From an uncultured Gammaproteobacteria bacterium (lineage in GTDB: Bacteria > Pseudomonadota > Gammaproteobacteria > DRJJ01): a stretch of 64,000 nt of DNA. This document shows, one piece after another, positions 1 through 64,000 of this stretch (positions within the stretch are counted from its first letter, which is position 1; each line of letters opens with the position of its first letter). Both the position numbers and the translations under genes were made by a program. The stretch spans positions 45,531 to 109,530 of the forward strand of contig CAMYJU010000018.1 of NCBI GenBank assembly GCA_947258795.1, written 5' to 3'. The notes under the pieces were generated by a model. It searched no databases and was not told the DNA's origin. It saw only the letters and a program-made list of their open reading frames with translations.

Positions 1-274
1 AAAGCTTACCGGTTACATTAGGCGACTCAAGTCCTATCTCACTGTAATATCAAGCGCTTTTAGCCAGTTAAGCAGGATTAATATCCGGTCCGGATTATGT
101 CCATTTGCTATAAACATGAAAATTAAATAACATCTTGTTAAATATGAAAAATACGATAAATATTAGAAAATACTTATTCTTATTAGACTGACCGACGGGT
201 CAGTCTAATGGTTGTTGAACTAAATCAAATCATACTCACAACCAAGTACAGTAGCTATTTTGAGAGAAAAAATA
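1..274. other. AT-rich intergenic leader of the cassette region
   Basis: No convincing coding sequence lies here. The stretch is markedly richer in A and T than the backbone to the right of 2.8 kb. Its one clear structure is the long palindrome at 182-209, listed separately. A TTAGAC hexamer at 184-188/189 inside that palindrome matches what the cassette 1 attC end would require as partner, so the left boundary of cassette 1 may lie at about 184, but the preceding G expected of an integron core site is an A. No integrase or attI site is visible. Confidence 0.5.
182..209. promoter_or_regulatory. Perfect 12-bp-arm palindrome, TetR-operator-like
   Basis: ATTAGACTGACC (182-193) and GGTCAGTCTAAT (198-209) are exact reverse complements separated by GACG. 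No T-run follows, so an intrinsic terminator is unlikely. Palindromes of this length and composition are typical operators of TetR-family repressors, but no such regulator is in the window; it would have to lie to the left. The element could control the GNAT gene that starts about 65 bp downstream. The operator role is inferred from symmetry alone. Confidence 0.45.
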
Positions 275-724
275 ATGGAAGTAGAGTTGAAGGAGGTAGA
301 TGTAGAAAACTATAGTGATATTCTTGAATTAAGAATTGAGCCAGAACAAGAGAAGTTTGTTCCATCTAGCTGTTATTTGATCGCCAAATCAAAATTTCAC
401 CCGAATCACCAAATTCGAGCCATCTATGCAAAAGGAAATGTTGTGGGGCTCGTACTATATCAGACAGGTGACGGAGATTTTGAGCCCCATGAGTGCGAGA
501 TATTTGGCTTTATAGTAGACCGCAAACACCAATGCAAAGGAATCGGTAAGATTGCAATGCAACTATTAGTAAAGGAAATCAAAGCACATAAGCAGTTTAC
601 TAATATTGAGCTTAGTTGCGACCCGCAAAATAAGGCAGCTGAAAAAGTCTATATCGAATGCGGATTTAAAAACTCTGGTTACGTTAAGAATGATGGTAGT
701 ACTGTATTCACAATAGAGCTTTAA
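275..724 (+). CDS. GNAT-family N-acetyltransferase (integron cassette gene)
   Basis: A 149-residue protein with the GNAT fold signature. Motif A is around residues 74-103 (GFIVDRKHQCKGIG), with the Q-x-x-G-x-G acetyl-CoA pyrophosphate loop at 86-91, and motif B is around 119-131 (NKAAEKVYIECGF). It should transfer an acetyl group from acetyl-CoA to an amine. The layout resembles small PaiA/SpeG-like polyamine or antibiotic acetyltransferases, but the substrate cannot be read from sequence. An in-frame TTG at 260 would add five residues; the ATG at 275 is preferred because a GAGAG stretch sits upstream of it. The gene ends 8 bp before an attC inverse core, the usual place for a cassette ORF, and base composition is AT-rich compared with the backbone. 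Confidence 0.85.
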   Translation: MEVELKEVDVENYSDILELRIEPEQEKFVPSSCYLIAKSKFHPNHQIRAIYAKGNVVGLVLYQTGDGDFEPHECEIFGFIVDRKHQCKGIGKIAMQLLVKEIKAHKQFTNIELSCDPQNKAAEKVYIECGFKNSGYVKNDGSTVFTIEL

Positions 725-732
725 TCATATGT

Positions 733-809
733 GTCTAACAAGAACATGCAGCGGACAAAAATTGCGCCGCTTCGCTCTACAATTTTATCCGCTAATATTG
801 ACGTTAGAA
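733..809 (+). other. attC recombination site of an integron cassette
   Basis: The site runs from an inverse core GTCTAAC (733-739) to a core GTTAGAA (803-809). The interior folds on itself: AGCGGA plus an A-rich arm and CAATTTTATCCGCT are almost fully complementary, around a CGCCGCTTCGC-containing centre. This is the standard attC (59-base element) layout. It lies 8 bp after the acetyltransferase stop, and the next gene starts 4 bp after the core, as in cassette arrays. The last core base departs from the GTTRRRY consensus, but it matches the inverse core of the following cassette (TTCTAAC at 1197), as expected because that half belongs to the next cassette. Confidence 0.8.
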
Positions 810-813
810 GACA

Positions 814-1191
814 ATGAAAATTGCTATAGATTATAAATTTTTGCTAATTGGCTTTGCTCTACTTTCTTCTGGTTGTACGAAAGTGCATGAAGTTACTATA
901 GAAAATCTATCGAGCGCATGGCAGCAAGAGTTTCAAAGCTCTAGTCTGCCATTTAGTGGAAGCCAGATAAAAGTTGAAGTTACTGGCAGTATTAATGGAA
1001 AAGCATCTATATCAATTTTTTCATCGCCGAAGTCAGCAAAAAGTTTAAAGATAATGTCAATTAGACCCGGCGATTTTTCATTTACTTTTGATGAGCTAGA
1101 ATATTGGAATAAAACCTGTGTGTTAAAGTATCTGCCCGAAAAAGGTGCAGTTGGCTCATTTAATGTAAAAGTAACATTTGATGGTGGTTAA
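814..1191 (+). CDS. Small predicted lipoprotein (integron cassette gene)
   Basis: A 125-residue protein of unknown function. Residues 8-20 form a hydrophobic signal segment ending in SSG-Cys21, a plausible though not ideal lipobox (Ser rather than Leu at -3, Leu at -4). The mature part is Ser/Lys-rich and ends in a short beta-like segment (FNVKVTFDGG). No recognised domain. The ATG lies 4 bp downstream of the attC core, so it probably uses the short leader typical of cassettes, and the stop is 6 bp before the next inverse core. AT-rich composition matches the preceding cassette gene. Function is not assigned; secreted and lipoprotein-like products are common among cassettes of sedentary chromosomal integrons. 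Confidence 0.7.
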   Translation: MKIAIDYKFLLIGFALLSSGCTKVHEVTIENLSSAWQQEFQSSSLPFSGSQIKVEVTGSINGKASISIFSSPKSAKSLKIMSIRPGDFSFTFDELEYWNKTCVLKYLPEKGAVGSFNVKVTFDGG

Positions 1192-1196
1192 ATATC

Positions 1197-1212
1197 TTCT
1201 AACAAATCGTCT
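1197..1212 (+). other. Truncated attC (inverse core only)
   Basis: TTCTAAC at 1197-1203 is the exact complement of the core GTTAGAA that opens this cassette at 803-809, so it is the inverse core of cassette 2. No complementary arm or right-hand GTTRRRY core follows before the transposase remnant. The site therefore seems cut off. The transposase-bearing element to the right is the obvious cause, although its exact left end is not clear. Confidence 0.55.
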
Positions 1213-2440
1213 ATGGACGCTCCCGTCAAGAGCAGTAAAGAAATATTTTTTTATCACCCTCACATAAAATAAGATTGCGTTCGTCTATCCGGCCTCTATG
1301 TGTGTTTCTTCACTGCGCAAACCTTGATGTGACTGTACCACTCATACCTTTTGCTAATTCACGTTGCTGTATAGCATAGTTTCCATCAAACTCACGTTGA
1401 TGCATCCAGGTCGCCCAGAGGATGCGAGCCATCTTACTTGCCAATGCCACAGTGGCTTTATTGTGCCCGACGCGCTGTTGGCCCATTGTTGTAGGTACGT
1501 CAGGGGCTGATGATGCTGCTGCCGGTATTTAATACGGGCCATCACCGAGCGGGCGCCATGGATGACCAAGGTTCGTAGGTATTTATCCCCTCGCTTGGAT
1601 ATACGACCTAAATAACGCTGGTTGCCAGTGCTGTATTCCCTGGGTGTGATGCCAAGCCAGGCTGCGAGCTGTCGGCCGTTCCTAAATTGCCCGGGTGATT
1701 GGACACTAGCCCGCATCGCCGTGGCACTGAGCAAGCCAATGCCATTGATTTGCATAAACTGCTGAATGACAACGTCCTCCTTCACAATCTGTTTGAGCTG
1801 TTTTTCCAGTGCGGCGATACGCATTTGTATCGCCGAGAGTTCATTGAGTACATCGTTCACAGCTGGCTGCAGGAAGGCCGGTAAGGTATCGAGGGCCTCG
1901 TGTGTAGTTTTAATGGCCTGGGACGGACCCAATGGCACCAGCACACCAAATTCACGCAGGATGCCCCGCAAGGTATTGATGCGTGCGGTGCGCGTGGTTT
2001 TCCATTGCTCGCGCACCCGATGTAGGCTTTGCAACGCTTGCTGATATTCGGTTTTGACTGGGACTGCCTTAATCTCCCGATTGCGTGCCGCTTCGACAAT
2101 GGCCATGGCATCACTGCGGTCAGTTTTGTTACGCCGGACATAGGGTCGAACATATTGAGCCGGGAGCAGGGTCACTGTATGACCCAGGGACATTAACACT
2201 CGCGCCCAGTAATGCGCGGTGCCACAGGATTCCATCACTACCTGGGCCGGTGGGTGATTGACGAAAAAGGCATGAAATTGCTTGCGATTCAAGCGCCTTG
2301 ATTGCTTAACTTGATGATGGGTATCGGCCAGAGCCAATTGAAAGACTGTTTTTGCGGGATCAACACCTATAATTTTGCTAGAATCCATGATGGACGCCTC
2401 CTTTCTTGCTTGTTATGTTTGGGTACATATACATATGGCA
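1204..2440 (-). mobile_element. IS110/IS1111-family element, degraded; ends approximate
   Basis: The element is defined by its frameshifted DEDD transposase at 1310-2388. Ends are not resolved: IS110 members lack conventional terminal inverted repeats, and IS1111 members have only short subterminal ones. A direct repeat ATGGACGC occurs at 1213-1220 and 2390-2397, but the right copy overlaps the translation start region, so it is probably not a boundary. A weak inverted similarity (CCC..ACATAA) links about 1257-1267 and 2415-2425. The insertion sits immediately beside a truncated attC, which fits the known IS1111-attC group that targets cassette recombination sites; membership of that group is inferred. 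Confidence 0.6.
1310..2388 (-). pseudogene. IS110-family DEDD transposase, frameshifted
   Basis: The N-terminal RuvC-like domain has the catalytic acidic residues in GVDPAK (D9), VMESCG (E53) and KTDRSDA (two Asp near 91-94). The C-terminal transposase_20 part shows INGIGLLSATAMRA and FRNGRQLAAWLG. The frame runs into nonsense after QQWANS and stops at 1354. The frame one base away continues the family ending (RVGHNKATVALASKMARILW ... AKGMSG) to a TGA at 1310. One base is therefore missing at about 1473-1476; restored, the protein would be 359 residues. An AGGAGG lies 8 nt upstream of the ATG. As it stands the enzyme is probably inactive unless the shift is a read error. Confidence 0.85.
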
Positions 2441-2831
2441 CATTGATGCCGATTAAAAAAGGGAGTGGGCGGCTTAAGTAAACATTGAAGGTCTGCTTAA
2501 ATCAGGAGCGGAACTACTGGATTTATAGATGAGCAGCTGAAGTCGACCCGAAGCGGAAGTTTGGCTTTTTAGATTGAATGTCTGGAAGGCGGCGGAAACC
2601 AGACTTTCATAACCTGATAGCGAACTGAGAATGAGCTATCTGCGGGAGGTGGGCAGGCTTTTAGCTATTCCGCAGTAAAAGCGCTCCTGCAATGGCCGTG
2701 TTTCGGTGGATTCTCACGGAATGGATGGGTTATGCTTTGTAGCATAATTCAATTGCCGGTGAGCTGCCAGGTGTTGTCATCAAGAGGCGCCGCCAGGCGC
2801 GCTCTGTAATGAGTTTTTCAAGGGGTTAAAG
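2389..2831. other. Gene-free stretch upstream of the IS transposase
   Basis: No ORF with coding character was found. The transposase ribosome-binding site is at 2395-2402 (minus strand). Several small hairpins occur: GTCTGG..CCAGAC near 2579-2604, a perfect TTATGCT-TTGT-AGCATAA at 2730-2747, and a GC-rich GCGCC..GGCGC near 2786-2800. In the IS110 group the region upstream of the recombinase encodes a structured guide ('bridge') RNA, so the part nearest the transposase could be its remnant; this is inference. A purine-rich AAGGGG at about 2820 serves the next gene. Confidence 0.4.
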
Positions 2832-3653
2832 ATGCAGATACGGGTCGGATACGAGTTAATCTACGAGTGTCCGCAGCCGACCCCCATGATCCTCGCGCTG
2901 AATATCCATTTCACCCGCGTCTCCGACCTCGTCATTGCAGACCACATCATCACTAGCCCACCGACCCCAATCACAGCCTACCGCGACGGTTTCGGCAACT
3001 GGTGCAGCTGTATCGTCACACCGGCAGGTGACACCCGAATCACCACCGACGCACTCATCAATGATAGCGGGCTGCTGGACGCGGTTGATCCATCTGCCCC
3101 ACAGCACGCTGTGGAGGATTTGCCACCGGATACGCTCGTGTTTCTGCTCGGGAGCCGCTATTGCGAAACCGACCGGCTCTCCGAGACAGCTTGGGCTCTC
3201 TTCGAGCAGACCCCTCCCGGCTGGCCACGCGTCAAGGCGATCTGCGATTTCGTCCATGACCATCTCACTTTCGGCTACCAGCATGCCCGGGTGACCAAGA
3301 CAGCTCTCGAAACCTTCCATGAGCGCAGGGGCGTGTGTCGCGACTACACCCACCTTGCGGTCACCCTCTGTCGCTGCATGAATATTCCGGCGCGTTACTG
3401 CACGGGCTACCTGGGTGACATCGGGGTCCCTGCCTCGCCGGATCCAATGGACTTTTCCGCCTGGTTCGAGGTGTACCTTGGCGGCCGTTGGCACATCTTT
3501 GATCCACGCAACAATATACCCAGGATCGGGCGTGTGTTGATTGCCCAAGGCCGCGATGCGGCGGATGTACCGATCAGTAATGCGTTCGGCCCGAACGTGC
3601 TTAAGAGCTTCAAGGTGTGGACGGATGAGGTGAAGGAGCAGTCCGGATGGTGA
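2832..3653 (+). CDS. Transglutaminase-like cysteine protease-fold protein
   Basis: A 273-residue protein. Residues 1-90 match the bacterial transglutaminase-like N-terminal beta domain, and residues 130-235 form the transglutaminase core. The nucleophile is Cys169 in ERRGVCRDYTH, and the Asp of the triad is likely D224 in HIFDPRNN. The position usually held by the catalytic His (HAW in most relatives) reads S209-A-W (DFSAWFEVYLGGRW), so hydrolase activity is uncertain. There is no signal peptide, so it should be cytoplasmic. Members of this family are often encoded with peptide-bond-modifying enzymes. The ATG is preceded by AAGGGG. The next gene starts 25 bp later on the same strand, suggesting a two-gene unit. 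Confidence 0.82.
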   Translation: MQIRVGYELIYECPQPTPMILALNIHFTRVSDLVIADHIITSPPTPITAYRDGFGNWCSCIVTPAGDTRITTDALINDSGLLDAVDPSAPQHAVEDLPPDTLVFLLGSRYCETDRLSETAWALFEQTPPGWPRVKAICDFVHDHLTFGYQHARVTKTALETFHERRGVCRDYTHLAVTLCRCMNIPARYCTGYLGDIGVPASPDPMDFSAWFEVYLGGRWHIFDPRNNIPRIGRVLIAQGRDAADVPISNAFGPNVLKSFKVWTDEVKEQSGW

Positions 3654-3678
3654 TGCATACCCAGTGCAGGCGTAGCGC

Positions 3679-4497
3679 ATGGAGAACAGGTCCGCGATGA
3701 TCGATTCGGATACGGAGGTAGTAACGACATTGCCGTTGCTGGGGCCTGATGAGCTGGCCGCCGTCGAGATTATTAATGCAGACGGGAGCAGCAGCGCTGT
3801 GCTCGTTTGCGATCACGCTTCAAATCGTGTCCCCCAACGGCTCAGCATGCTTGGTCTCGACGCTGCCCAGTTGGCCGACCATATTGGCTGGGATCCGGGA
3901 GCGGCTGACGTGGCGCGCCACCTTTCAGCTGATCTCGATGCACCCTTAGTGTTGAGCGGCTACTCGCGTCTTGTCATAGACTGCAATCGACCGCTTCGTA
4001 GCGCGGAATCCATTCCCGAACAAAGTGCCGGCGTGACCATTCCGGGCAACCGAGGGCTGTCGCCGGAGGAAAGAGCGATCCGCATCAATGCTCTGTTCCG
4101 GCCTTACCACGGCACCATCGGTCGGCTACTCGATGCCCGTTCCCAACGACCGACTCTGCTGCTCAACATTCACAGCTTCACGCCGATTATGAACGGCAGT
4201 TCGCGACCCTGGCACATCGGTGTCTGTTATGGGCACAACCGGGAACTCGCCGTGCTGATGCGTGGAGCGCTCGCTCACTGTGGGGATTTGACCGTCGGGG
4301 ACAACGAGCCTTACCCCATCGAAGATGAAATAGACTATACCATCCCAAAGCACGGCGAAGGTCGCGGATTGCCCAGTGTCATGATTGAAATCCGCCAAGA
4401 CAGGATTTTGACGTCGGCGGACGCCGCCGCTTGGGCAGCACGATTGGCGGAGGCCTATCGGCTCATTGAAGCTGAGGCGCTGCGACTATTGATGTGA
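3679..4497 (+). CDS. N-formylglutamate amidohydrolase-like protein
   Basis: A 272-residue protein of the N-formylglutamate amidohydrolase family (PF05013 type). Diagnostic stretches are VLVCDHASNRVP (42-52), DHIGWDPGAADVA (67-79), SGYSRLVIDCNRP (93-105), LLNIHSFTP (about 161-169) and the late VMIEIRQD. Known members hydrolyse N-formyl-L-glutamate in histidine degradation, but many single-gene homologues have other or unknown amide substrates. No hut genes are nearby, so the hut role is not supported by context. An alternative ATG at 3697 is preceded by GGAGAACAGG and would shorten the protein by six residues. It probably forms a unit with the transglutaminase-like gene just upstream and converges on hisC. 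Confidence 0.82.
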   Translation: MENRSAMIDSDTEVVTTLPLLGPDELAAVEIINADGSSSAVLVCDHASNRVPQRLSMLGLDAAQLADHIGWDPGAADVARHLSADLDAPLVLSGYSRLVIDCNRPLRSAESIPEQSAGVTIPGNRGLSPEERAIRINALFRPYHGTIGRLLDARSQRPTLLLNIHSFTPIMNGSSRPWHIGVCYGHNRELAVLMRGALAHCGDLTVGDNEPYPIEDEIDYTIPKHGEGRGLPSVMIEIRQDRILTSADAAAWAARLAEAYRLIEAEALRLLM

Positions 4498-4682
4498 AGA
4501 GAGCTGGGTACATACACTGCACCTTCAGCATCGGTGCGGGTAACTCTGATCCATTTCACTACATTTTTCTTATGAACGTCATGTATATACCTGTATGCAG
4601 CCTTTTGTTGATTCCTATTGTCTAACCAGTTTTGGCAGGAAGTGGACAAACAACGGTTTCATACACTAGTCCTGCAGTTGTG

Positions 4683-5768
4683 CTAGTTCAGGCAGGTTTG
4701 CAAGACCTCGATAAACTGCCGATTCTCTTCGGCTGTGCTGACTGTCACGCGCAGACAATCACTCAGTGCGCCACCGGCAGGTGATAGATTCTTGATCAGC
4801 ACGTGTTTATCCAGCAGGGCCTGGTGGATGCGGTCAGCTTGCCCGGGCTCAGTACGAAACAGGATAAAGTTGGCTTCACTCGGGTAGACGGTGATGCCGG
4901 ATAGTGCTTCCAGTTCACTGCTCAGCAGGCCTCGTTGCCGGGTCAGTTTGGCCGTTTGTTCGGTCAGTACATCAATATGGCGTAACGCATGGTCAACGGT
5001 GATCTGCGTCAATACGTTGATGTTATAAGGCATGCGCACTTTGTTGATTTCCTCTATCCATGGCGTCGGGCCGACCAGGTAACCCAGGCGCAGGCCGGCC
5101 AGTCCCATTTTCGACACCGTACGCATGACCAGCAGGTTGTCGTATTGATCGAGGTCCTGCATAAAACTGTCTGACGCAAACGCTGCATAGGCCTCATCGA
5201 GGATGATCAGACCAGGGCTGGCCTGGATGATCTGTTCGACTTTACTGCGTTCAAACAGGTTGCCGGTCGGGTTGTTAGGATAAGCCAGAAACACCAGTGC
5301 CGGTTGATGCTGGTCGATCGCGGCCAGCATCGCAGGCAGATCGAGACTGAAATCATCCTTTAATGGCACGCCGATAAACGACGACCCGGTGTAACGCGAG
5401 ATCATGTCGTACATGACGAAGGTGGGTTCAGGGGCCAGCACGGTGCGGTCCTTGCCGGCAACGGTCATCATCAGCATCTGGATGATTTCATCCGAGCCGT
5501 TGCCAAGCAGTATGCCCATACCATCAGGGGTATTAAATGTTTTCCGAATGGTCTGTACCAGTGAGCTGGCGGCCGGATCCGGGTAGCGGTTGAGTTTTGC
5601 CGACCAGGTCAGTTGCTGCCATTCCTCGAGCATGGCCTCGGGCCAGCCATATGGATTTTCCATCGCGTCCAGCTTGATGCAGTCAGCCGGGTCCGCTACA
5701 TGATACGCAGACAGTTGGCGTATCTCGGGACGCACCCACTGATTGATGCGGTCTGTTTTATTATTCAT
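4683..5768 (-). CDS. hisC: Histidinol-phosphate aminotransferase
   Basis: A 361-residue PLP-dependent class I/II aminotransferase that converts imidazole-acetol phosphate to histidinol phosphate in histidine synthesis. The PLP Lys is K220 in TVSKMGLAGLRLGY. D191 and Y194 (ILDEAYAAF) and N166 (AYPNNPTGN) line the cofactor pocket, and the phosphate-binding GNGSDE is at 89-94. Length is normal for HisC. It is the last gene of hisG-hisD-hisC on the minus strand, 33 bp after hisD. The same hisG-hisD-hisC run beside murA is found in Pseudomonas-type genomes. Confidence 0.95.
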   Translation of the reverse strand: MNNKTDRINQWVRPEIRQLSAYHVADPADCIKLDAMENPYGWPEAMLEEWQQLTWSAKLNRYPDPAASSLVQTIRKTFNTPDGMGILLGNGSDEIIQMLMMTVAGKDRTVLAPEPTFVMYDMISRYTGSSFIGVPLKDDFSLDLPAMLAAIDQHQPALVFLAYPNNPTGNLFERSKVEQIIQASPGLIILDEAYAAFASDSFMQDLDQYDNLLVMRTVSKMGLAGLRLGYLVGPTPWIEEINKVRMPYNINVLTQITVDHALRHIDVLTEQTAKLTRQRGLLSSELEALSGITVYPSEANFILFRTEPGQADRIHQALLDKHVLIKNLSPAGGALSDCLRVTVSTAEENRQFIEVLQTCLN

Positions 5769-5801
5769 TGCCTTTCCTGGGGCTGATTGTGTAGTGCGGT
5801 G

Positions 5802-7103
5802 CTACTTCTTAATGCGGTATTCGGCCGAGCGGGCATGGGCGGTCAGGCCTTCGCCGCGTGCCAGTACCGAGGCCGACTTGCCCAGCTCCGATGCACTGTC
5901 TTCCGAGCACATAATGATGCTGCTGCGTTTCTGGAAATCATAAACGCCCAGTGGCGATGAAAACCGTGCGGTACGCGAGGTCGGCAGGACATGGTTCGGA
6001 CCGGCGCAGTAATCACCCAGCGCCTCTGCGGTGTAGCGGCCCATAAAAATCGCACCGGCGTGTTTAATACGCATGGCCATCGCCTGCGGATCGGCTACGG
6101 ATAACTCCAGGTGTTCCGGGGCGATGTAGTTGGCCACCTCGATGGCTTCGTCCATGTCCTTCACCGCGATCAGTGCACTGCGGTCACGCAGGGATGCACG
6201 AATGATGTCGGCGCGTTCCATGCCGTCAACCAGATTGTCGATACTCTGCTGGACCTGGTCGAGAAAGGCCTGGTCAGGTGAGACCAGGATCGGTTGCGCA
6301 TCCTGGTCATGCTCGGCCTGGGAGAACAGGTCCATCGCGATCCAGTCAGGGTCGGTATCGCCATCACAGATCACCAGGATTTCGGACGGCCCGGCGATCA
6401 TGTCGATACCGACCGTGCCATATACGTGACGTTTGGCCGTGGCCACATAGATGTTACCCGGGCCGACGATTTTATCGACCTGCGGAACACTTTCTGTGCC
6501 ATAGGCCAGCGCAGCAACGGCCTGTGCGCCACCTATTGTGAATACCCGGTCTACTCCGGCGATCTGTGCGGCGGCCAGTACCATGTCGTTTTGTTCACCA
6601 TCGGGTGTAGGTACCACCATGATCAGTTCGGCAACGCCGGCGACCTTGGCCGGGATCGCATTCATCAGTACCGAGGATGGGTAGGCCGCCTTGCCACCCG
6701 GTACATACAGGCCAACCCGATCCAATGCTGTGACCTGTTGGCCCAGCAGCGTACCCTGCTCATCCACGTAGGACCAGGAACTGAGTTTCTGGTGTTCGGC
6801 ATAACTGCGAATACGCTCGGCTGCGGTTTCCAGTGCAGTGCGCTGTTCATCCGGTATGCGTTTCAGTGCGGCAGCCAGTTCGGCGCTTTGCAACTCCAGT
6901 TCCTGCATGGTCGCTGCACTGACACGATCAAAACGCTGGCTGAACTCGATTACAGCGGCATCGCCGCTGGTTCTGACTTGATCCAGGATGTCCAGTACAG
7001 TGGACTGGATAGTGCTGTCCGAAACTGTTTCCCAGGCCAACAGCTGTTCCAGGCGATCATTGAAGTCCTTGTCGCGGGTATCCAGGCGTGCAGGTGTGCT
7101 CAT
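5802..7103 (-). CDS. hisD: Histidinol dehydrogenase
   Basis: A 433-residue zinc enzyme that performs the two NAD-dependent oxidations of L-histidinol to L-histidine, the last steps of the pathway. Visible hallmarks are [19 protein letters not shown] (131-149), [12 protein letters not shown] (214-225), GPSEILV (238-244), the zinc ligands Q262/H265 in [10 protein letters not shown], and GPNHVLPT with the catalytic region near 330-380. Length and spacing are standard. hisG ends 2 bp before its start, so the two are probably coupled. Confidence 0.97.
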
Positions 7104-7105
7104 GA

Positions 7106-7759
7106 TTAGCTGGCCTCGGCATGCAAGGCATCGACGGCCTTGCTCATGTGTTTGATGAATTGGCTGATGGTTGCGTGCTTGACCTTCATCGAGGCCTTGT
7201 TAACCACCAGTCTGGAACTAATTTTGGCAATTTCTTCCAGTGGCATCAGGCCGTTGGCCTTCAGCGTGTTGCCGGTATCGACGACATCGACGATACGGTC
7301 CGACAGGCCGACCAGCGGCGCCAGTTCCATCGAGCCATACAGCTTGATGATCTCAACCTGTTTACCCTGCGCAGCATAGTATCGGCGTGTGGAGTTGACG
7401 AACTTGGTCGCGATACGCATACGCCTGCTGGTGGGTGGGTTACCCTGTGGGCCGGCGACCATCAGTTTGCATTTGGCAATACGCAGGTCCAGTGGCTCAT
7501 ACAATCCGGCGCCACCGTGCTCCATCAGCACGTCCTTGCCGGCCACGCCGACATCGGCTGCACCATACTGCACATAAGTCGGCACATCCGAGGCTCGAAT
7601 AATCACCAGTTTTACGTTCGGCAGATTGGTGTCCAGGATCAGTTTGCGGCTGGTTTCCGGGTCGTCCACCGGCTCGATACCGGCCTGCGCCAGTAACGGC
7701 ACGGTTTCCTTATAGATGCGGCCTTTGGACAATGCAATGGTTAAGGTGTCATCAGACAT
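7106..7759 (-). CDS. hisG: ATP phosphoribosyltransferase, short form
   Basis: A 217-residue catalytic subunit that condenses ATP and PRPP, the first committed step of histidine synthesis. The N-terminus has [20 protein letters not shown]. The substrate loops [22 protein letters not shown] and [26 protein letters not shown] (PRPP binding) are intact. The C-terminal regulatory ACT-like domain of the long form is missing, so this is HisG-S. Known HisG-S enzymes need the HisRS-like partner HisZ for activity and feedback control; hisZ is not in this window. It opens hisG-hisD-hisC and lies 41 bp downstream of murA. Confidence 0.96.
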
Positions 7760-7800
7760 ATGTTTTCCCGGTTATATCGCCTTGTTAACTGTATTCCAGA

Positions 7801-9075
<1,275 letters not shown>

Positions 9076-9333
9076 CTACTGTTGGTTTTCGTTCTGACTG
9101 GCCCACTGTTCCGGGGTATAGGTGCGTAGTGACAGGGCATGAATCACACCGGTCTGCATGCGGTCACCCAGGGTCGCATAGACCATTTTGTGTTGTGCAA
9201 TCATGTTCTTGTCAGAGAATTCCGGGCTGACCACAATGCCTTCAAAGTGGCTGCCGTCATCACCTTTTATGATGGCCTGGCTGCCGGAGAGTCCCTGCTC
9301 GATTAACTGTGTAATATCTTCTTTGGTAATCAT
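9076..9333 (-). CDS. ibaG: BolA-family protein IbaG/YrbA
   Basis: An 85-residue BolA-like protein that typically binds a [2Fe-2S] cluster with a monothiol glutaredoxin. The conserved region is GDDGSHFEGIVVSPEF..KNMIAQHKMVYATLGDRM, including the class II fold residues and the C-terminal His/Met segment. Start: a GTG at 9348 would add five residues, but the ATG at 9333 gives the family's usual MITKEDI-like beginning and is preferred. It sits between mlaB and murA, the same place as in Escherichia and Pseudomonas. Confidence 0.9.
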   Translation of the reverse strand: MITKEDITQLIEQGLSGSQAIIKGDDGSHFEGIVVSPEFSDKNMIAQHKMVYATLGDRMQTGVIHALSLRTYTPEQWASQNENQQ

Positions 9334-9486
9334 ATTAAAATCAAACACCTATAAATTATGCTGGGGGCGATGCCGGGGTAAATCCCTGCCTTCAGGTCGG
9401 CACAGCCAATTTAAGTATGGAATCATATAGAAAAACGGCACGAAATGGCAGTTTTGGCTGCCAACTGTGGATCTGTCGGGCAGGCA

Positions 9487-9810
9487 TCAAGTGGTAAACT
9501 GAAGTGGCAGGATGCCTTCCAGGTTACTGACCCGGGAGATGTTTTGCATCTGTGTGGGCAGGTTGACCAGGCTTAGGCGGGTATCGTAGCGATCTGCAAG
9601 TATCAGCCATTCAATCATCAGTGCCAGGCCGGCACTGTCAGCACGGCTGATGCCTGACAGGTCGATGCTCAGCTGATGACGGTCTTTCAGCAGCTTGTCC
9701 AGTGCATGCTCCAGTGCCGGTACCGTGCGAAAATCCAGCACGCCGCACAGATGCACGCCATGGTCTGTGATTTCTACTACTACCGGGCTGTGATCTGACG
9801 GCCTGGCCAT
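9487..9810 (-). CDS. mlaB: STAS-domain protein MlaB of the lipid transporter
   Basis: A 107-residue single STAS domain. The conserved loop DLSGISRADSAGLALMIEWL (about 50-69) carries the Ser/Asp/Ser-Ala-Gly pattern used by MlaB to contact the ATPase MlaF. It stabilises the MlaFE ABC complex on the cytoplasmic face of the inner membrane. It starts 6 bp after mlaD, with no gene between. In related genomes mlaC normally lies between mlaD and mlaB; here that gene is absent. Confidence 0.87.
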   Translation of the reverse strand: MARPSDHSPVVVEITDHGVHLCGVLDFRTVPALEHALDKLLKDRHQLSIDLSGISRADSAGLALMIEWLILADRYDTRLSLVNLPTQMQNISRVSNLEGILPLQFTT

Positions 9811-9816
9811 ATCCGT

Positions 9817-10284
9817 TTACTTGCCTTCCGGCTTGTTACTGTAGATCGCCTCGCCGATCAGTCGTTCCAGCACGATCGCCGAAGAGGTTTCGGAAAATTC
9901 GTCGTCGTCCTGCAGAAAGGTCTCGGAACCACCAGGTTCCAGACCGATATATTGTTCACCGAGCATGCCGGCCGTATAGATGTTGGCGATGGTGTCATCC
10001 GGTATACGACTTTGTTCGCGATGGATATTCATCTTTACGATGGCCTCGTAATTGTTCTGGTCATACTGAATTTCGATTACGCGCCCGATGCGGACACCAC
10101 CAATGCGCACGGGTGCTTTTACTTTCAGGCCGCCGATGTTGTCGAAGCGTGCGGCCAGGGTGTAGCCGTCACCCTGGCTGAAGTTTGAAATATTACTGAC
10201 CTGCAAGGACAGCATCAGCAGAGCTGCCAGTCCCAGGCTAACGAATATGCCTACGGCAATTTCCTTATTGCGAGAGTTATACAT
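9817..10284 (-). CDS. mlaD: MCE-domain phospholipid transport protein MlaD
   Basis: A 155-residue protein with one N-terminal membrane helix (about 10-30, VGIFVSLGLAALLMLSLQV) and a single MCE domain (about 38-120, YTLAARFDNIGGLKVKAPVRIGGVRIGRV). Known MlaD forms a periplasmic hexameric ring on the MlaFE transporter. The hydrophobic pore segment IANIYTAGMLGEQYIGLEPGG is present, followed by a short tail. The reading frame and length match the family. It is placed between mlaE and mlaB. Confidence 0.95.
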   Translation of the reverse strand: MYNSRNKEIAVGIFVSLGLAALLMLSLQVSNISNFSQGDGYTLAARFDNIGGLKVKAPVRIGGVRIGRVIEIQYDQNNYEAIVKMNIHREQSRIPDDTIANIYTAGMLGEQYIGLEPGGSETFLQDDDEFSETSSAIVLERLIGEAIYSNKPEGK

Positions 10285-10288
10285 GGTT

Positions 10289-11074
10289 TCAGTCTCCGAA
10301 CATTAATCCTGTCAGGATAAAATCCATTCCCAGTATTGCAAAGGCGGAGTGGACTACGGTGCGCGTGGTGGCCTGGCTGACACCTTCAGTCGTTGCGGTT
10401 GCATGGTAACCCTCGTAAACGGCAATCCAGGTCACCAGTAACCCGAACACCAGGCTCTTGATCACGCCATTCAGCACATCACCATATGGATCTACCTGCG
10501 CCTGCATGCGTGACCAGAACGCACCTTCATCAACCCCGAGCAGGTCTACGCCGACAAAATAGCTACCCAGGATGCCGATCGCACTGAATATCGCGGCGAG
10601 CATAGGCATGCTGAACAGGCCGGCGACGAAGCGAGGCACGATGATGCGTTTGACCGGATCCACGGCCATCATTTCCATGCCGGCCAACTGGTCGGTGGCC
10701 TTCATCAGGCCGATTTCGGCGGTCAGTGCGGAGCCGGCACGACCGGCAAACAACAGACCGGTCAGTACCGGTCCCAGTTCCCGTACCAGTGACAGGGCTA
10801 CCACGTGCCCCAGGGTGTTTTCGGCGCTGATATCAACCAGGATGTTGTACATCTGTAAACCCAGTACCATGCCCACGGCCATACCGGATACCGCGATAAT
10901 GGTCAGGGTCTGGGCGCCAACCGCGTACAGCTGTTGTACAAACAGCTTCATGTGACCCAGCAGCGCAGGAATGCCGGCAAGGATGCGCAACAGGAACAGG
11001 CCGCGGGCGCCGACCTGAGCCAGCAGGTTCTCGCTGTTTTGTCCGAGACGCTGAAACCGGTCGAGGATATTCAT
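10289..11074 (-). CDS. mlaE: Lipid ABC transporter permease MlaE
   Basis: A 261-residue integral membrane protein of the MlaE/YrbE permease family. It opens with an amphipathic segment and then has five or six membrane helices, with the family motifs ELGPVLTGLLFAGRAGSALTAEIG and MKATDQLAGMEMMAVDP around the coupling region. Together with MlaF, MlaD and MlaB it moves phospholipids between the inner membrane and the periplasmic carrier. It overlaps the mlaF stop by 4 nt, indicating coupling. Confidence 0.96.
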   Translation of the reverse strand: MNILDRFQRLGQNSENLLAQVGARGLFLLRILAGIPALLGHMKLFVQQLYAVGAQTLTIIAVSGMAVGMVLGLQMYNILVDISAENTLGHVVALSLVRELGPVLTGLLFAGRAGSALTAEIGLMKATDQLAGMEMMAVDPVKRIIVPRFVAGLFSMPMLAAIFSAIGILGSYFVGVDLLGVDEGAFWSRMQAQVDPYGDVLNGVIKSLVFGLLVTWIAVYEGYHATATTEGVSQATTRTVVHSAFAILGMDFILTGLMFGD

Positions 11075-11892
11075 GTTTGCATCAGGTCCTCGAAATAGTC
11101 CGCGGCCGGGTAGTGGAACGCGACCGGGCCGTCCGGGAAGGCATGCATGAATTGTTGTACCGCTTCCGAGTCCGAGCGTTTCATCTGATCCGGGCTACCG
11201 TGACTGATGACCTTGCCGTCAGACAGCATGAACAGCTGGTCCGAGATGGTACAGACCTCCTGAACATCATGTGACACGATAATGCTGGTCAGACCCAGTG
11301 TGTCATTCAGCAGACGTATCAATTGCATGATGATGCCAACGGTAATCGGATCCTGCCCGGTGAAGGGCTCATCATACATAATCATCATCGGGTCCAGCGC
11401 AATGGCTCGCGCCAGCGCGACACGGCGCGCCATCCCGCCTGATAATTCGGCCGGAAACAGTTCCCGGGCCCCGCGCAGGCCAACCGCCTGCAGTTTCATC
11501 AGCACAATATGCCTGACCATGGATTCGGACAGGGTGGTGTGTTCCCGTAACGGAAACGCGATATTGTCGAACACGGATAAATCGGTAAACAGTGCGCCGC
11601 TCTGGAACATCATACCCATGCGTTTGCGCAATGTAAAAAGGCCGTTCAGGTCCAGCCGTCCGACATTGATTCCGTCGACCAGGATCTGTCCACTGTGGGC
11701 GCGGGCCTGTCCGCCGATCAGTCGTAGCAAGGTGGTTTTACCGCAACCACTCGGTCCCATGATGGTGGTTACCTTGCCACGCGGGATATCAAGGTTGATG
11801 TCCTTGTGTATGGCGCGGTTGCCAATGCGGTAGTTCAGGTTGCGGATTTGAACCAGGAATTCCGGGTCCGGTTTTTCGGTCAATGGGTCCAT
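11071..11892 (-). CDS. mlaF: Lipid ABC transporter ATPase MlaF
   Basis: A 273-residue ABC ATPase. Walker A GPSGCGKTT is at about 46-54, the signature LSGGMARRVALARA at about 144-157, and Walker B MIMYDEPFTGQDP follows. The switch His is in IVSHDVQEV. It powers the MlaFEDB complex that maintains outer-membrane lipid asymmetry. It is the first gene of the mla run; about 100 bp separates it from the DUF72-like gene upstream, which may hold its promoter. Confidence 0.96.
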   Translation of the reverse strand: MDPLTEKPDPEFLVQIRNLNYRIGNRAIHKDINLDIPRGKVTTIMGPSGCGKTTLLRLIGGQARAHSGQILVDGINVGRLDLNGLFTLRKRMGMMFQSGALFTDLSVFDNIAFPLREHTTLSESMVRHIVLMKLQAVGLRGARELFPAELSGGMARRVALARAIALDPMMIMYDEPFTGQDPITVGIIMQLIRLLNDTLGLTSIIVSHDVQEVCTISDQLFMLSDGKVISHGSPDQMKRSDSEAVQQFMHAFPDGPVAFHYPAADYFEDLMQT

Positions 11893-11997
11893 GAATGCTT
11901 CCGTTGCGTATGCCTAATCATACGGTAAAAGCAACAGGCGAGGTAAGGCGCTACCCGGCTCTATGGTGTATTTGGATGGAGAAAATGTTAAGGATTG

Positions 11998-12630
11998 TTA
12001 AACGGGTAACAAACTGGCGATGGTCATTGCGTTGCGCAGGGTTTCGACGGACAGGGTTTCATAGTCAAAAACCAGAAATTGTGTACTGTTATGTGGTTGC
12101 AAGGACATAAAGTTTTCGATGTGTTCACGCAGCGCGCGCAGGTCACTGGCCAGGGTCGGGTCACTGATGATCGATAGCTGGCAAACGCCAGTGCCGGGAC
12201 GCGTATCATGCCAGCATGGCAATATATTGTCCGGATAATCCATGGTGCCGCTGACCGGGATATCCAGGTGCAGGGTAAATCGCGCTGCCAGAGACCGTAA
12301 GGTGTCGGTTATCGCAGTCAGTGCCTCGCTGTTTGTGATCACCAGGCCTTCTGTAACTTGCAGTAGTGACTCGGGTACGGAGTTGACACGGTCCAGATGG
12401 TCCAGTGGCAGTTGCAGGAAAAACCGGAACGGTTGCTCGATGTCTTCGCTCCATTGGGCCAGTGTTGCATCACTGGCATCGCTCCAGGCATGCCATGGAA
12501 CCAGGGTGAACCGGAATTCATTGGCGTAAAAGGCCAGTCTCCATTCCGGGGGCAGTTCCTCGGGATAAAAATCTTCCGACCACGACGGATATTGCCAGCC
12601 AGCGGCGCCTGTTTCCAGTCGACTTTCCAT
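11998..12630 (-). CDS. DUF72-like protein, short divergent form
   Basis: A 210-residue protein. The N-terminus TGAAGWQYPSWSEDFYPEELPPEWRLAFYANEF resembles the opening of DUF72/YecE TIM-barrel proteins (G-x-x-G-W-x-Y-x-x-W ... FYP). The following canonical NATFY-type stretch is not recognisable, and the protein is shorter than usual members (about 240-300 residues). A FRFFLQLP segment at about 90 corresponds to the FxFxxK strand, without the Lys. Function is unknown. It is divergently oriented to the monooxygenase gene, with about 100 bp between their starts. Confidence 0.6.
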   Translation of the reverse strand: MESRLETGAAGWQYPSWSEDFYPEELPPEWRLAFYANEFRFTLVPWHAWSDASDATLAQWSEDIEQPFRFFLQLPLDHLDRVNSVPESLLQVTEGLVITNSEALTAITDTLRSLAARFTLHLDIPVSGTMDYPDNILPCWHDTRPGTGVCQLSIISDPTLASDLRALREHIENFMSLQPHNSTQFLVFDYETLSVETLRNAMTIASLLPV

Positions 12631-12734
12631 CTAGACAGTGTGCATGGCCCGGTTTCGGTCTGCAAGTTTTTGCGGTCGGCAGGCGTTTGCGGTTTAATGC
12701 ATCAGATAAACGATGCCTGCCCGGTATATCAAAC

Positions 12735-13805
12735 ATGAAATTCGATCTGTTTTTTGAACTACCCTTGCCGGACGCGACTCATATGCAAGAGCTCCGGCTT
12801 TATCGGGAGCTGATCGGACAATGTGAACTGGCTGACCGCCTGGGTTACAACGCGGCCTGGCTGGTCGAGCATCACTTTATGCCCGACTACTCATCTTCCA
12901 GTGCACCGGATCTGATTCTGTCAGCCATTGCCATGCATACGCAGCGTTTGCGGCTGGGTCTGGGTGTGGTGCCGCTGCCTTATCATCATCCGGTGATGGT
13001 TGCAGAACGATTGGCGACGCTGGACGTGTTATCGGCCGGACGTGTTGAGTTCGGGTTCGGCCGGGGGTTCTCTCCGCTTGAGCATCGTTGTTTTGGCAGT
13101 GATATGTCGCAGTCCAGGCAGCATGCCGAGCAAGCCTATCAGTTTATAAGCCAGGCACTGCGCACCGGCAGATTCAGTCCGGCGCCGGGTTATCAGGATA
13201 TTACCGATGAGCCACTGGTACCACGGCCGGTGCAACGTGACGGGTTGCCGGGGTGGATGGCCTGTGTCAGCCCGGACAGTTTTATTCGTGCAGCAGAACT
13301 GCAGGTTGATGTGCTGGCCGGTCCATTCAAACCCTGGTTTATGACCAGACGGGATATTGCCGCTTACCGGCAAGCCTGTCGACAAAAACAGACCGATAGG
13401 GGTCGGGTTGGTATGGCCATTGGCATACTGTGCCTGCCCGATGCCAGACAGGCCCGTGCCCTGGCACGCGAACACTTTATATGGTTCTATCAGAAGTTAT
13501 TAATGGTCACCAGGCCAGTGCTGGAACGGCTGTACGAGGGTTATGCCGATTACCGCAAGGCAGGCAAACTGGCAGGCCTGTTTGAGAAACTGCTGGATCT
13601 GCGTAGCCTGGAACTGGCGGGGATGGTGATCGTCGGAGACCCCGGGCACTGTACCAAACGACTGCAACAACTGGCCGAGGCGGGTGTTGATCATGTGTTG
13701 CTGGCGGTCGGGGCAGGGGTCATGCCGGACGAGGTCATACAGGAATCCATGACCTTGATAGCCGAACAGGTGATGCCGGTTGTGAACGGCAACCGTGTAA
13801 GCTGA
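12735..13805 (+). CDS. LLM-class flavin-dependent oxidoreductase
   Basis: A 356-residue bacterial-luciferase-like monooxygenase. Recognisable stretches are YNAAWLVEHHFMPDYSSSSAPD (about 40-61), LRLGLGVVPLPYHHP, ERLATLDVLSAGRVEFGFGRG and the C-terminal GDPGHCTKRLQQLAEAGVDHVLL. The family uses FMNH2 and oxygen on aldehydes, alkanes or other organics; the substrate is not evident. An upstream in-frame ATG at 12687 exists, but the start at 12735 (MKFDLFFELPLP) matches the family opening. The SDR gene follows after 14 bp, so the two may be cotranscribed. Confidence 0.87.
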   Translation: MKFDLFFELPLPDATHMQELRLYRELIGQCELADRLGYNAAWLVEHHFMPDYSSSSAPDLILSAIAMHTQRLRLGLGVVPLPYHHPVMVAERLATLDVLSAGRVEFGFGRGFSPLEHRCFGSDMSQSRQHAEQAYQFISQALRTGRFSPAPGYQDITDEPLVPRPVQRDGLPGWMACVSPDSFIRAAELQVDVLAGPFKPWFMTRRDIAAYRQACRQKQTDRGRVGMAIGILCLPDARQARALAREHFIWFYQKLLMVTRPVLERLYEGYADYRKAGKLAGLFEKLLDLRSLELAGMVIVGDPGHCTKRLQQLAEAGVDHVLLAVGAGVMPDEVIQESMTLIAEQVMPVVNGNRVS

Positions 13806-13819
13806 CCAAATCGGAAGCC

Positions 13820-14725
13820 ATGATGCGCATCGTTATCACGGGATGTTCAGGTCATCTGGGGCAAGTGGTTATGACAGATCTGCTGTCCAGCCTGCCGGGT
13901 TGTGCGATTACCGGTGTGGATACCAGGGCGCCGGACTATCAACATGAGCGTTTTCATTTTCAGTGCCTGAACGTCGCCGACCCGGCACTGGGACATTGCC
14001 TGACAGGTGCTGATGCCGTGATCCATCTGGCCTTTGTGCTGCTGAATTCCGGTGGCGGCCAGGATCAGCCCGGATTAAACCTGGCCGCGGCCCGTAACCT
14101 GGCCAGTAGCGTGCTGGCCAGTGATGTGCCGTTGCTGATCCATATGTCCAGTGCCGCGGTTTACGGTCCGTGGCCGGATACACCGGATCCGGTCAGCGAG
14201 CAATGTCCGCCCAGGCCGCTGCCCGGGTTCCGCTATGCGCAGGACAAGGTGCAGGTGGAACAGATGCTGACCCAGGCATACCGGCAGGCACAGCAGTCGG
14301 GCAAGCAGGGACGGCTATTGATCCTGCGCCCCCCCACCATACTCGGCCCCCATGCGCATCCTTATTTGACCGGCATGCTGCAATCACCATTCCGGCTGGG
14401 GGGGTACCGCGGCAGGGCCCGTACCCAGTGTATCCACGAACAGGATGTTGCCGAGGCGATCAGGCGATGCCTGCTCAAGCGCCTGAGCGGAATATACAAC
14501 CTGGCCGCAGAGCCGACCCATAGCCTGAATGCGTGGCAGGCTCGCGCCGGTGGTGGCTATATACCACTGCCCTGGTGGCTGGCATCCATCGGGCTGGCGC
14601 GGAACTGGCGACGTGCGGGCGGGCAGGGAAAGCCCGGTTGGATGCAGGGACTGGGCTATAATCTGATACTCGACAGCACGGCATTGTACGATGCCCTGGG
14701 CTGGCAACCGCAACATGAGTTGTGA
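13820..14725 (+). CDS. NAD-dependent epimerase/dehydratase (extended SDR)
   Basis: A 301-residue Rossmann-fold protein. The dinucleotide loop is TGCSGHLG at about 8-15. The SDR catalytic residues are S in HMSSAAVYGP and Y-x-x-x-K in FRYAQDKVQVE (about 138-148). HDAV-like ADAVIHLAFV is at about 67-76. A substrate-pocket LRPPTILGPHAHPY follows. Such enzymes act on nucleotide sugars or terpenoid/quinone precursors; specificity cannot be read. It is 14 bp downstream of the monooxygenase and 3 bp upstream of a small CxxC protein gene. Confidence 0.87.
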   Translation: MMRIVITGCSGHLGQVVMTDLLSSLPGCAITGVDTRAPDYQHERFHFQCLNVADPALGHCLTGADAVIHLAFVLLNSGGGQDQPGLNLAAARNLASSVLASDVPLLIHMSSAAVYGPWPDTPDPVSEQCPPRPLPGFRYAQDKVQVEQMLTQAYRQAQQSGKQGRLLILRPPTILGPHAHPYLTGMLQSPFRLGGYRGRARTQCIHEQDVAEAIRRCLLKRLSGIYNLAAEPTHSLNAWQARAGGGYIPLPWWLASIGLARNWRRAGGQGKPGWMQGLGYNLILDSTALYDALGWQPQHEL

Positions 14726-14728
14726 TAA

Positions 14729-14914
14729 ATGGCAGAAGTTCTCAAGTTCAAAAAGAAGAAGGCATCGGAAAAACACAAGGGCAAGAGCCTGTGTCGTCAT
14801 GGCTTTCACAAGTGGGAGACCGATCGCGACACCGTGTTCGATAGCAAGCAGGGTAAATTAATGACCCGCGAACGCTGCAAACGTTGCGGGGCAACGCGCA
14901 TCAGGGCCCTTTAG
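14729..14914 (+). CDS. Small basic protein with Cys/His metal-binding pattern
   Basis: A 61-residue, Lys/Arg-rich protein. It has Cys22-x-His24 with His27 nearby (LCRHGFHKW) and a later CKRCG pair, suggesting one treble-clef or zinc-ribbon site. A similar arrangement occurs in small DUF1660-like proteins, but I cannot assign it firmly. The N-terminal KFKKKKASEKHKGK suggests nucleic-acid contact. It starts 3 bp after the SDR stop and is therefore probably translated with it. Function unknown. Confidence 0.7.
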   Translation: MAEVLKFKKKKASEKHKGKSLCRHGFHKWETDRDTVFDSKQGKLMTRERCKRCGATRIRAL

Positions 14915-14996
14915 TCCAGTCTGGAGCACGGCGGTCTGCCTGTAAACGCCTGTTCGAATCAGCTACAATCTCTCAACTACTTTCTGGGATAGATAT

Positions 14997-15971
14997 ATGC
15001 TTGTGCCTGTACTGGCAATCATTGCCGGTTTTGTTCTACTGCTCTGGGGTGCAGACCGTTTTGTTGCCGGCGCTGCCGCTGCCGCACGTAATCTGGGCGT
15101 ATCACCACTAATCATCGGTTTGACGATAGTCGGCTTTGGTACATCCGCGCCTGAAATACTGGTGTCGGCGATGGCGTCGATAAATGGCAACCCGGCACTG
15201 GCAATTGGTAATGCAATCGGCTCGAATATTGCCAATATCGCGTTGGTCCTGGGTGCAACTGCGCTGGTCATGCCGTTATCGGTGCATTCCGAGGTGCTGC
15301 GGCGGGAGTTCCCGATCCTGCTGGCGGTAATGCTGGTTGCACTGATGCTGATCGCGGATGGTAATCTGGGGACGATCGATGGTGCCGTGTTGCTGATCGG
15401 TCTGGTCCTGATGCTTTACTGGATAGTCAGCCTGGGTCTGAAAGGCCGCCGAACGGATGCATTGGGCAGTGAGTTCGATGCGGAAATTCCGGCTGATATG
15501 ACCATGGGTATGGCGGCATTCTGGTTTTTGTTAGGTTTGTTGTTATTACTCGGCAGTTCGCGCATGCTGGTGTGGGGTGCAGTCGAAGTTGCCCTGTTAT
15601 TTGGTGTCAGTGAACTGGTGATCGGTTTAACCATCGTGGCCATCGGTACCAGCCTGCCCGAATTAGCGGCCTCGGTGGTTAGTGCATTCCGGCGTGAACA
15701 CGATATCGCGATAGGCAATGTGATTGGTTCAAACATGTTTAACCTGTTGGCGGTCATGGGTTTGCCGGGATTGATACGCCCCGGCGCAATCCCGGATCAA
15801 GTGTTGTCGCGCGACTATCCGTTCATGCTGGTTTTGACGCTGGTATTGTTCGGTGTTGCGTATGGATTCCGTGGTCCAGGCAAGATAACCCGTCTCGAAG
15901 GCGGGATGCTATTACTAGCCTTTGTCGTCTATCAGGGCTTATTATTTGTGACTGAGACCGGTGGCGGTTAA
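14997..15971 (+). CDS. yrbG: Calcium/sodium antiporter, YrbG-like
   Basis: A 324-residue CaCA-family exchanger with about ten membrane helices. Both inverted alpha-repeats are visible: the first at about 37-70 (GLTIVGFGTSAPEILVSAMAS..GNAIGSNIANIALVLG) and the second near 205-250 (GLTIVAIGTSLPELAASVVSAF..GNVIGSNMFNLLAVMG), each with the acidic ion-binding Glu. It exchanges Ca2+ for Na+ across the inner membrane. Family placement immediately before the kds/lpt genes matches E. coli yrbG-kdsD, except for the small HMA gene in between. The start codon is ATG. Confidence 0.93.
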   Translation: MLVPVLAIIAGFVLLLWGADRFVAGAAAAARNLGVSPLIIGLTIVGFGTSAPEILVSAMASINGNPALAIGNAIGSNIANIALVLGATALVMPLSVHSEVLRREFPILLAVMLVALMLIADGNLGTIDGAVLLIGLVLMLYWIVSLGLKGRRTDALGSEFDAEIPADMTMGMAAFWFLLGLLLLLGSSRMLVWGAVEVALLFGVSELVIGLTIVAIGTSLPELAASVVSAFRREHDIAIGNVIGSNMFNLLAVMGLPGLIRPGAIPDQVLSRDYPFMLVLTLVLFGVAYGFRGPGKITRLEGGMLLLAFVVYQGLLFVTETGGG

Positions 15972-15988
15972 AAAGCTGGGAAATATCC

Positions 15989-16195
15989 ATGCAAACTGAA
16001 CAATTTCATGTCCAAAACGTCAAATGTGGAGGCTGCACCAGTACCATCGAGCAAGGCCTGCTGGCGCTGGACGGGGTAACTGAAGTGCAGGCACGGATCG
16101 ACGGTGGACAGGTGTCAGTGAGCGGTGAGCGGCTCGACCGGACGGCTATCGAGGCGAAACTGGTAGAACTGGGGTATCCGGTAGTTACGGCCTGA
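15989..16195 (+). CDS. Heavy-metal-associated (HMA) domain protein
   Basis: A 68-residue single HMA domain (beta-alpha-beta-beta-alpha-beta). The metal loop is N-V-K-C13-G-G-C16, so soft-metal (Cu+/Zn2+) binding is expected. The usual Met/Thr before the loop is Val-Lys, as in some CopZ relatives. It probably acts as a cytoplasmic metallochaperone, but no copper ATPase or metal regulator lies nearby. It is wedged between yrbG (17 bp) and kdsD (2 bp), where E. coli has nothing, so it is likely cotranscribed with LPS genes. Confidence 0.9.
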   Translation: MQTEQFHVQNVKCGGCTSTIEQGLLALDGVTEVQARIDGGQVSVSGERLDRTAIEAKLVELGYPVVTA

Positions 16196-16197
16196 TT

Positions 16198-17202
16198 ATG
16201 TCTGAACAGAGCAAACCCGAACAACAAGGCGGCAAACACGATTCCTTCAGGGAACTGGGCGCCGCGGTACTCAAGACCGAAATGGCCGGCCTGCAATTTT
16301 TGCTCGATGGCCTGAATGGCGATTTTGACCGGGCATGTGAATACCTGCTCGATTGTAAGGGGCGGGTCGTGGTGATGGGTATGGGCAAGTCCGGGCATAT
16401 CGGCGGCAAGATCGCTGCAACCCTGGCCAGTACCGGTACACCGGCGTTTTTTGTTCATCCCGGTGAAGCAGGGCATGGTGATCTGGGCATGATAACCAGT
16501 CAGGATGTCGTGCTGGCCCTGTCCTATTCCGGTGAAACCGATGAGCTGGTCACCATCCTGCCGATTATCAAGCGACTGGGAATACCGCTGATCGCGTTGA
16601 CCGGCAGACCGGAATCCACACTGGCGAAGGCGGCCAGTGTACACATTAATGTGAATGTCCCTGACGAGGCCTGTCCACTGGGTCTGGCGCCGACGGCCAG
16701 TTCCACCGCCACACTGGCGATGGGCGATGCACTGGCGATAGCGTTGCTGGAGGCGCGTGGCTTCACCGAGGAGGATTTCGCCCGCTCACACCCGGCAGGC
16801 AGTCTGGGCAGGCGCCTGTTGTTGCACCTGGAGGATGTCATGCACAAGGGCGAGGCGGTGCCGCAGGTCGGACTGGACGCGAGCCTGTCGGATACCCTGC
16901 TCGAGATGAGCAGGAAGGGCCTGGGGATGAGCGCAATTGTTGATCAGGATGGCCGTATTGCCGGTGTCTATACCGATGGAGACCTGCGCCGGACCCTGGA
17001 CAAGGGTGTGGATGTCCATAACAGCAAGATACGTGACCTGATGACGCCGGAGCCCAAAACCGTCAAACGTGACATGCTCGCAGCCGAGGCGCTGGAGATT
17101 ATGGATCGTTGCAAGATCAATGGCCTGCTGGTGGTCGATGACGATGAACGCCTGGTTGGCGCGCTGAACATGCATGACCTGTTGCGTGCAGGTGTTGTAT
17201 AA
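16198..17202 (+). CDS. kdsD: D-arabinose-5-phosphate isomerase
   Basis: A 334-residue enzyme interconverting ribulose-5-P and arabinose-5-P, the precursor of Kdo in lipopolysaccharide. A SIS domain is at about 40-190 (GRVVVMGMGKSGHIGGKIAATLASTGTPAFFVHPGEAGHGDLGM, then LSYSGETDEL and PTASSTATLAMGDALA). Two CBS domains follow at about 210-330. The catalytic His/Lys residues of the family (K-S-G-H and H-P-G-E-A-x-H) are present. It starts 2 bp after the HMA gene and leads into kdsC. Confidence 0.96.
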   Translation: MSEQSKPEQQGGKHDSFRELGAAVLKTEMAGLQFLLDGLNGDFDRACEYLLDCKGRVVVMGMGKSGHIGGKIAATLASTGTPAFFVHPGEAGHGDLGMITSQDVVLALSYSGETDELVTILPIIKRLGIPLIALTGRPESTLAKAASVHINVNVPDEACPLGLAPTASSTATLAMGDALAIALLEARGFTEEDFARSHPAGSLGRRLLLHLEDVMHKGEAVPQVGLDASLSDTLLEMSRKGLGMSAIVDQDGRIAGVYTDGDLRRTLDKGVDVHNSKIRDLMTPEPKTVKRDMLAAEALEIMDRCKINGLLVVDDDERLVGALNMHDLLRAGVV

Positions 17203-17256
17203 AAGCGTGTCTGCCAGGAAGCATATAGCATATCAACAGGATTTAACGAGTATACG

Positions 17257-17781
17257 ATGCAGGATATTTACGACAAGGCACGCCAGATCAAGCTGGTCAT
17301 ATTTGATGTCGATGGTGTGTTGACCGACGGCGCGCTGTTTATCGGTGATGACGGTCAGGAATACAAGGCCTTTCATTCGCGCGACGGTCATGGCATGAAA
17401 ATGCTGATGCACAGCGGTGTTGAACTGGCCATTATTACAGGCCGGACTTCAGAGGTAGTGAAGCACCGTATCGCAGACCTGGGAATTAAGCATATCTATC
17501 AGGGTCAACTGGACAAACGCATCGCTTTTGCCAGCTTGCTGGAGGACATGGGCCTGTCCGCGGTGCAGGTCGCCTATGTCGGTGATGACGTGGTGGACCT
17601 GCCGGTGATGACCAAAGTCGGTCTGGCCATCGCAGTACAGGATGCCCATCCACTGGTGTTGCAGCATGCTCACTGGCAAACCCCGCATGGCGGAGGCAGG
17701 GGTGCCGGCAGGGATGTGTGCGAACTGATTATGGATGCCCAGGGTACACTACAGTCTGCACTGGATTCATACCTGGAATAA
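17257..17781 (+). CDS. kdsC: 3-deoxy-D-manno-octulosonate 8-phosphate phosphatase
   Basis: A 174-residue C0-type HAD phosphatase that releases phosphate from Kdo-8-P. The catalytic Asp pair is D17/D19 in FDVDGVLTDG. Motif II Thr is in IITGRTS, and the late acidic pair is YVGDDVVDLPVM. The C-terminal GGGRGAGRDVCELIM tail, which covers the neighbouring active site in the tetramer, is present. Length is standard. It lies 54 bp after kdsD and 6 bp before lptC. Confidence 0.96.
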   Translation: MQDIYDKARQIKLVIFDVDGVLTDGALFIGDDGQEYKAFHSRDGHGMKMLMHSGVELAIITGRTSEVVKHRIADLGIKHIYQGQLDKRIAFASLLEDMGLSAVQVAYVGDDVVDLPVMTKVGLAIAVQDAHPLVLQHAHWQTPHGGGRGAGRDVCELIMDAQGTLQSALDSYLE

Positions 17782-17787
17782 TATTCG

Positions 17788-18360
17788 TTGAAAGCCTCCC
17801 GGACATGGTTGTTGCTGGTGTTGCTAGGGTTGACTGTTGTCAGCGGACTGCTGTGGCAGTGGCAGTGGTCTGAGCGGACAGTAGAAGACCATTCATCCGC
17901 CAGCATGCGCGTACCGGACTACCAGGTGGAAAAGCTGAGGCTGGTATCCATGGATGCCGGCGGAGTTCCCGTCTATAAATTACAAGCGGATGCACTGGTG
18001 CATTTTCCCTCTGATAAATGGTCTGACCTCAGCGAGCCCACTATCCGCTTTACACAGAAAAAGGCGGTAAGCTGGGATGCCAGTGCAAGGCAGGGGCGGG
18101 TATACGACGACAGCGAAAATCTGGAGCTGCATGGTGACGTGGTACTGAGCCGTCCGGCAGTGGCAGGCAGGAGTGCCATGCAGTTGCATACCGAAAAGCT
18201 GATGGTAAGAACTGACCAGCAGATTGCGGAAACTGACAGCTTCGCACGCCTGCAGGCTGATACCCATCAGCTCCAGGGGAAAGGCATGCAGGCGGATCTG
18301 AAAAAAGGCAAAATCAGGTTTCTTTCCAAGGTGAAAGGTGTGCATCGTGAAACGCGTTGA
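17788..18360 (+). CDS. lptC: LPS export protein LptC
   Basis: A 190-residue bitopic protein with an N-terminal membrane helix (about 5-22, TWLLLVLLGLTVVSGLLW) followed by a periplasmic beta-jellyroll (ADALVHFPSDKWSDLSEPTIRF ... LQGKGMQADL). It links the LptBFG ATPase to LptA in the periplasmic LPS bridge. The start appears to be TTG, with no closer ATG before the membrane helix. It overlaps the beginning of lptA by 14 or 23 nt, depending on which lptA GTG is used. Confidence 0.9.
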   Translation: MKASRTWLLLVLLGLTVVSGLLWQWQWSERTVEDHSSASMRVPDYQVEKLRLVSMDAGGVPVYKLQADALVHFPSDKWSDLSEPTIRFTQKKAVSWDASARQGRVYDDSENLELHGDVVLSRPAVAGRSAMQLHTEKLMVRTDQQIAETDSFARLQADTHQLQGKGMQADLKKGKIRFLSKVKGVHRETR

Positions 18361-18880
18361 TAAGCCCGGTAGTTTCTTCATCCGTATCCTGATATATGGT
18401 TTGCTGCTGTGTACGGCGGGCGTATCGTTTGCGCAGACACTCGGGAAAAAACAGCCGATGACGGTCGAGGCCGACCGGGCAGAACTGAATGAACGTACCG
18501 GGGTGAGTGTCTATACGGGTAATGTCGTCGTGACACAGGGCGGTATGACCATGAAGGCCGAGCGGATGAGCCTGCATACCACAGATCGCAAGCTCACGCG
18601 TATTGTTGGTACGGGCAAGCCGGCCAGCTTCAAACAGCAAGCCAGTCGTAATGCAACACCGATCTCCGGCAAGGCACAGAAATTCATCTATCTGCCAAAG
18701 AAGAACCAGCTGACGTTGATAGGCAATGCGTCCTTACTCAAGGATGATAATACGTTTAATAGTGAACGTATCGTGTATAACACGGCCAATGAGTATGTCA
18801 GCGCAGGCAGCAAGGCCGGTGGCAAGCGCGTAAAAATCGTTATACAGCCCGAAGAAGAGAGTGAAGACAGCCAGCCATGA
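18347..18880 (+). CDS. lptA: LPS transport periplasmic protein LptA
   Basis: A 177-residue OstA-domain protein. A signal peptide occupies about 1-30 ([20 protein letters not shown]). The OstA repeats begin with [40 protein letters not shown]. It forms the periplasmic filament that carries LPS from LptC to LptD. GTG at 18347 is preferred because an AAAGG lies 8 nt upstream; GTG at 18338 is possible. The stop overlaps lptB by 4 nt. Confidence 0.93.
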
Positions 18881-19602
18881 GCCAGTTACGGGTTGAGCAT
18901 TTACACAAGGCATATCGTGCGCGCCAGGTGGTCCGGGATGTCAGCCTGAATGTCAAAGCCGGTGAAGTGGTGGGTTTGCTGGGCCCCAACGGGGCTGGCA
19001 AGACTACCTGTTTTTACATGATCGTTGGGCTGATTCGGGTTGATCAGGGTGGTATTTGGATCGATGACCGGGATATCACGCTGGAACCCGTGCATGAACG
19101 GGCGCGTTCAGGTCTGGGTTACCTGCCCCAGGAGGCCTCTGTGTTCAGGCAGCTGACGGTGGAACAGAATATCCTGGCGGTTCTGGAATCCCGACCCGGA
19201 CTGGACAAACCACAGCGATTTTCTCGTATGGAGCGGCTACTCGAGGAACTGCACATTAGTCATTTGCGCAAGAATACCGGTATCAGCCTGTCCGGGGGAG
19301 AGCGCCGGCGGGTGGAAATTGCCCGGGCGCTGGCGCTGGAGCCGCGTTTCGTATTGCTGGATGAGCCTTTTGCCGGGGTCGATCCGATATCGGTAGGGGA
19401 TATCCAGCATATTATCCAGCACCTGGTTGATCGCGATATCGGGGTGCTGATTACCGACCACAATGTCCGCGAAACGCTGGGAATCTGCTCCAGGGCCTAT
19501 ATTCTCAGTGATGGCGGTGTTATTGCTGAGGGGACCCCGGATGTGATTCTGCAACATGATCAGGTCAAGGCGGTCTATTTGGGTGAAGACTTCAGGCTGT
19601 AA
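18877..19602 (+). CDS. lptB: LPS export ABC transporter ATPase LptB
   Basis: A 241-residue ABC ATPase. Walker [10 protein letters not shown] is at 36-44, the Q-loop is in [19 protein letters not shown], the signature [15 protein letters not shown] at about 136-150, and Walker [12 protein letters not shown] follows. The H-loop is ITDHNVRE. It drives LPS extraction from the inner membrane with LptFG, which are not encoded here. It ends the kdsD-kdsC-lptC-lptA-lptB run; about 170 bp separate it from rpoN. Confidence 0.97.
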
Positions 19603-19658
19603 GTTGGTGAAAACTTGATCCGGATCATGTCATGCGCATTGCGGCCTGACCGCGGATA

Positions 19659-19674
19659 TGGCACGATAAATGCA
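19659..19674 (+). promoter_or_regulatory. Sigma-54 (-24/-12) promoter match upstream of rpoN
   Basis: TGGCACG (19659-19665), four bases, then ATGCA (19670-19674). The GG and GC dinucleotides are 12 bp apart, as sigma-54 holoenzyme requires. Only one base departs from TGGCACG-N4-TTGCW. Transcription would begin near 19685, about 85 bp before the rpoN start. This suggests rpoN is transcribed, at least in part, by its own product; an enhancer-binding protein would be needed and its site is not identified. Confidence 0.6.
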
Positions 19675-19769
19675 GAGAGACAAAATATAGGCTATAACAG
19701 GTAGTGTGATGTGATGTGTTCAGGCAGCCCATTTCGGCGGCGCCACCTGTTGAAATAAATCGTATATAA

Positions 19770-21260
19770 ATGAAACAATCCCTTCAGTTACGTCTCGGTC
19801 AAAGCCTGACTATGACGCCCCAATTACAACAGGCCATCCGCTTGTTGCAGCTGTCCACAGTTGATTTACAGCAGGAAATTCAGGAAGTACTGGATTCCAA
19901 CCTGATGTTGGAACAGGTTGATGAGTCGGAAGAGCAGCCGCAAGCTGTGGCGGACGACAAGACTGAGCAAGAACCGGCAGAAAACCGCTCCGAAGAGGCG
20001 GAAGAGCCTGCCGAGGCCGAAGCTGCAGCAGCCGAGCAGGCGGCCGAAACAATCCCGGAAGAGCTGCCGGTGGACAGTAGCTGGGAGGACGTTTATGACG
20101 GCAGTACCAGTTACTCCGCGGCGGCCGACAGCGGCCATGATGATCAATATGAAACCCGCCCGGAACAGGGTGAGAGCCTGTATGAACACCTGTTATGGCA
20201 GCTGGACCTGACCCCGTTTAGTGAAGTCGATCATGCCATAGCCCTGGCCCTGCTGGATTCCATCGGTGAGGATGGTTACCTGTATGCCCCGCTGGACGAG
20301 ATCCTGCAGGGTTTACAGGACCAGGGACTTGAGATCGAAATGGATGAGGTGGAGGCGGTGCTGCATCGTATCCAGCGTTTTGACCCGGTCGGTGTTGCCG
20401 CCCGTAGTGTCGGCGAATGCCTGAGTATACAGTTACAGCAGTTACCGCCGGAAACCGCATGGCGTGAACAGGCGCTGCTGGTGGTTGATCAGTACCTGGA
20501 TGCACTGGGTCGCCGTGACCTGGCCCAGATTATGCGCAGTCTGCGCCTGAAAGAGGATGAATTACAGCAGCTGATTGACCTGATTCAGACCATGAACCCC
20601 AGGCCCGGTGCGATGCTGGCCGCGCCACCACCTGAATACGTGATTCCTGATGTGCTGGTCACCAAGATCAAGGGCAGCTGGCGGGTAGAGTTGAATCCGG
20701 ATACCTTGCCACGTCTGCGCATCAACAATGAGTATGCTAGCCTGATTCGCAAGGTAGAAAACAAGGGCGAAAACACCACCCTGAAAAACCATTTACAGGA
20801 AGCGCGCTGGTTTCTGAAAAGTCTGATGAGCCGCAATGAAACCCTGCTCAAGGTGGCGACCTGTATTGTTGAACGACAACGCGGATTTTTTGACTATGGT
20901 GAAGAGGCGATGAAACCGCTGGTACTCAGGGATGTGGCCGAATCTGTCGGTATGCATGAATCGACCGTTTCCAGGGTGACCACTCAAAAATACATGCACA
21001 CCCCGCGTGGGATATTTGAATTCAAATACTTTTTCTCCAGCCATGTGAATACCAGTGATGGAGGGGAGTGTTCTGCTACCGCGATTCGTGCCATTATTCG
21101 CAAATTGATCGCTGCTGAAAGTCCATCAAAACCGCTCAGTGACAGCAAAATCACTGATGTGTTACTGGACCAGGGGATCAAGGTGGCGCGACGTACGGTG
21201 GCAAAATACCGGGAAGCCATGATGATTGCGTCTTCAAGTGAACGCAAACGACTGGCTTGA
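19770..21260 (+). CDS. rpoN: RNA polymerase sigma-54 factor
   Basis: A 496-residue sigma factor. Region I is Gln/Leu-rich (1-50: LRLGQSLTMTPQLQQAIRLLQ). A long acidic region II spans about 52-105, with an Ala/Glu-rich run. The core-binding domain covers about 110-300. A helix-turn-helix with VAESVGMHESTVSRVT is near 390. The RpoN box ARRTVAKYREAM is at 473-484 and contacts the -24 element. It directs nitrogen, motility and other activator-dependent promoters. No strong Shine-Dalgarno is visible before the ATG. Followed at once by hpf-ptsN-hprK-rapZ, the usual rpoN neighbourhood. Confidence 0.97.
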   Translation: MKQSLQLRLGQSLTMTPQLQQAIRLLQLSTVDLQQEIQEVLDSNLMLEQVDESEEQPQAVADDKTEQEPAENRSEEAEEPAEAEAAAAEQAAETIPEELPVDSSWEDVYDGSTSYSAAADSGHDDQYETRPEQGESLYEHLLWQLDLTPFSEVDHAIALALLDSIGEDGYLYAPLDEILQGLQDQGLEIEMDEVEAVLHRIQRFDPVGVAARSVGECLSIQLQQLPPETAWREQALLVVDQYLDALGRRDLAQIMRSLRLKEDELQQLIDLIQTMNPRPGAMLAAPPPEYVIPDVLVTKIKGSWRVELNPDTLPRLRINNEYASLIRKVENKGENTTLKNHLQEARWFLKSLMSRNETLLKVATCIVERQRGFFDYGEEAMKPLVLRDVAESVGMHESTVSRVTTQKYMHTPRGIFEFKYFFSSHVNTSDGGECSATAIRAIIRKLIAAESPSKPLSDSKITDVLLDQGIKVARRTVAKYREAMMIASSSERKRLA

Positions 21261-21285
21261 GTTCCTAAACAGACAGGAGACAATT

Positions 21286-21582
21286 ATGCAAATCAACCTG
21301 ACAGGACATCATGTAGATCTTACTGATTCGCTACGAGACTATGTGCACGACAAGTTTGAAAAACTGGAAAGACATTTTGATCATCTGACCAGTATTCATG
21401 TTGTTCTGGGAGTGGAAAAATTACGTCACAAGGCAGAGGCCACCATCCATATGAACGGGAACAGTGTCTTTGCCGATGCGACCCAAGAGGACATGTATGC
21501 AGCGATCGATCTGTTGCTGGACAAGCTGGACAGACAGGTCCTGAAATACAAGGAAAAACTGAAGGACCACCATCGTCGCTAG
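21286..21582 (+). CDS. hpf: Ribosome hibernation promoting factor, short form
   Basis: A 98-residue HPF/RaiA-type protein (MQINLTGHHVDLTDSLRDYVHDKFEKLERHFDHL...). It binds the 30S decoding region and, in the short form, helps form 100S dimers in stationary phase with RMF. The beta-alpha-beta-beta-beta-alpha pattern is complete, and the long-form C-terminal dimerisation domain is absent. An in-frame extension upstream exists, but the ATG at 21286 is preceded by AGGAGA at the right distance. It lies 25 bp after rpoN. Confidence 0.94.
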   Translation: MQINLTGHHVDLTDSLRDYVHDKFEKLERHFDHLTSIHVVLGVEKLRHKAEATIHMNGNSVFADATQEDMYAAIDLLLDKLDRQVLKYKEKLKDHHRR

Positions 21583-21607
21583 GACGAACGCACCAGGCAG
21601 GATAATA

Positions 21608-22093
21608 ATGTTGAATATTTCTGATCTGTTAACGCCGGATCGAGTAGTCTGTAACTTTCACGCCAGCAGCAAGAAGCGGGTACTGGAGGAGTTGAGTGAC
21701 CTGTTGGCAAAAAATACCGACGAAATGGATGCGGGAGAGATTTTCGAGGGACTGATCGAGCGTGAACGGCTCGGCAGTACCGGTTTGGGCCATGGAGTGG
21801 CCATCCCACATGCACGTCTGCCTGGTCGTGAGAAGGCCAAGGGCGCTTTTATAAAGCTGCATAGCGGCGTGGATTTTGATTCGATCGACCAGAAGCCGGC
21901 GGATTTGCTGTTTGCGCTGCTGGTGCCGGATCACTTCACGGACGAGCATCTTGATCTGTTGGCGGGGCTGGCACGTATGTTTGATAGTGACGAACTGTGC
22001 CGGAAGTTGAGACAGAGTGACAACAAGTCAGAGTTATTTGATCTGCTGATGAACAACAAGGAATTTGGGGACCTGTCATCGGTCTCACAATGA
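21608..22093 (+). CDS. ptsN: PTS-Ntr EIIA component PtsN
   Basis: A 161-residue EIIA(Ntr) domain. The phosphorylated His is H68 in GLGHGVAIPHARLPG. It is a regulatory phosphoacceptor (potassium transport, nitrogen and stress signalling in studied species) and not a sugar transporter. It sits in the hpf-ptsN-hprK order and is followed by hprK. A potential longer hprK start (22065) would overlap it, but the preferred hprK start does not. Confidence 0.95.
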   Translation: MLNISDLLTPDRVVCNFHASSKKRVLEELSDLLAKNTDEMDAGEIFEGLIERERLGSTGLGHGVAIPHARLPGREKAKGAFIKLHSGVDFDSIDQKPADLLFALLVPDHFTDEHLDLLAGLARMFDSDELCRKLRQSDNKSELFDLLMNNKEFGDLSSVSQ

Positions 22094-22163
22094 ACTCTTT
22101 TTACCACTGCAGTACTCCGGCAGCGGGCTGAATAAGCCCGTGCAGGACAAGGTTGGTAGCGAT

Positions 22164-23111
22164 ATGGAAGGACCGCAAACGCCTGCAGAACTGATGGATG
22201 AGGTGGGTCTGCGCTTGAGAATGGAGTGGGTCTCGGGCCGGGAACATGCCGGTCGTCCTTTGTATCCTGATAGCGCAGAGCATGCGGCTACCACGCTGAT
22301 TTCGCACTATAATCCCGTCCGCCCCGCGCACATCCAGGTCATCGGATGTCGGGAAATAAGCTACCTGAAAGACCTGTCTGAGCCGTTGCGTGCGGAGCAG
22401 TTACTGGCGCTCGCGTTGCAGCCTGATCTGGCCATGCTGATCTTCGCTTCCGGCCTGAGTGCCGACCCGGACGTGATCGAGGTCATGCAGCAGCATTCAA
22501 TGCCCGTACTCAGGAGTTACCTGGATGCCGATGTGTTGATAGCGCAGTTGCGCTACTGCCTGCACGGTCACGTGTCCGAGCATACGCTGTTACATGGTGT
22601 GTTTATGGAGGTACTGGGCACCGGTGTGATGCTCACCGGTGAAAGCGGTGTGGGTAAAAGCGAAATAGCACTGGACCTGATCAGTCGCGGGCACAGGCTG
22701 ATTGCCGATGATGTTATCGAATGTCACCGGGTATCGCCAGATATTATTGCCGGTGTATGCCCGGGTGTATTGTGGGAATTCCTTGAGGTGCGCGGACTGG
22801 GTATACTGAATATCCGGGAATTATTCGGAAACAGTGCGCTCAAGCATAGCAAGAATTTGCGACTGATCCTGAACCTGGTATTAATGAGTGATGAAGAGAT
22901 GCGTCAAGTAGACAGATTGCATGGTAGCCATTCCACCCGGGAAATACTGGGCGTAGACATTGCCGAGCTAAGCATCCCGGTGGCTGCCGGGCGTAACCTG
23001 TCTATTGTGGTGGAAACCGCGGTGCGGAATCATAATCTGATTCGCCGGGGCTATGATGCGGTCAAGGACTTCAAGGAGCGACATCAGCGTGTCATCCGCA
23101 GCGACAGATAA
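22164..23111 (+). CDS. hprK: HPr kinase/phosphorylase
   Basis: A 315-residue bifunctional enzyme that phosphorylates and dephosphorylates HPr on a regulatory serine. Its Walker A loop GESGVGKS is at about 159-166, followed by ALDLISRGHRLIADDVIE and the signature VRGLGILNIRELFG. The N-terminal domain is of the HprK_N type. An in-frame start at 22065 exists but would overlap ptsN and has no family precedent visible; ATG 22164 (MEGPQTPAELMDEV) is chosen. HPr in this cluster has the Ser46 it would act on. Confidence 0.92.
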   Translation: MEGPQTPAELMDEVGLRLRMEWVSGREHAGRPLYPDSAEHAATTLISHYNPVRPAHIQVIGCREISYLKDLSEPLRAEQLLALALQPDLAMLIFASGLSADPDVIEVMQQHSMPVLRSYLDADVLIAQLRYCLHGHVSEHTLLHGVFMEVLGTGVMLTGESGVGKSEIALDLISRGHRLIADDVIECHRVSPDIIAGVCPGVLWEFLEVRGLGILNIRELFGNSALKHSKNLRLILNLVLMSDEEMRQVDRLHGSHSTREILGVDIAELSIPVAAGRNLSIVVETAVRNHNLIRRGYDAVKDFKERHQRVIRSDR

Positions 23112-23967
23112 ACGGCTGATTATTGTTACCGGTCTATCGGGGTCCGGTAAAAGTATCGCACTTCATACACTTGAAGATATCAATTATTACTGTATAGATA
23201 ATCTCCCGGTGGGTATGCTCAAGGGTATCGGTGACCAGCTTGCCGGTATGTGGGGTAGTCTGCATCAGAAAGTGGCGGTGGGTATCGACGCCCGTAACAA
23301 CCCTGAGGACCTGAAGCATTTCCCGCAAATGATCGACAGCATACGCCGCACAGGCGCAAAGATCGACATGATCTACCTGCAGGCGGAAACCCCGACCTTG
23401 CTGAAGCGTTTTAGTGAAACCCGGCGCCGGCATCCGTTGACCAGTGAACTGGTCTCGCTGGCCGACGCAATCGAACTGGAGAAGCAGTTGCTGGAACCGC
23501 TGGGTGACCAGAGCGATCTTTTTATCGATACCACGCATACCACGATATATGAATTACGTGAACTGGTACGGCAAAGGGTGCTGCATGAAGAGTCCCGTAC
23601 CCTGTCGATACTGTTCCAGTCATTTGGCTTCAAACATGGTGTGCCGGGTGATACCGACTACCTTTTTGATGTAAGGTGTTTGCCCAATCCACACTGGCAG
23701 GCCGAGCTGCGCCATTTGACCGGATGCGACCAGGCGGTGGTTGATTATCTTGAGCAACATGACATGGTGCATGATATGCACGGACAAATCGGTCGTTTTC
23801 TGATGAACTGGATACCGGTGTTTGAACGGGAAAACCGCAGTTACCTGAATATTTCCATTGGTTGTACCGGGGGGCAGCATCGTTCGGTTTATCTGGCCGA
23901 GGCGCTGGCCCAGGACTTCAGGGCGACCCGGCCGGAAGTACTGGTCAGGCACAGGGAGTTGTCATGA
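23089..23967 (+). CDS. rapZ: RNase adapter / nucleotide-binding protein RapZ
   Basis: A 292-residue P-loop protein. Walker A GLSGSGKS is at about 15-22, followed by ALHTLEDINYYCIDNLPVGML. The C-terminal domain ends with IGCTGGQHRSVYLAEAL, the conserved RapZ signature. In E. coli it binds GlcN6P and guides RNase E to the sRNA GlmZ. The GTG at 23089 is chosen because AAGGAG lies 10 nt upstream; this start overlaps the end of hprK by 23 nt. An ATGA overlap joins it to the EIIA gene. Confidence 0.94.
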   Translation: MSSAATDKRLIIVTGLSGSGKSIALHTLEDINYYCIDNLPVGMLKGIGDQLAGMWGSLHQKVAVGIDARNNPEDLKHFPQMIDSIRRTGAKIDMIYLQAETPTLLKRFSETRRRHPLTSELVSLADAIELEKQLLEPLGDQSDLFIDTTHTTIYELRELVRQRVLHEESRTLSILFQSFGFKHGVPGDTDYLFDVRCLPNPHWQAELRHLTGCDQAVVDYLEQHDMVHDMHGQIGRFLMNWIPVFERENRSYLNISIGCTGGQHRSVYLAEALAQDFRATRPEVLVRHRELS

Positions 23968-24395
23968 GTGTCGGGCTGATGGTGATTACCCATGCGAATC
24001 TGGCGGAAAGCCTGATTGCCAATGCGCGTGACATGTTGGGCTCGGAACCCCTGCGCATGGCGGCTTTGTCAGTCGGGCATACCGATGATATGGATCAGAT
24101 GCAGACCAGGGCGGCGGAGTATTGCCAGACCCTGGACCAGGGGGATGGTGTGCTGGTGCTGACGGATGTATTTGGTTCCACACCCAGCAATATCGCCTGC
24201 ATGATATGTGCCCGGCATAAATCGAAGATTATTGCCGGCGTCAATCTGCCGATGATGATCAGGGTACTGAATTATCCGCATATGAATCTGGATGAACTGG
24301 CTGAAAAGGCACTTAGCGGTGGCCGCGATGGTATTTTGATGTGCTGTTCCGCGAACGGCTCGTCAATGCCTGACGACCCGCAAAGAGACAAGTAG
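23964..24395 (+). CDS. PTS EIIA component, mannose family
   Basis: A 143-residue EIIA(Man)-type domain. The phosphoryl-accepting His is H10 in GLMVITHANLAESL. Conserved FGSTPSNIA and AGVNLPMMIRVLNY follow. No EIIB, EIIC or EIID is present here, so it most likely transfers phosphate for regulation rather than sugar uptake. In alpha-, beta- and some gammaproteobacteria the same orphan EIIA accompanies HPr, EI and HprK. The start overlaps the rapZ stop (ATGA). Confidence 0.93.
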   Translation: MSVGLMVITHANLAESLIANARDMLGSEPLRMAALSVGHTDDMDQMQTRAAEYCQTLDQGDGVLVLTDVFGSTPSNIACMICARHKSKIIAGVNLPMMIRVLNYPHMNLDELAEKALSGGRDGILMCCSANGSSMPDDPQRDK

Positions 24396-24404
24396 CGCAA
24401 GCTG

Positions 24405-24674
24405 ATGGCCAGTTGTGAGCTGACAATTATTAACAAACTGGGTCTGCATGCCCGTGCCGCTGCCAGGTTTGTCACGCTGGCCTCGGAATTTGATTGCCAT
24501 ATCAGCGTCTGTCGTAATGGGCAAAGTGTGAACGGAAAAAGCATTATGGGTGTGATGATGCTGGCGGCGTCCAGGGGAACCCAGATAACCATTAACGCTG
24601 ATGGGGCCGACGAAGAGCAGGCGATCAATGCGCTTGCCGAGCTGGTTAATGACCGTTTTGGTGAAGAGGTATGA
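24405..24674 (+). CDS. ptsH: Phosphocarrier protein HPr
   Basis: An 89-residue HPr. The active-site His is H15 in KLGLHARAAARFV, and the regulatory Ser is S46 in NGKSIMGVMML, the target of the HPr kinase encoded 2 kb upstream. It passes phosphate from EI to PtsN and the EIIA(Man)-type protein. It could equally be called an NPr-like carrier. It lies 9 bp after the EIIA gene, and its stop overlaps the EI start (ATGA). Confidence 0.96.
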   Translation: MASCELTIINKLGLHARAAARFVTLASEFDCHISVCRNGQSVNGKSIMGVMMLAASRGTQITINADGADEEQAINALAELVNDRFGEEV

Positions 24675-26398
24675 ATTTTTCCATAGCAGGTTTAAGTGTA
24701 TCTCAAGGTATCGCCATCGGGCGTATCAGCCTGCTCGAGCGTGGTTCACCGGACGTCCCTTCGTATACCCTGGCTGAGGATCTGATCGAGCCCGAGGTGG
24801 AACGCTTCAGTCGGGCTGTAGACAAGACTGTAGCCCAGCTCAGTTCGGTCCGCGACCGCATCCCGGCTTCTGCACCAACAGATATTGCCGCTTTTATCGA
24901 TACCCATTTGCTGATGCTGGATGATTCGGCGCTGCGCAAGGTACCGGCAGAGACCATACGCAGTACCGGGTGCAATGCCGAATGGGCGTTGAAATTACAG
25001 CGCGATGCCCTGGTTAATGTATTCGAGGAAATGGATGATCCGTACCTGCGTACACGCAAGGACGATGTCATCCATGTGGTCAATGGCATTCTGCGTTCCT
25101 TGCAAAGTCCGGAGGACGGTTCGTCACATGATGATGTACCGGTAATGAGTAACCGTATCGTGGTGGCCGACGATCTGACACCGGCGGATACGATACTACT
25201 GCATCATCAGGGTATCGCCGCCCTGCTGACCGAGTATGGTGGTCCTTTGTCGCATACCGCGATCCTGGCACGTAGTCTGCGGATTCCGATGCTGGTCGGT
25301 GTGCATGGTGCACGTCAGTGTTTGCGCAACAACGATCAGGTCATCCTCGATGGCCATTTTGGCCAACTGGTGGTGACCGAAGACGCGGAGATGCTGCGGC
25401 AGTACCGCGAACTTCAGTTGAAGGATCAGCGCCATTTTGCCTCGCTGGACAGGTTGCGCGATGAACCGGCAGTGACGACTGACGGGGTCGAGGTCCAGCT
25501 GCAGGCCAATATCGAGCTGCCTGGTGATATCGAGATGCTGGAGCAGGCGGGTGCGACCGGGGTAGGGCTGTTCCGGACAGAATTTCTGTTTATGAATCGC
25601 AGCCAGATGCCTGACGAGGAGGAGCAGTTCGAAGTATACCGGTCGGTCGTGAAGGCCCTGCAGGGCAAGCCGCTGACCTTGCGTACGCTGGACCTGGGTG
25701 CAGACAAGACGGTTGATGGAGAGGTCGCCAGTACCACCAATCCGGCACTGGGCCTGCGTGCAATACGTCTGTGTCTGCACGATCCGGATCTGTTTTATCC
25801 GCAGTTGCGTGCCATTCTGCGTGCATCAGTGTATGGTCCGGTAAGATTGATGGTGCCGATGATGTCCAGCCTGGTTGAACTACGCCAGGTGCAACGTATT
25901 ATCGGGATGGTCAAACAGGAGTTACGCCAGGCCGGCAAGGGCTTTGACGAGCATATTCCGGTCGGGGCCATGATTGAGGTGCCCTCTGCGGCACTGCAGG
26001 CCTATCACTTCGCCAGTGAACTGGATTTTCTGTCTATCGGCACCAATGATCTGGTGCAGTACACCATGGCGATCGACCGGGTAGATGACGAGGTTAACTA
26101 CCTGTACGATCCGCTGAACCCGGCCGTGCTGCGCCTGATCTTTCTGAGCCTGCGTGCCGGCAAGCGCGCGGGCGTGCCGGTTGCGATGTGTGGTGAAATG
26201 GCCGGTGATCGGCGCTTTACCCGGTTATTGCTCGGTATGGGTCTGCGCGAGTTCAGTATGCAGGCCACCTCCTGTTTGGATGTAAAGGACATAATCAGGC
26301 AGACAGACAGCCGTACGCTGCCCAGGCTGGTCAAGCAGATACTGTCCAGTGCCGATCAGGATGAAATCGACCATCTGCTGACACAGTTAAACGCCTGA
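24671..26398 (+). CDS. ptsI: PTS enzyme I (phosphoenolpyruvate-protein phosphotransferase)
   Basis: A 575-residue enzyme I. The phosphohistidine is H195 in YGGPLSHTAILARSL. The PEP-binding TIM barrel carries GLFRTEFLFM, RTLDLGADK, GAMIEVPSAAL, SIGTNDLVQY and the catalytic Cys in VAMCGEMAGD. It autophosphorylates from PEP and hands phosphate to HPr. The N-terminal GAF domain of PtsP is absent, so this is the general EI form. It ends the PTS run; about 100 bp separate it from mgtE. Confidence 0.96.
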   Translation: MNFSIAGLSVSQGIAIGRISLLERGSPDVPSYTLAEDLIEPEVERFSRAVDKTVAQLSSVRDRIPASAPTDIAAFIDTHLLMLDDSALRKVPAETIRSTGCNAEWALKLQRDALVNVFEEMDDPYLRTRKDDVIHVVNGILRSLQSPEDGSSHDDVPVMSNRIVVADDLTPADTILLHHQGIAALLTEYGGPLSHTAILARSLRIPMLVGVHGARQCLRNNDQVILDGHFGQLVVTEDAEMLRQYRELQLKDQRHFASLDRLRDEPAVTTDGVEVQLQANIELPGDIEMLEQAGATGVGLFRTEFLFMNRSQMPDEEEQFEVYRSVVKALQGKPLTLRTLDLGADKTVDGEVASTTNPALGLRAIRLCLHDPDLFYPQLRAILRASVYGPVRLMVPMMSSLVELRQVQRIIGMVKQELRQAGKGFDEHIPVGAMIEVPSAALQAYHFASELDFLSIGTNDLVQYTMAIDRVDDEVNYLYDPLNPAVLRLIFLSLRAGKRAGVPVAMCGEMAGDRRFTRLLLGMGLREFSMQATSCLDVKDIIRQTDSRTLPRLVKQILSSADQDEIDHLLTQLNA

Positions 26399-26501
26399 TT
26401 CGCTGCGCCTGTCAACCGCTTAAGTTTACTCACCGGTATAAATTACCCTGGACACGACAGCATGCGTGATATCGTCATGTATTCACGCTAAACTGGTCGC
26501 C

Positions 26502-27863
26502 ATGCCAGAGCAAGTCACAAAAAAACCGCATGTCGAACAGCAGCTTGAATCAGTCAGCCGTGCGCTGGAGAGTGGTGCCTTACACAATGTCCGCATGATG
26601 CTGAATGACCTGCATCCGGCGGAATTGGCGCAGATGCTCGAGTCCATGCCGCAGCCCCGACGTGAGTTTGTCTGGGAAATGATCGGGGCAGACACCAAGG
26701 GTGAGGTATTGTTGCATGTCAATGACGAGGTACGTGCCGGGCTGATCGAGAAAATGGCCGATGTGCAGCTGGTAGCCGCCGCCGATGGCATGGATACAGA
26801 CGACCTGGCCGACCTGATTACCGATTTACCGGATACCGTAATACGGGAAGTCCTGCACTCGATGGACATGCAGGACCGGGGGCGGCTGGAAACAGTGCTG
26901 GCATATCCGGAGGACAGTGCCGGTGGTCTGATGAATATCGACACCATCACTATCCGGGCGGAAGTGACCCTGGATGTGGTAATGCGTTATCTGCGCCTGC
27001 ACGGTGAACTGCCCGACCATACCGATGCGTTGATCGTGGTGAATCGTTTCGATCGCTACCTGGGACAACTATCCCTGCGTGTACTGTTGACCAGTGATCC
27101 GGCACTGACTGTGGCCGAGGTGATGAATCGCGATAAACCGGCGATACTGGTCAATATGCCGGACAATGAGGTGGCGCAGATCTTCGAGAACCGCGACCTG
27201 ATTTCGGCGCCGGTGGTCAATGAAGACGACAAGTTGCTCGGACGCATTACCATTGACGATGTCGTGGATGTGATTCGTGACGAGGCCGACCACTCGCTGA
27301 TGAGTATGGCGGGTCTGGATGAAGAAGGCGATATGTTTGCGCCGGTATTACAGAGTTCACGGCGTCGTGCGGTATGGCTGGGTATCAATCTGATGACCGC
27401 CTTTCTGGCGGCATGGGTGATCGGTCTGTTTCAGGCTACCCTGGACAAGGTGGTGGCGTTGGCCGTGCTGATGCCGGTTGCAGCCAGCATGGGTGGTGTG
27501 GCCGGCACCCAGACCCTGACCCTGGTGGTACGTGGCCTGGCCCTGGGGCAGATCGGCAAGACCAATGCGCGCCAGTTACTGTGGCGTGAACTCGGTGTAG
27601 GTTTGTTGAATGGTCTGCTGTGGGCCGTGGTGGTGGCAGCGATCGCAATCGCCTGGTTTGATGACCTGCGCATCGGCGGGTTTATCGCGGCGGCGATGCT
27701 GATCAACCTGCTCACTGCCGCAGCTGCCGGTTTCAGTGTGCCGCTGGTGCTGCGCAAGTTTGGTATCGACCCGGCCCTGGGAGGCAGTGTCACGCTGACG
27801 ACCATTACCGATGTGGTCGGCTATGCCGCGTTTCTCGGTCTGGCGGCCTGGTATTTGTTCTAA
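26502..27863 (+). CDS. mgtE: Magnesium transporter MgtE
   Basis: A 453-residue channel. The N-terminal superhelical domain (about 15-125: HPAELAQMLESMPQPRR..) is followed by two CBS domains (about 128-255). Five membrane helices come after about 285, with the family motif PVAASMGGVAGTQTLTLVVRGLALG. Cytoplasmic Mg2+ closes the pore in known members. A GTG at 26466 would add 12 residues, but the ATG at 26502 fits the family better. No Mg-box riboswitch was seen in the 100 bp upstream. Confidence 0.95.
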   Translation: MPEQVTKKPHVEQQLESVSRALESGALHNVRMMLNDLHPAELAQMLESMPQPRREFVWEMIGADTKGEVLLHVNDEVRAGLIEKMADVQLVAAADGMDTDDLADLITDLPDTVIREVLHSMDMQDRGRLETVLAYPEDSAGGLMNIDTITIRAEVTLDVVMRYLRLHGELPDHTDALIVVNRFDRYLGQLSLRVLLTSDPALTVAEVMNRDKPAILVNMPDNEVAQIFENRDLISAPVVNEDDKLLGRITIDDVVDVIRDEADHSLMSMAGLDEEGDMFAPVLQSSRRRAVWLGINLMTAFLAAWVIGLFQATLDKVVALAVLMPVAASMGGVAGTQTLTLVVRGLALGQIGKTNARQLLWRELGVGLLNGLLWAVVVAAIAIAWFDDLRIGGFIAAAMLINLLTAAAAGFSVPLVLRKFGIDPALGGSVTLTTITDVVGYAAFLGLAAWYLF

Positions 27864-27925
27864 AGGAAAGTCAGATTAACTTGTTATCCGGCGCAGATTG
27901 GGGCCAGTTTTTTGATTTTTCTGGA

Positions 27926-29080
27926 TTACCGCCTGGTCATTGGCGGTCTTTCCTTGACGGTTGCTCTGGCCGTAAAACGCTGATTGTTGCGTATACCTGC
28001 CAATCGTACCGTGTCGCCGGGTTTGCGTTGGGCGATCAGGTCCAGCATGCTGCGCGCATCATAGATCTGTTTGCCGTCCACGCTTAACAGCACATCGCCA
28101 CTTTGCAGCTGCGCCTTGTCGGCCGGGCCGCCTTCATAGACACCGCTGATCACGACCCCGAACGGTTCCTTAAGCCGCAGTTTTCCAGCCAGATCCGGTG
28201 TCAGGTTGGTCATGCGTACCCCCAGCCAGCCCCTGATCACACGGCCATGTTCGATGATCTGTTTCAGTACACTGCGTGCGAGATTAACAGGAATCGCGAA
28301 GCCGATTCCTTGCGAGCCGCCGCTGCGGCTGAAAATGGCGGAATTGACGCCGACCAGTTCGCCGCGGGTATTGATCAGCGCGCCGCCGGAGTTGCCCGGG
28401 TTGATCGCCGCATCAGTCTGGATGAAGTTTTCAAAGGTATTCAGGCCCAGGCGCTTGCGGCCGGTAGCACTGACGATACCCATGCTGACTGCCTGGCCCA
28501 CGCCGAGTGGATTGCCGATGGCCAGTACGACATCACCGATTCTGAGGTTGCGATCATCGCCGATGGTAATCACCGGCAGGTCTTTCAGCTTGATATGTAA
28601 CACGGCCAGATCGGTTTCCGGATCATGGCCCACCACGCTGGCACGGCTGCTGCGACCGTCATTTAACATCACTTCGATTTCGCTCGCGTTCGAGATGACG
28701 TGGTAATTGGTCAACAGATAACCCTGTTTGCTCAGAATCAGACCGGAGCCCAGGTTGGTTTCGACCTTGGGTGGGCGTTCGGGTAAATCCAGTTCATCAA
28801 ACAGGAATTTGTTTAGCAGAGATCGGGAACTGTGTGGTGACGGCTTGATCGTCGCGGTATAGATGTTAACCACGGCCGGGGCGGCGGCCTCGACCGCATT
28901 GGCGTAGGAGTCGGGCTGCCTGCGCTCGGCCGAATTGCCGGGCCGGCTTTCATGTATCGACACCACCTGCGCGCGCTCGGGGATCAGGTCGGGTTTGAAT
29001 ACGATAATGATAAACGCGAATGCCAGCCCCAGTGTGGCAAACTTGAACAGAAATGTTATGGTGGCAAGCAGGCGTTTCAT
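27926..29080 (-). CDS. degS: DegS/AlgW-type periplasmic serine protease
   Basis: A 384-residue inner-membrane-anchored protease. One N-terminal helix (about 3-28, LATITFLFKFATLGLAFAFIIIV) is followed by a trypsin fold with the triad H127 (TNYHVI), D157 (PETDLAVL) and S231 (INPGNSGGAL). A single PDZ domain occupies about 265-365 (GVRMTNLTPDLAGKL...GDVLLSVDG). With one membrane anchor and one PDZ it fits DegS (AlgW in Pseudomonas), which starts anti-sigma-E cleavage under envelope stress. An upstream ATG at 29131 would lengthen it by 17 residues; the shorter start gives a normal anchor. It diverges from the nif3-like gene. Confidence 0.9.
   Translation of the reverse strand: MKRLLATITFLFKFATLGLAFAFIIIVFKPDLIPERAQVVSIHESRPGNSAERRQPDSYANAVEAAAPAVVNIYTATIKPSPHSSRSLLNKFLFDELDLPERPPKVETNLGSGLILSKQGYLLTNYHVISNASEIEVMLNDGRSSRASVVGHDPETDLAVLHIKLKDLPVITIGDDRNLRIGDVVLAIGNPLGVGQAVSMGIVSATGRKRLGLNTFENFIQTDAAINPGNSGGALINTRGELVGVNSAIFSRSGGSQGIGFAIPVNLARSVLKQIIEHGRVIRGWLGVRMTNLTPDLAGKLRLKEPFGVVISGVYEGGPADKAQLQSGDVLLSVDGKQIYDARSMLDLIAQRKPGDTVRLAGIRNNQRFTARATVKERPPMTRR
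27928..27947 (+). terminator. Stem-loop downstream of mgtE, possible terminator
   Basis: ACCGCC (27928-27933) and GGCGGT (27942-27947) pair around an 8-nt loop and are followed by the pyrimidine-rich CTTTCCTT. It is about 65 bp after the mgtE stop and lies inside the last codons of the converging degS/algW gene. The T-run is broken, so termination is likely but not certain. Confidence 0.45.
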
Positions 29081-29178
29081 AGTGACGGGTTCTGGCGAGT
29101 CTGATACAGGCATTACGAATATATGGACCATTCAGTATGCCAGACAGTTGCCATCTGTGCTATCGGGAGAATGACAAT

Positions 29179-29937
29179 ATGGTCGAATGCGAGACCCTGG
29201 TGCAATACTGCGATGAACTGCTGGATGCGCAGGGTTATCGGGATTATTGTCCGAACGGCCTGCAGGTACAGGGACGCAGCCAGATCCAGCGCCTGATTAC
29301 CGGGGTCACGGCCTGCCAGGCCCTGCTGGATGAAGCGATCACCAGACAGGCGGATGCGGTACTGGTCCATCATGGCTATTTCTGGAAAGGCGAGGATCAG
29401 CGTATCGTCGGCATCAGGCACAAGCGCCTGGCCACCTTGCTGGATGCCGGGATCAATCTGCTGGCCTATCATTTGCCACTGGATTATCACCAGGAACTGG
29501 GCAATAACGCCCAGCTGGCAAAACGTCTGGGTATCTTGCCCCAGGGCCGGTTCGGGCCTGCGGATGCACCGGAACTGGGCTGGTCTGGCGAGCTGCCGCA
29601 GGCCTGTGAGGCGACGCAGCTGGCTGACCGGTTGCATAGCGTGCTGGACCGGGAACCGTTACTGATCCAGGTACACGAGCGGCCAATCAGGTATATCGGC
29701 TGGTGTACCGGTGCCGCTCAAGGCCTGATTGAACCGGCGGCGATGGCCGGTCTGGACGCATTTATCAGTGGTGAGGTATCCGAACAGACCGTGCACATCG
29801 CGCGTGAGCTTGGTATTAACTATTTCGCGGCCGGTCACCATGCCACCGAACGCTACGGGGTCATGGCGCTGGGCGAGTTTCTGGCCGGGCAGTACGGGCT
29901 GGAGCATGAATTTGTCGATATCGACAATCCAGTCTGA
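29179..29937 (+). CDS. Nif3-like dinuclear metal-centre protein (YbgI family)
   Basis: A 252-residue GTP cyclohydrolase I type 2/NIF3-family protein. Metal ligands appear in VLVHHGYFWKGE, in NLLAYHLPLDYH, and in AGHHATERYGVMALGEFL near the C-terminus. DYCPNGLQVQG at about 20-30 is typical of the family. Its biochemical role is unresolved in most bacteria. ATG 29179 is preceded by GGGAGAATGAC; an earlier ATG at 29137 would add 14 residues. About 100 bp separate it from the divergent protease gene start. Confidence 0.92.
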   Translation: MVECETLVQYCDELLDAQGYRDYCPNGLQVQGRSQIQRLITGVTACQALLDEAITRQADAVLVHHGYFWKGEDQRIVGIRHKRLATLLDAGINLLAYHLPLDYHQELGNNAQLAKRLGILPQGRFGPADAPELGWSGELPQACEATQLADRLHSVLDREPLLIQVHERPIRYIGWCTGAAQGLIEPAAMAGLDAFISGEVSEQTVHIARELGINYFAAGHHATERYGVMALGEFLAGQYGLEHEFVDIDNPV

Positions 29938-30142
29938 TTTTCCATATGTTTCATTAATACCCGCATTAACTTAACTGTCTGGTTTTTATCGGGTTTTGTA
30001 AATTCTTGTGCACAGGATAAGGATATTCTGATAGAATGGCGGCCGTTTATTTTTTGCTGTTCCGGTCAGTATTGGGGTGTGGTTAAGCTACGTGAGGTGG
30101 CCGGGCGGTATTCTTCCTTATCCAGTTTCAGGAGAGGTTCTG

Positions 30143-30739
30143 ATGAGTCAACATGACGTGGATTTAAGCAAACGTCGGTTCCTAACGGCTGCAGCATCTG
30201 TTGTCGGTGGTGCTGGTGCTGTGATGGCAGCTATCCCCTTTGTTCAGTACATGACCCCCAGTGATCGTGCACGTGCCGCCGGCGCACCGGTAGAAGCTGA
30301 TATCAGCAAGCTGGAAGTCGGTCAGCTGATTCGTGTCAAATGGCGCGGTCAGCCGGTCTGGTTTGTACGTCGCACAGACGAGATGCTGAAAAATATCGAG
30401 TCACTGAGCAGTGTTGTAGCGGACCCGGACTCAGCGGTTGAAGACCAGCAGCCTGCTTACGCCAAGAACAAGTATCGCTCCATCAAACCGGAGTTGCTGG
30501 TCGCGATCGGCATTTGCACCCATCTGGGTTGCTCACCAACCTTCAAACCGGAAGTGGGCGGAGACCTGGGACCGGACTGGAAGGGTGGCTTCTTCTGCCC
30601 CTGTCACGGTTCGCTGTTTGACCTGGCCGGCCGTGTCTACGCCGGTGTACCTGCTCCAACGAACCTCAAGATTCCACCACACCGCTATCTAAGTGATACG
30701 GTTATCCTGGTTGGTGAAGATGAAGGAGCTGTATCATGA
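30143..30739 (+). CDS. petA: Ubiquinol-cytochrome c reductase iron-sulfur (Rieske) subunit
   Basis: A 198-residue Rieske protein. A Tat-type RRFL precedes a membrane anchor at about 15-34. The cluster ligands are C125/H127 (CTHLGC) and C152/H155 (CPCHGS), with C130 and C154 forming the stabilising disulfide. It takes electrons from ubiquinol at the bc1 Qo site. The start is ATG 30143 with AGGAGAGG upstream; an in-frame GTG/ATG extension to 30077 is unlikely. The stop overlaps petB by 4 nt. About 200 bp upstream are gene-free and presumably contain the operon promoter. Confidence 0.97.
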
Positions 30740-31956
30740 AGGTATTATCCAACTTTGTTGACTGGATAGATGCACGTTTCCCCCTGACCAAGGTCTGGAA
30801 CGAACATCTGGCACAATATTATGCGCCTAAGAACTTCAATTTCTGGTATTTCTTTGGTTCGCTGGCAATGTTGGTTCTGGTTATCCAGATTGTGACCGGC
30901 ATCTTCCTGACCATGAACTATAAGCCCAGTGCAGCAGAAGCGTTCAGTTCGGTAGAATACATTATGCGTGATGTGAACTGGGGCTGGTTGATGCGTTATT
31001 TGCATTCCACCGGTGCATCGGCATTCTTTATTGTGGTTTATCTGCATATGTTCCGCGGCCTGATGTACGGCTCTTATCGCCAGCCACGTGAACTGGTGTG
31101 GATATTCGGCATGTTGTTGTATGTTGCGCTGATGGCCGAGGCCTTCATGGGTTACCTGCTGCCATGGGGGCAGATGTCCTATTGGGGTGCCCAGGTCATT
31201 ATCTCACTGTTTGGCGCGATCCCGGGTGTCGGTGAGGCACTGGCTGAATGGATACGCGGTGACTTCGTGATTGCCGATGCCACTCTGAACCGCTTCTTTG
31301 CATTCCATGTCATCGCGGTGCCACTAATACTGGTTGCACTGGTGTTTGTACACATTGTTGCGTTACATGCGGTCGGTTCAAACAACCCGGATGGTATCGA
31401 GATCAAGAAGAACAAGGACGCCAATGGCATTCCGCTCGATGGTATCCCGTTCCATCCGTACTATACCGTCAAGGATATCGTCGGCGTGATCGTGTTCCTG
31501 ATTCTGTTCTGTATTGTTGTGTTCTTTATCCCGGAGTTCGATAACTGGTTCCTTGAAAAAGACAACTTTATCCCGGCTGATCCGCTCAAAACTCCGGAGC
31601 ACATCGTGCCGCTGTGGTACTTCACACCGTTCTATGCGATCTTACGGGCTGTACCCAGTAAATTCGGTGGCGTACTGGCCATGGGTGGCGCAATCGTGGT
31701 GCTGTTCGTACTGCCGTGGCTGGATCGCAGTCCGGTCAAATCGATCCGCTACAAGGGTATGTTGTACAAGACCATACTGACGGTCTTTATCATCAGCTTC
31801 CTGGCACTAGGATATCTGGGTACACAGCCTGCAACACCGATACTGACAAATTTTGCACGTGTGTTCTCGATAATCTACTTCCTGTTCTTCCTGCTCATGC
31901 CGTTCTACTCCAAAATGGACAGAACCAAGCCAGTACCGGATAGGGTGACAAAATGA
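30736..31956 (+). CDS. petB: Cytochrome b of the bc1 complex
   Basis: A 406-residue integral membrane cytochrome b with eight or nine helices. The heme-ligating His pairs are in [22 protein letters not shown] and in [27 protein letters not shown]. The Qo-site motif PEH-like is in [10 protein letters not shown]. It forms the quinone-oxidising core. It is a long cytochrome b in one piece, unlike the split b6/IV of chloroplasts, and is coupled to petA and petC by 4-nt overlaps. Confidence 0.97.
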
Positions 31957-32693
31957 AAAAACTGATAATTGCAATAGTAGCGTTTACCCTGCCATCCCTG
32001 GCGATTGCCGCTGGTGGAAATGTGCACCTGGACAAGGCAGACATTGATCTGACCAACAAGGCATCCTTGCAGAATGGTGCGAAGATGTATGTCAATTACT
32101 GCCTGGGTTGTCACTCGATGAAGTTTATGTCCTATGCACGCATGGCAAAGGACCTGCAGTTGCCTGAAGAACTGGTGATGGAAAACCTCATGTTTACCGG
32201 CAACAAGATCGGTGACTACATGACCGTCGCCATGCCGTCTGTTGACTCCGCAGAGTGGTTTGGTACTACGCCACCGGACTTGACTGTGGTAGCGCGTTCA
32301 CGAGGTACAGACTGGCTGTATACCTATCTGCGTAACTTCTATATCGACGAGAGTCGTCCATTCGGCATGAATAACCTGCTTTTCCCAAGTGTCAGCATGC
32401 CACATGTGTTGTGGCAGCTTGAGGGTCTGAAGAAGCCGGTTTACAAAACCGAAAAGGGAGAAGATGGCAAGGATCATCAGATCTTCAAGGGTTACGAGTA
32501 TATCAGTGAAGGCAGTATGACGCCGGCCAAGTATGACAAGGCCGTACGTGACCTTGTCAACTTTCTTGAATACGCTGGTGAGCCGGCGAAACTGATTCGT
32601 TACGATCTTGGCATCAAGGTCATCTTGTTCCTGGTAATCTTCCTGGTCGTTGCCTATCGACTGAAGAAAGAGTACTGGAAGGACATCCATTAA
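31953..32693 (+). CDS. petC: Cytochrome c1 of the bc1 complex
   Basis: A 246-residue cytochrome c1. A signal peptide covers about 1-20 ([20 protein letters not shown]). The heme motif is C50-L-G-C53-H54. The Met ligand region is in [16 protein letters not shown]-terminal membrane anchor is at about 219-238 ([22 protein letters not shown]). It passes electrons to a soluble or membrane-bound cytochrome c. It closes petABC, with sspA 60 bp downstream, an order common in beta- and gammaproteobacteria. Confidence 0.97.
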
Positions 32694-32752
32694 TTGTGTA
32701 TTGACTGGCTGGTCGCATTCGCGGCCGGCCCGGTCATGATGAGGGATAGTAC

Positions 32753-33379
32753 ATGGCGCTTATTGCCAATCGCAGATCAGGAATGACGCTGTTTTCTTCA
32801 CCGACCAGCCCGTATAGTCATCAAACCAGGCTGGTGCTGGCTGAAAAAGGGATTACCTACGAGGTTATCGATGTACAGCCCGATCAGTTACCGGAAGATC
32901 TGCTGGATCTGAATCCGTACCATTCGGTGCCGACCCTGGTCGACCGTGAACTGGTGTTGTACGACAGCCGGGTGATCATTGAATATCTGGATGAGCGCTT
33001 TCCGCACCCACCGTTGATGCCGGTCGATCCGGTTTCCCGTGCACGCATGCGTCTGGCCATGTATCGCATCGTCACCGATTGGTACAGTCAGGTGGAAGAA
33101 CTGGAATCAGGTGACAGTAAGCGTATCAGCAAGGCGCGCAAGCTGCTACGAGAACGCCTGATCAGCAGTTCGGATGTATTTTCGTACAAGCCCTTTTTCC
33201 TGAACGACGAGTTTTTCCTGGTCGATTGTGCGATCGCGCCACTGTTGTGGCGACTACCGGCATATGGCATTGAATTGCCTGCACAGGCCAAGGCAATCCA
33301 TGCCTATGCGGACAGGATCTTCAGTCGCGAGTCTTTCCAGGCCAGTCTGTCAGACCTGGAAAGGGATATGCGTAACTAG
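32753..33379 (+). CDS. sspA: Stringent starvation protein A
   Basis: A 208-residue GST-fold transcription factor. The N-terminal thioredoxin-like domain has RSGMTLFSSPTSPYSHQTRLVLAEKGITYE and NPYHSVPTLVDRELVLYDSRVIIEYLDERFPHPPLMP. The all-alpha domain follows. SspA binds RNA polymerase in stationary phase and acid stress and lacks glutathione transferase activity. It sits 60 bp after petC and upstream of sspB; the ~115-bp gap to sspB is longer than in E. coli. Confidence 0.95.
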   Translation: MALIANRRSGMTLFSSPTSPYSHQTRLVLAEKGITYEVIDVQPDQLPEDLLDLNPYHSVPTLVDRELVLYDSRVIIEYLDERFPHPPLMPVDPVSRARMRLAMYRIVTDWYSQVEELESGDSKRISKARKLLRERLISSSDVFSYKPFFLNDEFFLVDCAIAPLLWRLPAYGIELPAQAKAIHAYADRIFSRESFQASLSDLERDMRN

Positions 33380-33495
33380 TTCGTATCTGTTAATAAAAGC
33401 GAACATTGTGAATCCGGGTACAGGAAAGGGATTTTCTGGCCGCCACCTCTTCTGAACAAGGCCTGATATTACAGGGAGCAGTCGGAGCTATAGCG

Positions 33496-33876
33496 ATGAC
33501 ATCAAGCCGTCCATACCTGTTGCGTGCACTTTACGAATGGATCGTAGATAACAGTTTGTCGCCATATATACTGGTGGATGCCTCCTTTGACGGTGTCGAT
33601 GTACCGGAACGTTTCATCCAGGATGGCAAGATCATACTGAATATCACGCCGAGCGCCGTCCAGGACATGGAAATGGGTAACGAGGTTCTCAGTTTCGCTG
33701 CCAGGTTCTCCGGGGTGTCGGCTTCCATCTTCGTGCCGGTCAATGCGATCATGGCCATCTATGCCAGTGAAAACGGCCAGGGCATGGTGTTTAGCGAGGA
33801 AGACCCGCAACAGCCCATACCACCTAGTGATCCGACCGAGCCGCCAAAAAGACCATCCCTGAAGGTTGTCAAGTGA
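33496..33876 (+). CDS. sspB: ClpXP protease specificity factor SspB
   Basis: A 126-residue adaptor that delivers ssrA-tagged proteins and other substrates to ClpXP. The substrate-binding domain is at about 5-105 ([44 protein letters not shown]). The linker is acidic and Pro-rich, and the C-terminal [10 protein letters not shown] is the ClpX-binding tail. It begins about 115 bp after sspA and is followed at once by the macro-domain gene. Confidence 0.95.
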
Positions 33877-33877
33877 C

Positions 33878-34375
33878 ATGATCTCCATCATCCAGGCTGA
33901 TATTACCAAGCTGGATGTGGATGCGATTATCAATGCCGCTAACACCAGTCTGCTCGGCGGTGGCGGTGTCGACGGCGCCATCCATCGAGCGGCCGGACCC
34001 GAGCTATTACAGGCCTGCCGACCGATCGGTGGTTGCCCGACCGGCGAGGCACGCATCACCCCAGGATTTAATTTGCCGGCCAAATGGGTAATCCATACCG
34101 TCGGCCCGGTCTGGCATGGCGGCTCGGAAAACGAACCGGCCCTGTTGGCCAATGCCTATCGCAACAGCCTTGAGTTAGCGTTACAAAACCAAGTCAAGAC
34201 CGTCGCGTTTCCGGCGATCAGCACCGGGGTATATGGTTTTCCAAAGGAAAAGGCTGCGCGTACTGCACTAGGCATAATGCGTCAATATGAACAGTGTTTT
34301 AATAAAATCATTTGTTGCTGTTTCAGTGCGGAAGATCTGCAACTTTATGAGCGCCTGCTAACAGAGGTTGACTGA
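33878..34375 (+). CDS. ymdB: Macro-domain O-acetyl-ADP-ribose deacetylase
   Basis: A 165-residue macro domain. The ADP-ribose pocket is [27 protein letters not shown] (about 22-48), with the loop [19 protein letters not shown] later. Such proteins hydrolyse O-acetyl-ADP-ribose or protein ADP-ribose bonds; E. coli YmdB also modulates RNase III. ATG 33878 begins 1 bp after the sspB stop and is preferred to an in-frame TTG at 33866. It converges on the FAD-oxidase gene. Confidence 0.9.
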
Positions 34376-34384
34376 ACCGTTGGC

Positions 34385-35776
34385 TTACTCCTCCGGAAAC
34401 ATTTTCCCCGGATTGAGAATATTGTTCGGATCAAACTCTTTTTTAATGGCGCGCATCAGATCAAGGCTGACCGGGTCAATTTCCCTGTCGATAAATGCCT
34501 GCTTTTCCATACCGACACCGTGTTCACCGGACAGGCTGCCCTCGAGTGACAGCACCAGGTCGAACACTTCGTCCAGACAGGCACTGGCCTGGCGCATCTG
34601 CACAGGGTCATCGGGGTCGATCAACAGGTTGACGTGGATGTTGCCATTGCCGGCATGGCCAAAATTGACAATCTTGATCTGATACTTGCTGGCAATTTCG
34701 TCCAGACCGATCAATAGTGCGGGTATGCATGAGACTGGTACTACGACATCCTCATTGATTTTTTTCGGTGCAATCGTTCTCAGTGCAGGTGAAAGCGCCT
34801 TACGTGTCTGCCAGAGGGCCTGGGTATCTGCTTTAGTAGCGGCGGTTTTGACAGACAGTAACCCCGCGTTGCTGGCGGCCTGTTTAACCTGCTCGGTGTC
34901 CTGGGAAATACTGTGTTGAGAACCATCCACCTCGATCATCAATAGTGCGCCGGTATTGTCCGGTAGATCGACCTGCGAATAGTCCCTGATCATGTTGATC
35001 GCATTGCCATCGATAAATTCCAGTGCGCAAGGGGTGACCGGTTGAGCCATGATGCTGGACACGGCCTGTGCGGCATGTTCGATATCCTGATAGGTCGCCT
35101 GCAGGGTGACCTTGCTTTCAGCCAGAGGGGTCAGCTTCAGCGTGGCCTCGGTAATCACCGCCAGTGTACCTTCCGATCCGATCAGCAGACGGGTCAAATC
35201 ATAGCCGACCACACCCTTGGTGGTTTTGACGCCGGTGTGGATGGTTTTACCGTCACCGGTAATCGCGGTCAGTCCCAGGGTATTCTCACGCGGGGTTCCG
35301 TATTTCACTGCGCGAGGGCCGGCCGAATTATAGGCCAGGTTGCCGCCGATGCTGCAGTAGCTGGCACTGGTTGGATCCGGAGGCCAGAAAAAGTCATGTT
35401 CGGCTGACCGGGTCTGTACCTGATCATTGGTGACGCCGGGCTGAACGATCATCATGCGGTTGTCCGGATCCATACGTACGATGGCATTCATGTTTTCCAG
35501 GGACAGTACCAGTCCACCATGAATGGGTACCGTCGCACCGGTGGTACCGGTACCACGGCCTCGTGGTGTGACCGCAACCCGGTGTTCGTTACAGAGCCGG
35601 ATCAGTTGTTCAGTCTGCTGATGGCTGTGAGGGAAGGCGACGACCTGGGGTTGCGCCAGGTGCTGACTGTTATCAAAGCCGTATGTTCCACATTCAGCCG
35701 GATCCAGTGTATAGGCCTCTTCCGGAAGTAACTGTTGCAGGGCATCGGTAAAAGCCCTGGGCAGGCCGTTATTCAT
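34385..35776 (-). CDS. FAD-linked oxidase, GlcD/D-lactate dehydrogenase type
   Basis: A 463-residue flavoprotein. The PCMH FAD-binding domain is at about 40-220 (VTPRGRGTGTTGATVPIHGGLVLSLENMN, then GGNLAYNSAGPRAVKYG). The FAD-oxidase C domain includes VVPVSCIPALL, NFGHAGNGNIHVNLL and LSGEHGVGMEKQ. It fits D-2-hydroxyacid or glycolate oxidase subunits; the hydroxyacid is not specified. No GlcE/GlcF partner follows. The start at 35776 lies 10 bp after the BON-lipoprotein stop. An earlier start at 35827 would overlap that gene and is rejected. Confidence 0.88.
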   Translation of the reverse strand: MNNGLPRAFTDALQQLLPEEAYTLDPAECGTYGFDNSQHLAQPQVVAFPHSHQQTEQLIRLCNEHRVAVTPRGRGTGTTGATVPIHGGLVLSLENMNAIVRMDPDNRMMIVQPGVTNDQVQTRSAEHDFFWPPDPTSASYCSIGGNLAYNSAGPRAVKYGTPRENTLGLTAITGDGKTIHTGVKTTKGVVGYDLTRLLIGSEGTLAVITEATLKLTPLAESKVTLQATYQDIEHAAQAVSSIMAQPVTPCALEFIDGNAINMIRDYSQVDLPDNTGALLMIEVDGSQHSISQDTEQVKQAASNAGLLSVKTAATKADTQALWQTRKALSPALRTIAPKKINEDVVVPVSCIPALLIGLDEIASKYQIKIVNFGHAGNGNIHVNLLIDPDDPVQMRQASACLDEVFDLVLSLEGSLSGEHGVGMEKQAFIDREIDPVSLDLMRAIKKEFDPNNILNPGKMFPEE

Positions 35777-35786
35777 GATCGTGACA

Positions 35787-37027
<1,241 letters not shown>

Positions 37028-37080
37028 TCAGATACCCGAATCCAGCCGGGACAGTTTGGCCTGTTTCACAATATTCGGGC

Positions 37081-37437
37081 CTAAAGCGTGAACGCATCGG
37101 GTATCCAGTCTAGCCTTCCCGCGGTCAGGGCAACCACGTCAAACCGGCATGGCCTGTCGATGCGATTTTGCTGCAGGTAATACTGTGCCGTTCTGATCAG
37201 TTTCCGCTGTTTCCTGAACCCGACAGTTTCGGCGGCGTCACCATAGTGATTACTGGCACGACAGCGCACCTCGACAAATACCAGATGATTACCATGGCGC
37301 ATAATCAGATCAATTTCACCACTGTTACAGCGGAAATTGCTGGTGACCAGCTGCAGGCCCTGCTTTTCAAGATATCGGCGTGCCCGGGTCTCAGCCTGGT
37401 CTCCGGTTTTTTGTTTACTGGTTCGATCCTTGAACAT
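37081..37437 (-). CDS. yraN: UPF0102 protein YraN
   Basis: A 118-residue protein with the nuclease-like UPF0102 fold. Conserved residues are in AETRARRYLEKQGLQLVTSNFRCNSGEIDLIMRHGNHLVFVEVRCR, including the GEIDLI..VEVR core that resembles an Mrr/Holliday-resolvase metal site. No activity is established. It lies 9 bp after lpoA on the minus strand, the usual lpoA-yraN-diaA-dolP order. Confidence 0.93.
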   Translation of the reverse strand: MFKDRTSKQKTGDQAETRARRYLEKQGLQLVTSNFRCNSGEIDLIMRHGNHLVFVEVRCRASNHYGDAAETVGFRKQRKLIRTAQYYLQQNRIDRPCRFDVVALTAGRLDWIPDAFTL

Positions 37438-37446
37438 CAGTTTCAG

Positions 37447-39420
37447 TTACTGCTGTAGTGGTGGGCCGGTATCGGTTTCGGTTTGCAGGCCTGGCTCCTG
37501 TGTGGATGGAAGGCCGGTGTTATGTCGCAGTTCGGCTACCGGGACGGCGCTGCCGTTGAGAATTTGTGCCCAGGAAATTTTGCGTTTGATATAACCCTGT
37601 CCATTCATACTCAGCTTCCCGGTTGTGCCTGGCAGATAGGCTGTTGGCTGGTTTTGTAGGGTGTTGAGATTCATGGCCAGACGATAGGCATCCACCCCGA
37701 GCGCAAAGAAACGGGTATAGCGTTGCATGCGGTGTGGCCAGAGTCCGTTTAGATGCTTATGCAGGTCCTGCTCCTGCAGTTGCAGGTTCCACGGCGTTGT
37801 TGCGAAACGAATGCCATTCATATCGCTGTTTTCACCCGGATTCGGGGTACCATTATAGATGTGTGATGTGGCATAGATCGGCAGGTCACCCGCATAATGA
37901 AATTTCAATTGTGGCCTAATCAGGCGCGCCTGTCTTGGAAAGGCAGCGATGAAGATCATGTCCACGTCGGTGCGGCGACGTGGTTCAAATTGCAGGGCCT
38001 TGCCCAGTAAACGTTCCAGACTACGATTGCGTTCCCGACTCTGGTCCAGCTTCATTAGATGTCTGATCGGGGATGAGTAGTCATTGTCTTGAGCACGGTA
38101 TTGTCTTGCGCTGAGGATCTCACCTCCCAGTTCGCTAAAGTGTTGAGCGAAGGCATCGCGTATACGTGTTCCCCAGTTGGATGAAGGGGTAAGGATAACG
38201 GCACGCCGCATGCCTTCGTCAATTGCGTATTGTGCAACTTGGGTCGCTTCGTCTTCGGGTGGCAGACCGAACTGATACAGGTGTGGGGGTATCAGACTGG
38301 TGTCGCTCAGTGTATTCAATGCCAGTACCGGTACGGGCAAAACCTCGAACCGGGCCAGTTCGGTGATGGATGCCTTTTGTAAAGGACCGATAATCAGGTC
38401 GGCGCCGGATTGCTGGGCAAGCTGGTAGGTCTGTGCAATGGCGGTGCTCTGACTCGAATCGAAAAAGCTCAGTTTTATCTCCGGGGACGGGTCCAGAAAA
38501 CGCGCAGCGACCAGGCCATCACGAATTGCATGGGAGGCCTCCTGCAGTTTTCCGCTCATGGGTAGCAATATGGCGATATGCCTTGGCTGTTCAAGTAACT
38601 GTTCGGTAAGGCTGAGTAACTGCGGGATGATATAGGTATCGGCACCATGACCTGGATAGGAACTATGCCAGCGCTGCAGGTTTTCCTCAAGCCGGTTCCG
38701 GTCCATGCCGGAGGTCTTGCTGATCAGGACCAGTTCTATCCAGCCACTGAACGGGTCAGGCGCCGGTTCAGTTCTTAACAGTGCCACGGCCTCAGCGGTC
38801 AGTCCGTTTAGTACCTCCCAGATACGGCGATCATTGTCCTGTCGCTTCTGATCATCGGTAATCGCCGCTGCGGCCAGGATTCTCATCCGCGCGGCCTCTA
38901 CGCGGTGTCCTTCGTGCTCATGGATCTTTGCGCGCAACAGGGTCAGGCGGCCATCTGGTAGCACGGCTGACTGGTCGAGACCATCCAGCAGCGTGCGTGC
39001 CCGCCCGGGCTGGTCCCGTTGCAGGGCCAGTTCTGCCTGTAATGCAGTGAGCAGGGTGCGGTCACCGGCCAGTTCCAGCTTGTCCGGATCTGTTTCGGTC
39101 AGCAGTTTGGCTGCGCGATCCGGCTTGTTGGCCTGTAGAAACAGGTCAGCTGCCCGCAAACGGTAGTGATAGCGTAAGCCGGTTTCCTGCTGTTCTGCAA
39201 AAAGCAGCGTGACTTCGGCTGCGCCCGCCAGGTCACCCTGTGCTATTTTTTCGCTGGCCTGGGCAACATCGGCGGGGAATGCCCCGGGTTGTTCCTGTTT
39301 GACGGGCCGCGGGCTGCAAGCGCTTAGCAACAGCAATAGCAGGACGGCGCTTAATAGCCATGGACGGGTGTACGCAGATGGTGTGCAACAGGTATATTCG
39401 GGTAGCGAGGGTTTTGTCAT
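37447..39420 (-). CDS. lpoA: Penicillin-binding protein activator LpoA
   Basis: A 657-residue outer-membrane lipoprotein. The signal peptide has an LLLLLLSAC lipobox near residue 35. The N-terminal TPR-like half (about 50-270) is followed by a periplasmic-binding-protein-like half from about 285 (RHIAILLPMSGKLQEASHAIRDGLVAA...LIIGPLQKASI). It activates PBP1a from the outer membrane. The family is named for E. coli LpoA (formerly YraM), and length matches. It diverges from rsmI. Confidence 0.93.
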   Translation of the reverse strand: MTKPSLPEYTCCTPSAYTRPWLLSAVLLLLLLSACSPRPVKQEQPGAFPADVAQASEKIAQGDLAGAAEVTLLFAEQQETGLRYHYRLRAADLFLQANKPDRAAKLLTETDPDKLELAGDRTLLTALQAELALQRDQPGRARTLLDGLDQSAVLPDGRLTLLRAKIHEHEGHRVEAARMRILAAAAITDDQKRQDNDRRIWEVLNGLTAEAVALLRTEPAPDPFSGWIELVLISKTSGMDRNRLEENLQRWHSSYPGHGADTYIIPQLLSLTEQLLEQPRHIAILLPMSGKLQEASHAIRDGLVAARFLDPSPEIKLSFFDSSQSTAIAQTYQLAQQSGADLIIGPLQKASITELARFEVLPVPVLALNTLSDTSLIPPHLYQFGLPPEDEATQVAQYAIDEGMRRAVILTPSSNWGTRIRDAFAQHFSELGGEILSARQYRAQDNDYSSPIRHLMKLDQSRERNRSLERLLGKALQFEPRRRTDVDMIFIAAFPRQARLIRPQLKFHYAGDLPIYATSHIYNGTPNPGENSDMNGIRFATTPWNLQLQEQDLHKHLNGLWPHRMQRYTRFFALGVDAYRLAMNLNTLQNQPTAYLPGTTGKLSMNGQGYIKRKISWAQILNGSAVPVAELRHNTGLPSTQEPGLQTETDTGPPLQQ

Positions 39421-39590
39421 ACAGGCATTATAACCAAATGTAACGCGGCGACCAGCCTGCCAGGTTCACAACATGAGAATCTTCATCATAGCGGGCCCTG
39501 GCCCGGTTTTGGCAGTACCGGGGGGCTGTTTTGTCAGCAGCCGCCAGCGCAGGCGGGAAACAACACAGTTCATGGGTATATGATTCAGAT

Positions 39591-40442
39591 ATGAATAATC
39601 AACGGCAGGCCGGTCAGCTATACATTGTCGCGACACCAATAGGCAACCTCGGTGACATCAGTATGCGGGCCACGGAAATCCTGCAACAGGTTGAACGGAT
39701 CCTTGCCGAAGACACCCGGCACAGCAAGCATTTGTTGCAACACCTGGGGATACAGAAACCCATGTGGTCTTGTCATGAGCACAATGAAGAACAGCGCATA
39801 CAATATGTCTTGTCTGCGCTGGCCGCAGGGGAATCACTGGCCCTGATTTCAGATGCCGGAACCCCGTTGATCAGTGATCCGGGCTATAGACTGGTAATGG
39901 CAGTGGCTGAGCAGGGCTACCAGGTCGTACCGATCCCCGGCCCGAGTGCCCTGATCGCTGCATTGTCTATAGCCGGGCTACCCACCGATCGATTCACATT
40001 TGAGGGATTTTTACCTGCCAAATCCTCGGCACGGGTTAAACGATTACAAGACCTAGCGGAAGAGACACGTACACTGGTGTTCTATGAATCCAGTCACCGT
40101 ATACGTGCCAGCCTGGATGATATACAGCAGGTCATTGGTCCAGATCGGGAAATGGTGGTGATGCGCGAATTGACCAAGCGCCACGAACAGGTATTTCGAG
40201 GTAGTGTACAGCGGGTGGTCGAGCAGGTAGCCGCCGATCCAAATCACCAGAAAGGTGAATTTGTGCTGGTTATAAGAGGGGCGGATGCATCTGCCGGGGC
40301 GCTGCAAATATCATCTACCATCCTGCTGCAGGGATTACTGGATGAGCTCTCTGCCAGTAAGGCCGCCAGTCTGGCTGCAAAGCTGACCGGTTTGCCGCGC
40401 AAGCAGATGTATGAACAGGCCTTGAAATTATCCGGGAAGTAG
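39591..40442 (+). CDS. rsmI: 16S rRNA (cytidine(1402)-2'-O)-methyltransferase
   Basis: A 283-residue tetrapyrrole-methylase-fold enzyme. The N-terminus is GQLYIVATPIGNLGDISMRA. ILAEDTRHSKHLLQHLGI, LISDAGTPLISDPGYRLV and VPIPGPSALIAALSIAGLPTDRFTFEGFLP follow. It adds a 2'-O-methyl to C1402 of 16S rRNA with RsmH, encoded 4 kb away. ATG 39591 gives the usual start; an upstream in-frame start at 39531 is unlikely. It converges on recQ. Confidence 0.95.
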   Translation: MNNQRQAGQLYIVATPIGNLGDISMRATEILQQVERILAEDTRHSKHLLQHLGIQKPMWSCHEHNEEQRIQYVLSALAAGESLALISDAGTPLISDPGYRLVMAVAEQGYQVVPIPGPSALIAALSIAGLPTDRFTFEGFLPAKSSARVKRLQDLAEETRTLVFYESSHRIRASLDDIQQVIGPDREMVVMRELTKRHEQVFRGSVQRVVEQVAADPNHQKGEFVLVIRGADASAGALQISSTILLQGLLDELSASKAASLAAKLTGLPRKQMYEQALKLSGK

Positions 40443-40487
40443 GCTGCAGTCGCTTACAGCTTACACATATAGCGAAATAGTTCAGAC

Positions 40488-40721
40488 TTAATCTGAAACA
40501 AGAGGAAATCGGGCGATCTCGATAAGGAAGGCTTTGCCGTAGCGCTGTAATTTCTGTTCGCCCACGCCGGTCAGTCCGAGCAATTCGGCTTCATTGGCAG
40601 GACGAGTACGGGCCATGGCCTGCAATGTGCTGTCGTGGAAGATGACATAGGGCGGCATATCCTGTTCCTGTGCCAGCCGGGTGCGTAGCTCGCGCAGGGC
40701 CTCGAACAGGTCGGTGTCCAC
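40488..40721 (-). pseudogene. Detached HRDC domain of RecQ
   Basis: A 77-residue ORF (GTG start) that is a complete HRDC domain: DLFEALRELRTRLAQEQDMPPYVIFHDSTLQAMARTRP..ELLGLTGVGEQKLQRYGKAFL. It lies in the +1 frame just after the recQ stop. The in-between frame is open ([17 protein letters not shown]) and reads like a normal linker. The segment is very probably the C-terminus of recQ, separated by a one-base insertion. Whether it is translated separately is unknown. Confidence 0.8.
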
Positions 40722-40746
40722 CAGCCGTACCTCGACCGAGCGACTG

Positions 40747-42318
40747 TTACTGCCTGATTTCTGTCTTACGCAGTTTGCGTAGTGCCAGTTCTACCTCACC
40801 ACGTAGCAGTGGTCGGCAGGCCTCGGTCAGGTGCAGGGCGCCATAACCTTCAATGTCCACGCTCAGGTAGCCGCGCGCGATAAGCTGGCGGAACACGCCG
40901 CGCCAATCAGTGGCAGACAGGTCATGGCCAATGCCGTAGGTGCTGATTTTGTCATGGCCTAAGCGTAGGATGCGTTCGTCGTTTTTCTTGCCGGTGAGTA
41001 TCTCTATGATGTAGTTGACGCCGAAGCGTTGGCCGGTGCGGTAGACGCAGGACAGGGCCTTTTGTGCGGTCACGGTGGCGTCCCATGTTTGCGGTGGCTG
41101 CAGGCAGTTGTCGCAGTTACCGCAGGGCTCGTCGTACTGTTCATCGAAGTAGGCCAGCAGGGCCTGACGACGACAGGTGGTCAGTTCGCACAGGCCGAGC
41201 ATGGCTTCGAGCTTGTGGTGGGTGATCTGTTTGTATTTTTCATTTGCGTCGGAGGCATGGGTCATTTGCCGCAGCGTGATCACGTCCTGCAGACCGTATG
41301 CTAGCCAGGCATTGGCAGCGGCACCATCGCGCCCGGCGCGGCCGGTTTCCTGATAGTAGGCCTCGATGCTTTTGGGCAGGTTGAGATGGGCTACGAAGCG
41401 CACGTCCGGCTTGTCGATGCCCATGCCGAAGGCAATGGTGGCGACAATGATTACCCCGTCCTCGCGCAGGAAGCGCGCCTGGTGCTCACTGCGTACCTCA
41501 TTCGGCAGACCAGCATGATAGGGCAGGGCAATGCGCCCCTTGCCCTGCAACCATTCGGCGATAGCCTCTACCTTTTTGCGTGAGAGACAATAGACGATAC
41601 CGGCATCAGCAGGGTGTTCGTTCTCCAGGAAGTGCCATAGTTGCTCACGCGCATTCTGTCCTTCATTCTGGCTATAGCGAATATTGGGCCGATCAAAGCT
41701 GTTTATGAATACCGCTGATTCGTGCAGGTCAAGCTGCTCGATGATTTCCTGCCGGGTGCGTGCATCGGCGGTCGCGGTCAGTGCGATGCGTGGTACGTTT
41801 GGGTAACGTTTGTGCAACATCGAAAGCTGCTGATATTCGGGGCGGAAGTCATGGCCCCATTGTGAGACGCAATGAGCCTCGTCGATTGCAAACAGGGTGA
41901 GGGGTACGTCATCCAGTAAACGCAAGGTCGACTCGGTCAGCAGTCGTTCGGGGGCGAGATACAGCAAGTCCAGTTCACCCCGGCGCAGGGCTGTCTCAAT
42001 CTCTTGTCGGGTATTGGTGTCCTGAGTGGAGTTCAGGAAGGCGGCACGGATGCCGAGTTGTTGTAATGTATTCACCTGATCCTGCATCAGTGCAATGAGT
42101 GGCGAGACTACCACGCCTGCGCCGTTACGCAACAGGGCAGGAATCTGGTAGCAGAGCGATTTGCCACCGCCGGTAGGCATCAATGTCAGCACGTCGCGGC
42201 CGGCCAGCAATGCATTGATGATGTCGCCTTGATTTAGGCGAAAATTGCTATAGCCGAATCGGCGCTTGAGGATTTCATGGGCGGCTTCCATGCCGGGGTC
42301 GGTCAGCGTGCCTTCCAT
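40747..42318 (-). CDS. recQ: ATP-dependent DNA helicase RecQ, lacking its HRDC end
   Basis: A 523-residue 3'-5' DNA helicase. The Walker A is MPTGGGKS (48-55), motif II is [19 protein letters not shown], and motif VI is [12 protein letters not shown]. The zinc domain is at about 375-400 ([10 protein letters not shown]...CGNCDNC), followed by winged helix. It stops at RKTEIRQ. Removing one base would join it to the HRDC domain in 40488-40721 and give 609 residues, the length of E. coli RecQ. The core helicase should work without HRDC, but with altered DNA-structure preference. Confidence 0.93.
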
Positions 42319-42624
42319 AGTCGTTTTCCTGCAATGCTGTAAAGCATTGATCTTGCCCTAAGCGGTCCGGGTTTGGCAATTACTATCCTGATTTAGACTT
42401 GCCTGACAGCAAGGTGATCAGGCTGGATGCTCGTCTAGCCAGGCTAACAGGCAAACGGATGTATTATTAGGCGCTTATTTTGACTGGAGAACAAGCTCTC
42501 ACCTGGGGATTTAACCCCGCTATTTCCATGTTATTACTAAGAAAAATGTGTGAATAAAAACATTGTCATCGCGCTGGTGATTATGTAAAAATCTAGTTCC
42601 TGCTACGGCAATGGAGATGCAACC
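42319..42624. other. Gene-free stretch between recQ and the TPR-like gene
   Basis: About 300 bp between the two divergent genes. No coding sequence recognised. A short GGGG-N6-CCCC hairpin lies at about 42515-42528 without a T-run. A purine-rich GGAGATG is directly before the 42625 start. It presumably holds the divergent promoters, but no promoter pair is convincing. Confidence 0.4.
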
Positions 42625-43122
42625 ATGGCAACATCTGTACCTGAGAACAAGAAAGCAGGCCTCAATCCCGATTTCCTGAATGGCCTGAAACTGCTGAAGG
42701 AAGAGGAATTGCTGGCTGCTCTGGCCGTGTTCAGGCTGGCGATAAAAAACTCCATTGATGATGAATTTGCTTCACTGTATGCCTCTTACCATGGCCTGAC
42801 CAATGCGCGTCTGGGTAATCCAAACGGCTTGAGACAGTGCCGCCTGGCTGCTCACTTCGAGGAGCATCACGCTGATGTGTTTCTGAACCTGGCCCGGGCG
42901 GAGATTTTAGAAGGGAATCGCACCCGTGCTCTGGATGCGATCCGTTCAGGCTTGCGTATCGACCCGGCTCATTCCGCCTTACGTAAATTACGCAACGAGC
43001 AGGGTGTTCGTCGGAGCCCGACGATTGGCTGGTTGAGAAGAGAACATCGTGTTAACGAGACACTGGGGAAGTTCACTCACTGGGTATCAAATATTAAATC
43101 GACTAATAATATCAGAGACTAA
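42625..43122 (+). CDS. TPR-like hypothetical protein
   Basis: A 165-residue soluble protein. Helical repeats resembling tetratricopeptides occupy about 15-130 (FLNGLKLLKEEELLAALAVFRLAIKNS..; ADVFLNLARAEILEGNRTRALDAIRSGLRIDPAHSALRKL). The last repeat has the typical A-x-x-A-I-R-x-G-L-x-I-D-P turn. The C-terminal 35 residues are basic and carry no known motif. TPR proteins mediate protein contacts; the partner is not known. It precedes rnpB by about 35 bp. Confidence 0.72.
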   Translation: MATSVPENKKAGLNPDFLNGLKLLKEEELLAALAVFRLAIKNSIDDEFASLYASYHGLTNARLGNPNGLRQCRLAAHFEEHHADVFLNLARAEILEGNRTRALDAIRSGLRIDPAHSALRKLRNEQGVRRSPTIGWLRREHRVNETLGKFTHWVSNIKSTNNIRD

Positions 43123-43158
43123 GAGCACACAGACCGGATAGAATGGTATACTGACCAC

Positions 43159-43527
43159 GGTGGGAGCCGGCTATGCAATCGCTCTGCTTGCGGGTGTGTA
43201 GTCACCAGCAGCAGGGAGGAAAGTCCGGGCTCCATAGGGCAAGGTGCCAGGTAACACCTGGGGGGCGCGAGTCCACGGCCAGTGCCACAGAAAAGATACC
43301 GCCTGCCCTGCTCAGGGCCGGTAAGGGTGAAATGGTGCGGTAAGAGCGCACCGCGCTGCTGGTAACAGCAGTGGCAGGGTAAACCCCACCTGGAGCAAGA
43401 CCAAATAGGGGAACAGATAATGTGGCCCGCATTGTTCCCGGGTAGGTTGCTTGAGTTGTATGGTGACGTACATCCCAGATGAATGATTGCACTCGACAGA
43501 ACCCGGCTTATCGGCCGGCTCCCACCA
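43159..43527 (+). ncRNA. rnpB: RNase P RNA component (M1-type, class A)
   Basis: The P1 stem pairs GGTGGGAGCCGG (43159-43170) with CCGGCTCCCACC (43515-43526). The core GAGGAAAGTCCGGGC is at 43216-43230. The AGTGAAA-like GGTGAAATGGTGCGGTAAGAGCGCACCGCG, the AAACCCCACC..GGAGCAAGACCAAATAGG region and the 3' ACAGAACCCGGCTTAT are all in order. This is the catalytic RNA that trims tRNA 5' leaders. Its location just upstream of mraZ is common in gammaproteobacteria. TATACT at 43147-43152 is a probable -10, with no good -35. Confidence 0.97.
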
Positions 43528-43546
43528 CCATAATGCGTTGAATATT

Positions 43547-43612
43547 GATCAAAAACACTGATTGAGACAACAAAATAGCCGCCTGCAAGTGGTCGAAACC
43601 GGTGTTTTGATC
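43547..43612. repeat. Inverted repeat between rnpB and mraZ
   Basis: GATCAAAAACAC (43547-43558) and GTGTTTTGATC (43602-43612) pair with a single-base bulge around 43 nt. The hairpin has no T-run, although it lies just downstream of rnpB and might aid its 3' end formation. It could also be a degraded mobile repeat. Function not known. Confidence 0.45.
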
Positions 43613-43811
43613 TGAAAGTGGATATTTTTTCTGAATATTTTCTACGTCGAATCGGATCTCCCGAGGTCTTGAAGTAGCACTGTAACAAGGTTCCGTAAGC
43701 TACTGATTTATAATTTCCGTCACTTTTCCCCACCTTTGCATTCCGCTGCAAAAAATGCGCTAAGTTATTGTGACAAAAGCACTCTTTTGTGATTCAGCGC
43801 GCGTAAATTAC

Positions 43812-43840
43812 TTGACATTTAGGCTGCCGAATACCAATAT
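43812..43840 (+). promoter_or_regulatory. Candidate mra (dcw) promoter
   Basis: A consensus TTGACA is at 43812-43817. At 17 bp spacing the -10 would be CAATAT (43835-43840), which fits only loosely; AATATT one base later is the alternative. The start would be near 43847, directly upstream of, or overlapping, the TGG repeat operator. This is the only consensus -35 in the 380 bp between rnpB and mraZ. Confidence 0.6.
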
Positions 43841-43849
43841 TGCGTATTA

Positions 43850-43885
43850 GTGGATATAAATGGTTAATTGTGGAATTTAGTGGTT
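43850..43885 (+). promoter_or_regulatory. MraZ operator: four TGG repeats at 10-bp spacing
   Basis: TGG trinucleotides begin at 43851, 43861, 43871 and 43881 (TGGAT, TGGTT, TGGAA, TGGTT), so all four face the same side of the helix. Known MraZ binds three TGGGN repeats with 10-bp period upstream of its own gene in E. coli and similar repeats in Mycoplasma. The set sits just downstream of the mra promoter and 24 bp before the mraZ start, which fits autorepression of the dcw operon. Bases 4-5 are A/T instead of GN. Confidence 0.75.
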
Positions 43886-43908
43886 TTATGCTTTAAGGGG
43901 TCACGCGC

Positions 43909-44364
43909 TTGTTTCGTGGGGTAAACATCATCAATCTGGATGCCAAGGGCCGGTTTGCGATGCCGACGCGCTATCGTGCGGACCTGTTCGAGCAGGCCGA
44001 GAACAAGCTGGTGCTGACGGTCGATCGGGATCATTGTCTGATGATATATCCGTTTCCTGACTGGCAGGAGCTGGAGCGCAAGATCATGCGCCTGCCCAGC
44101 TATAACAAACAGGCACGCAGCCTGCAGCGATTACTGGTCGGCTATGCGACCGAGGTCGATATGGATGGCCAGGGGCGCATCCTGGTGGCCCCGCCGCTGC
44201 GTAGCTTCGCGGTGCTGGACAAACGTGCTGTGCTGATCGGCCAGGGTAACCGTTTTGAGCTTTGGGATGAGCAGCGCTGGAATAACAACTGTGAAAGCTG
44301 GTTTGCAGAAGGTGATCTGGAGCAGGGTGAAATGCCACCCGAACTGGAATCACTGTCCTTGTAA
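43909..44364 (+). CDS. mraZ: Transcriptional regulator MraZ
   Basis: A 151-residue AbrB-like DNA-binding protein with two swapped-hairpin domains: [22 protein letters not shown] (2-23) and [21 protein letters not shown] (about 80-100). Each carries the D-x-K/G-G-R-F/I core that reads TGG repeats. It autorepresses the dcw operon. The start is TTG, with AAGGGG 9 nt upstream. Its stop overlaps the rsmH ATG by one base. Confidence 0.96.
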
Positions 44365-45308
44365 TGGCGAATGCCATGCAGGAGGAAACGCAACACAAAC
44401 CGGTATTGTTTAGCGAGGCCATAGCTGCGCTGAACATCACTGCTGATGGCATTTATGTAGATGGCACCTTTGGTCGCGGTGGACATGCAGCCGCGATACT
44501 GGATCGGCTGGGGCCAGAAGGACGTTTGATAGCGACAGACAAGGATCCGGATGCAATCGCGTATGCCCGGGAACGTTTTGGATGCGACAGGCGTTTTCAG
44601 ATCGAGCGAGGCAGTTTCGTCATGCTGGGTGATATGGCAAGACAAATCGGGGTAGCTGGAAAGATCGACGGGGTGTTGCTCGATCTGGGGGTTTCATCGC
44701 CACAACTGGATGATGCCTCACGTGGTTTTAGTTTTCTGCGTGATGGTCCACTTGATATGCGTATGGATCCGGATACCGGAATCAGTGCGGCTGACTGGCT
44801 GGCGCAGGCGGATGAATGGGATATGGCTCAGGTGTTCTGGCGTTATGGCGAGGAGCGCTACAGTCGCCGTATTGCAAAATCGATATGTGCCCGGCGTGAA
44901 CAACAGGCGATTACGACCACAGCCGAACTGGCAGAACTGGTGGCATCGGCGGTACCAGGCAAGGAGCGTAAAAAACATCCGGCAACACGGGTGTTTCAGG
45001 CGATCAGGATTTTTATCAATCGTGAACTGGAAGACCTGGGTGAGGCACTGAACGGGATTGTGGATGTGATGCGTACAGGCGGACGGTTGGTGGTGATCAG
45101 TTTTCATTCCCTGGAGGACCGCATGGTTAAACGTTTTATGCGTGACCAGGCAAAGGGAACGGAATTACCACCTGATTTACCGGTTACCGGTAGTCCGGCC
45201 GATCGGCGTTTACGTGTGATAGGTAAGCCGGTGTTTCCCGGTGATCAGGAAATACAGGCCAACCCGCGTGCACGCAGTGCGGTGATGCGCGTAGCGGAGC
45301 GTCTATAG
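44364..45308 (+). CDS. rsmH: 16S rRNA (cytosine(1402)-N4)-methyltransferase
   Basis: A 314-residue SAM-dependent methyltransferase (MraW). [18 protein letters not shown] is the SAM loop. [46 protein letters not shown] and [15 protein letters not shown] are the family motifs. It modifies the same C1402 as RsmI. It overlaps mraZ by one base and ftsL by one base. Confidence 0.97.
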
Positions 45309-45625
45309 TGGCGACAGCAGATACAGCAGATACAGCGGATACAGGCAGGTCTAACTGGTCATGGATGCATGTATTCCTAGTGGTCCTAATTGTATCCGTG
45401 GTGGCAACGGCGGTGGCGGTGGTCAATGCCCGGCATAAAAGTCGGATCCTGTTTTCCGAGTTGCAAAAACTCAACAAGGTGCAGGATGAGCTGGAGACCG
45501 AATGGGGAAGACTGCAACTGGAGCAAAGCTCCTGGTCTACCCATACGCGTATAGAGGGTGCGGCATCAGGCAGACTGAAAATGTACATACCCAAGGCAAG
45601 TGAGGTTGTGATAGTCAGGCCATGA
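45308..45625 (+). CDS. ftsL: Cell division protein FtsL
   Basis: A 105-residue bitopic divisome protein. A short cytoplasmic tail (about 1-15) contains an ATADTADTADTG repeat; one membrane helix is at about 18-36 (HVFLVVLIVSVVATAVAVV), and a periplasmic coiled-coil is at about 40-80 (FSELQKLNKVQDELETEWGRLQLEQ). It forms FtsQLB and activates FtsWI. GTG start, overlapping the rsmH stop; ATGA overlap with ftsI. Confidence 0.92.
   Translation: MATADTADTADTGRSNWSWMHVFLVVLIVSVVATAVAVVNARHKSRILFSELQKLNKVQDELETEWGRLQLEQSSWSTHTRIEGAASGRLKMYIPKASEVVIVRP
45317..45343 (+). repeat. Three 9-bp tandem repeats inside ftsL
   Basis: GCAGATACA (45317-45325), GCAGATACA (45326-45334) and GCGGATACA (45335-45343) encode the Ala-Asp-Thr units in the FtsL cytoplasmic tail. 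Slippage in steps of 9 bp would change the tail length without breaking the frame. Confidence 0.8.
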
Positions 45626-47334
45626 ATGACAGCAACAAGACAGCGTCGTTCAGGATACGCCGGTTTCTGCTACTGGGGCTGGTGATATCGTTTGCTGTGC
45701 TTTTGTCATGGCGTGCGGTTGACCTGCATGTTGTGCAACATGACTTTTTGAAGTATCAGGGTGATTCACGCCACCTGCGTGTGGTCAAGGTGGCTGCACA
45801 CCGGGGCAACATCACTGATCGTGATGGCGAGCCACTGGCAGTCAGTACACCGGTGGTTTCGGTCTGGGCCAATCCGCAGGAACTGATGGCAGAGCGTAAA
45901 GCCGTTGCAAAACTTGCGCGCATACTGAATATGCGTGTTGACCGGATTAATCGCCTGATTGCCAGGCATGGGGGGCGTGAGTTCGCCTATATCAAAAGGC
46001 ATATCAACCCGGATGTCGCCGACAAAATCCAGCAGGCCGACCTGCCTGGCATCTATACCCAGCGCGAGTACCGGCGCTACTACCCTGCGGGAGAGGTGGC
46101 ATCGCACCTGGTTGGCTTTACCAATATAGATGATGTCGGTCAGGAAGGTGTCGAGCTGGCCTACGACGAGTTGTTGTCAGGTACGCCGGGTAGCAAACGT
46201 GTGATTCGAGCCGGGCGCGGGCAACTGGTGGAGAATGTCGAAAGTATCAGTCAGATGCAGCCTGGTGAAGACCTGGTGCTGAGTATCGATCGGCGCCTGC
46301 AATACCTGGCGTACCGGGAACTGAAGGCCGCGGTCAAGCGCAACAAGGCACGCTCCGGAACCGTCGTGTTACTGGATGTCAAAACCGGCGAGGTGCTGGC
46401 CATGGTCAACCAGCCATCATTCAATCCGAATCGGCGCAAGCGTGGTGGCAAGTCACGTTATCGCAACCGTGCGGTGACGGATGTGTTCGAGCCCGGTTCG
46501 ACGATCAAGCCTTTTACGATTGTGGCCGCACTGGAAAGCGGGCAGTACAAATCAAACACCCGCATCAATACTGCGCCCGGGCAGCTGCGTGTCGGTAAAA
46601 ACACCGTACGCGATATGCATGACTACGGCATGCTGGATGTCTCCCGTGTGTTGACCAAGTCCAGTAACGTAGGTGCCAGCAAGATCGCATTGTCTCTGGA
46701 TGCAGACCAGATGTGGTCGGTGTTTCGGCGTATTGGAATCGGCGAGCATACCGGCAGTACCTTCCCGGGCGAGGTAACCGGGGTGCTCCCGGTGTACAAG
46801 CGCTGGCGGCAGTTCCAGCAGGCTACCCTGTCATTCGGATACGGCATGTCTGTGACTGCCCTGCAGTTGGCCAGTGCCTATTCGGTACTCGCGGCTGACG
46901 GGGTCAAGCGTCCGGTATCCCTGTTTAAGCTGGATAAGGCGCCAGAAGGTGAACAGGTTATACGGGCAGGTGTGGCGCGTTCAGTCAGGGCGATGCTGGA
47001 AACCGTGCTGGGGCCGGAAGGTACGGGCCGCAAGGCACGGGTTGAGGGATACAGTGTCGCCGGCAAGACCGGTACGGTACACAAGTCAACTGCTGGCGGG
47101 TATGCGGAGGATCGTTATATCTCTCTGTTTGCTGGTATGGCGCCGGCAAATAATCCACGACTGGTTGCGGTGGTGATGATCGATGAGCCGCGCGGTGAGG
47201 ATTATTACGGGGGGCTGGTGGCCGCACCGGTATTCTCCCGTCTGATGTCTGGTGCGTTGCGTCTGCTGGATGTTCCGCCGGACCGTCTGCCGGTGCTGGA
47301 GACCCGTCGCGACGGGGAGGCGCAACACGGATGA
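45622..47334 (+). CDS. ftsI: Septal peptidoglycan transpeptidase FtsI (PBP3)
   Basis: A 570-residue class B penicillin-binding protein. The membrane anchor is at about 14-31. The pedestal/dimerisation region has RGNITDRDGEPLAVSTPV. The transpeptidase domain has S293-T-I-K296 (EPGSTIKPF), SSN in LTKSSNVGAS and KTG in VAGKTGTVHKS. It cross-links septal peptidoglycan as the partner of FtsW. The start overlaps the ftsL stop. Confidence 0.97.
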   Translation: MNDSNKTASFRIRRFLLLGLVISFAVLLSWRAVDLHVVQHDFLKYQGDSRHLRVVKVAAHRGNITDRDGEPLAVSTPVVSVWANPQELMAERKAVAKLARILNMRVDRINRLIARHGGREFAYIKRHINPDVADKIQQADLPGIYTQREYRRYYPAGEVASHLVGFTNIDDVGQEGVELAYDELLSGTPGSKRVIRAGRGQLVENVESISQMQPGEDLVLSIDRRLQYLAYRELKAAVKRNKARSGTVVLLDVKTGEVLAMVNQPSFNPNRRKRGGKSRYRNRAVTDVFEPGSTIKPFTIVAALESGQYKSNTRINTAPGQLRVGKNTVRDMHDYGMLDVSRVLTKSSNVGASKIALSLDADQMWSVFRRIGIGEHTGSTFPGEVTGVLPVYKRWRQFQQATLSFGYGMSVTALQLASAYSVLAADGVKRPVSLFKLDKAPEGEQVIRAGVARSVRAMLETVLGPEGTGRKARVEGYSVAGKTGTVHKSTAGGYAEDRYISLFAGMAPANNPRLVAVVMIDEPRGEDYYGGLVAAPVFSRLMSGALRLLDVPPDRLPVLETRRDGEAQHG

Positions 47335-48851
47335 GTCCTATGCAGGCGCAAAATGAATGCACGCTCGACAGTTTGCTGGAAGGCTTACTGGATGAACAGT
47401 CCGGTGTCCGGTCTGTGCGCGAAAATATTCGATCACTATCATCAGACAGTCGTGTTGTACAGCCGGGCGGTTTGTACCTGGCCTGTGCCGGAGAGCGACA
47501 GCATGGACTGGATTTTGTTGACGATGCCTTGTCTGCAGGGGCGGTAGCCGTGGCCTGGGAGCCAGACAGGCGTTACCCGGATGGTCCGGGATCACTGGAC
47601 AGGAAAGTGCCCACTTTCGCAGTTACAGATTTGCAAAAAAAGGTCGGCGTCATTGCCGACCGCTTTTATGGGCACCCTTCACAGCAAATGAATGTGGTCG
47701 GTATAACCGGAACCAATGGCAAGACATCCTGCAGTCATTATATTGCGCAGGTGCTGAGCGCCGACCAGCAGACTTGCGGGGTGCTCGGTACCCTGGGTTA
47801 CGGTATTTATGGCGACCTGAAGCCGGCCAGTCATACCACGCCGGATGCCATCAGCCTGCAATCACAATTGGCAGCAATGCTGCACGCGGGTGTGCAGCAT
47901 GTGGTCATGGAGGTGTCGTCACATGGTCTGGACCAGGGCCGGGTCAATGGTGTGCATTTTGATATGGCTGTGTTGACCAATCTCAGTCGTGACCATCTGG
48001 ACTACCACGGTCATGAAGCGGCTTATGCCGCTGCCAAACAAATCCTGTTTGACTGGCCAGCGCTGTCCTGGCGCATCCTGAACATGGATGACGAGTTCGG
48101 TCGTGCGCTGCTGGGTCGTGAGGGTGCGCCCTGTCTGGTCTATGGCTTTGCAGCGGATGTCAGCAGTACCGGGTCATTTTATGTTCGCGGCAGCGACTTA
48201 CGCGCTGATGCGAACGGACTGCGTTTTCATATCGAAACGCATCTCGGTGACGCCGATGTACAGTGCAAGCTGCTTGGCCATTTCAATGCCAGCAACCTGC
48301 TGGCCGTTATCGCAGTATTGATCGGCCTGGATTATACGCTCGATGCAATCGTCAGATATCTGGCTGATGTACGGGCAGTCGCCGGTCGTATGGAGCGCTT
48401 CAGCGCCCCGGGTCGGCCATTGCTGGTAGTCGATTATGCGCATACACCGGATGCCCTGCGCGCGGCGCTGGAATCCGCACGCGAGCATGTCAGTGGTGAG
48501 CTGTGGTGTGTGTTTGGTTGTGGTGGTGATCGTGATCGTGGCAAGCGCCCGATGATGGCGGCGATGGCCGAGCAGCATGCCGACCATGTGGTACTTACCG
48601 ACGACAATCCGCGTAGTGAGGATGCGGAACAAATCATCAGGGATATCCGGCAGGGTTTTGCGCATGCTGAGAATGTTGACGTGATTCATGATCGCGCGAC
48701 AGCCATCAGTACGGTATTCGAACGGGCCGCTGCAAAGGACCTTGTGCTGATCGCCGGCAAGGGACATGAAGACTATCAGTTGATCGGCGAGCAACGACTG
48801 CAATACAGCGATCGCGAAATGGCTGCAACTCTGATCGGGGGTGCTGATTGA
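47331..48851 (+). CDS. murE: UDP-MurNAc-tripeptide synthetase (meso-DAP type)
   Basis: A 506-residue Mur ligase. The ATP loop is GITGTNGKTSCSHY at about 124-137. The central domain has MEVSSHGLDQGRVNGV. The C-terminal DNPR motif in LTDDNPRSEDAEQI selects meso-diaminopimelate, so the peptidoglycan is of the Gram-negative type. It overlaps ftsI by 4 nt. Confidence 0.97.
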   Translation: MSPMQAQNECTLDSLLEGLLDEQSGVRSVRENIRSLSSDSRVVQPGGLYLACAGERQHGLDFVDDALSAGAVAVAWEPDRRYPDGPGSLDRKVPTFAVTDLQKKVGVIADRFYGHPSQQMNVVGITGTNGKTSCSHYIAQVLSADQQTCGVLGTLGYGIYGDLKPASHTTPDAISLQSQLAAMLHAGVQHVVMEVSSHGLDQGRVNGVHFDMAVLTNLSRDHLDYHGHEAAYAAAKQILFDWPALSWRILNMDDEFGRALLGREGAPCLVYGFAADVSSTGSFYVRGSDLRADANGLRFHIETHLGDADVQCKLLGHFNASNLLAVIAVLIGLDYTLDAIVRYLADVRAVAGRMERFSAPGRPLLVVDYAHTPDALRAALESAREHVSGELWCVFGCGGDRDRGKRPMMAAMAEQHADHVVLTDDNPRSEDAEQIIRDIRQGFAHAENVDVIHDRATAISTVFERAAAKDLVLIAGKGHEDYQLIGEQRLQYSDREMAATLIGGAD

Positions 48852-50218
48852 TGCACATGCGTTTGTCAGAAGCGGCACATCATATCGGTGCTGACTACAG
48901 CGGTCACGATGTCAGTTTCGCCGCGGTCTCAAGTGACTCCCGAAGTATCGCCAGGGGTGAGCTATTCATTGCCCTGCATGGTACTTCATTCGATGCGCAC
49001 GATTTTATCGCACAGGCGGCCGAGCGTGGTGCCTGCGCGGCCATGATCGATCGACCGGTGGATGTCGATCTGCCGATGTTGAAAGTACGCGATACCCGCG
49101 ATGGTCTGGGCGAGCTGGCGACGGCCTGGCGTTCCTGTTTTGATGTCCCGGTGCTGGCCGTAACCGGCAGTAATGGCAAGACCACGGTCAAGGAAATGAT
49201 CGGGCAGATACTGGCCAGCAAGGGCGAGGTCCTGTTGACCAGGGGTAATCTGAATAACGATATTGGTCTGCCACTTACCCTGTTGCGCCTGCAGGACCAT
49301 CACCATTATGCAGTACTTGAGATGGGTGCCAATCATGTAGGTGAAATCGCTTACCTGGTGGGGCTGGCAAAACCGGATATCGCGTTGATTACCAATGCCG
49401 GGTCGGCACACCTGGAGGGCTTTGGTTCCATTGCGGGCGTGATCCAGGCCAAGGGAGAAATTATAGATGGTCTGGGTGCAGACGGGACGGCTGTACTGAA
49501 TGCCGAGGATGCCGGCCTGGCGAACTGGAAGCAACGCGCCGGCAAGCGCCCTGTCGTGACCTTCGGTTTGAGTGCGGATGCCAACGTGTATACGGATTCG
49601 GCCAGTGATGATGGTCCGGTCAGGGTTAGTGGCTTGAATGGCGAGGCGGCTATGCTGCATCTGCATCTGCCTGGTCAGCATAACCTGATGAATGCGCTGG
49701 CCGCGATCGCGGCATGCCAGGTCTGTGGCGTAACACTGCAGGATGCCTGTGCGGCACTGGAAAAAATGCGACCGGTAGGTGGTCGGCTTAACCTGCTTGT
49801 GGCAAACAGCGGCCTGCGGGTGCTGGATGATACCTATAATGCCAATCCTTCCTCGTTACAGGCGGCGCTGGATGTGCTGACCGGTCAGCAGGGTGTGCAT
49901 GCGCTGGTGCTCGGGGATATGGCCGAACTGGGCGGGGATGTACGGGCCGTGCATGCACAGGCGGGTGAGTCGGCACGTGCTGCCGGTGTCAGCTATCTGT
50001 ATGCGCTGGGTGATGCGTCCACTGCGGCGGCACAGGCCTTCGGTGAAGGGGGCAGGAGTTACCAGTCTCGCGATGAACTGGTCAGGGATGTGTTGCAACA
50101 GTTGCAGCCCGAAGCGGGTGTCGTGCTGGTGAAGGGTTCGCGTTTCATGCATATGGAGGATGTGGTCGAGGCGCTTTTGTCTGACAAGACCAAACAGATT
50201 GGTGAGGGGAACGCCTGA
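48851..50218 (+). CDS. murF: UDP-MurNAc-tripeptide-D-Ala-D-Ala ligase
   Basis: A 455-residue Mur ligase that adds D-Ala-D-Ala. [19 protein letters not shown] is the ATP loop at about 104-122. [38 protein letters not shown] and the late [15 protein letters not shown] are diagnostic. ATG 48851 overlaps the last base of the murE stop; a TTG one codon earlier is less likely. It ends 1 bp before mraY. Confidence 0.96.
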
Positions 50219-50219
50219 T

Positions 50220-51302
50220 ATGTTGTTATACCTGACAGAATACCTGACGCGGTTTAATACCGGTTTCAATGTGTTCGGTTACCTGACCCTGCGTTCAGTG
50301 CTGGCGGCGATTACCGCGCTGCTGATTTCCTTTCTGGTTGGTCCGTACATGATCCGGCGTCTGAGTCAGTACAAGATCGGTCAGACCGTCAGGGACGATG
50401 GCCCGGAAACGCATTTGACCAAGGCCGGTACGCCGACCATGGGTGGTGCGCTGATTCTGGTGGCGATAGCGGTCACGACCTTGTTGTGGGGCGATCTGGA
50501 CAACCGCTATGTGTGGATGCTGATGCTGACCACGATGCTGTTTGGTGTGGTCGGAGCGGTAGATGATTATCGCAAGCTGGTCTTGCAGGACCCGAAAGGT
50601 CTTCCGGCAGCACAGAAATATTTCTGGCAATCCGTGATCGCGATCGGTGCCGCCATGTGGTTGTTTACCACCGCGGAACTGCCGATAGAAACGGCCTTGA
50701 TAGTCCCGGTCTTCAAGGAGGTGGCGATTGATCTGGGCTGGTGGTTTGTGCCATTGACCTATTTCGTCGTGGTGGGTTCAAGTAACGCCGTGAACCTGAC
50801 CGATGGCCTGGACGGGCTGGCAATCATGCCGACCGTGCTGGTCGCCGGTGCCCTGGGGATCTTTGCCTATGTTACCGGTCACGCGCAGTTTGCCTCTTAC
50901 CTGGGTATACCGTTTATCACCGGCGTCGGCGAGGTGGCTATTTTTTGCGGGGCCATCGCCGGTGCCGGACTCGGTTTTCTGTGGTTTAACGCTTATCCGG
51001 CGATGGTATTCATGGGCGATATCGGTGCCCTGGCACTGGGTGCTGCACTCGGTATGGTGGCCGTTATCGTTCGACAGGAACTGGTGTTGTTGATTATGGG
51101 TGGTGTGTTTGTGATGGAGACGGTCTCGGTCATCTTGCAGGTGACTTCCTACAAGCTGACGGGCAGACGAATTTTTCGCATGGCGCCATTACACCACCAT
51201 TTTGAGTTAAAGGGTTGGCCGGAGCCGCGTGTAATTGTGCGCTTCTGGATAATCACAGTCATCCTGGTGTTGGTCGGGCTGGCTACGCTGAAGATCAGGT
51301 AA
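50220..51302 (+). CDS. mraY: Phospho-MurNAc-pentapeptide translocase
   Basis: A 360-residue polytopic enzyme with about ten membrane helices that forms lipid [21 protein letters not shown] is the first cytoplasmic motif. [11 protein letters not shown] carries the catalytic Asp pair, [13 protein letters not shown] and [15 protein letters not shown] follow, and the APLHHHFEL motif is near the end. ATG 50220, 1 bp after murF, is the right start. Confidence 0.97.
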
Positions 51303-51312
51303 TACAGGTTAC

Positions 51313-52692
51313 ATGTTGGCAGTGAATCACAATATGACAGCAACAGCCAAACGCATACTGGTAGTCGGTCTCGGCAAGACCGGTTTGTCGGTGCTGCGTT
51401 ATCTGGATCGGCAGGATGTAGAGCTTGCTGTTACCGATACGCGCGCACAGCCTTCCGGCCTGTCCGGTTTTGAGCCCTATGCTGGCAAGGTGGCTGCCTT
51501 CCTGAACGGATTTGACGAGCAGGCCTTCGACTCGGCGGACGAGATTATCGTCAGCCCGGGTGTGCCACTGACCGAGCCGTTACTGGCGAAGGCACGTGCA
51601 AGTGGGATCCCGGTTTACGGCGATATCGAGCTGTTTGTACGCAATACCACGGCACCGGTCATCGCGATTACTGGTTCAAATGGCAAAAGTACCGTGACCA
51701 GCATGCTGACCAAGATGGGGCAGCATGCCGGACGGCAAGTGCTGGCAGGGGGTAACCTCGGTACGCCTGCGCTTGATTTGCTGTCTGAACCGGTCCCTGA
51801 TTTCTATGTGCTGGAGTTGTCCAGCTTTCAGCTTGAAAGCATTACTTCATTAAATGCCTGCGCAGCCGTAGTGCTGAATATTTCAGCCGACCATATGGAT
51901 CGCTATGACAGTCTGGATGACTACGCCGATGTCAAGGCGCGTATTTATCATGGCGATGGTGCGGCGATCGTTAACCTTGATGATCCGCGTGTTGTTGCCA
52001 TGACGACGGCAATTGAATCTGGCCGCAGACAGTTGAATTTCACGCTGGAAAACGCGGGGGATGATCTGACCTTCGGTTTGCTGGATAAAGAAGGTGAGAG
52101 CTGGCTGGCACAGGGACAGAGGACGCTGATGCCGGTCGCGGATTTGCTGGTATGCGGCCAACACAATGTTGCCAATGCACTGGCGGCGCTGGCACTGGGA
52201 ACGGCTGTGGGTTTTCCCGAACCGGATATGTTGCAGGCCTTGCGCGAGTTTCCAGGTTTGCCGCATCGCAGTCAGTATGTGGCAAGCATCAACCAGGTTG
52301 ACTGGTATAACGATTCCAAAGGTACCAATGTCGGCGCCACCATTGCGGCGATAGAGGGTATGCCGGGTCAGGTTGTGCTGATTGCAGGTGGTGAGGGCAA
52401 AGATGCCGATTTTGCGAGTATGCGTAAGATCGTTGATCAGAAGGTACGGGCTGCTGTGCTGATTGGTCAGGATGCGCCGGTTATTGCAGACGCCTTGCAA
52501 GGACACGCAACGATAATTTTTGCAGACAATATGGAGCAGGCGGTTGTTCATGCGGCGGACCAGGCCCGTCCCGGCGATGTGGTATTGCTGTCACCGGCCT
52601 GTGCCAGCTTCGATATGTATCGTGACTATCAACAGCGTGGTGACGACTTTGCCAGTTGTGTCCATGCCCTGCAAAGGGAGTTGAGTTCATGA
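51313..52692 (+). CDS. murD: UDP-MurNAc-L-Ala-D-glutamate ligase
   Basis: A 459-residue Mur ligase that adds D-Glu. The N-terminal Rossmann part is ILVVGLGKTGLSVLRYL. The ATP loop GSNGKSTVTSML, LELSSFQLESI, and WYNDSKGTNVGATIAAIEG are present. An alternative ATG at 51334 is possible. It starts 10 bp after mraY and its stop overlaps ftsW by 4 nt. Confidence 0.96.
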   Translation: MLAVNHNMTATAKRILVVGLGKTGLSVLRYLDRQDVELAVTDTRAQPSGLSGFEPYAGKVAAFLNGFDEQAFDSADEIIVSPGVPLTEPLLAKARASGIPVYGDIELFVRNTTAPVIAITGSNGKSTVTSMLTKMGQHAGRQVLAGGNLGTPALDLLSEPVPDFYVLELSSFQLESITSLNACAAVVLNISADHMDRYDSLDDYADVKARIYHGDGAAIVNLDDPRVVAMTTAIESGRRQLNFTLENAGDDLTFGLLDKEGESWLAQGQRTLMPVADLLVCGQHNVANALAALALGTAVGFPEPDMLQALREFPGLPHRSQYVASINQVDWYNDSKGTNVGATIAAIEGMPGQVVLIAGGEGKDADFASMRKIVDQKVRAAVLIGQDAPVIADALQGHATIIFADNMEQAVVHAADQARPGDVVLLSPACASFDMYRDYQQRGDDFASCVHALQRELSS

Positions 52693-53894
52693 GTCACACA
52701 CAAGCAATCGAGTATAGCCAGTTACCGAGACAACGTCTTGTCGGTCCCTGGGACACACCACTGGTTGTAATCTGCGTGATGCTGTTGATGCTGGGTCTGG
52801 TCATGGTGGCGTCGGCGTCGGTCAGTCTCGGCCAGGCGCAGCATGGCAATGGCATGTTCTATTTTAATCGACAGCTGCTGTTTGCCGGCCTGGGGCTGGC
52901 TGCGCTGCTGGTCGTGGTGCGTATCCCGACGGCGGCCTGGCTGGCATCGGGCCCGGTGATGATCGGGTTGGCTTACTTTCTGCTGTTGCTGGTATTGATA
53001 CCCGGAGTCGGGCATGAGGTCAACGGCAGTACACGCTGGTTACCCCTGGTGGCATTCCAGCTACAGGTTTCCGAGGTGGCCAAGTTACTGATCCTTATTT
53101 ATCTGGCCGGTTACCTGGAACGCCGGGGTCGTGAGGTGCGTGAGACCACCTGGGGCTTTATCAAGCCGATGTTACTGCTAAGTGTCGCCGGCCTGTTGCT
53201 GTTGCTGGAACCGGACTTCGGCGCCATGGTGGTATTGATGGCTGCCTCATTGGCGATGATGTTCCTGGCCGGAGCCCGTTTACTCCAGTTCATGGTGCTG
53301 ATGGCGTTTAGCGCCACCAGCATGGTTGCGCTGGCCTATGTTTCGCCATATCGCTGGACACGGGTTGTATCTTTCATGGACCCGTGGTCTGACCCGTTTA
53401 ACAGTGGTTTCCAGCTGGTGCAGTCCCTGATTGCATTTGGTCGTGGTGAGGCCTGGGGTGTTGGGCTGGGCGGCAGTGTGCAGAAACTGTTTTACCTGCC
53501 GGAAGCGCATACCGATTTTGTGCTGGCCGTGCTGGCAGAAGAACTGGGCCTGGTTGGTGTGCTGTTTGTGATCGTACTGTTTACCTTGCTGGTCTGGCGC
53601 GCAATACGCATCGGTGTGCTGGCTGAGCGCAAGGGTCTGCTGTTTTCTGCCTATCTTTCCTATGGTATCGGAGCCTGGCTTGGCCTGCAGGCGTTCGTCA
53701 ACATCGGTGTCAATATGGGTGTGTTGCCGACCAAGGGTCTGACCCTGCCATTGATGAGTTACGGTGGCAGCAGCCTGGTCATTACTGCTGTGGCGATCGG
53801 GGTCTTGCTACGGATTGCCTATGAGTCCAGCCACGTTGCCGAAGCGAAGCCTGAGCGGCGTAAAAAACGTGCACGTAGGAAGGGGGGGGTATGA
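52689..53894 (+). CDS. ftsW: Septal peptidoglycan polymerase FtsW
   Basis: A 401-residue SEDS protein with ten membrane helices. HEVNGSTRWLPL contains the catalytic-loop region, and GIPT-like LPTKGLTLPLMSYGGSSLVITAVAIGVLLRI is the C-terminal signature. The basic tail (ERRKKRARRKGG) is cytoplasmic. It polymerises septal glycan strands with FtsI. ATG 52689 overlaps the murD stop; an earlier in-frame start at 52656 is less likely. Confidence 0.96.
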   Translation: MSHTQAIEYSQLPRQRLVGPWDTPLVVICVMLLMLGLVMVASASVSLGQAQHGNGMFYFNRQLLFAGLGLAALLVVVRIPTAAWLASGPVMIGLAYFLLLLVLIPGVGHEVNGSTRWLPLVAFQLQVSEVAKLLILIYLAGYLERRGREVRETTWGFIKPMLLLSVAGLLLLLEPDFGAMVVLMAASLAMMFLAGARLLQFMVLMAFSATSMVALAYVSPYRWTRVVSFMDPWSDPFNSGFQLVQSLIAFGRGEAWGVGLGGSVQKLFYLPEAHTDFVLAVLAEELGLVGVLFVIVLFTLLVWRAIRIGVLAERKGLLFSAYLSYGIGAWLGLQAFVNIGVNMGVLPTKGLTLPLMSYGGSSLVITAVAIGVLLRIAYESSHVAEAKPERRKKRARRKGGV

Positions 53895-55009
53895 CCGGGC
53901 AACGACCCATACTGATTATGGCTGGTGGAACCGGCGGACATGTTTATCCGGCACTGGCCGTGGCCGATGATCTGCGTCAGCGTGGCTGGCCGGTGATCTG
54001 GCTGGGCACGCGCCAGGGTATCGAGGCGCGTCTGGTCCCGCCAACCGGTATCACGATAGAGTGGCTGCCAGTAGCCGGCCTGCGCGGCAAGCGTTTGCTG
54101 CAACGTCTGGCCGGCATACCCCGCCTGTTGTTCTCACTGCTGCAGGCGGCGCGGGTGATGTTGCGTCGCCGGCCCATGGTTGTGTTGGGTATGGGCGGCT
54201 TTGCTACCGGGCCGGGCGGCTTGATGGCGCGCCTGTTCGGAGTGCCCCTGTGTATCCACGAACAAAACTCGGTTGCCGGTCTGACCAACCGCCTGCTGGG
54301 GCGTATCGCAAACCGGGTGCTGGAGGCATTTCCACACAGCTTTCCTGCTGGCAGCCGTGCCGCAAACAAGGCGATCCATACCGGCAATCCGGTGCGTACC
54401 GATATCAACCTGATCGAACAGCCCGCCGAGCGTATGGCCAATCGTAGCGGCGCGTTACGACTACTGGTTGTTGGTGGCAGTCTCGGTGCGCAGCAGTTGA
54501 ATCGGGTTGTTCCGCAAGCACTGGCTAATCTGGATATTACGATTGAGGTCAGACACCAGACTGGGCCTGACAAACTGGATCAGACCCTGGAGCTGTATCG
54601 GCAGGCCGGGGTAGAAGCCGATGTGCTGGCCTACCTGGATGACATGTGTGATGCGTATAACTGGGCAGACCTGGTGTTGTGTCGCGCCGGTGCGATCACG
54701 GTAGCCGAGCTGGCGAATGCGGGCCTGGCATCGATACTGGTGCCCTATCCGTACGCGGTGGATGATCACCAGACCGGGAACGCCGCGTGGTTATGTGACA
54801 ACGATGCTGCCGAAATGATCCGGGATGCGGAACTGAATGCCGATTGGTTAAGCGGGCGCCTGCAGGTCTATCACAACCACCGGGGACGCCTGTTACAGAT
54901 GGCTGAAAATGCACGGGCACTGTCCCGTCCGGATGCGGCCAGGGCGGTTGCGGATATCTGTCTGGATTGTGCCGGGGTGCAGGCTACGGCCTCAGGTGGT
55001 CAACCATGA
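53891..55009 (+). CDS. murG: Lipid II synthase MurG
   Basis: A 372-residue GT-B glycosyltransferase that adds GlcNAc to lipid I at the inner face of the membrane. The first glycine loop is [19 protein letters not shown] (11-29). ENEN-like [34 protein letters not shown] and [35 protein letters not shown] follow. It overlaps ftsW and murC by 4 nt each. Confidence 0.97.
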
Positions 55010-56442
55010 TTGACACCCGGCAGACAACAAAGATACGTGACATGCTCGACCCGATGGGTCGTATGCGCCGTATCCATTTTGTCGGCATTGGTGGTGCCGG
55101 GATGGGTGGTATTGCGGAAGTATTGATCAACCTGGGCTACACCGTCAGTGGCTCCGACATGCAGGAAAACCGCACCACCCGCCGTCTGTCCGAACTGGGC
55201 GCGCGGATTTATAGTGGACATGATGAAGCCCAGGTACAGGACTGCAATGTCGTGGTGGTATCAACCGCGATCAGGGAGGACAACCCGGAAGTTCAGGCGG
55301 CAAGGGCTGCGCGTGTCCCGGTGATTCCGCGTGCCGAGATGCTGGCCGAGTTGATGCGCTTCCGCTACGGTGTTGCGGTAGCCGGCACACATGGCAAGAC
55401 CACGACGACCAGCCTGGTCGCGAGCCTGCTGGCCGAAGGTGGCATGGATCCGACCTTTGTAATTGGTGGACTGCTTAACAGCGCCGGTACGCATGCGCGT
55501 CTGGGAGAAAGCCGCTATCTGGTCGCCGAGGCGGATGAGAGTGATGCTTCGTTTCTGTATCTGCAACCAATGATCTCGGTAGTAACCAATATAGAGGCTG
55601 ATCACCTGGGTACCTATGGCGGCGACTTCGAAAGGCTGAAGGAAACCTTCCTGGAATTTATACATCACCTGCCGTTTTACGGTCAGGCGGTATTGTGCCT
55701 GGATGATCCTGTCATCCGTGAGTTGTTACCGCGCATTACCAGGCCGGTGATTACCTACGGCACTGTCGAAGACGCAGACTTTCGTGCCACCGATATCCGG
55801 CAACAGGGTGCCGTCAGTCACTATCGTCTTGAACAGCCGGGTCAGGGTGAGGCGCTGCAAATCAAGCTGAACCTGCCTGGCATGCATAACGTACTTAATT
55901 CCATGGCGGCGATTGTTGTTGCGCGGGAGCTGGGTGTTGTGCCTGCTGATATCAAACGTGGCCTACAGGTGTTCCAGGGTATCGGTCGGCGTTTCCAGGT
56001 ACATGAAAGCGTGCAGATTGGTGACTCCGATGTGATGTTGATTGATGACTACGGCCACCATCCCAGCGAACTGGCGGCAACGATCGAGGCGGTGCGACTA
56101 GGCTGGCCCGAACGGCGGCTGTTGCTGGTTTTTCAGCCACATCGGTACAGCCGCACCGCAGATCTGTTTGATGATTTTGTACGCGTGTTGTCCGATGTGG
56201 ACGCGCTGGTACTGACCGATGTCTATGCGGCCGGTGAGGCGGTGATCCATACCGCTGATGGACATGCGTTGGCACGAGCGATCAGGAGCAGGGGGCAGGT
56301 TGACCCGGTCCTGGTTGCAACGCCGGAAGAGGCGCAACAGGTGCTGCCTGGTGTGGTCAAGCATGATGACGTGGTTTTGATCAGTGGTGCTGGAAGTATC
56401 GGCGGACTGGTAGGCCGTTTACTCAAACAGGAGGGCGTATGA
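55006..56442 (+). CDS. murC: UDP-MurNAc-L-alanine ligase
   Basis: A 478-residue Mur ligase adding L-Ala. [18 protein letters not shown] is the N-terminal glycine-rich loop. [18 protein letters not shown] is the ATP loop, and [17 protein letters not shown] and [19 protein letters not shown] are diagnostic. ATG 55006 overlaps the murG stop. Its TGA stop overlaps the ATG of the 58-codon ORF that follows. Confidence 0.97.
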
Positions 56443-56615
56443 AACAGGCGCTGATTCGCAAGTTGCATCTGGCAGGTGGTGAGGGTCTGGACAGTCGCTA
56501 CGGGTTCGATAGTCACTGGAATCACAGTCATCCCCTGCGCAGGGCCTGGTACCGCAGCAGCGCTACTCGGGGGAGCATAAAACAGACTGACCGGGAGAAA
56601 GTCCGGCACCCATGA
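56439..56615 (+). CDS. Unrecognised 58-residue small protein between murC and murB
   Basis: An open frame of 58 codons that starts with ATG overlapping the murC TGA (ATGA) and ends with TGA overlapping the murB ATG (ATGA). AGGAGG at 56429-56434 lies four nucleotides before the ATG, a stronger signal than anything directly in front of murB. The product is basic and His-rich: [18 protein letters not shown] at the start, then [19 protein letters not shown], and an Arg/Lys-rich end. No signal peptide or membrane helix. I do not recognise the family. Role could be a small divisome/peptidoglycan factor or only a leader that couples murB translation to murC. Confidence 0.6.
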
Positions 56616-57517
56616 TGACGGTACAAAAAGACAATCCGCGTTGGCAGGGCGAGTTGCTGTTAAACGAGCCGATGTCCAGACACACGAGTTGGCGTGTAGG
56701 GGGGGCTGCGCAACGGTTTTTCCGTCCACTGCATGTACAGGACCTGGCGGCCTATCTGTCACAGTGTCCGCAGGATGAACCGCTGTTCTGGCTTGGGCTG
56801 GGAAGCAACCTGTTGGTACGTGATGGTGGTCTGAAAGGAACGGTGATCGCGATGCAGGGTGTGATAGCGGACATCGAGCTACACCAGGCCGATGTATTAC
56901 GTGCCGGTGCCGGTGCCAGTTGTGCACGCGTTGCGCGTATTGCAGCGCGTCATGGTCTGACCGGTGCCGAGTTTCTGGCCGGTATTCCCGGCACCATGGG
57001 TGGTGCGCTGGCGATGAACGCCGGTGCGTTTGGCGGGGAGACCTGGGGTATCGTCGCTGCGGTCACGACTATCGATCGTCAAGGCAATATCCATATACGT
57101 CAACCAGGAGAATACCAGGTCGCTTACCGCCAGGTACAGGGTCATGCAGATGAGTGGTTTATCAGTGCCGACCTGCAACTGCAACAAGGTGATACCGAGG
57201 CGGCACAGCAACGCATCAAGGCCTTGCTGGCGAAAAGAAATGCCAGTCAACCGATCGGTCAACCCAGTTGTGGCTCAGTATTTCGCAATCCACCCGATGA
57301 TCATGCGGCGCGTCTGATCGAGTCCGCGGGCCTGAAGGGTTATGCCATCGGTGGTGCCTGTATATCCGGTAAACATGCGAACTTTATTATCAATACCGGG
57401 AATGCCAGCGCTGACGATATTGAAAGCCTGATCAAGCATGCGCAGGCAGTGGTGGCCGAGAAGTTTGGTGTGCAGCTGCAAACCGAGGTGCATATCGTCG
57501 GGGAGCATGCCCGATGA
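56612..57517 (+). CDS. murB: UDP-N-acetylenolpyruvoylglucosamine reductase
   Basis: A 301-residue FAD enzyme that reduces the MurA product to UDP-MurNAc. LNEPMSRHTSWRVGGAAQRFF opens the FAD domain. WLGLGSNLLVRDGG, GAEFLAGIPGTMGGALAMNAGAFGGETWG and the catalytic Ser in CGSVFRNP follow, and the late Glu is in LQTEVHIVG. It is type I/II by length with a Tyr loop. A good Shine-Dalgarno is not close to its ATG, so translation may depend on the small ORF that overlaps it. Overlaps ddl by 4 nt. Confidence 0.96.
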   Translation: MMTVQKDNPRWQGELLLNEPMSRHTSWRVGGAAQRFFRPLHVQDLAAYLSQCPQDEPLFWLGLGSNLLVRDGGLKGTVIAMQGVIADIELHQADVLRAGAGASCARVARIAARHGLTGAEFLAGIPGTMGGALAMNAGAFGGETWGIVAAVTTIDRQGNIHIRQPGEYQVAYRQVQGHADEWFISADLQLQQGDTEAAQQRIKALLAKRNASQPIGQPSCGSVFRNPPDDHAARLIESAGLKGYAIGGACISGKHANFIINTGNASADDIESLIKHAQAVVAEKFGVQLQTEVHIVGEHAR

Positions 57518-58458
57518 GTATCGCGGCAGCACAGTTTGGCAAGGTGGCCGTGTTGATGGGTGGTGACGCAGCCGAGCGAGAGATTTCACTGCAAAGCGGA
57601 GGCGCTGTGCTGCAGTCCCTGCTGGACGCCGGTGTGGATGCGTCGGCATTTGATCCATCCGAACAGAGCGTATGCGCATTACTGGAGCAGAAATACGACC
57701 GGGCGTTTGTTGTCCTGCATGGCCGTGGTGGAGAGGATGGCCGGATACAGGGTGCACTGGAAAGCATGGGTATTCCCTATACCGGTTCAGGGGTAAAGGG
57801 ATGTGCATTGAGTATGGACAAGCTGGCATGCAAGCGCCTGTGGTCTGGAATGGGGCTACCCACTCCCGGGTTCAGGGTGCTGAACGAAACGACCAACTGG
57901 CAGGAAGTGATTAATCACCTTGGTTTGCCGCTGATGGTCAAACCGGCACATGAGGGCTCCAGCCTGGGCATGACCCGGGTGGCCGACGCCGAAATGTTGG
58001 CCGTAGCCTGGGAAAAGGCTGCAGCCTATGACCCGGCGGTGATCGCCGAGCAATGGATAGAGGGCTCCGAGTATACAGCGGCAATACTGGGTGACCGGGT
58101 ATTGCCATTGATAAGACTGGAGACGCCACGTGAGTTTTATGACTATGCGGCCAAGTATGAACAGGATGATACCTCATATATCTGTCCCTGCGGTCTGCCG
58201 GATACAGTGGAGACACAATGCGCACAACTGGCGCACGCAGCGTTTGAGGCTGTTGATGCAAAGGGCTGGGGCCGGGTTGATTTCATGATGGATAAACAGA
58301 ACAAGCCATGGCTGATCGAAGTCAATACGGTGCCGGGCATGACCGGGCACAGCCTGGTACCGATGGCGGCAAAGGCCATTGACATGGATTTTCAGGCGCT
58401 GGTGCTAAGCATACTGGAACAGACGGTGGTGACTGCAAGCTCCGGGGTGAAACAATAA
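57514..58458 (+). CDS. ddlB: D-alanine-D-alanine ligase
   Basis: A 314-residue ATP-grasp ligase. VAVLMGGDAAEREISLQSG starts the protein. VLHGRGGEDGRIQGALESMGIPYTGSG carries the D-Ala-binding Glu region, and FMMDKQNKPWLIEVNTVPGMTGHSLVPMAA includes the metal ligands. Location in the dcw cluster indicates DdlB. It overlaps murB and ftsQ. Confidence 0.96.
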   Translation: MSIAAAQFGKVAVLMGGDAAEREISLQSGGAVLQSLLDAGVDASAFDPSEQSVCALLEQKYDRAFVVLHGRGGEDGRIQGALESMGIPYTGSGVKGCALSMDKLACKRLWSGMGLPTPGFRVLNETTNWQEVINHLGLPLMVKPAHEGSSLGMTRVADAEMLAVAWEKAAAYDPAVIAEQWIEGSEYTAAILGDRVLPLIRLETPREFYDYAAKYEQDDTSYICPCGLPDTVETQCAQLAHAAFEAVDAKGWGRVDFMMDKQNKPWLIEVNTVPGMTGHSLVPMAAKAIDMDFQALVLSILEQTVVTASSGVKQ

Positions 58459-59237
58459 TGGCGCGCAGGAAAAAAAATCGCAGTCAGGCTACGCGCAAGG
58501 AAAAGGCAGAGGGTCTGCGTATGCCGCATTTCACCAGTGTGCACCTGGCCGGATTGTTGCTGCTATCGATGCTGGCTACTTTGGTTTGGCTGACATGGTG
58601 GCTGCAGAAGCCGGATCGTTTTCCGATTCGGTCGGTACAGGTCAGTGGTCGTATGCAGTATGTGGACGAGAACAGGATACGGACCAGGGTTAGTGAAAAT
58701 ATCAATCATAATTTTTTTATGCAGGATATCGATCAGATCAGGACCTCGCTGATGCAGGTGCCATGGATAGAAAGCGTCCATGTACGCAGGGTGTGGCCGG
58801 ATGCGTTGAGTATCGAGGTTCGCGAACATCAGCCTTTTGCAATATGGGAACAGGGTGGGCTGGTTAACACAAGGGGGCAGTGGTTTGAGGCCGAGAGCAG
58901 CGATGTAAGGACAGGCATGCCGGTGTTGTCCGGACCGAAGTCACTGGTTAACGAGATAGCCAGGAAATTCAGTGTCTATCACAAACAGTTTGCGAAACTG
59001 GGCCTGAGTCTGCAAAAGCTTACGGTAGACAAGCGCCGTGCCTGGAGCCTGGTTACAAAGGATGGGCTGGTCATCAGCTTGGGGCGCAAGAATGTTACTG
59101 AGCGGTTGCGTCGGTTTCAGCGCAGTTATGCGGAAGTGCTGATGCAACAAAAACAACAAATACAGGCAATAGATATGCGTTATACAAACGGGTTTGCCGT
59201 GCAGTGGAAATCTGCAGATCGGGGGGAACAGGCATAA
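58458..59237 (+). CDS. ftsQ: Cell division protein FtsQ
   Basis: A 259-residue bitopic protein. The basic cytoplasmic tail (RRKKNRSQATRKEKAEG) precedes one membrane helix at about 30-47. The POTRA domain is at about 50-120 (FPIRSVQVSGRMQYVDENRIRTRV..). The beta domain is VRRVWPDALSIEVREHQPFAIWEQGGLVNTRGQWFE. It forms FtsQLB with FtsL. One-base overlaps with ddl and ftsA. Confidence 0.94.
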   Translation: MARRKKNRSQATRKEKAEGLRMPHFTSVHLAGLLLLSMLATLVWLTWWLQKPDRFPIRSVQVSGRMQYVDENRIRTRVSENINHNFFMQDIDQIRTSLMQVPWIESVHVRRVWPDALSIEVREHQPFAIWEQGGLVNTRGQWFEAESSDVRTGMPVLSGPKSLVNEIARKFSVYHKQFAKLGLSLQKLTVDKRRAWSLVTKDGLVISLGRKNVTERLRRFQRSYAEVLMQQKQQIQAIDMRYTNGFAVQWKSADRGEQA

Positions 59238-60472
59238 TGTCTAAAAAACAGGAACGTAACTTGATCGTTGGTCTTGATATAGGTACTTCCAAGGTAGTGG
59301 CTATCGTTGGGGAAATTAATAGCGATAACGAGATCGATATTATCGGTATTGGTTCCCACCCGTCACGAGGACTGAAAAAGGGAGTGGTGGTCAATATTGA
59401 ATCCACTGTGCAATCCATACAAAGAGCGGTGGAGGAAGCCGAGTTAATGGCGGGTTGCCAGATCAATTCTGTTTTTGCAGGTATCGCCGGCAGTCACATA
59501 CGCAGTCTGAATTCACATGGCATTGTGGCAATACGTGACAAGGAGGTGGGGCATACCGACGTCGAGCGTGTGATCGATGCGGCGCGTGCCGTAGCGATAC
59601 CGGCCGATCAGAAAATACTGCATATCATACCGCAGGAATTCATTATCGACAGCCAGGAAGGCATCCTGGAACCGGTGGGCATGTCAGGCGTTCGTCTGGA
59701 GGCCAAGGTGCATATGATTACCGGCGCGGTCAGCGCTGCCCAGAACATCATCAAGTGTGTACGTCGTTGCGGACTGGAAGTGGACGACGTCATCCTGGAG
59801 CAGCTGGCATCCAGTTACTCGGTGCTGACCGAGGATGAGAAGGAACTGGGTGTGTGTATGGTGGACATCGGTGGGGGGACGACCGACATTGCGGTGTTTA
59901 CCGAGGGCTCGATCCGGCATACGGCCGTGATCCCGATCGCCGGTGACCAGGTCACCAATGATATTGCCGTGGCCCTGCGTACACCGACCCAGTATGCGGA
60001 AGAAATCAAGATCAAGTATGGCTGCGCCCTGCGCCAGCTGGCCAGTGAAGAGGAAAGTATCGAGGTGCCCAGTGTGGGTGATCGTCCACCGCGCCGCCTG
60101 GCCCGGCAGACCCTGGCTGATGTGGTCGAGCCGCGTTATGAGGAGCTGATGGCGTTGGTACAGAACGAGTTGCGTCGCAGTGGTTTTGAGGAGCTGATAG
60201 CGGCCGGCATCGTGCTGACCGGCGGCAGTTCGAAAATGGAGGGCCTGATCGAACTGGCCGAGGAGGTCTTCCATATACCGGTGCGTCTGGGTGTGCCGCA
60301 GTACGTGTCCGGTCTGGTCGATGTGATACGCAATCCAATTTATGCAACCGGTGCCGGTCTGTTGTTGTTCGGACACCGTAACAGTGAATCCCGTATGGGT
60401 GCGCCGCGTGTCAGTGGTGGATTCAAGGGTGTGTGGTCTCGTATGAAGAGCTGGTTTCAAGGAAACTTCTGA
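59237..60472 (+). CDS. ftsA: Cell division protein FtsA
   Basis: A 411-residue actin-like ATPase that tethers FtsZ to the membrane. IVGLDIGTSKVVAIVGE is phosphate loop 1. A 1C domain is inserted at about 80-165. MVDIGGGTTDIAVFTEGSI is loop 2, and IVLTGGSSKMEGLIELAE is the adenosine motif. The amphipathic membrane-targeting tail is WSRMKSWFQGNF. ATG 59237 is preferred over 59204, which would overlap ftsQ by 34 nt. Confidence 0.97.
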   Translation: MSKKQERNLIVGLDIGTSKVVAIVGEINSDNEIDIIGIGSHPSRGLKKGVVVNIESTVQSIQRAVEEAELMAGCQINSVFAGIAGSHIRSLNSHGIVAIRDKEVGHTDVERVIDAARAVAIPADQKILHIIPQEFIIDSQEGILEPVGMSGVRLEAKVHMITGAVSAAQNIIKCVRRCGLEVDDVILEQLASSYSVLTEDEKELGVCMVDIGGGTTDIAVFTEGSIRHTAVIPIAGDQVTNDIAVALRTPTQYAEEIKIKYGCALRQLASEEESIEVPSVGDRPPRRLARQTLADVVEPRYEELMALVQNELRRSGFEELIAAGIVLTGGSSKMEGLIELAEEVFHIPVRLGVPQYVSGLVDVIRNPIYATGAGLLLFGHRNSESRMGAPRVSGGFKGVWSRMKSWFQGNF

Positions 60473-60537
60473 TCATCGTGGTGGTGAGATGAAGAATGGA
60501 TGCATACAAAGTAGTTATTTAACTGGAGGGGTTAACA

Positions 60538-61704
60538 ATGTTTGAATTACTCGATTCGTATAGCGAAAACGCTGTGATAAAGGTTATCGGTGTTGGCGGT
60601 GGAGGCGGCAATGCCGTACAACATATGGTCAAGACCGGTATCGACGGGGTGGACTTTGTCTGTCTGAATACCGATGCGCAGGCGTTGAAGAAAACCAATG
60701 CCAAGACGTCCCTGCAGATCGGCGCAGATCTGACCAAGGGTCTGGGTGCCGGTGCAGATCCTGATATTGGCAAGCAGGCCGCTGAGGATGATCGTGATCG
60801 TATCCAGGAGATCATCAAGGGGGCGGACATGCTGTTTATCACCGCTGGCATGGGTGGTGGTACCGGTACCGGCGGGGCACCGATTGTGGCCGAGATCGCC
60901 AAGGAGATGGGTATATTGACGGTAGCCGTAGTGACCCGTCCATTTGGCTTTGAGGGCAAAAACCGTATGGGTGTGGCCGATGAAGGCATTAATGATCTGA
61001 GCAAGTCGGTCGATTCATTAATCACCATACCGAATGAAAAGCTGTTGAGCGTGTTAGGCAAGACTACCAGTCTGCTGGATGCGTTCAGGGCGGCGAATGA
61101 TGTGCTGCTGGGCGCGGTACAGGGGATCGCCGAGCTGATCACACGCCCTGGCCTGATCAACGTTGACTTTGCCGATGTGCGTACCGTGATGTCCGAGATG
61201 GGTATGGCGATGATGGGCTCAGGCGCTGCCAACGGCGAGGACCGGGCACGGGAAGCGGCTGAGGCGGCGATCTCCAGTCCGTTACTTGAGGATGTGGATC
61301 TGTCCGGAGCATGTGGCATCCTGGTCAATGTGACGGCCGGTATGGACCTGACCATTGGTGAATTTGAAGAAGTCGGTCTGGCCATCAAGCAGTTTGCGTC
61401 AGATGATGCGGTAGTCGTAGTTGGCACGGTGATCGACCCGGACTTGTCGGATGAACTGCGTGTCACCGTGGTGGCGACCGGTATTGGCGGGACGGTTCGG
61501 GTGAAGACCGAGACCCTGCAGGAGGTTCCCGAGGTCAAGGTGGTGCAGCGCAACAAGGATGGTGAGGTGGATTATGGCAAGCTGGAGCGACCAACCATCA
61601 TGCGCCAGGCCGCCGTGGTCGGTGGAGAGGACTACCGGCAGGCCGATGATCCGGACCTGAAGTACCTGGATGTGCCGGCATTCCTGCGTCGCCAGGCCGA
61701 TTGA
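60538..61704 (+). CDS. ftsZ: Cell division protein FtsZ
   Basis: A 388-residue tubulin-like GTPase that forms the Z ring. The glycine-rich tubulin signature is [12 protein letters not shown] at about 104-115, and NTDAQAL and the T7 loop NVDFADV are present. The linker is moderate in length, and the C-terminal FtsA/ZipA-binding peptide is [22 protein letters not shown] is 6 nt before the ATG. It follows ftsA by 65 bp. Confidence 0.98.
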
Positions 61705-61825
61705 TGCCCCAGGCTGGCCCCGGTCAGCACGGCCCATAAGCTAAGTAATTGATTTTACTTAATTGATCAGGGAAATTGGGTATTTGAGCAACCAATCGAT
61801 AGTTGTCGACAGGTTGGTTGACGGT

Positions 61826-61855
61826 GGTTCAACGGACATCCCTCCCCGTTGAACC
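61826..61855. terminator. Hairpin after ftsZ, possible terminator or attenuator
   Basis: GGTTCAACGG (61826-61835) and CCGTTGAACC (61846-61855) are perfect complements around a 10-nt loop. No U-tract follows, so Rho-independent termination is not clear. It lies 120 bp after ftsZ and 210 bp before lpxC. Confidence 0.45.
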
Positions 61856-61957
61856 CCGTTCCCAATCCGCTGTCATAGCGGCAGGGATGTGGCCGGGTTG
61901 TGACAAAGGTCGCATATAACTTCAACGTGATCAGTGGCTTGTGTGATTGCCGTCACT

Positions 61958-61985
61958 TTGCAGATCTGAATGGCTGTGCTAGTAT
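61958..61985 (+). promoter_or_regulatory. Candidate lpxC promoter
   Basis: TTGCAG at 61958-61963 and TAGTAT at 61980-61985, 16 bp apart, fit a sigma-70 promoter. A start near 61992 would leave an untranslated leader of about 70 nt before the lpxC ATG. Confidence 0.5.
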
Positions 61986-62063
61986 GTGCACTCGTTATGC
62001 CTTACGGCCTGACTTTATTTAGTTTTGAGACTGGGATCACAGCGTTCGGGGAAACAATCCAGA

Positions 62064-62975
62064 ATGATAAAGCAGCGTACGCTCAAGAATATCATCCGCG
62101 CCACTGGCGTTGGCCTGCACACCGGAAAAAAAGTCTATCTGACCTTACGACCGGCCCCGGTCGATACCGGGATCATTTTCAGACGTACTGACTTTGAGCA
62201 GGCCGTCGAAATCAAGGCCAGCCATGAAAACGTTGGCGACACCAGTTTATCGACCGCGTTAGTCAAGGCCGACGTAAAGATCTCGACCGTGGAACACCTG
62301 TTGTCCGCTCTGGCAGGTATGGGTATCGATAACGCCTATGTCGACCTGAGTGCGCCGGAAGTTCCGATCATGGACGGCAGCTCCGGACCTTTTGTGTTTC
62401 TGATCCAGTCTGCCGGTATAGAAGAGCAGAATGCCCCGAAACGTTTCATCCGTATTAAACGCAGTGTCCGCGTCGAGGATGGTGACAAATGGGCTCAATT
62501 TGATCCATTTGACGGTTTCAAAGTCGGCTTCACCATTGATTTTGACCATCCTGTGTTCAAGTCACACCAGCAAGATGCTGAGGTGGATTTTTCAACCACT
62601 TCATTTGTGCGCGAAGTCAGCCGCGCACGTACCTTCGGATTCATGAAAGACATCGAGTTTCTACGTGAGCAGCAACTGGCACTGGGTGGCAGCCTGGATA
62701 ATGCCATTGTGGTCGATGATTATCGCGTATTGAATGAAGACGGTCTCCGTTACGAGGACGAGTTCGTCAAGCACAAGATTCTGGATGCAATCGGTGACCT
62801 GTACCTGCTCGGCCATAGCCTGATTGGTGCGTTCAAGGGCTATAAGTCTGGCCATGCGCTGAACAATCATTTACTCCGAACACTGATGGCAGACGAGTCA
62901 GCCTGGGAACAGGTGACCTTTGAGGACGCGGCCAAGGCGCCGATCCTGTATATGCAACCAGTGCAGTCTGCATAG
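62064..62975 (+). CDS. lpxC: UDP-3-O-acyl-N-acetylglucosamine deacetylase
   Basis: A 303-residue zinc deacetylase that performs the committed step of lipid A synthesis. [23 protein letters not shown] opens the protein. H78 in [12 protein letters not shown] and the [15 protein letters not shown] segment provide the zinc ligands and catalytic His. The acyl-binding loop region is present. ATG 62064 gives the standard start. The C-terminal MP-like tail is short and lacks the long degradation tag of E. coli LpxC (ends at YMQPVQSA), so FtsH control may differ. Confidence 0.97.
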
Positions 62976-63055
62976 ACTGCCTGACCAGACGCCCGGCTAT
63001 TATAAAATAAGGCAGTTTGCGTAACTGCTTGATAAATAGGGCTATACGACGCGGT

Positions 63056-63075
63056 ACACCTGCGTTGGCAGGTGT
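63056..63075. terminator. Hairpin between lpxC and dciA-like gene
   Basis: ACACCTGC and GCAGGTGT pair perfectly around GTTG. It lies between the converging genes lpxC and the DUF721 gene and ends at the latter's stop codon. A weaker stem GCAGTT-N5-AACTGC occurs at 63012-63028. Neither has a long T-run, so these are possible bidirectional terminators. Confidence 0.45.
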
Positions 63076-63521
63076 CAGTGCCTGCTTTGCCTGACCAGGC
63101 GTAGCAGGGCCTGCTTGAGATCTGAGGATTCCAGGCTATCCGCGTAATCGTGTATGTATCTGGCGCTGATTTGTGAAAGCTTTCGTTTTTTGGACTGATT
63201 GGGCTGGCCAGTCTTTGCGCTAACCGGTCTGCTAACCAGCAATTTAACCTGCGTTAGCGGTAAATGATACTGCTGGCGATATAATTGCTTGATTTTAGGG
63301 GTTAAAAATCTTAATTTAGCCAGCCAGGCTGAATTATCGACAGCAATGCTGATGCTGCCATGCTGTATTTTAACCACCTGGCAATGGGGAGCCATGGCAT
63401 CTGGCAGTAATGCGCGTAGCTGCAGCGTATAGCGATCTAGTCGCGTAAGCTCAGTCTGTAGATGCGAGAAGTTCTTGTTTTTTAAAAGGCTTGCAATGGA
63501 TTTGGACTTAAGTCTGGTCAT
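63075..63521 (-). CDS. DUF721 / DciA-like protein
   Basis: A 148-residue protein with a DUF721 domain at about 25-115 (LQTELTRLDRYTLQLRALLPDAMAPHCQVVKIQHGSISIAVDNSAWLAKLRFLTPKIKQLY). DciA proteins load DnaB in bacteria without DnaC; this location (lpxC-dciA-M23-secA) is common in gammaproteobacteria. It has a KH-like C-terminal fold and a basic tail. DciA is inferred from position and fold. Confidence 0.8.
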   Translation of the reverse strand: MTRLKSKSIASLLKNKNFSHLQTELTRLDRYTLQLRALLPDAMAPHCQVVKIQHGSISIAVDNSAWLAKLRFLTPKIKQLYRQQYHLPLTQVKLLVSRPVSAKTGQPNQSKKRKLSQISARYIHDYADSLESSDLKQALLRLVRQSRH

Positions 63522-63576
63522 AGTTGGCCGATAATTTTAAAAGTACGCAGAGTATTTATACGGATTATTACCTTAA

Positions 63577-64000
63577 ATGAATTTAATATTATTCACAAAG
63601 TGCCATGATCGACCGGTATCGATTCAATTATCGCATCCCCGTAGTATCGCCATTATAACCGCAGTTACGCTACTACTGGCATCTGTGTTACTAATGACCG
63701 GCTACTGGTTGGCCGCCGGCGATCATCAATATGCAAAACAGGTTGATACCTCCGTTATCCAGGCCTGGAAGCAGCGACTGGTCGATCAAAAACAGGCCTT
63801 ACAGGAAACCCGGCAGACCACGCAGGCCAATATCAACGCACTGGCACAACAAGTCGGTCAACTTCAGGCACATGTACTGCGCATGGAGGCCCTTGGTCAG
63901 CGCCTGACCGAGATGGCGAAGCTGGACAAGGGTGAATTCAATTTTGATGACTTGCCCGCACAAGGTGGTCCACTCAATAGCGCTGATTTGCAACCGCAGG
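63577..64000 (+). CDS. M23 family metallopeptidase, N-terminal part (cut by window end)
   Basis: The open frame runs from ATG 63577 to the window edge (141 codons, no stop). One membrane helix is at about 27-47 (ITAVTLLLASVLLMTGYWLAAG), followed by a coiled-coil of about 55-105 rich in Gln/Ala/Leu (KQALQETRQTTQANINALAQ). Then ALGQRLTEMAKLDKGEFNFDDLPAQGGP, a stretch typical of the M23/LytM proteins encoded next to lpxC and secA. The catalytic domain lies outside the window, so the assignment rests on this N-terminus. Confidence 0.8.
   Translation, partial: MNLILFTKCHDRPVSIQLSHPRSIAIITAVTLLLASVLLMTGYWLAAGDHQYAKQVDTSVIQAWKQRLVDQKQALQETRQTTQANINALAQQVGQLQAHVLRMEALGQRLTEMAKLDKGEFNFDDLPAQGGPLNSADLQPQ

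Follow-up and report, generated by a model that had tools for sequence, protein, structure and literature searches.

The rpoN gene of this uncultured gammaproteobacterium, which encodes sigma-54 (σ54), is very probably controlled by its own product, either by repression or by activation. In the window (the whole stretch of 64,000 nucleotides that was analyzed), a -24/-12 (σ54-type) element, TGGCACGATAAATGCA, is present on the + strand at positions 19659-19674, between lptB and rpoN. The reading that we favor, with some reserve, is autorepression: the predicted σ54 site would repress rpoN by occluding an overlapping σ70 promoter. What the sequences show is the site itself, the conservation of the site, and, in most of the relatives that have it, a "-10-like" hexamer at a fixed distance from it; this reading builds on all three. 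Both the autoregulation of rpoN and the repression of overlapping promoters by σ54 are already in print, and the conserved nesting seen in the relatives is more interesting than the window's own site. No description of such a nested layout at rpoN was found in the available portions of the open-access literature.

The element (GG at 19660-19661 and GC at 19672-19673) begins 56 bp after the stop codon of lptB (18877-19602, + strand; TIGR04406, 383.6 bits). Its last base lies 95 bp before the ATG of rpoN at 19770, rather than the 96 bp given in the first-pass annotation. The rpoN gene (19770-21260, + strand; NF004595, PF00309, PF04963, and PF04552) has one match in the genome, and the activator-interacting, core-binding, and DNA-binding domains of RpoN are all present by Pfam. 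Behind it on the same strand are hpf (21286-21582; TIGR00741), ptsN (21608-22093; TIGR01419), hprK (22164-23111; TIGR00679), and rapZ (about 23092-23967; NF003828), which would share the control of rpoN if they are co-transcribed with it. The gene order assigned by NCBIfam and Pfam is lptB, rpoN, hpf, ptsN, hprK, rapZ, and then the genes for an EIIA-man type protein (above the Pfam cut-off and below that of NCBIfam), HPr, and enzyme I. The portion from 22164 to 26398, which encodes a bifunctional-type HPr kinase together with the EIIA-man-type protein, HPr, and enzyme I, is a case of a gammaproteobacterial regulatory PTS that includes HprK. For enhancer-binding proteins, the genome has 15 matches to PF00158, 11 of which exceed 160 bits; an exact GAFTGA loop is present in 9 of these 11. 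The 4 weak matches are uninformative, since matches to PF00158 arise in 14 of 14 control genomes.

When compared with TGGCACG-N4-TTGCW, TGGCACGATAAATGCA agrees at 11 of the 12 specified bases, the sole mismatch being an A in place of the first T of TTGC, and ten bases lie between the GG (-24) and the GC (-12), which is the canonical spacing. The first-pass description of a σ54-type match with correct GG/GC spacing before rpoN is thus borne out. Within the 64-kb window, this is the only match with one mismatch or fewer; matches with up to two mismatches are unremarkable in number (13 versus 15.5 expected). Across the whole genome, the pattern TGGCAYR-N5-TGCW gives 40 matches, including the rpoN site, versus 5 for the reversed pattern, so any lone site of this type is probably, but not certainly, real. 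(A single 298-kb contig carries 15 of these 40 sites and 3 of the 11 strong enhancer-binding proteins.) In 17 genomes chosen for having the site, TGGCAYR-N5-TGC gives 910 matches versus 461 for the control; therefore, about half of such sites in those genomes may be due to chance. A Fisher test on these genomes is circular, since they were selected by the site, and carries no weight here. For the element before rpoN, conservation settles the matter: no other 16-base stretch of the related lptB-rpoN gaps is as conserved, and so the element is not a chance match, which confirms, at the level of sequence, that the observed σ54-type element is real. A general promoter scan returned one site only, which lies too far downstream to matter.

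Conservation was assessed in lptB-rpoN gaps of gammaproteobacteria, with relatives of RpoN taken from the best 80 of 298 contig matches and from other genomes (including 80 regions from the matches listed). Of the 217 loci obtained, 12 were removed because they duplicated the sequence around the start of rpoN, leaving 205. Sites were scored with a matrix of approximate base frequencies, whose weights at positions 6, 7, and 13 of 16 were altered after the first alignment had been seen, and a sense score of at least 12, a cut-off of our own choosing, was called positive. A sense site is present by this measure in 72 of the 205 gaps and absent from the other 133, and the scores are bimodal. At the same cut-off, Markov shuffles gave a mean of 1.25 (maximum of 4 in 100), the reversed control and the 5' end of rpoN gave none, and the antisense strand gave 11; cut-offs of 8, 10, and 14 gave 78, 73, and 58 sense sites versus 32, 19, and 2 antisense ones. 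Two other results are independent of the score matrix. When 32 related gaps were aligned without use of the motif, the most conserved 16 bases started exactly at 19659 (mean top-base fraction of 0.833 versus 0.325 overall), and the GG and GC were kept in all 32 rows, including those of two low-scoring loci. In addition, 59 of the 79 TGGCA words present in the 205 gaps have a GC at the σ54 spacing, versus 9 or fewer at any of 15 other spacings.

In a FastTree phylogeny of RpoN, a 32-locus clade around the window contains 30 positives (support of 42 for all 32, 74 for 31, and 97 for an inner 10, all positive), and a second clade is positive in 13 of 13 loci (support of 100). The presence and absence of the site imply at least 22 state changes on this tree, suggesting frequent gain or loss of the site. 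The first-pass annotation had proposed conservation of the -24/-12 bases in relatives as a check, and these bases are indeed conserved. The region is missing from the only other genome available for the genus, where RpoN has no match, the contig stops at ptsN, and the DNA of the gap is unmatched. No such element was seen by eye in the 47-bp lptB-rpoN gap of E. coli K-12, no relative was found in the viral contigs searched, and Rfam gave no match up to E = 1 for positions 19300-20000.

Most of the relatives that have the site also have what appears to be a second, overlapping promoter. In 48 of the 72 positive loci, the element is separated by a single base (offset 1) from a hexamer that shares 4 or more of the 6 bases of TATAAT, with T1, A2, and T6 required. 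Another 7 loci have this hexamer at offset 7 and five have it at offsets 8, 13, 18 (two loci), and 21; in 12 of the 72, no such hexamer lies within 24 bases of the element. The sequence TA.A.T is found at offset 1 at 44 of the 72 rpoN sites versus 0 of 30 other σ54-type sites of this genome (distinct sites, those of the 40 genome matches that had loci). Since the element plus one base amounts to 17 bases, a standard spacer, the σ54 site fills the spacer of a likely σ70 promoter. At the matching -35 position a TG is present in 18 of 49 loci versus 0-5 at twelve neighboring positions, and the match to the -35 element is otherwise poor, with only 0-3 of its 6 bases present at -6 to -1. When the nested pattern was sought across the class, 49 matches were obtained in 274 genomes versus 4 for the control. 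At least 19 of these 49 precede rpoN (11 by tblastn, with 30 loci listed, and 8 by coordinates), and some of the remaining ones precede genes that by eye resemble glnA or pilin genes. Both glnA and the pilin genes are ordinary σ54 targets, where σ54 activates. Because the same hexamer follows sites before glnA-like and pilin-like genes, the hexamer alone is no proof of a σ70 promoter.

The window's own sequence differs from that of its relatives at this point. Its bases at offset 1 are AGAGAC where its clade has TANANT (TANNNT is present at offset 1 in 18 of the clade's 30 positives), and its leader, at 111 bp from the first base of the element to the ATG, is the longest of those 30, the others being 33-97 bp. 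When candidate σ70 promoters were scored, the highest-scoring one near the element was ATGGCA-N17-CAAAAT at 19658-19686 (+ strand), a weak candidate with 8 of 12 consensus bases, followed by the weaker ATGCAG-N17-TATAAC at 19670-19698 (+ strand). Either candidate would overlap a σ54 complex positioned on 19659-19674. Since the window lacks the offset-1 hexamer, an overlapping σ70 promoter of its own is an uncertain prediction.

Polymerase containing σ54 forms stable closed complexes and does not start transcription without an activator. In the proposed autorepression, σ54-RNAP would bind to the -24/-12 bases before rpoN as such a stable closed complex, and the bound complex would overlap the σ70 start region of rpoN, shutting out the σ70 polymerase. 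RpoN would thereby limit its own level as well as the level of the genes behind rpoN. If an enhancer-binding protein acts at the site, the same σ54 complex could also fire, and given the 11 strong enhancer-binding proteins of this genome, activation at the rpoN site is possible. Autorepression is favored because the site overlaps a likely σ70 promoter in most of the relatives that have it; counting against it are the lack of the offset-1 hexamer in the window, the 12 of 72 loci with no nearby hexamer, the incomplete occurrence of the hexamer within the clade (18/30), the poor -35 match, and the presence of the hexamer at some sites before glnA-like and pilin-like genes, as well as the 133 of 205 loci with no sense site and the 22 state changes on the tree. 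A broader version, which we put forward tentatively, is that many gammaproteobacterial lineages carry a "fused" element, in which the -24/-12 site fills the 17-bp spacer, occlusion would measure the level of σ54 holoenzyme with no dedicated regulator, and the two polymerases would start at nearly the same base. Such an element would be a brake when its activators are idle and a promoter when one is active.

A rather unlikely, although not negligible, alternative is positive feedback, in which the element is an ordinary σ54 promoter that an enhancer-binding protein fires under certain conditions, adding to a basal level of transcription. The element is canonical and in the sense orientation, and the genome has the enhancer-binding proteins, 9 with the exact GAFTGA loop, to serve it. 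Furthermore, the available text of one report describes positive autoregulation of rpoN via NifA in Rhodobacter capsulatus (PMC6925177), and that of a 2025 survey lists rpoN as enriched among predicted σ54 targets (PMC12316311). However, positive feedback leaves the fixed-spacing hexamer unexplained, and the search for an enhancer did not favor it. The distance from the lptB stop to the start of the element is 60 bp or less in 56 of 70 loci, which leaves little non-coding room; thus, any enhancer placed as far upstream as is usual would lie mostly in coding sequence. The commonest dyads upstream of the element are present in 5 of the 72 regions each, above the shuffle maximum of 2, and 15 of 15 checked occurrences of the top three fall within the lptB coding sequence, so that no enhancer common to the 72 upstream regions was found. 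The dyad GCAC-n-GTGC is present in 1 of the 72 positive loci and in 4 of 126 negative ones; certain six-mers are more frequent in the positive than in the negative loci. Within 19400-19658, where enhancer-binding protein sites had been suggested as a check, there is no full NtrC site (the best has 7 of 12 bases) and no full NifA site (TGT-N10-ACA; the best has 5 of 6 bases and straddles the lptB stop). Lineage-specific activators could hide an enhancer from a search for shared dyads.

The remaining explanations deny the element a σ54 role at present, and each is highly improbable. If the -24/-12-like string were a coincidence or a relic without present function in this genome, one could understand why the window has lost the neighboring hexamer kept by its clade and why 2 of the 32 clade loci score low; the 5 reversed-control matches genome-wide also show that a single match may arise by chance. 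Sequence drift would be expected in a relic, however, and the window's copy has a score of 16.1, among the higher ones, despite an RpoN that is only 56-67% identical to those of the other 31 members of the clade. There is similarly little to recommend the idea that the block is mainly a σ70-type or other promoter or operator, whose likeness to a σ54 site is incidental. The relatives do have the -10-like hexamer and a weak TG at -35, and in some of them a CATAAT lies inside the element. Nevertheless, the invariant bases are the GG and GC (32/32) with a variable N4, as σ54 contacts predict, and the -24/-12 bases persist even where the hexamer is absent or differs in position (offsets 1, 7, and 18). 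The preference of TGGCA words for a GC at the σ54 spacing (59/79) likewise speaks for σ54. Of the first-pass proposal that σ54 may drive rpoN, the presence of a σ54-type site controlling rpoN is well supported (72/205 overall and 30/32 in the clade); "driving" is not, given that no shared enhancer and no full NtrC or NifA site in 19400-19658 was found and that a likely σ70 promoter overlaps the site in most site-bearing relatives. That proposal had allowed for positive or interfering feedback, and the likely σ70 overlap (48/72) favors interference or autorepression.

The gap also contains, at 19615-19628, the sequence TTGATCCGGATCAT, which has 9 of the 10 bases of the FNR-type box TTGAT-N4-ATCAA and includes a perfect 12-bp palindrome at 19616-19627; it lies some 37 bp upstream of the -24 bases. 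FNR-type boxes with at least 9 bases are present in 7 of the 205 rpoN gaps versus a shuffle mean of 1.4, and 5 CRP/FNR-type regulators of the genome are above the Pfam cut-off. Judging from these matches, oxygen control of rpoN via the FNR-type box is possible.

Antisense matches scoring at least 12 occur in 11 of the 133 loci without a sense site and in 0 of the 72 with one, whereas shuffles of the 133 gave 0.9 on average and 4 at most. These loci (L079, L096, L106, L267, L281, and six more) include five in one region of the tree. Such sites would fit occlusion regardless of orientation. They were not relied on: several have TGCCA cores at a -35-like place, and a GC is found at the σ54 spacing for 6 of 23 TGCCA words versus 0-5 elsewhere.

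Autoregulation of RpoN in Pseudomonas includes the case of P. putida (Kohler 1994); in that species, the control is reportedly negative. For P. aeruginosa, the accessible part of one paper gives an RpoN ChIP-seq signal upstream of rpoN and states that RpoN regulates its own expression (PMC8855297). In the same species, a peptide that occupies -24 sites reduced the expression of native rpoN by roughly one-third, an effect that the authors, in the part of their report available, ascribe to loss of a consensus RpoN promoter (PMC5626770). Blocking of another promoter fits this effect equally well. Two Pseudomonas-type loci among our relatives, L061 (2910-2925) and L213, have AGGCATATAATTTGCT 91-92 bp before rpoN; this sequence has AGG rather than TGG, and a perfect TATAAT is enclosed between its -24 and -12 bases instead of following the element. 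The two types of promoter may thus overlap here in a different manner.

In E. coli, according to the portion of the study available, σ54 cut σ70 transcription by 10-60% in vitro, with purified components, at four overlapping promoters (PMC4551910). Like the class I/II σ54-repressed promoters described there, the rpoN layout has a -24/-12 site within the predicted σ70 footprint and a GC kept at -12. However, the class I/II targets named in that portion are argT, chaC, mdfA, and patA, whereas here the target would be rpoN itself, in a predicted layout that is conserved over many lineages. In the R. capsulatus nifU2-rpoN system, a σ54-dependent promoter likewise feeds rpoN, but, in the text available, that promoter lies before nifU2 and needs NifA, and a separate constitutive promoter precedes rpoN (PMC6925177). 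Here, in contrast, the element lies directly before rpoN and after lptB, with no full NifA site. The accessible sections of the aRpoN-DB survey, drawn from 1,414 organisms, report that COG1508 is enriched behind predicted σ54 promoters in gamma- and other proteobacteria, which is read as autoregulation; these sections mention no σ70 overlap and give no sign for rpoN (PMC12316311). In Ralstonia solanacearum, a predicted element, TGGCACAGCCTTTGCA, lies 63 bp before a second rpoN gene, rpoN2, whose expression is reported to be controlled by rpoN1 (PMC4371752, from the part available). That case represents cross-control between two rpoN copies, unlike the genome here with its single rpoN match. 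In G. sulfurreducens, the RpoN protein is described, in the available part of the report, as constitutive in the conditions tested (PMC2725144).

With such a conserved nested layout, the sign of the RpoN feedback is open to direct test. If the proposed autorepression is true, the supply of σ54 would not be simply constitutive in these bacteria. Instead, a built-in feedback would set it without any additional regulator, and this feedback may reach the ribosome-hibernation and PTS genes that lie behind rpoN.
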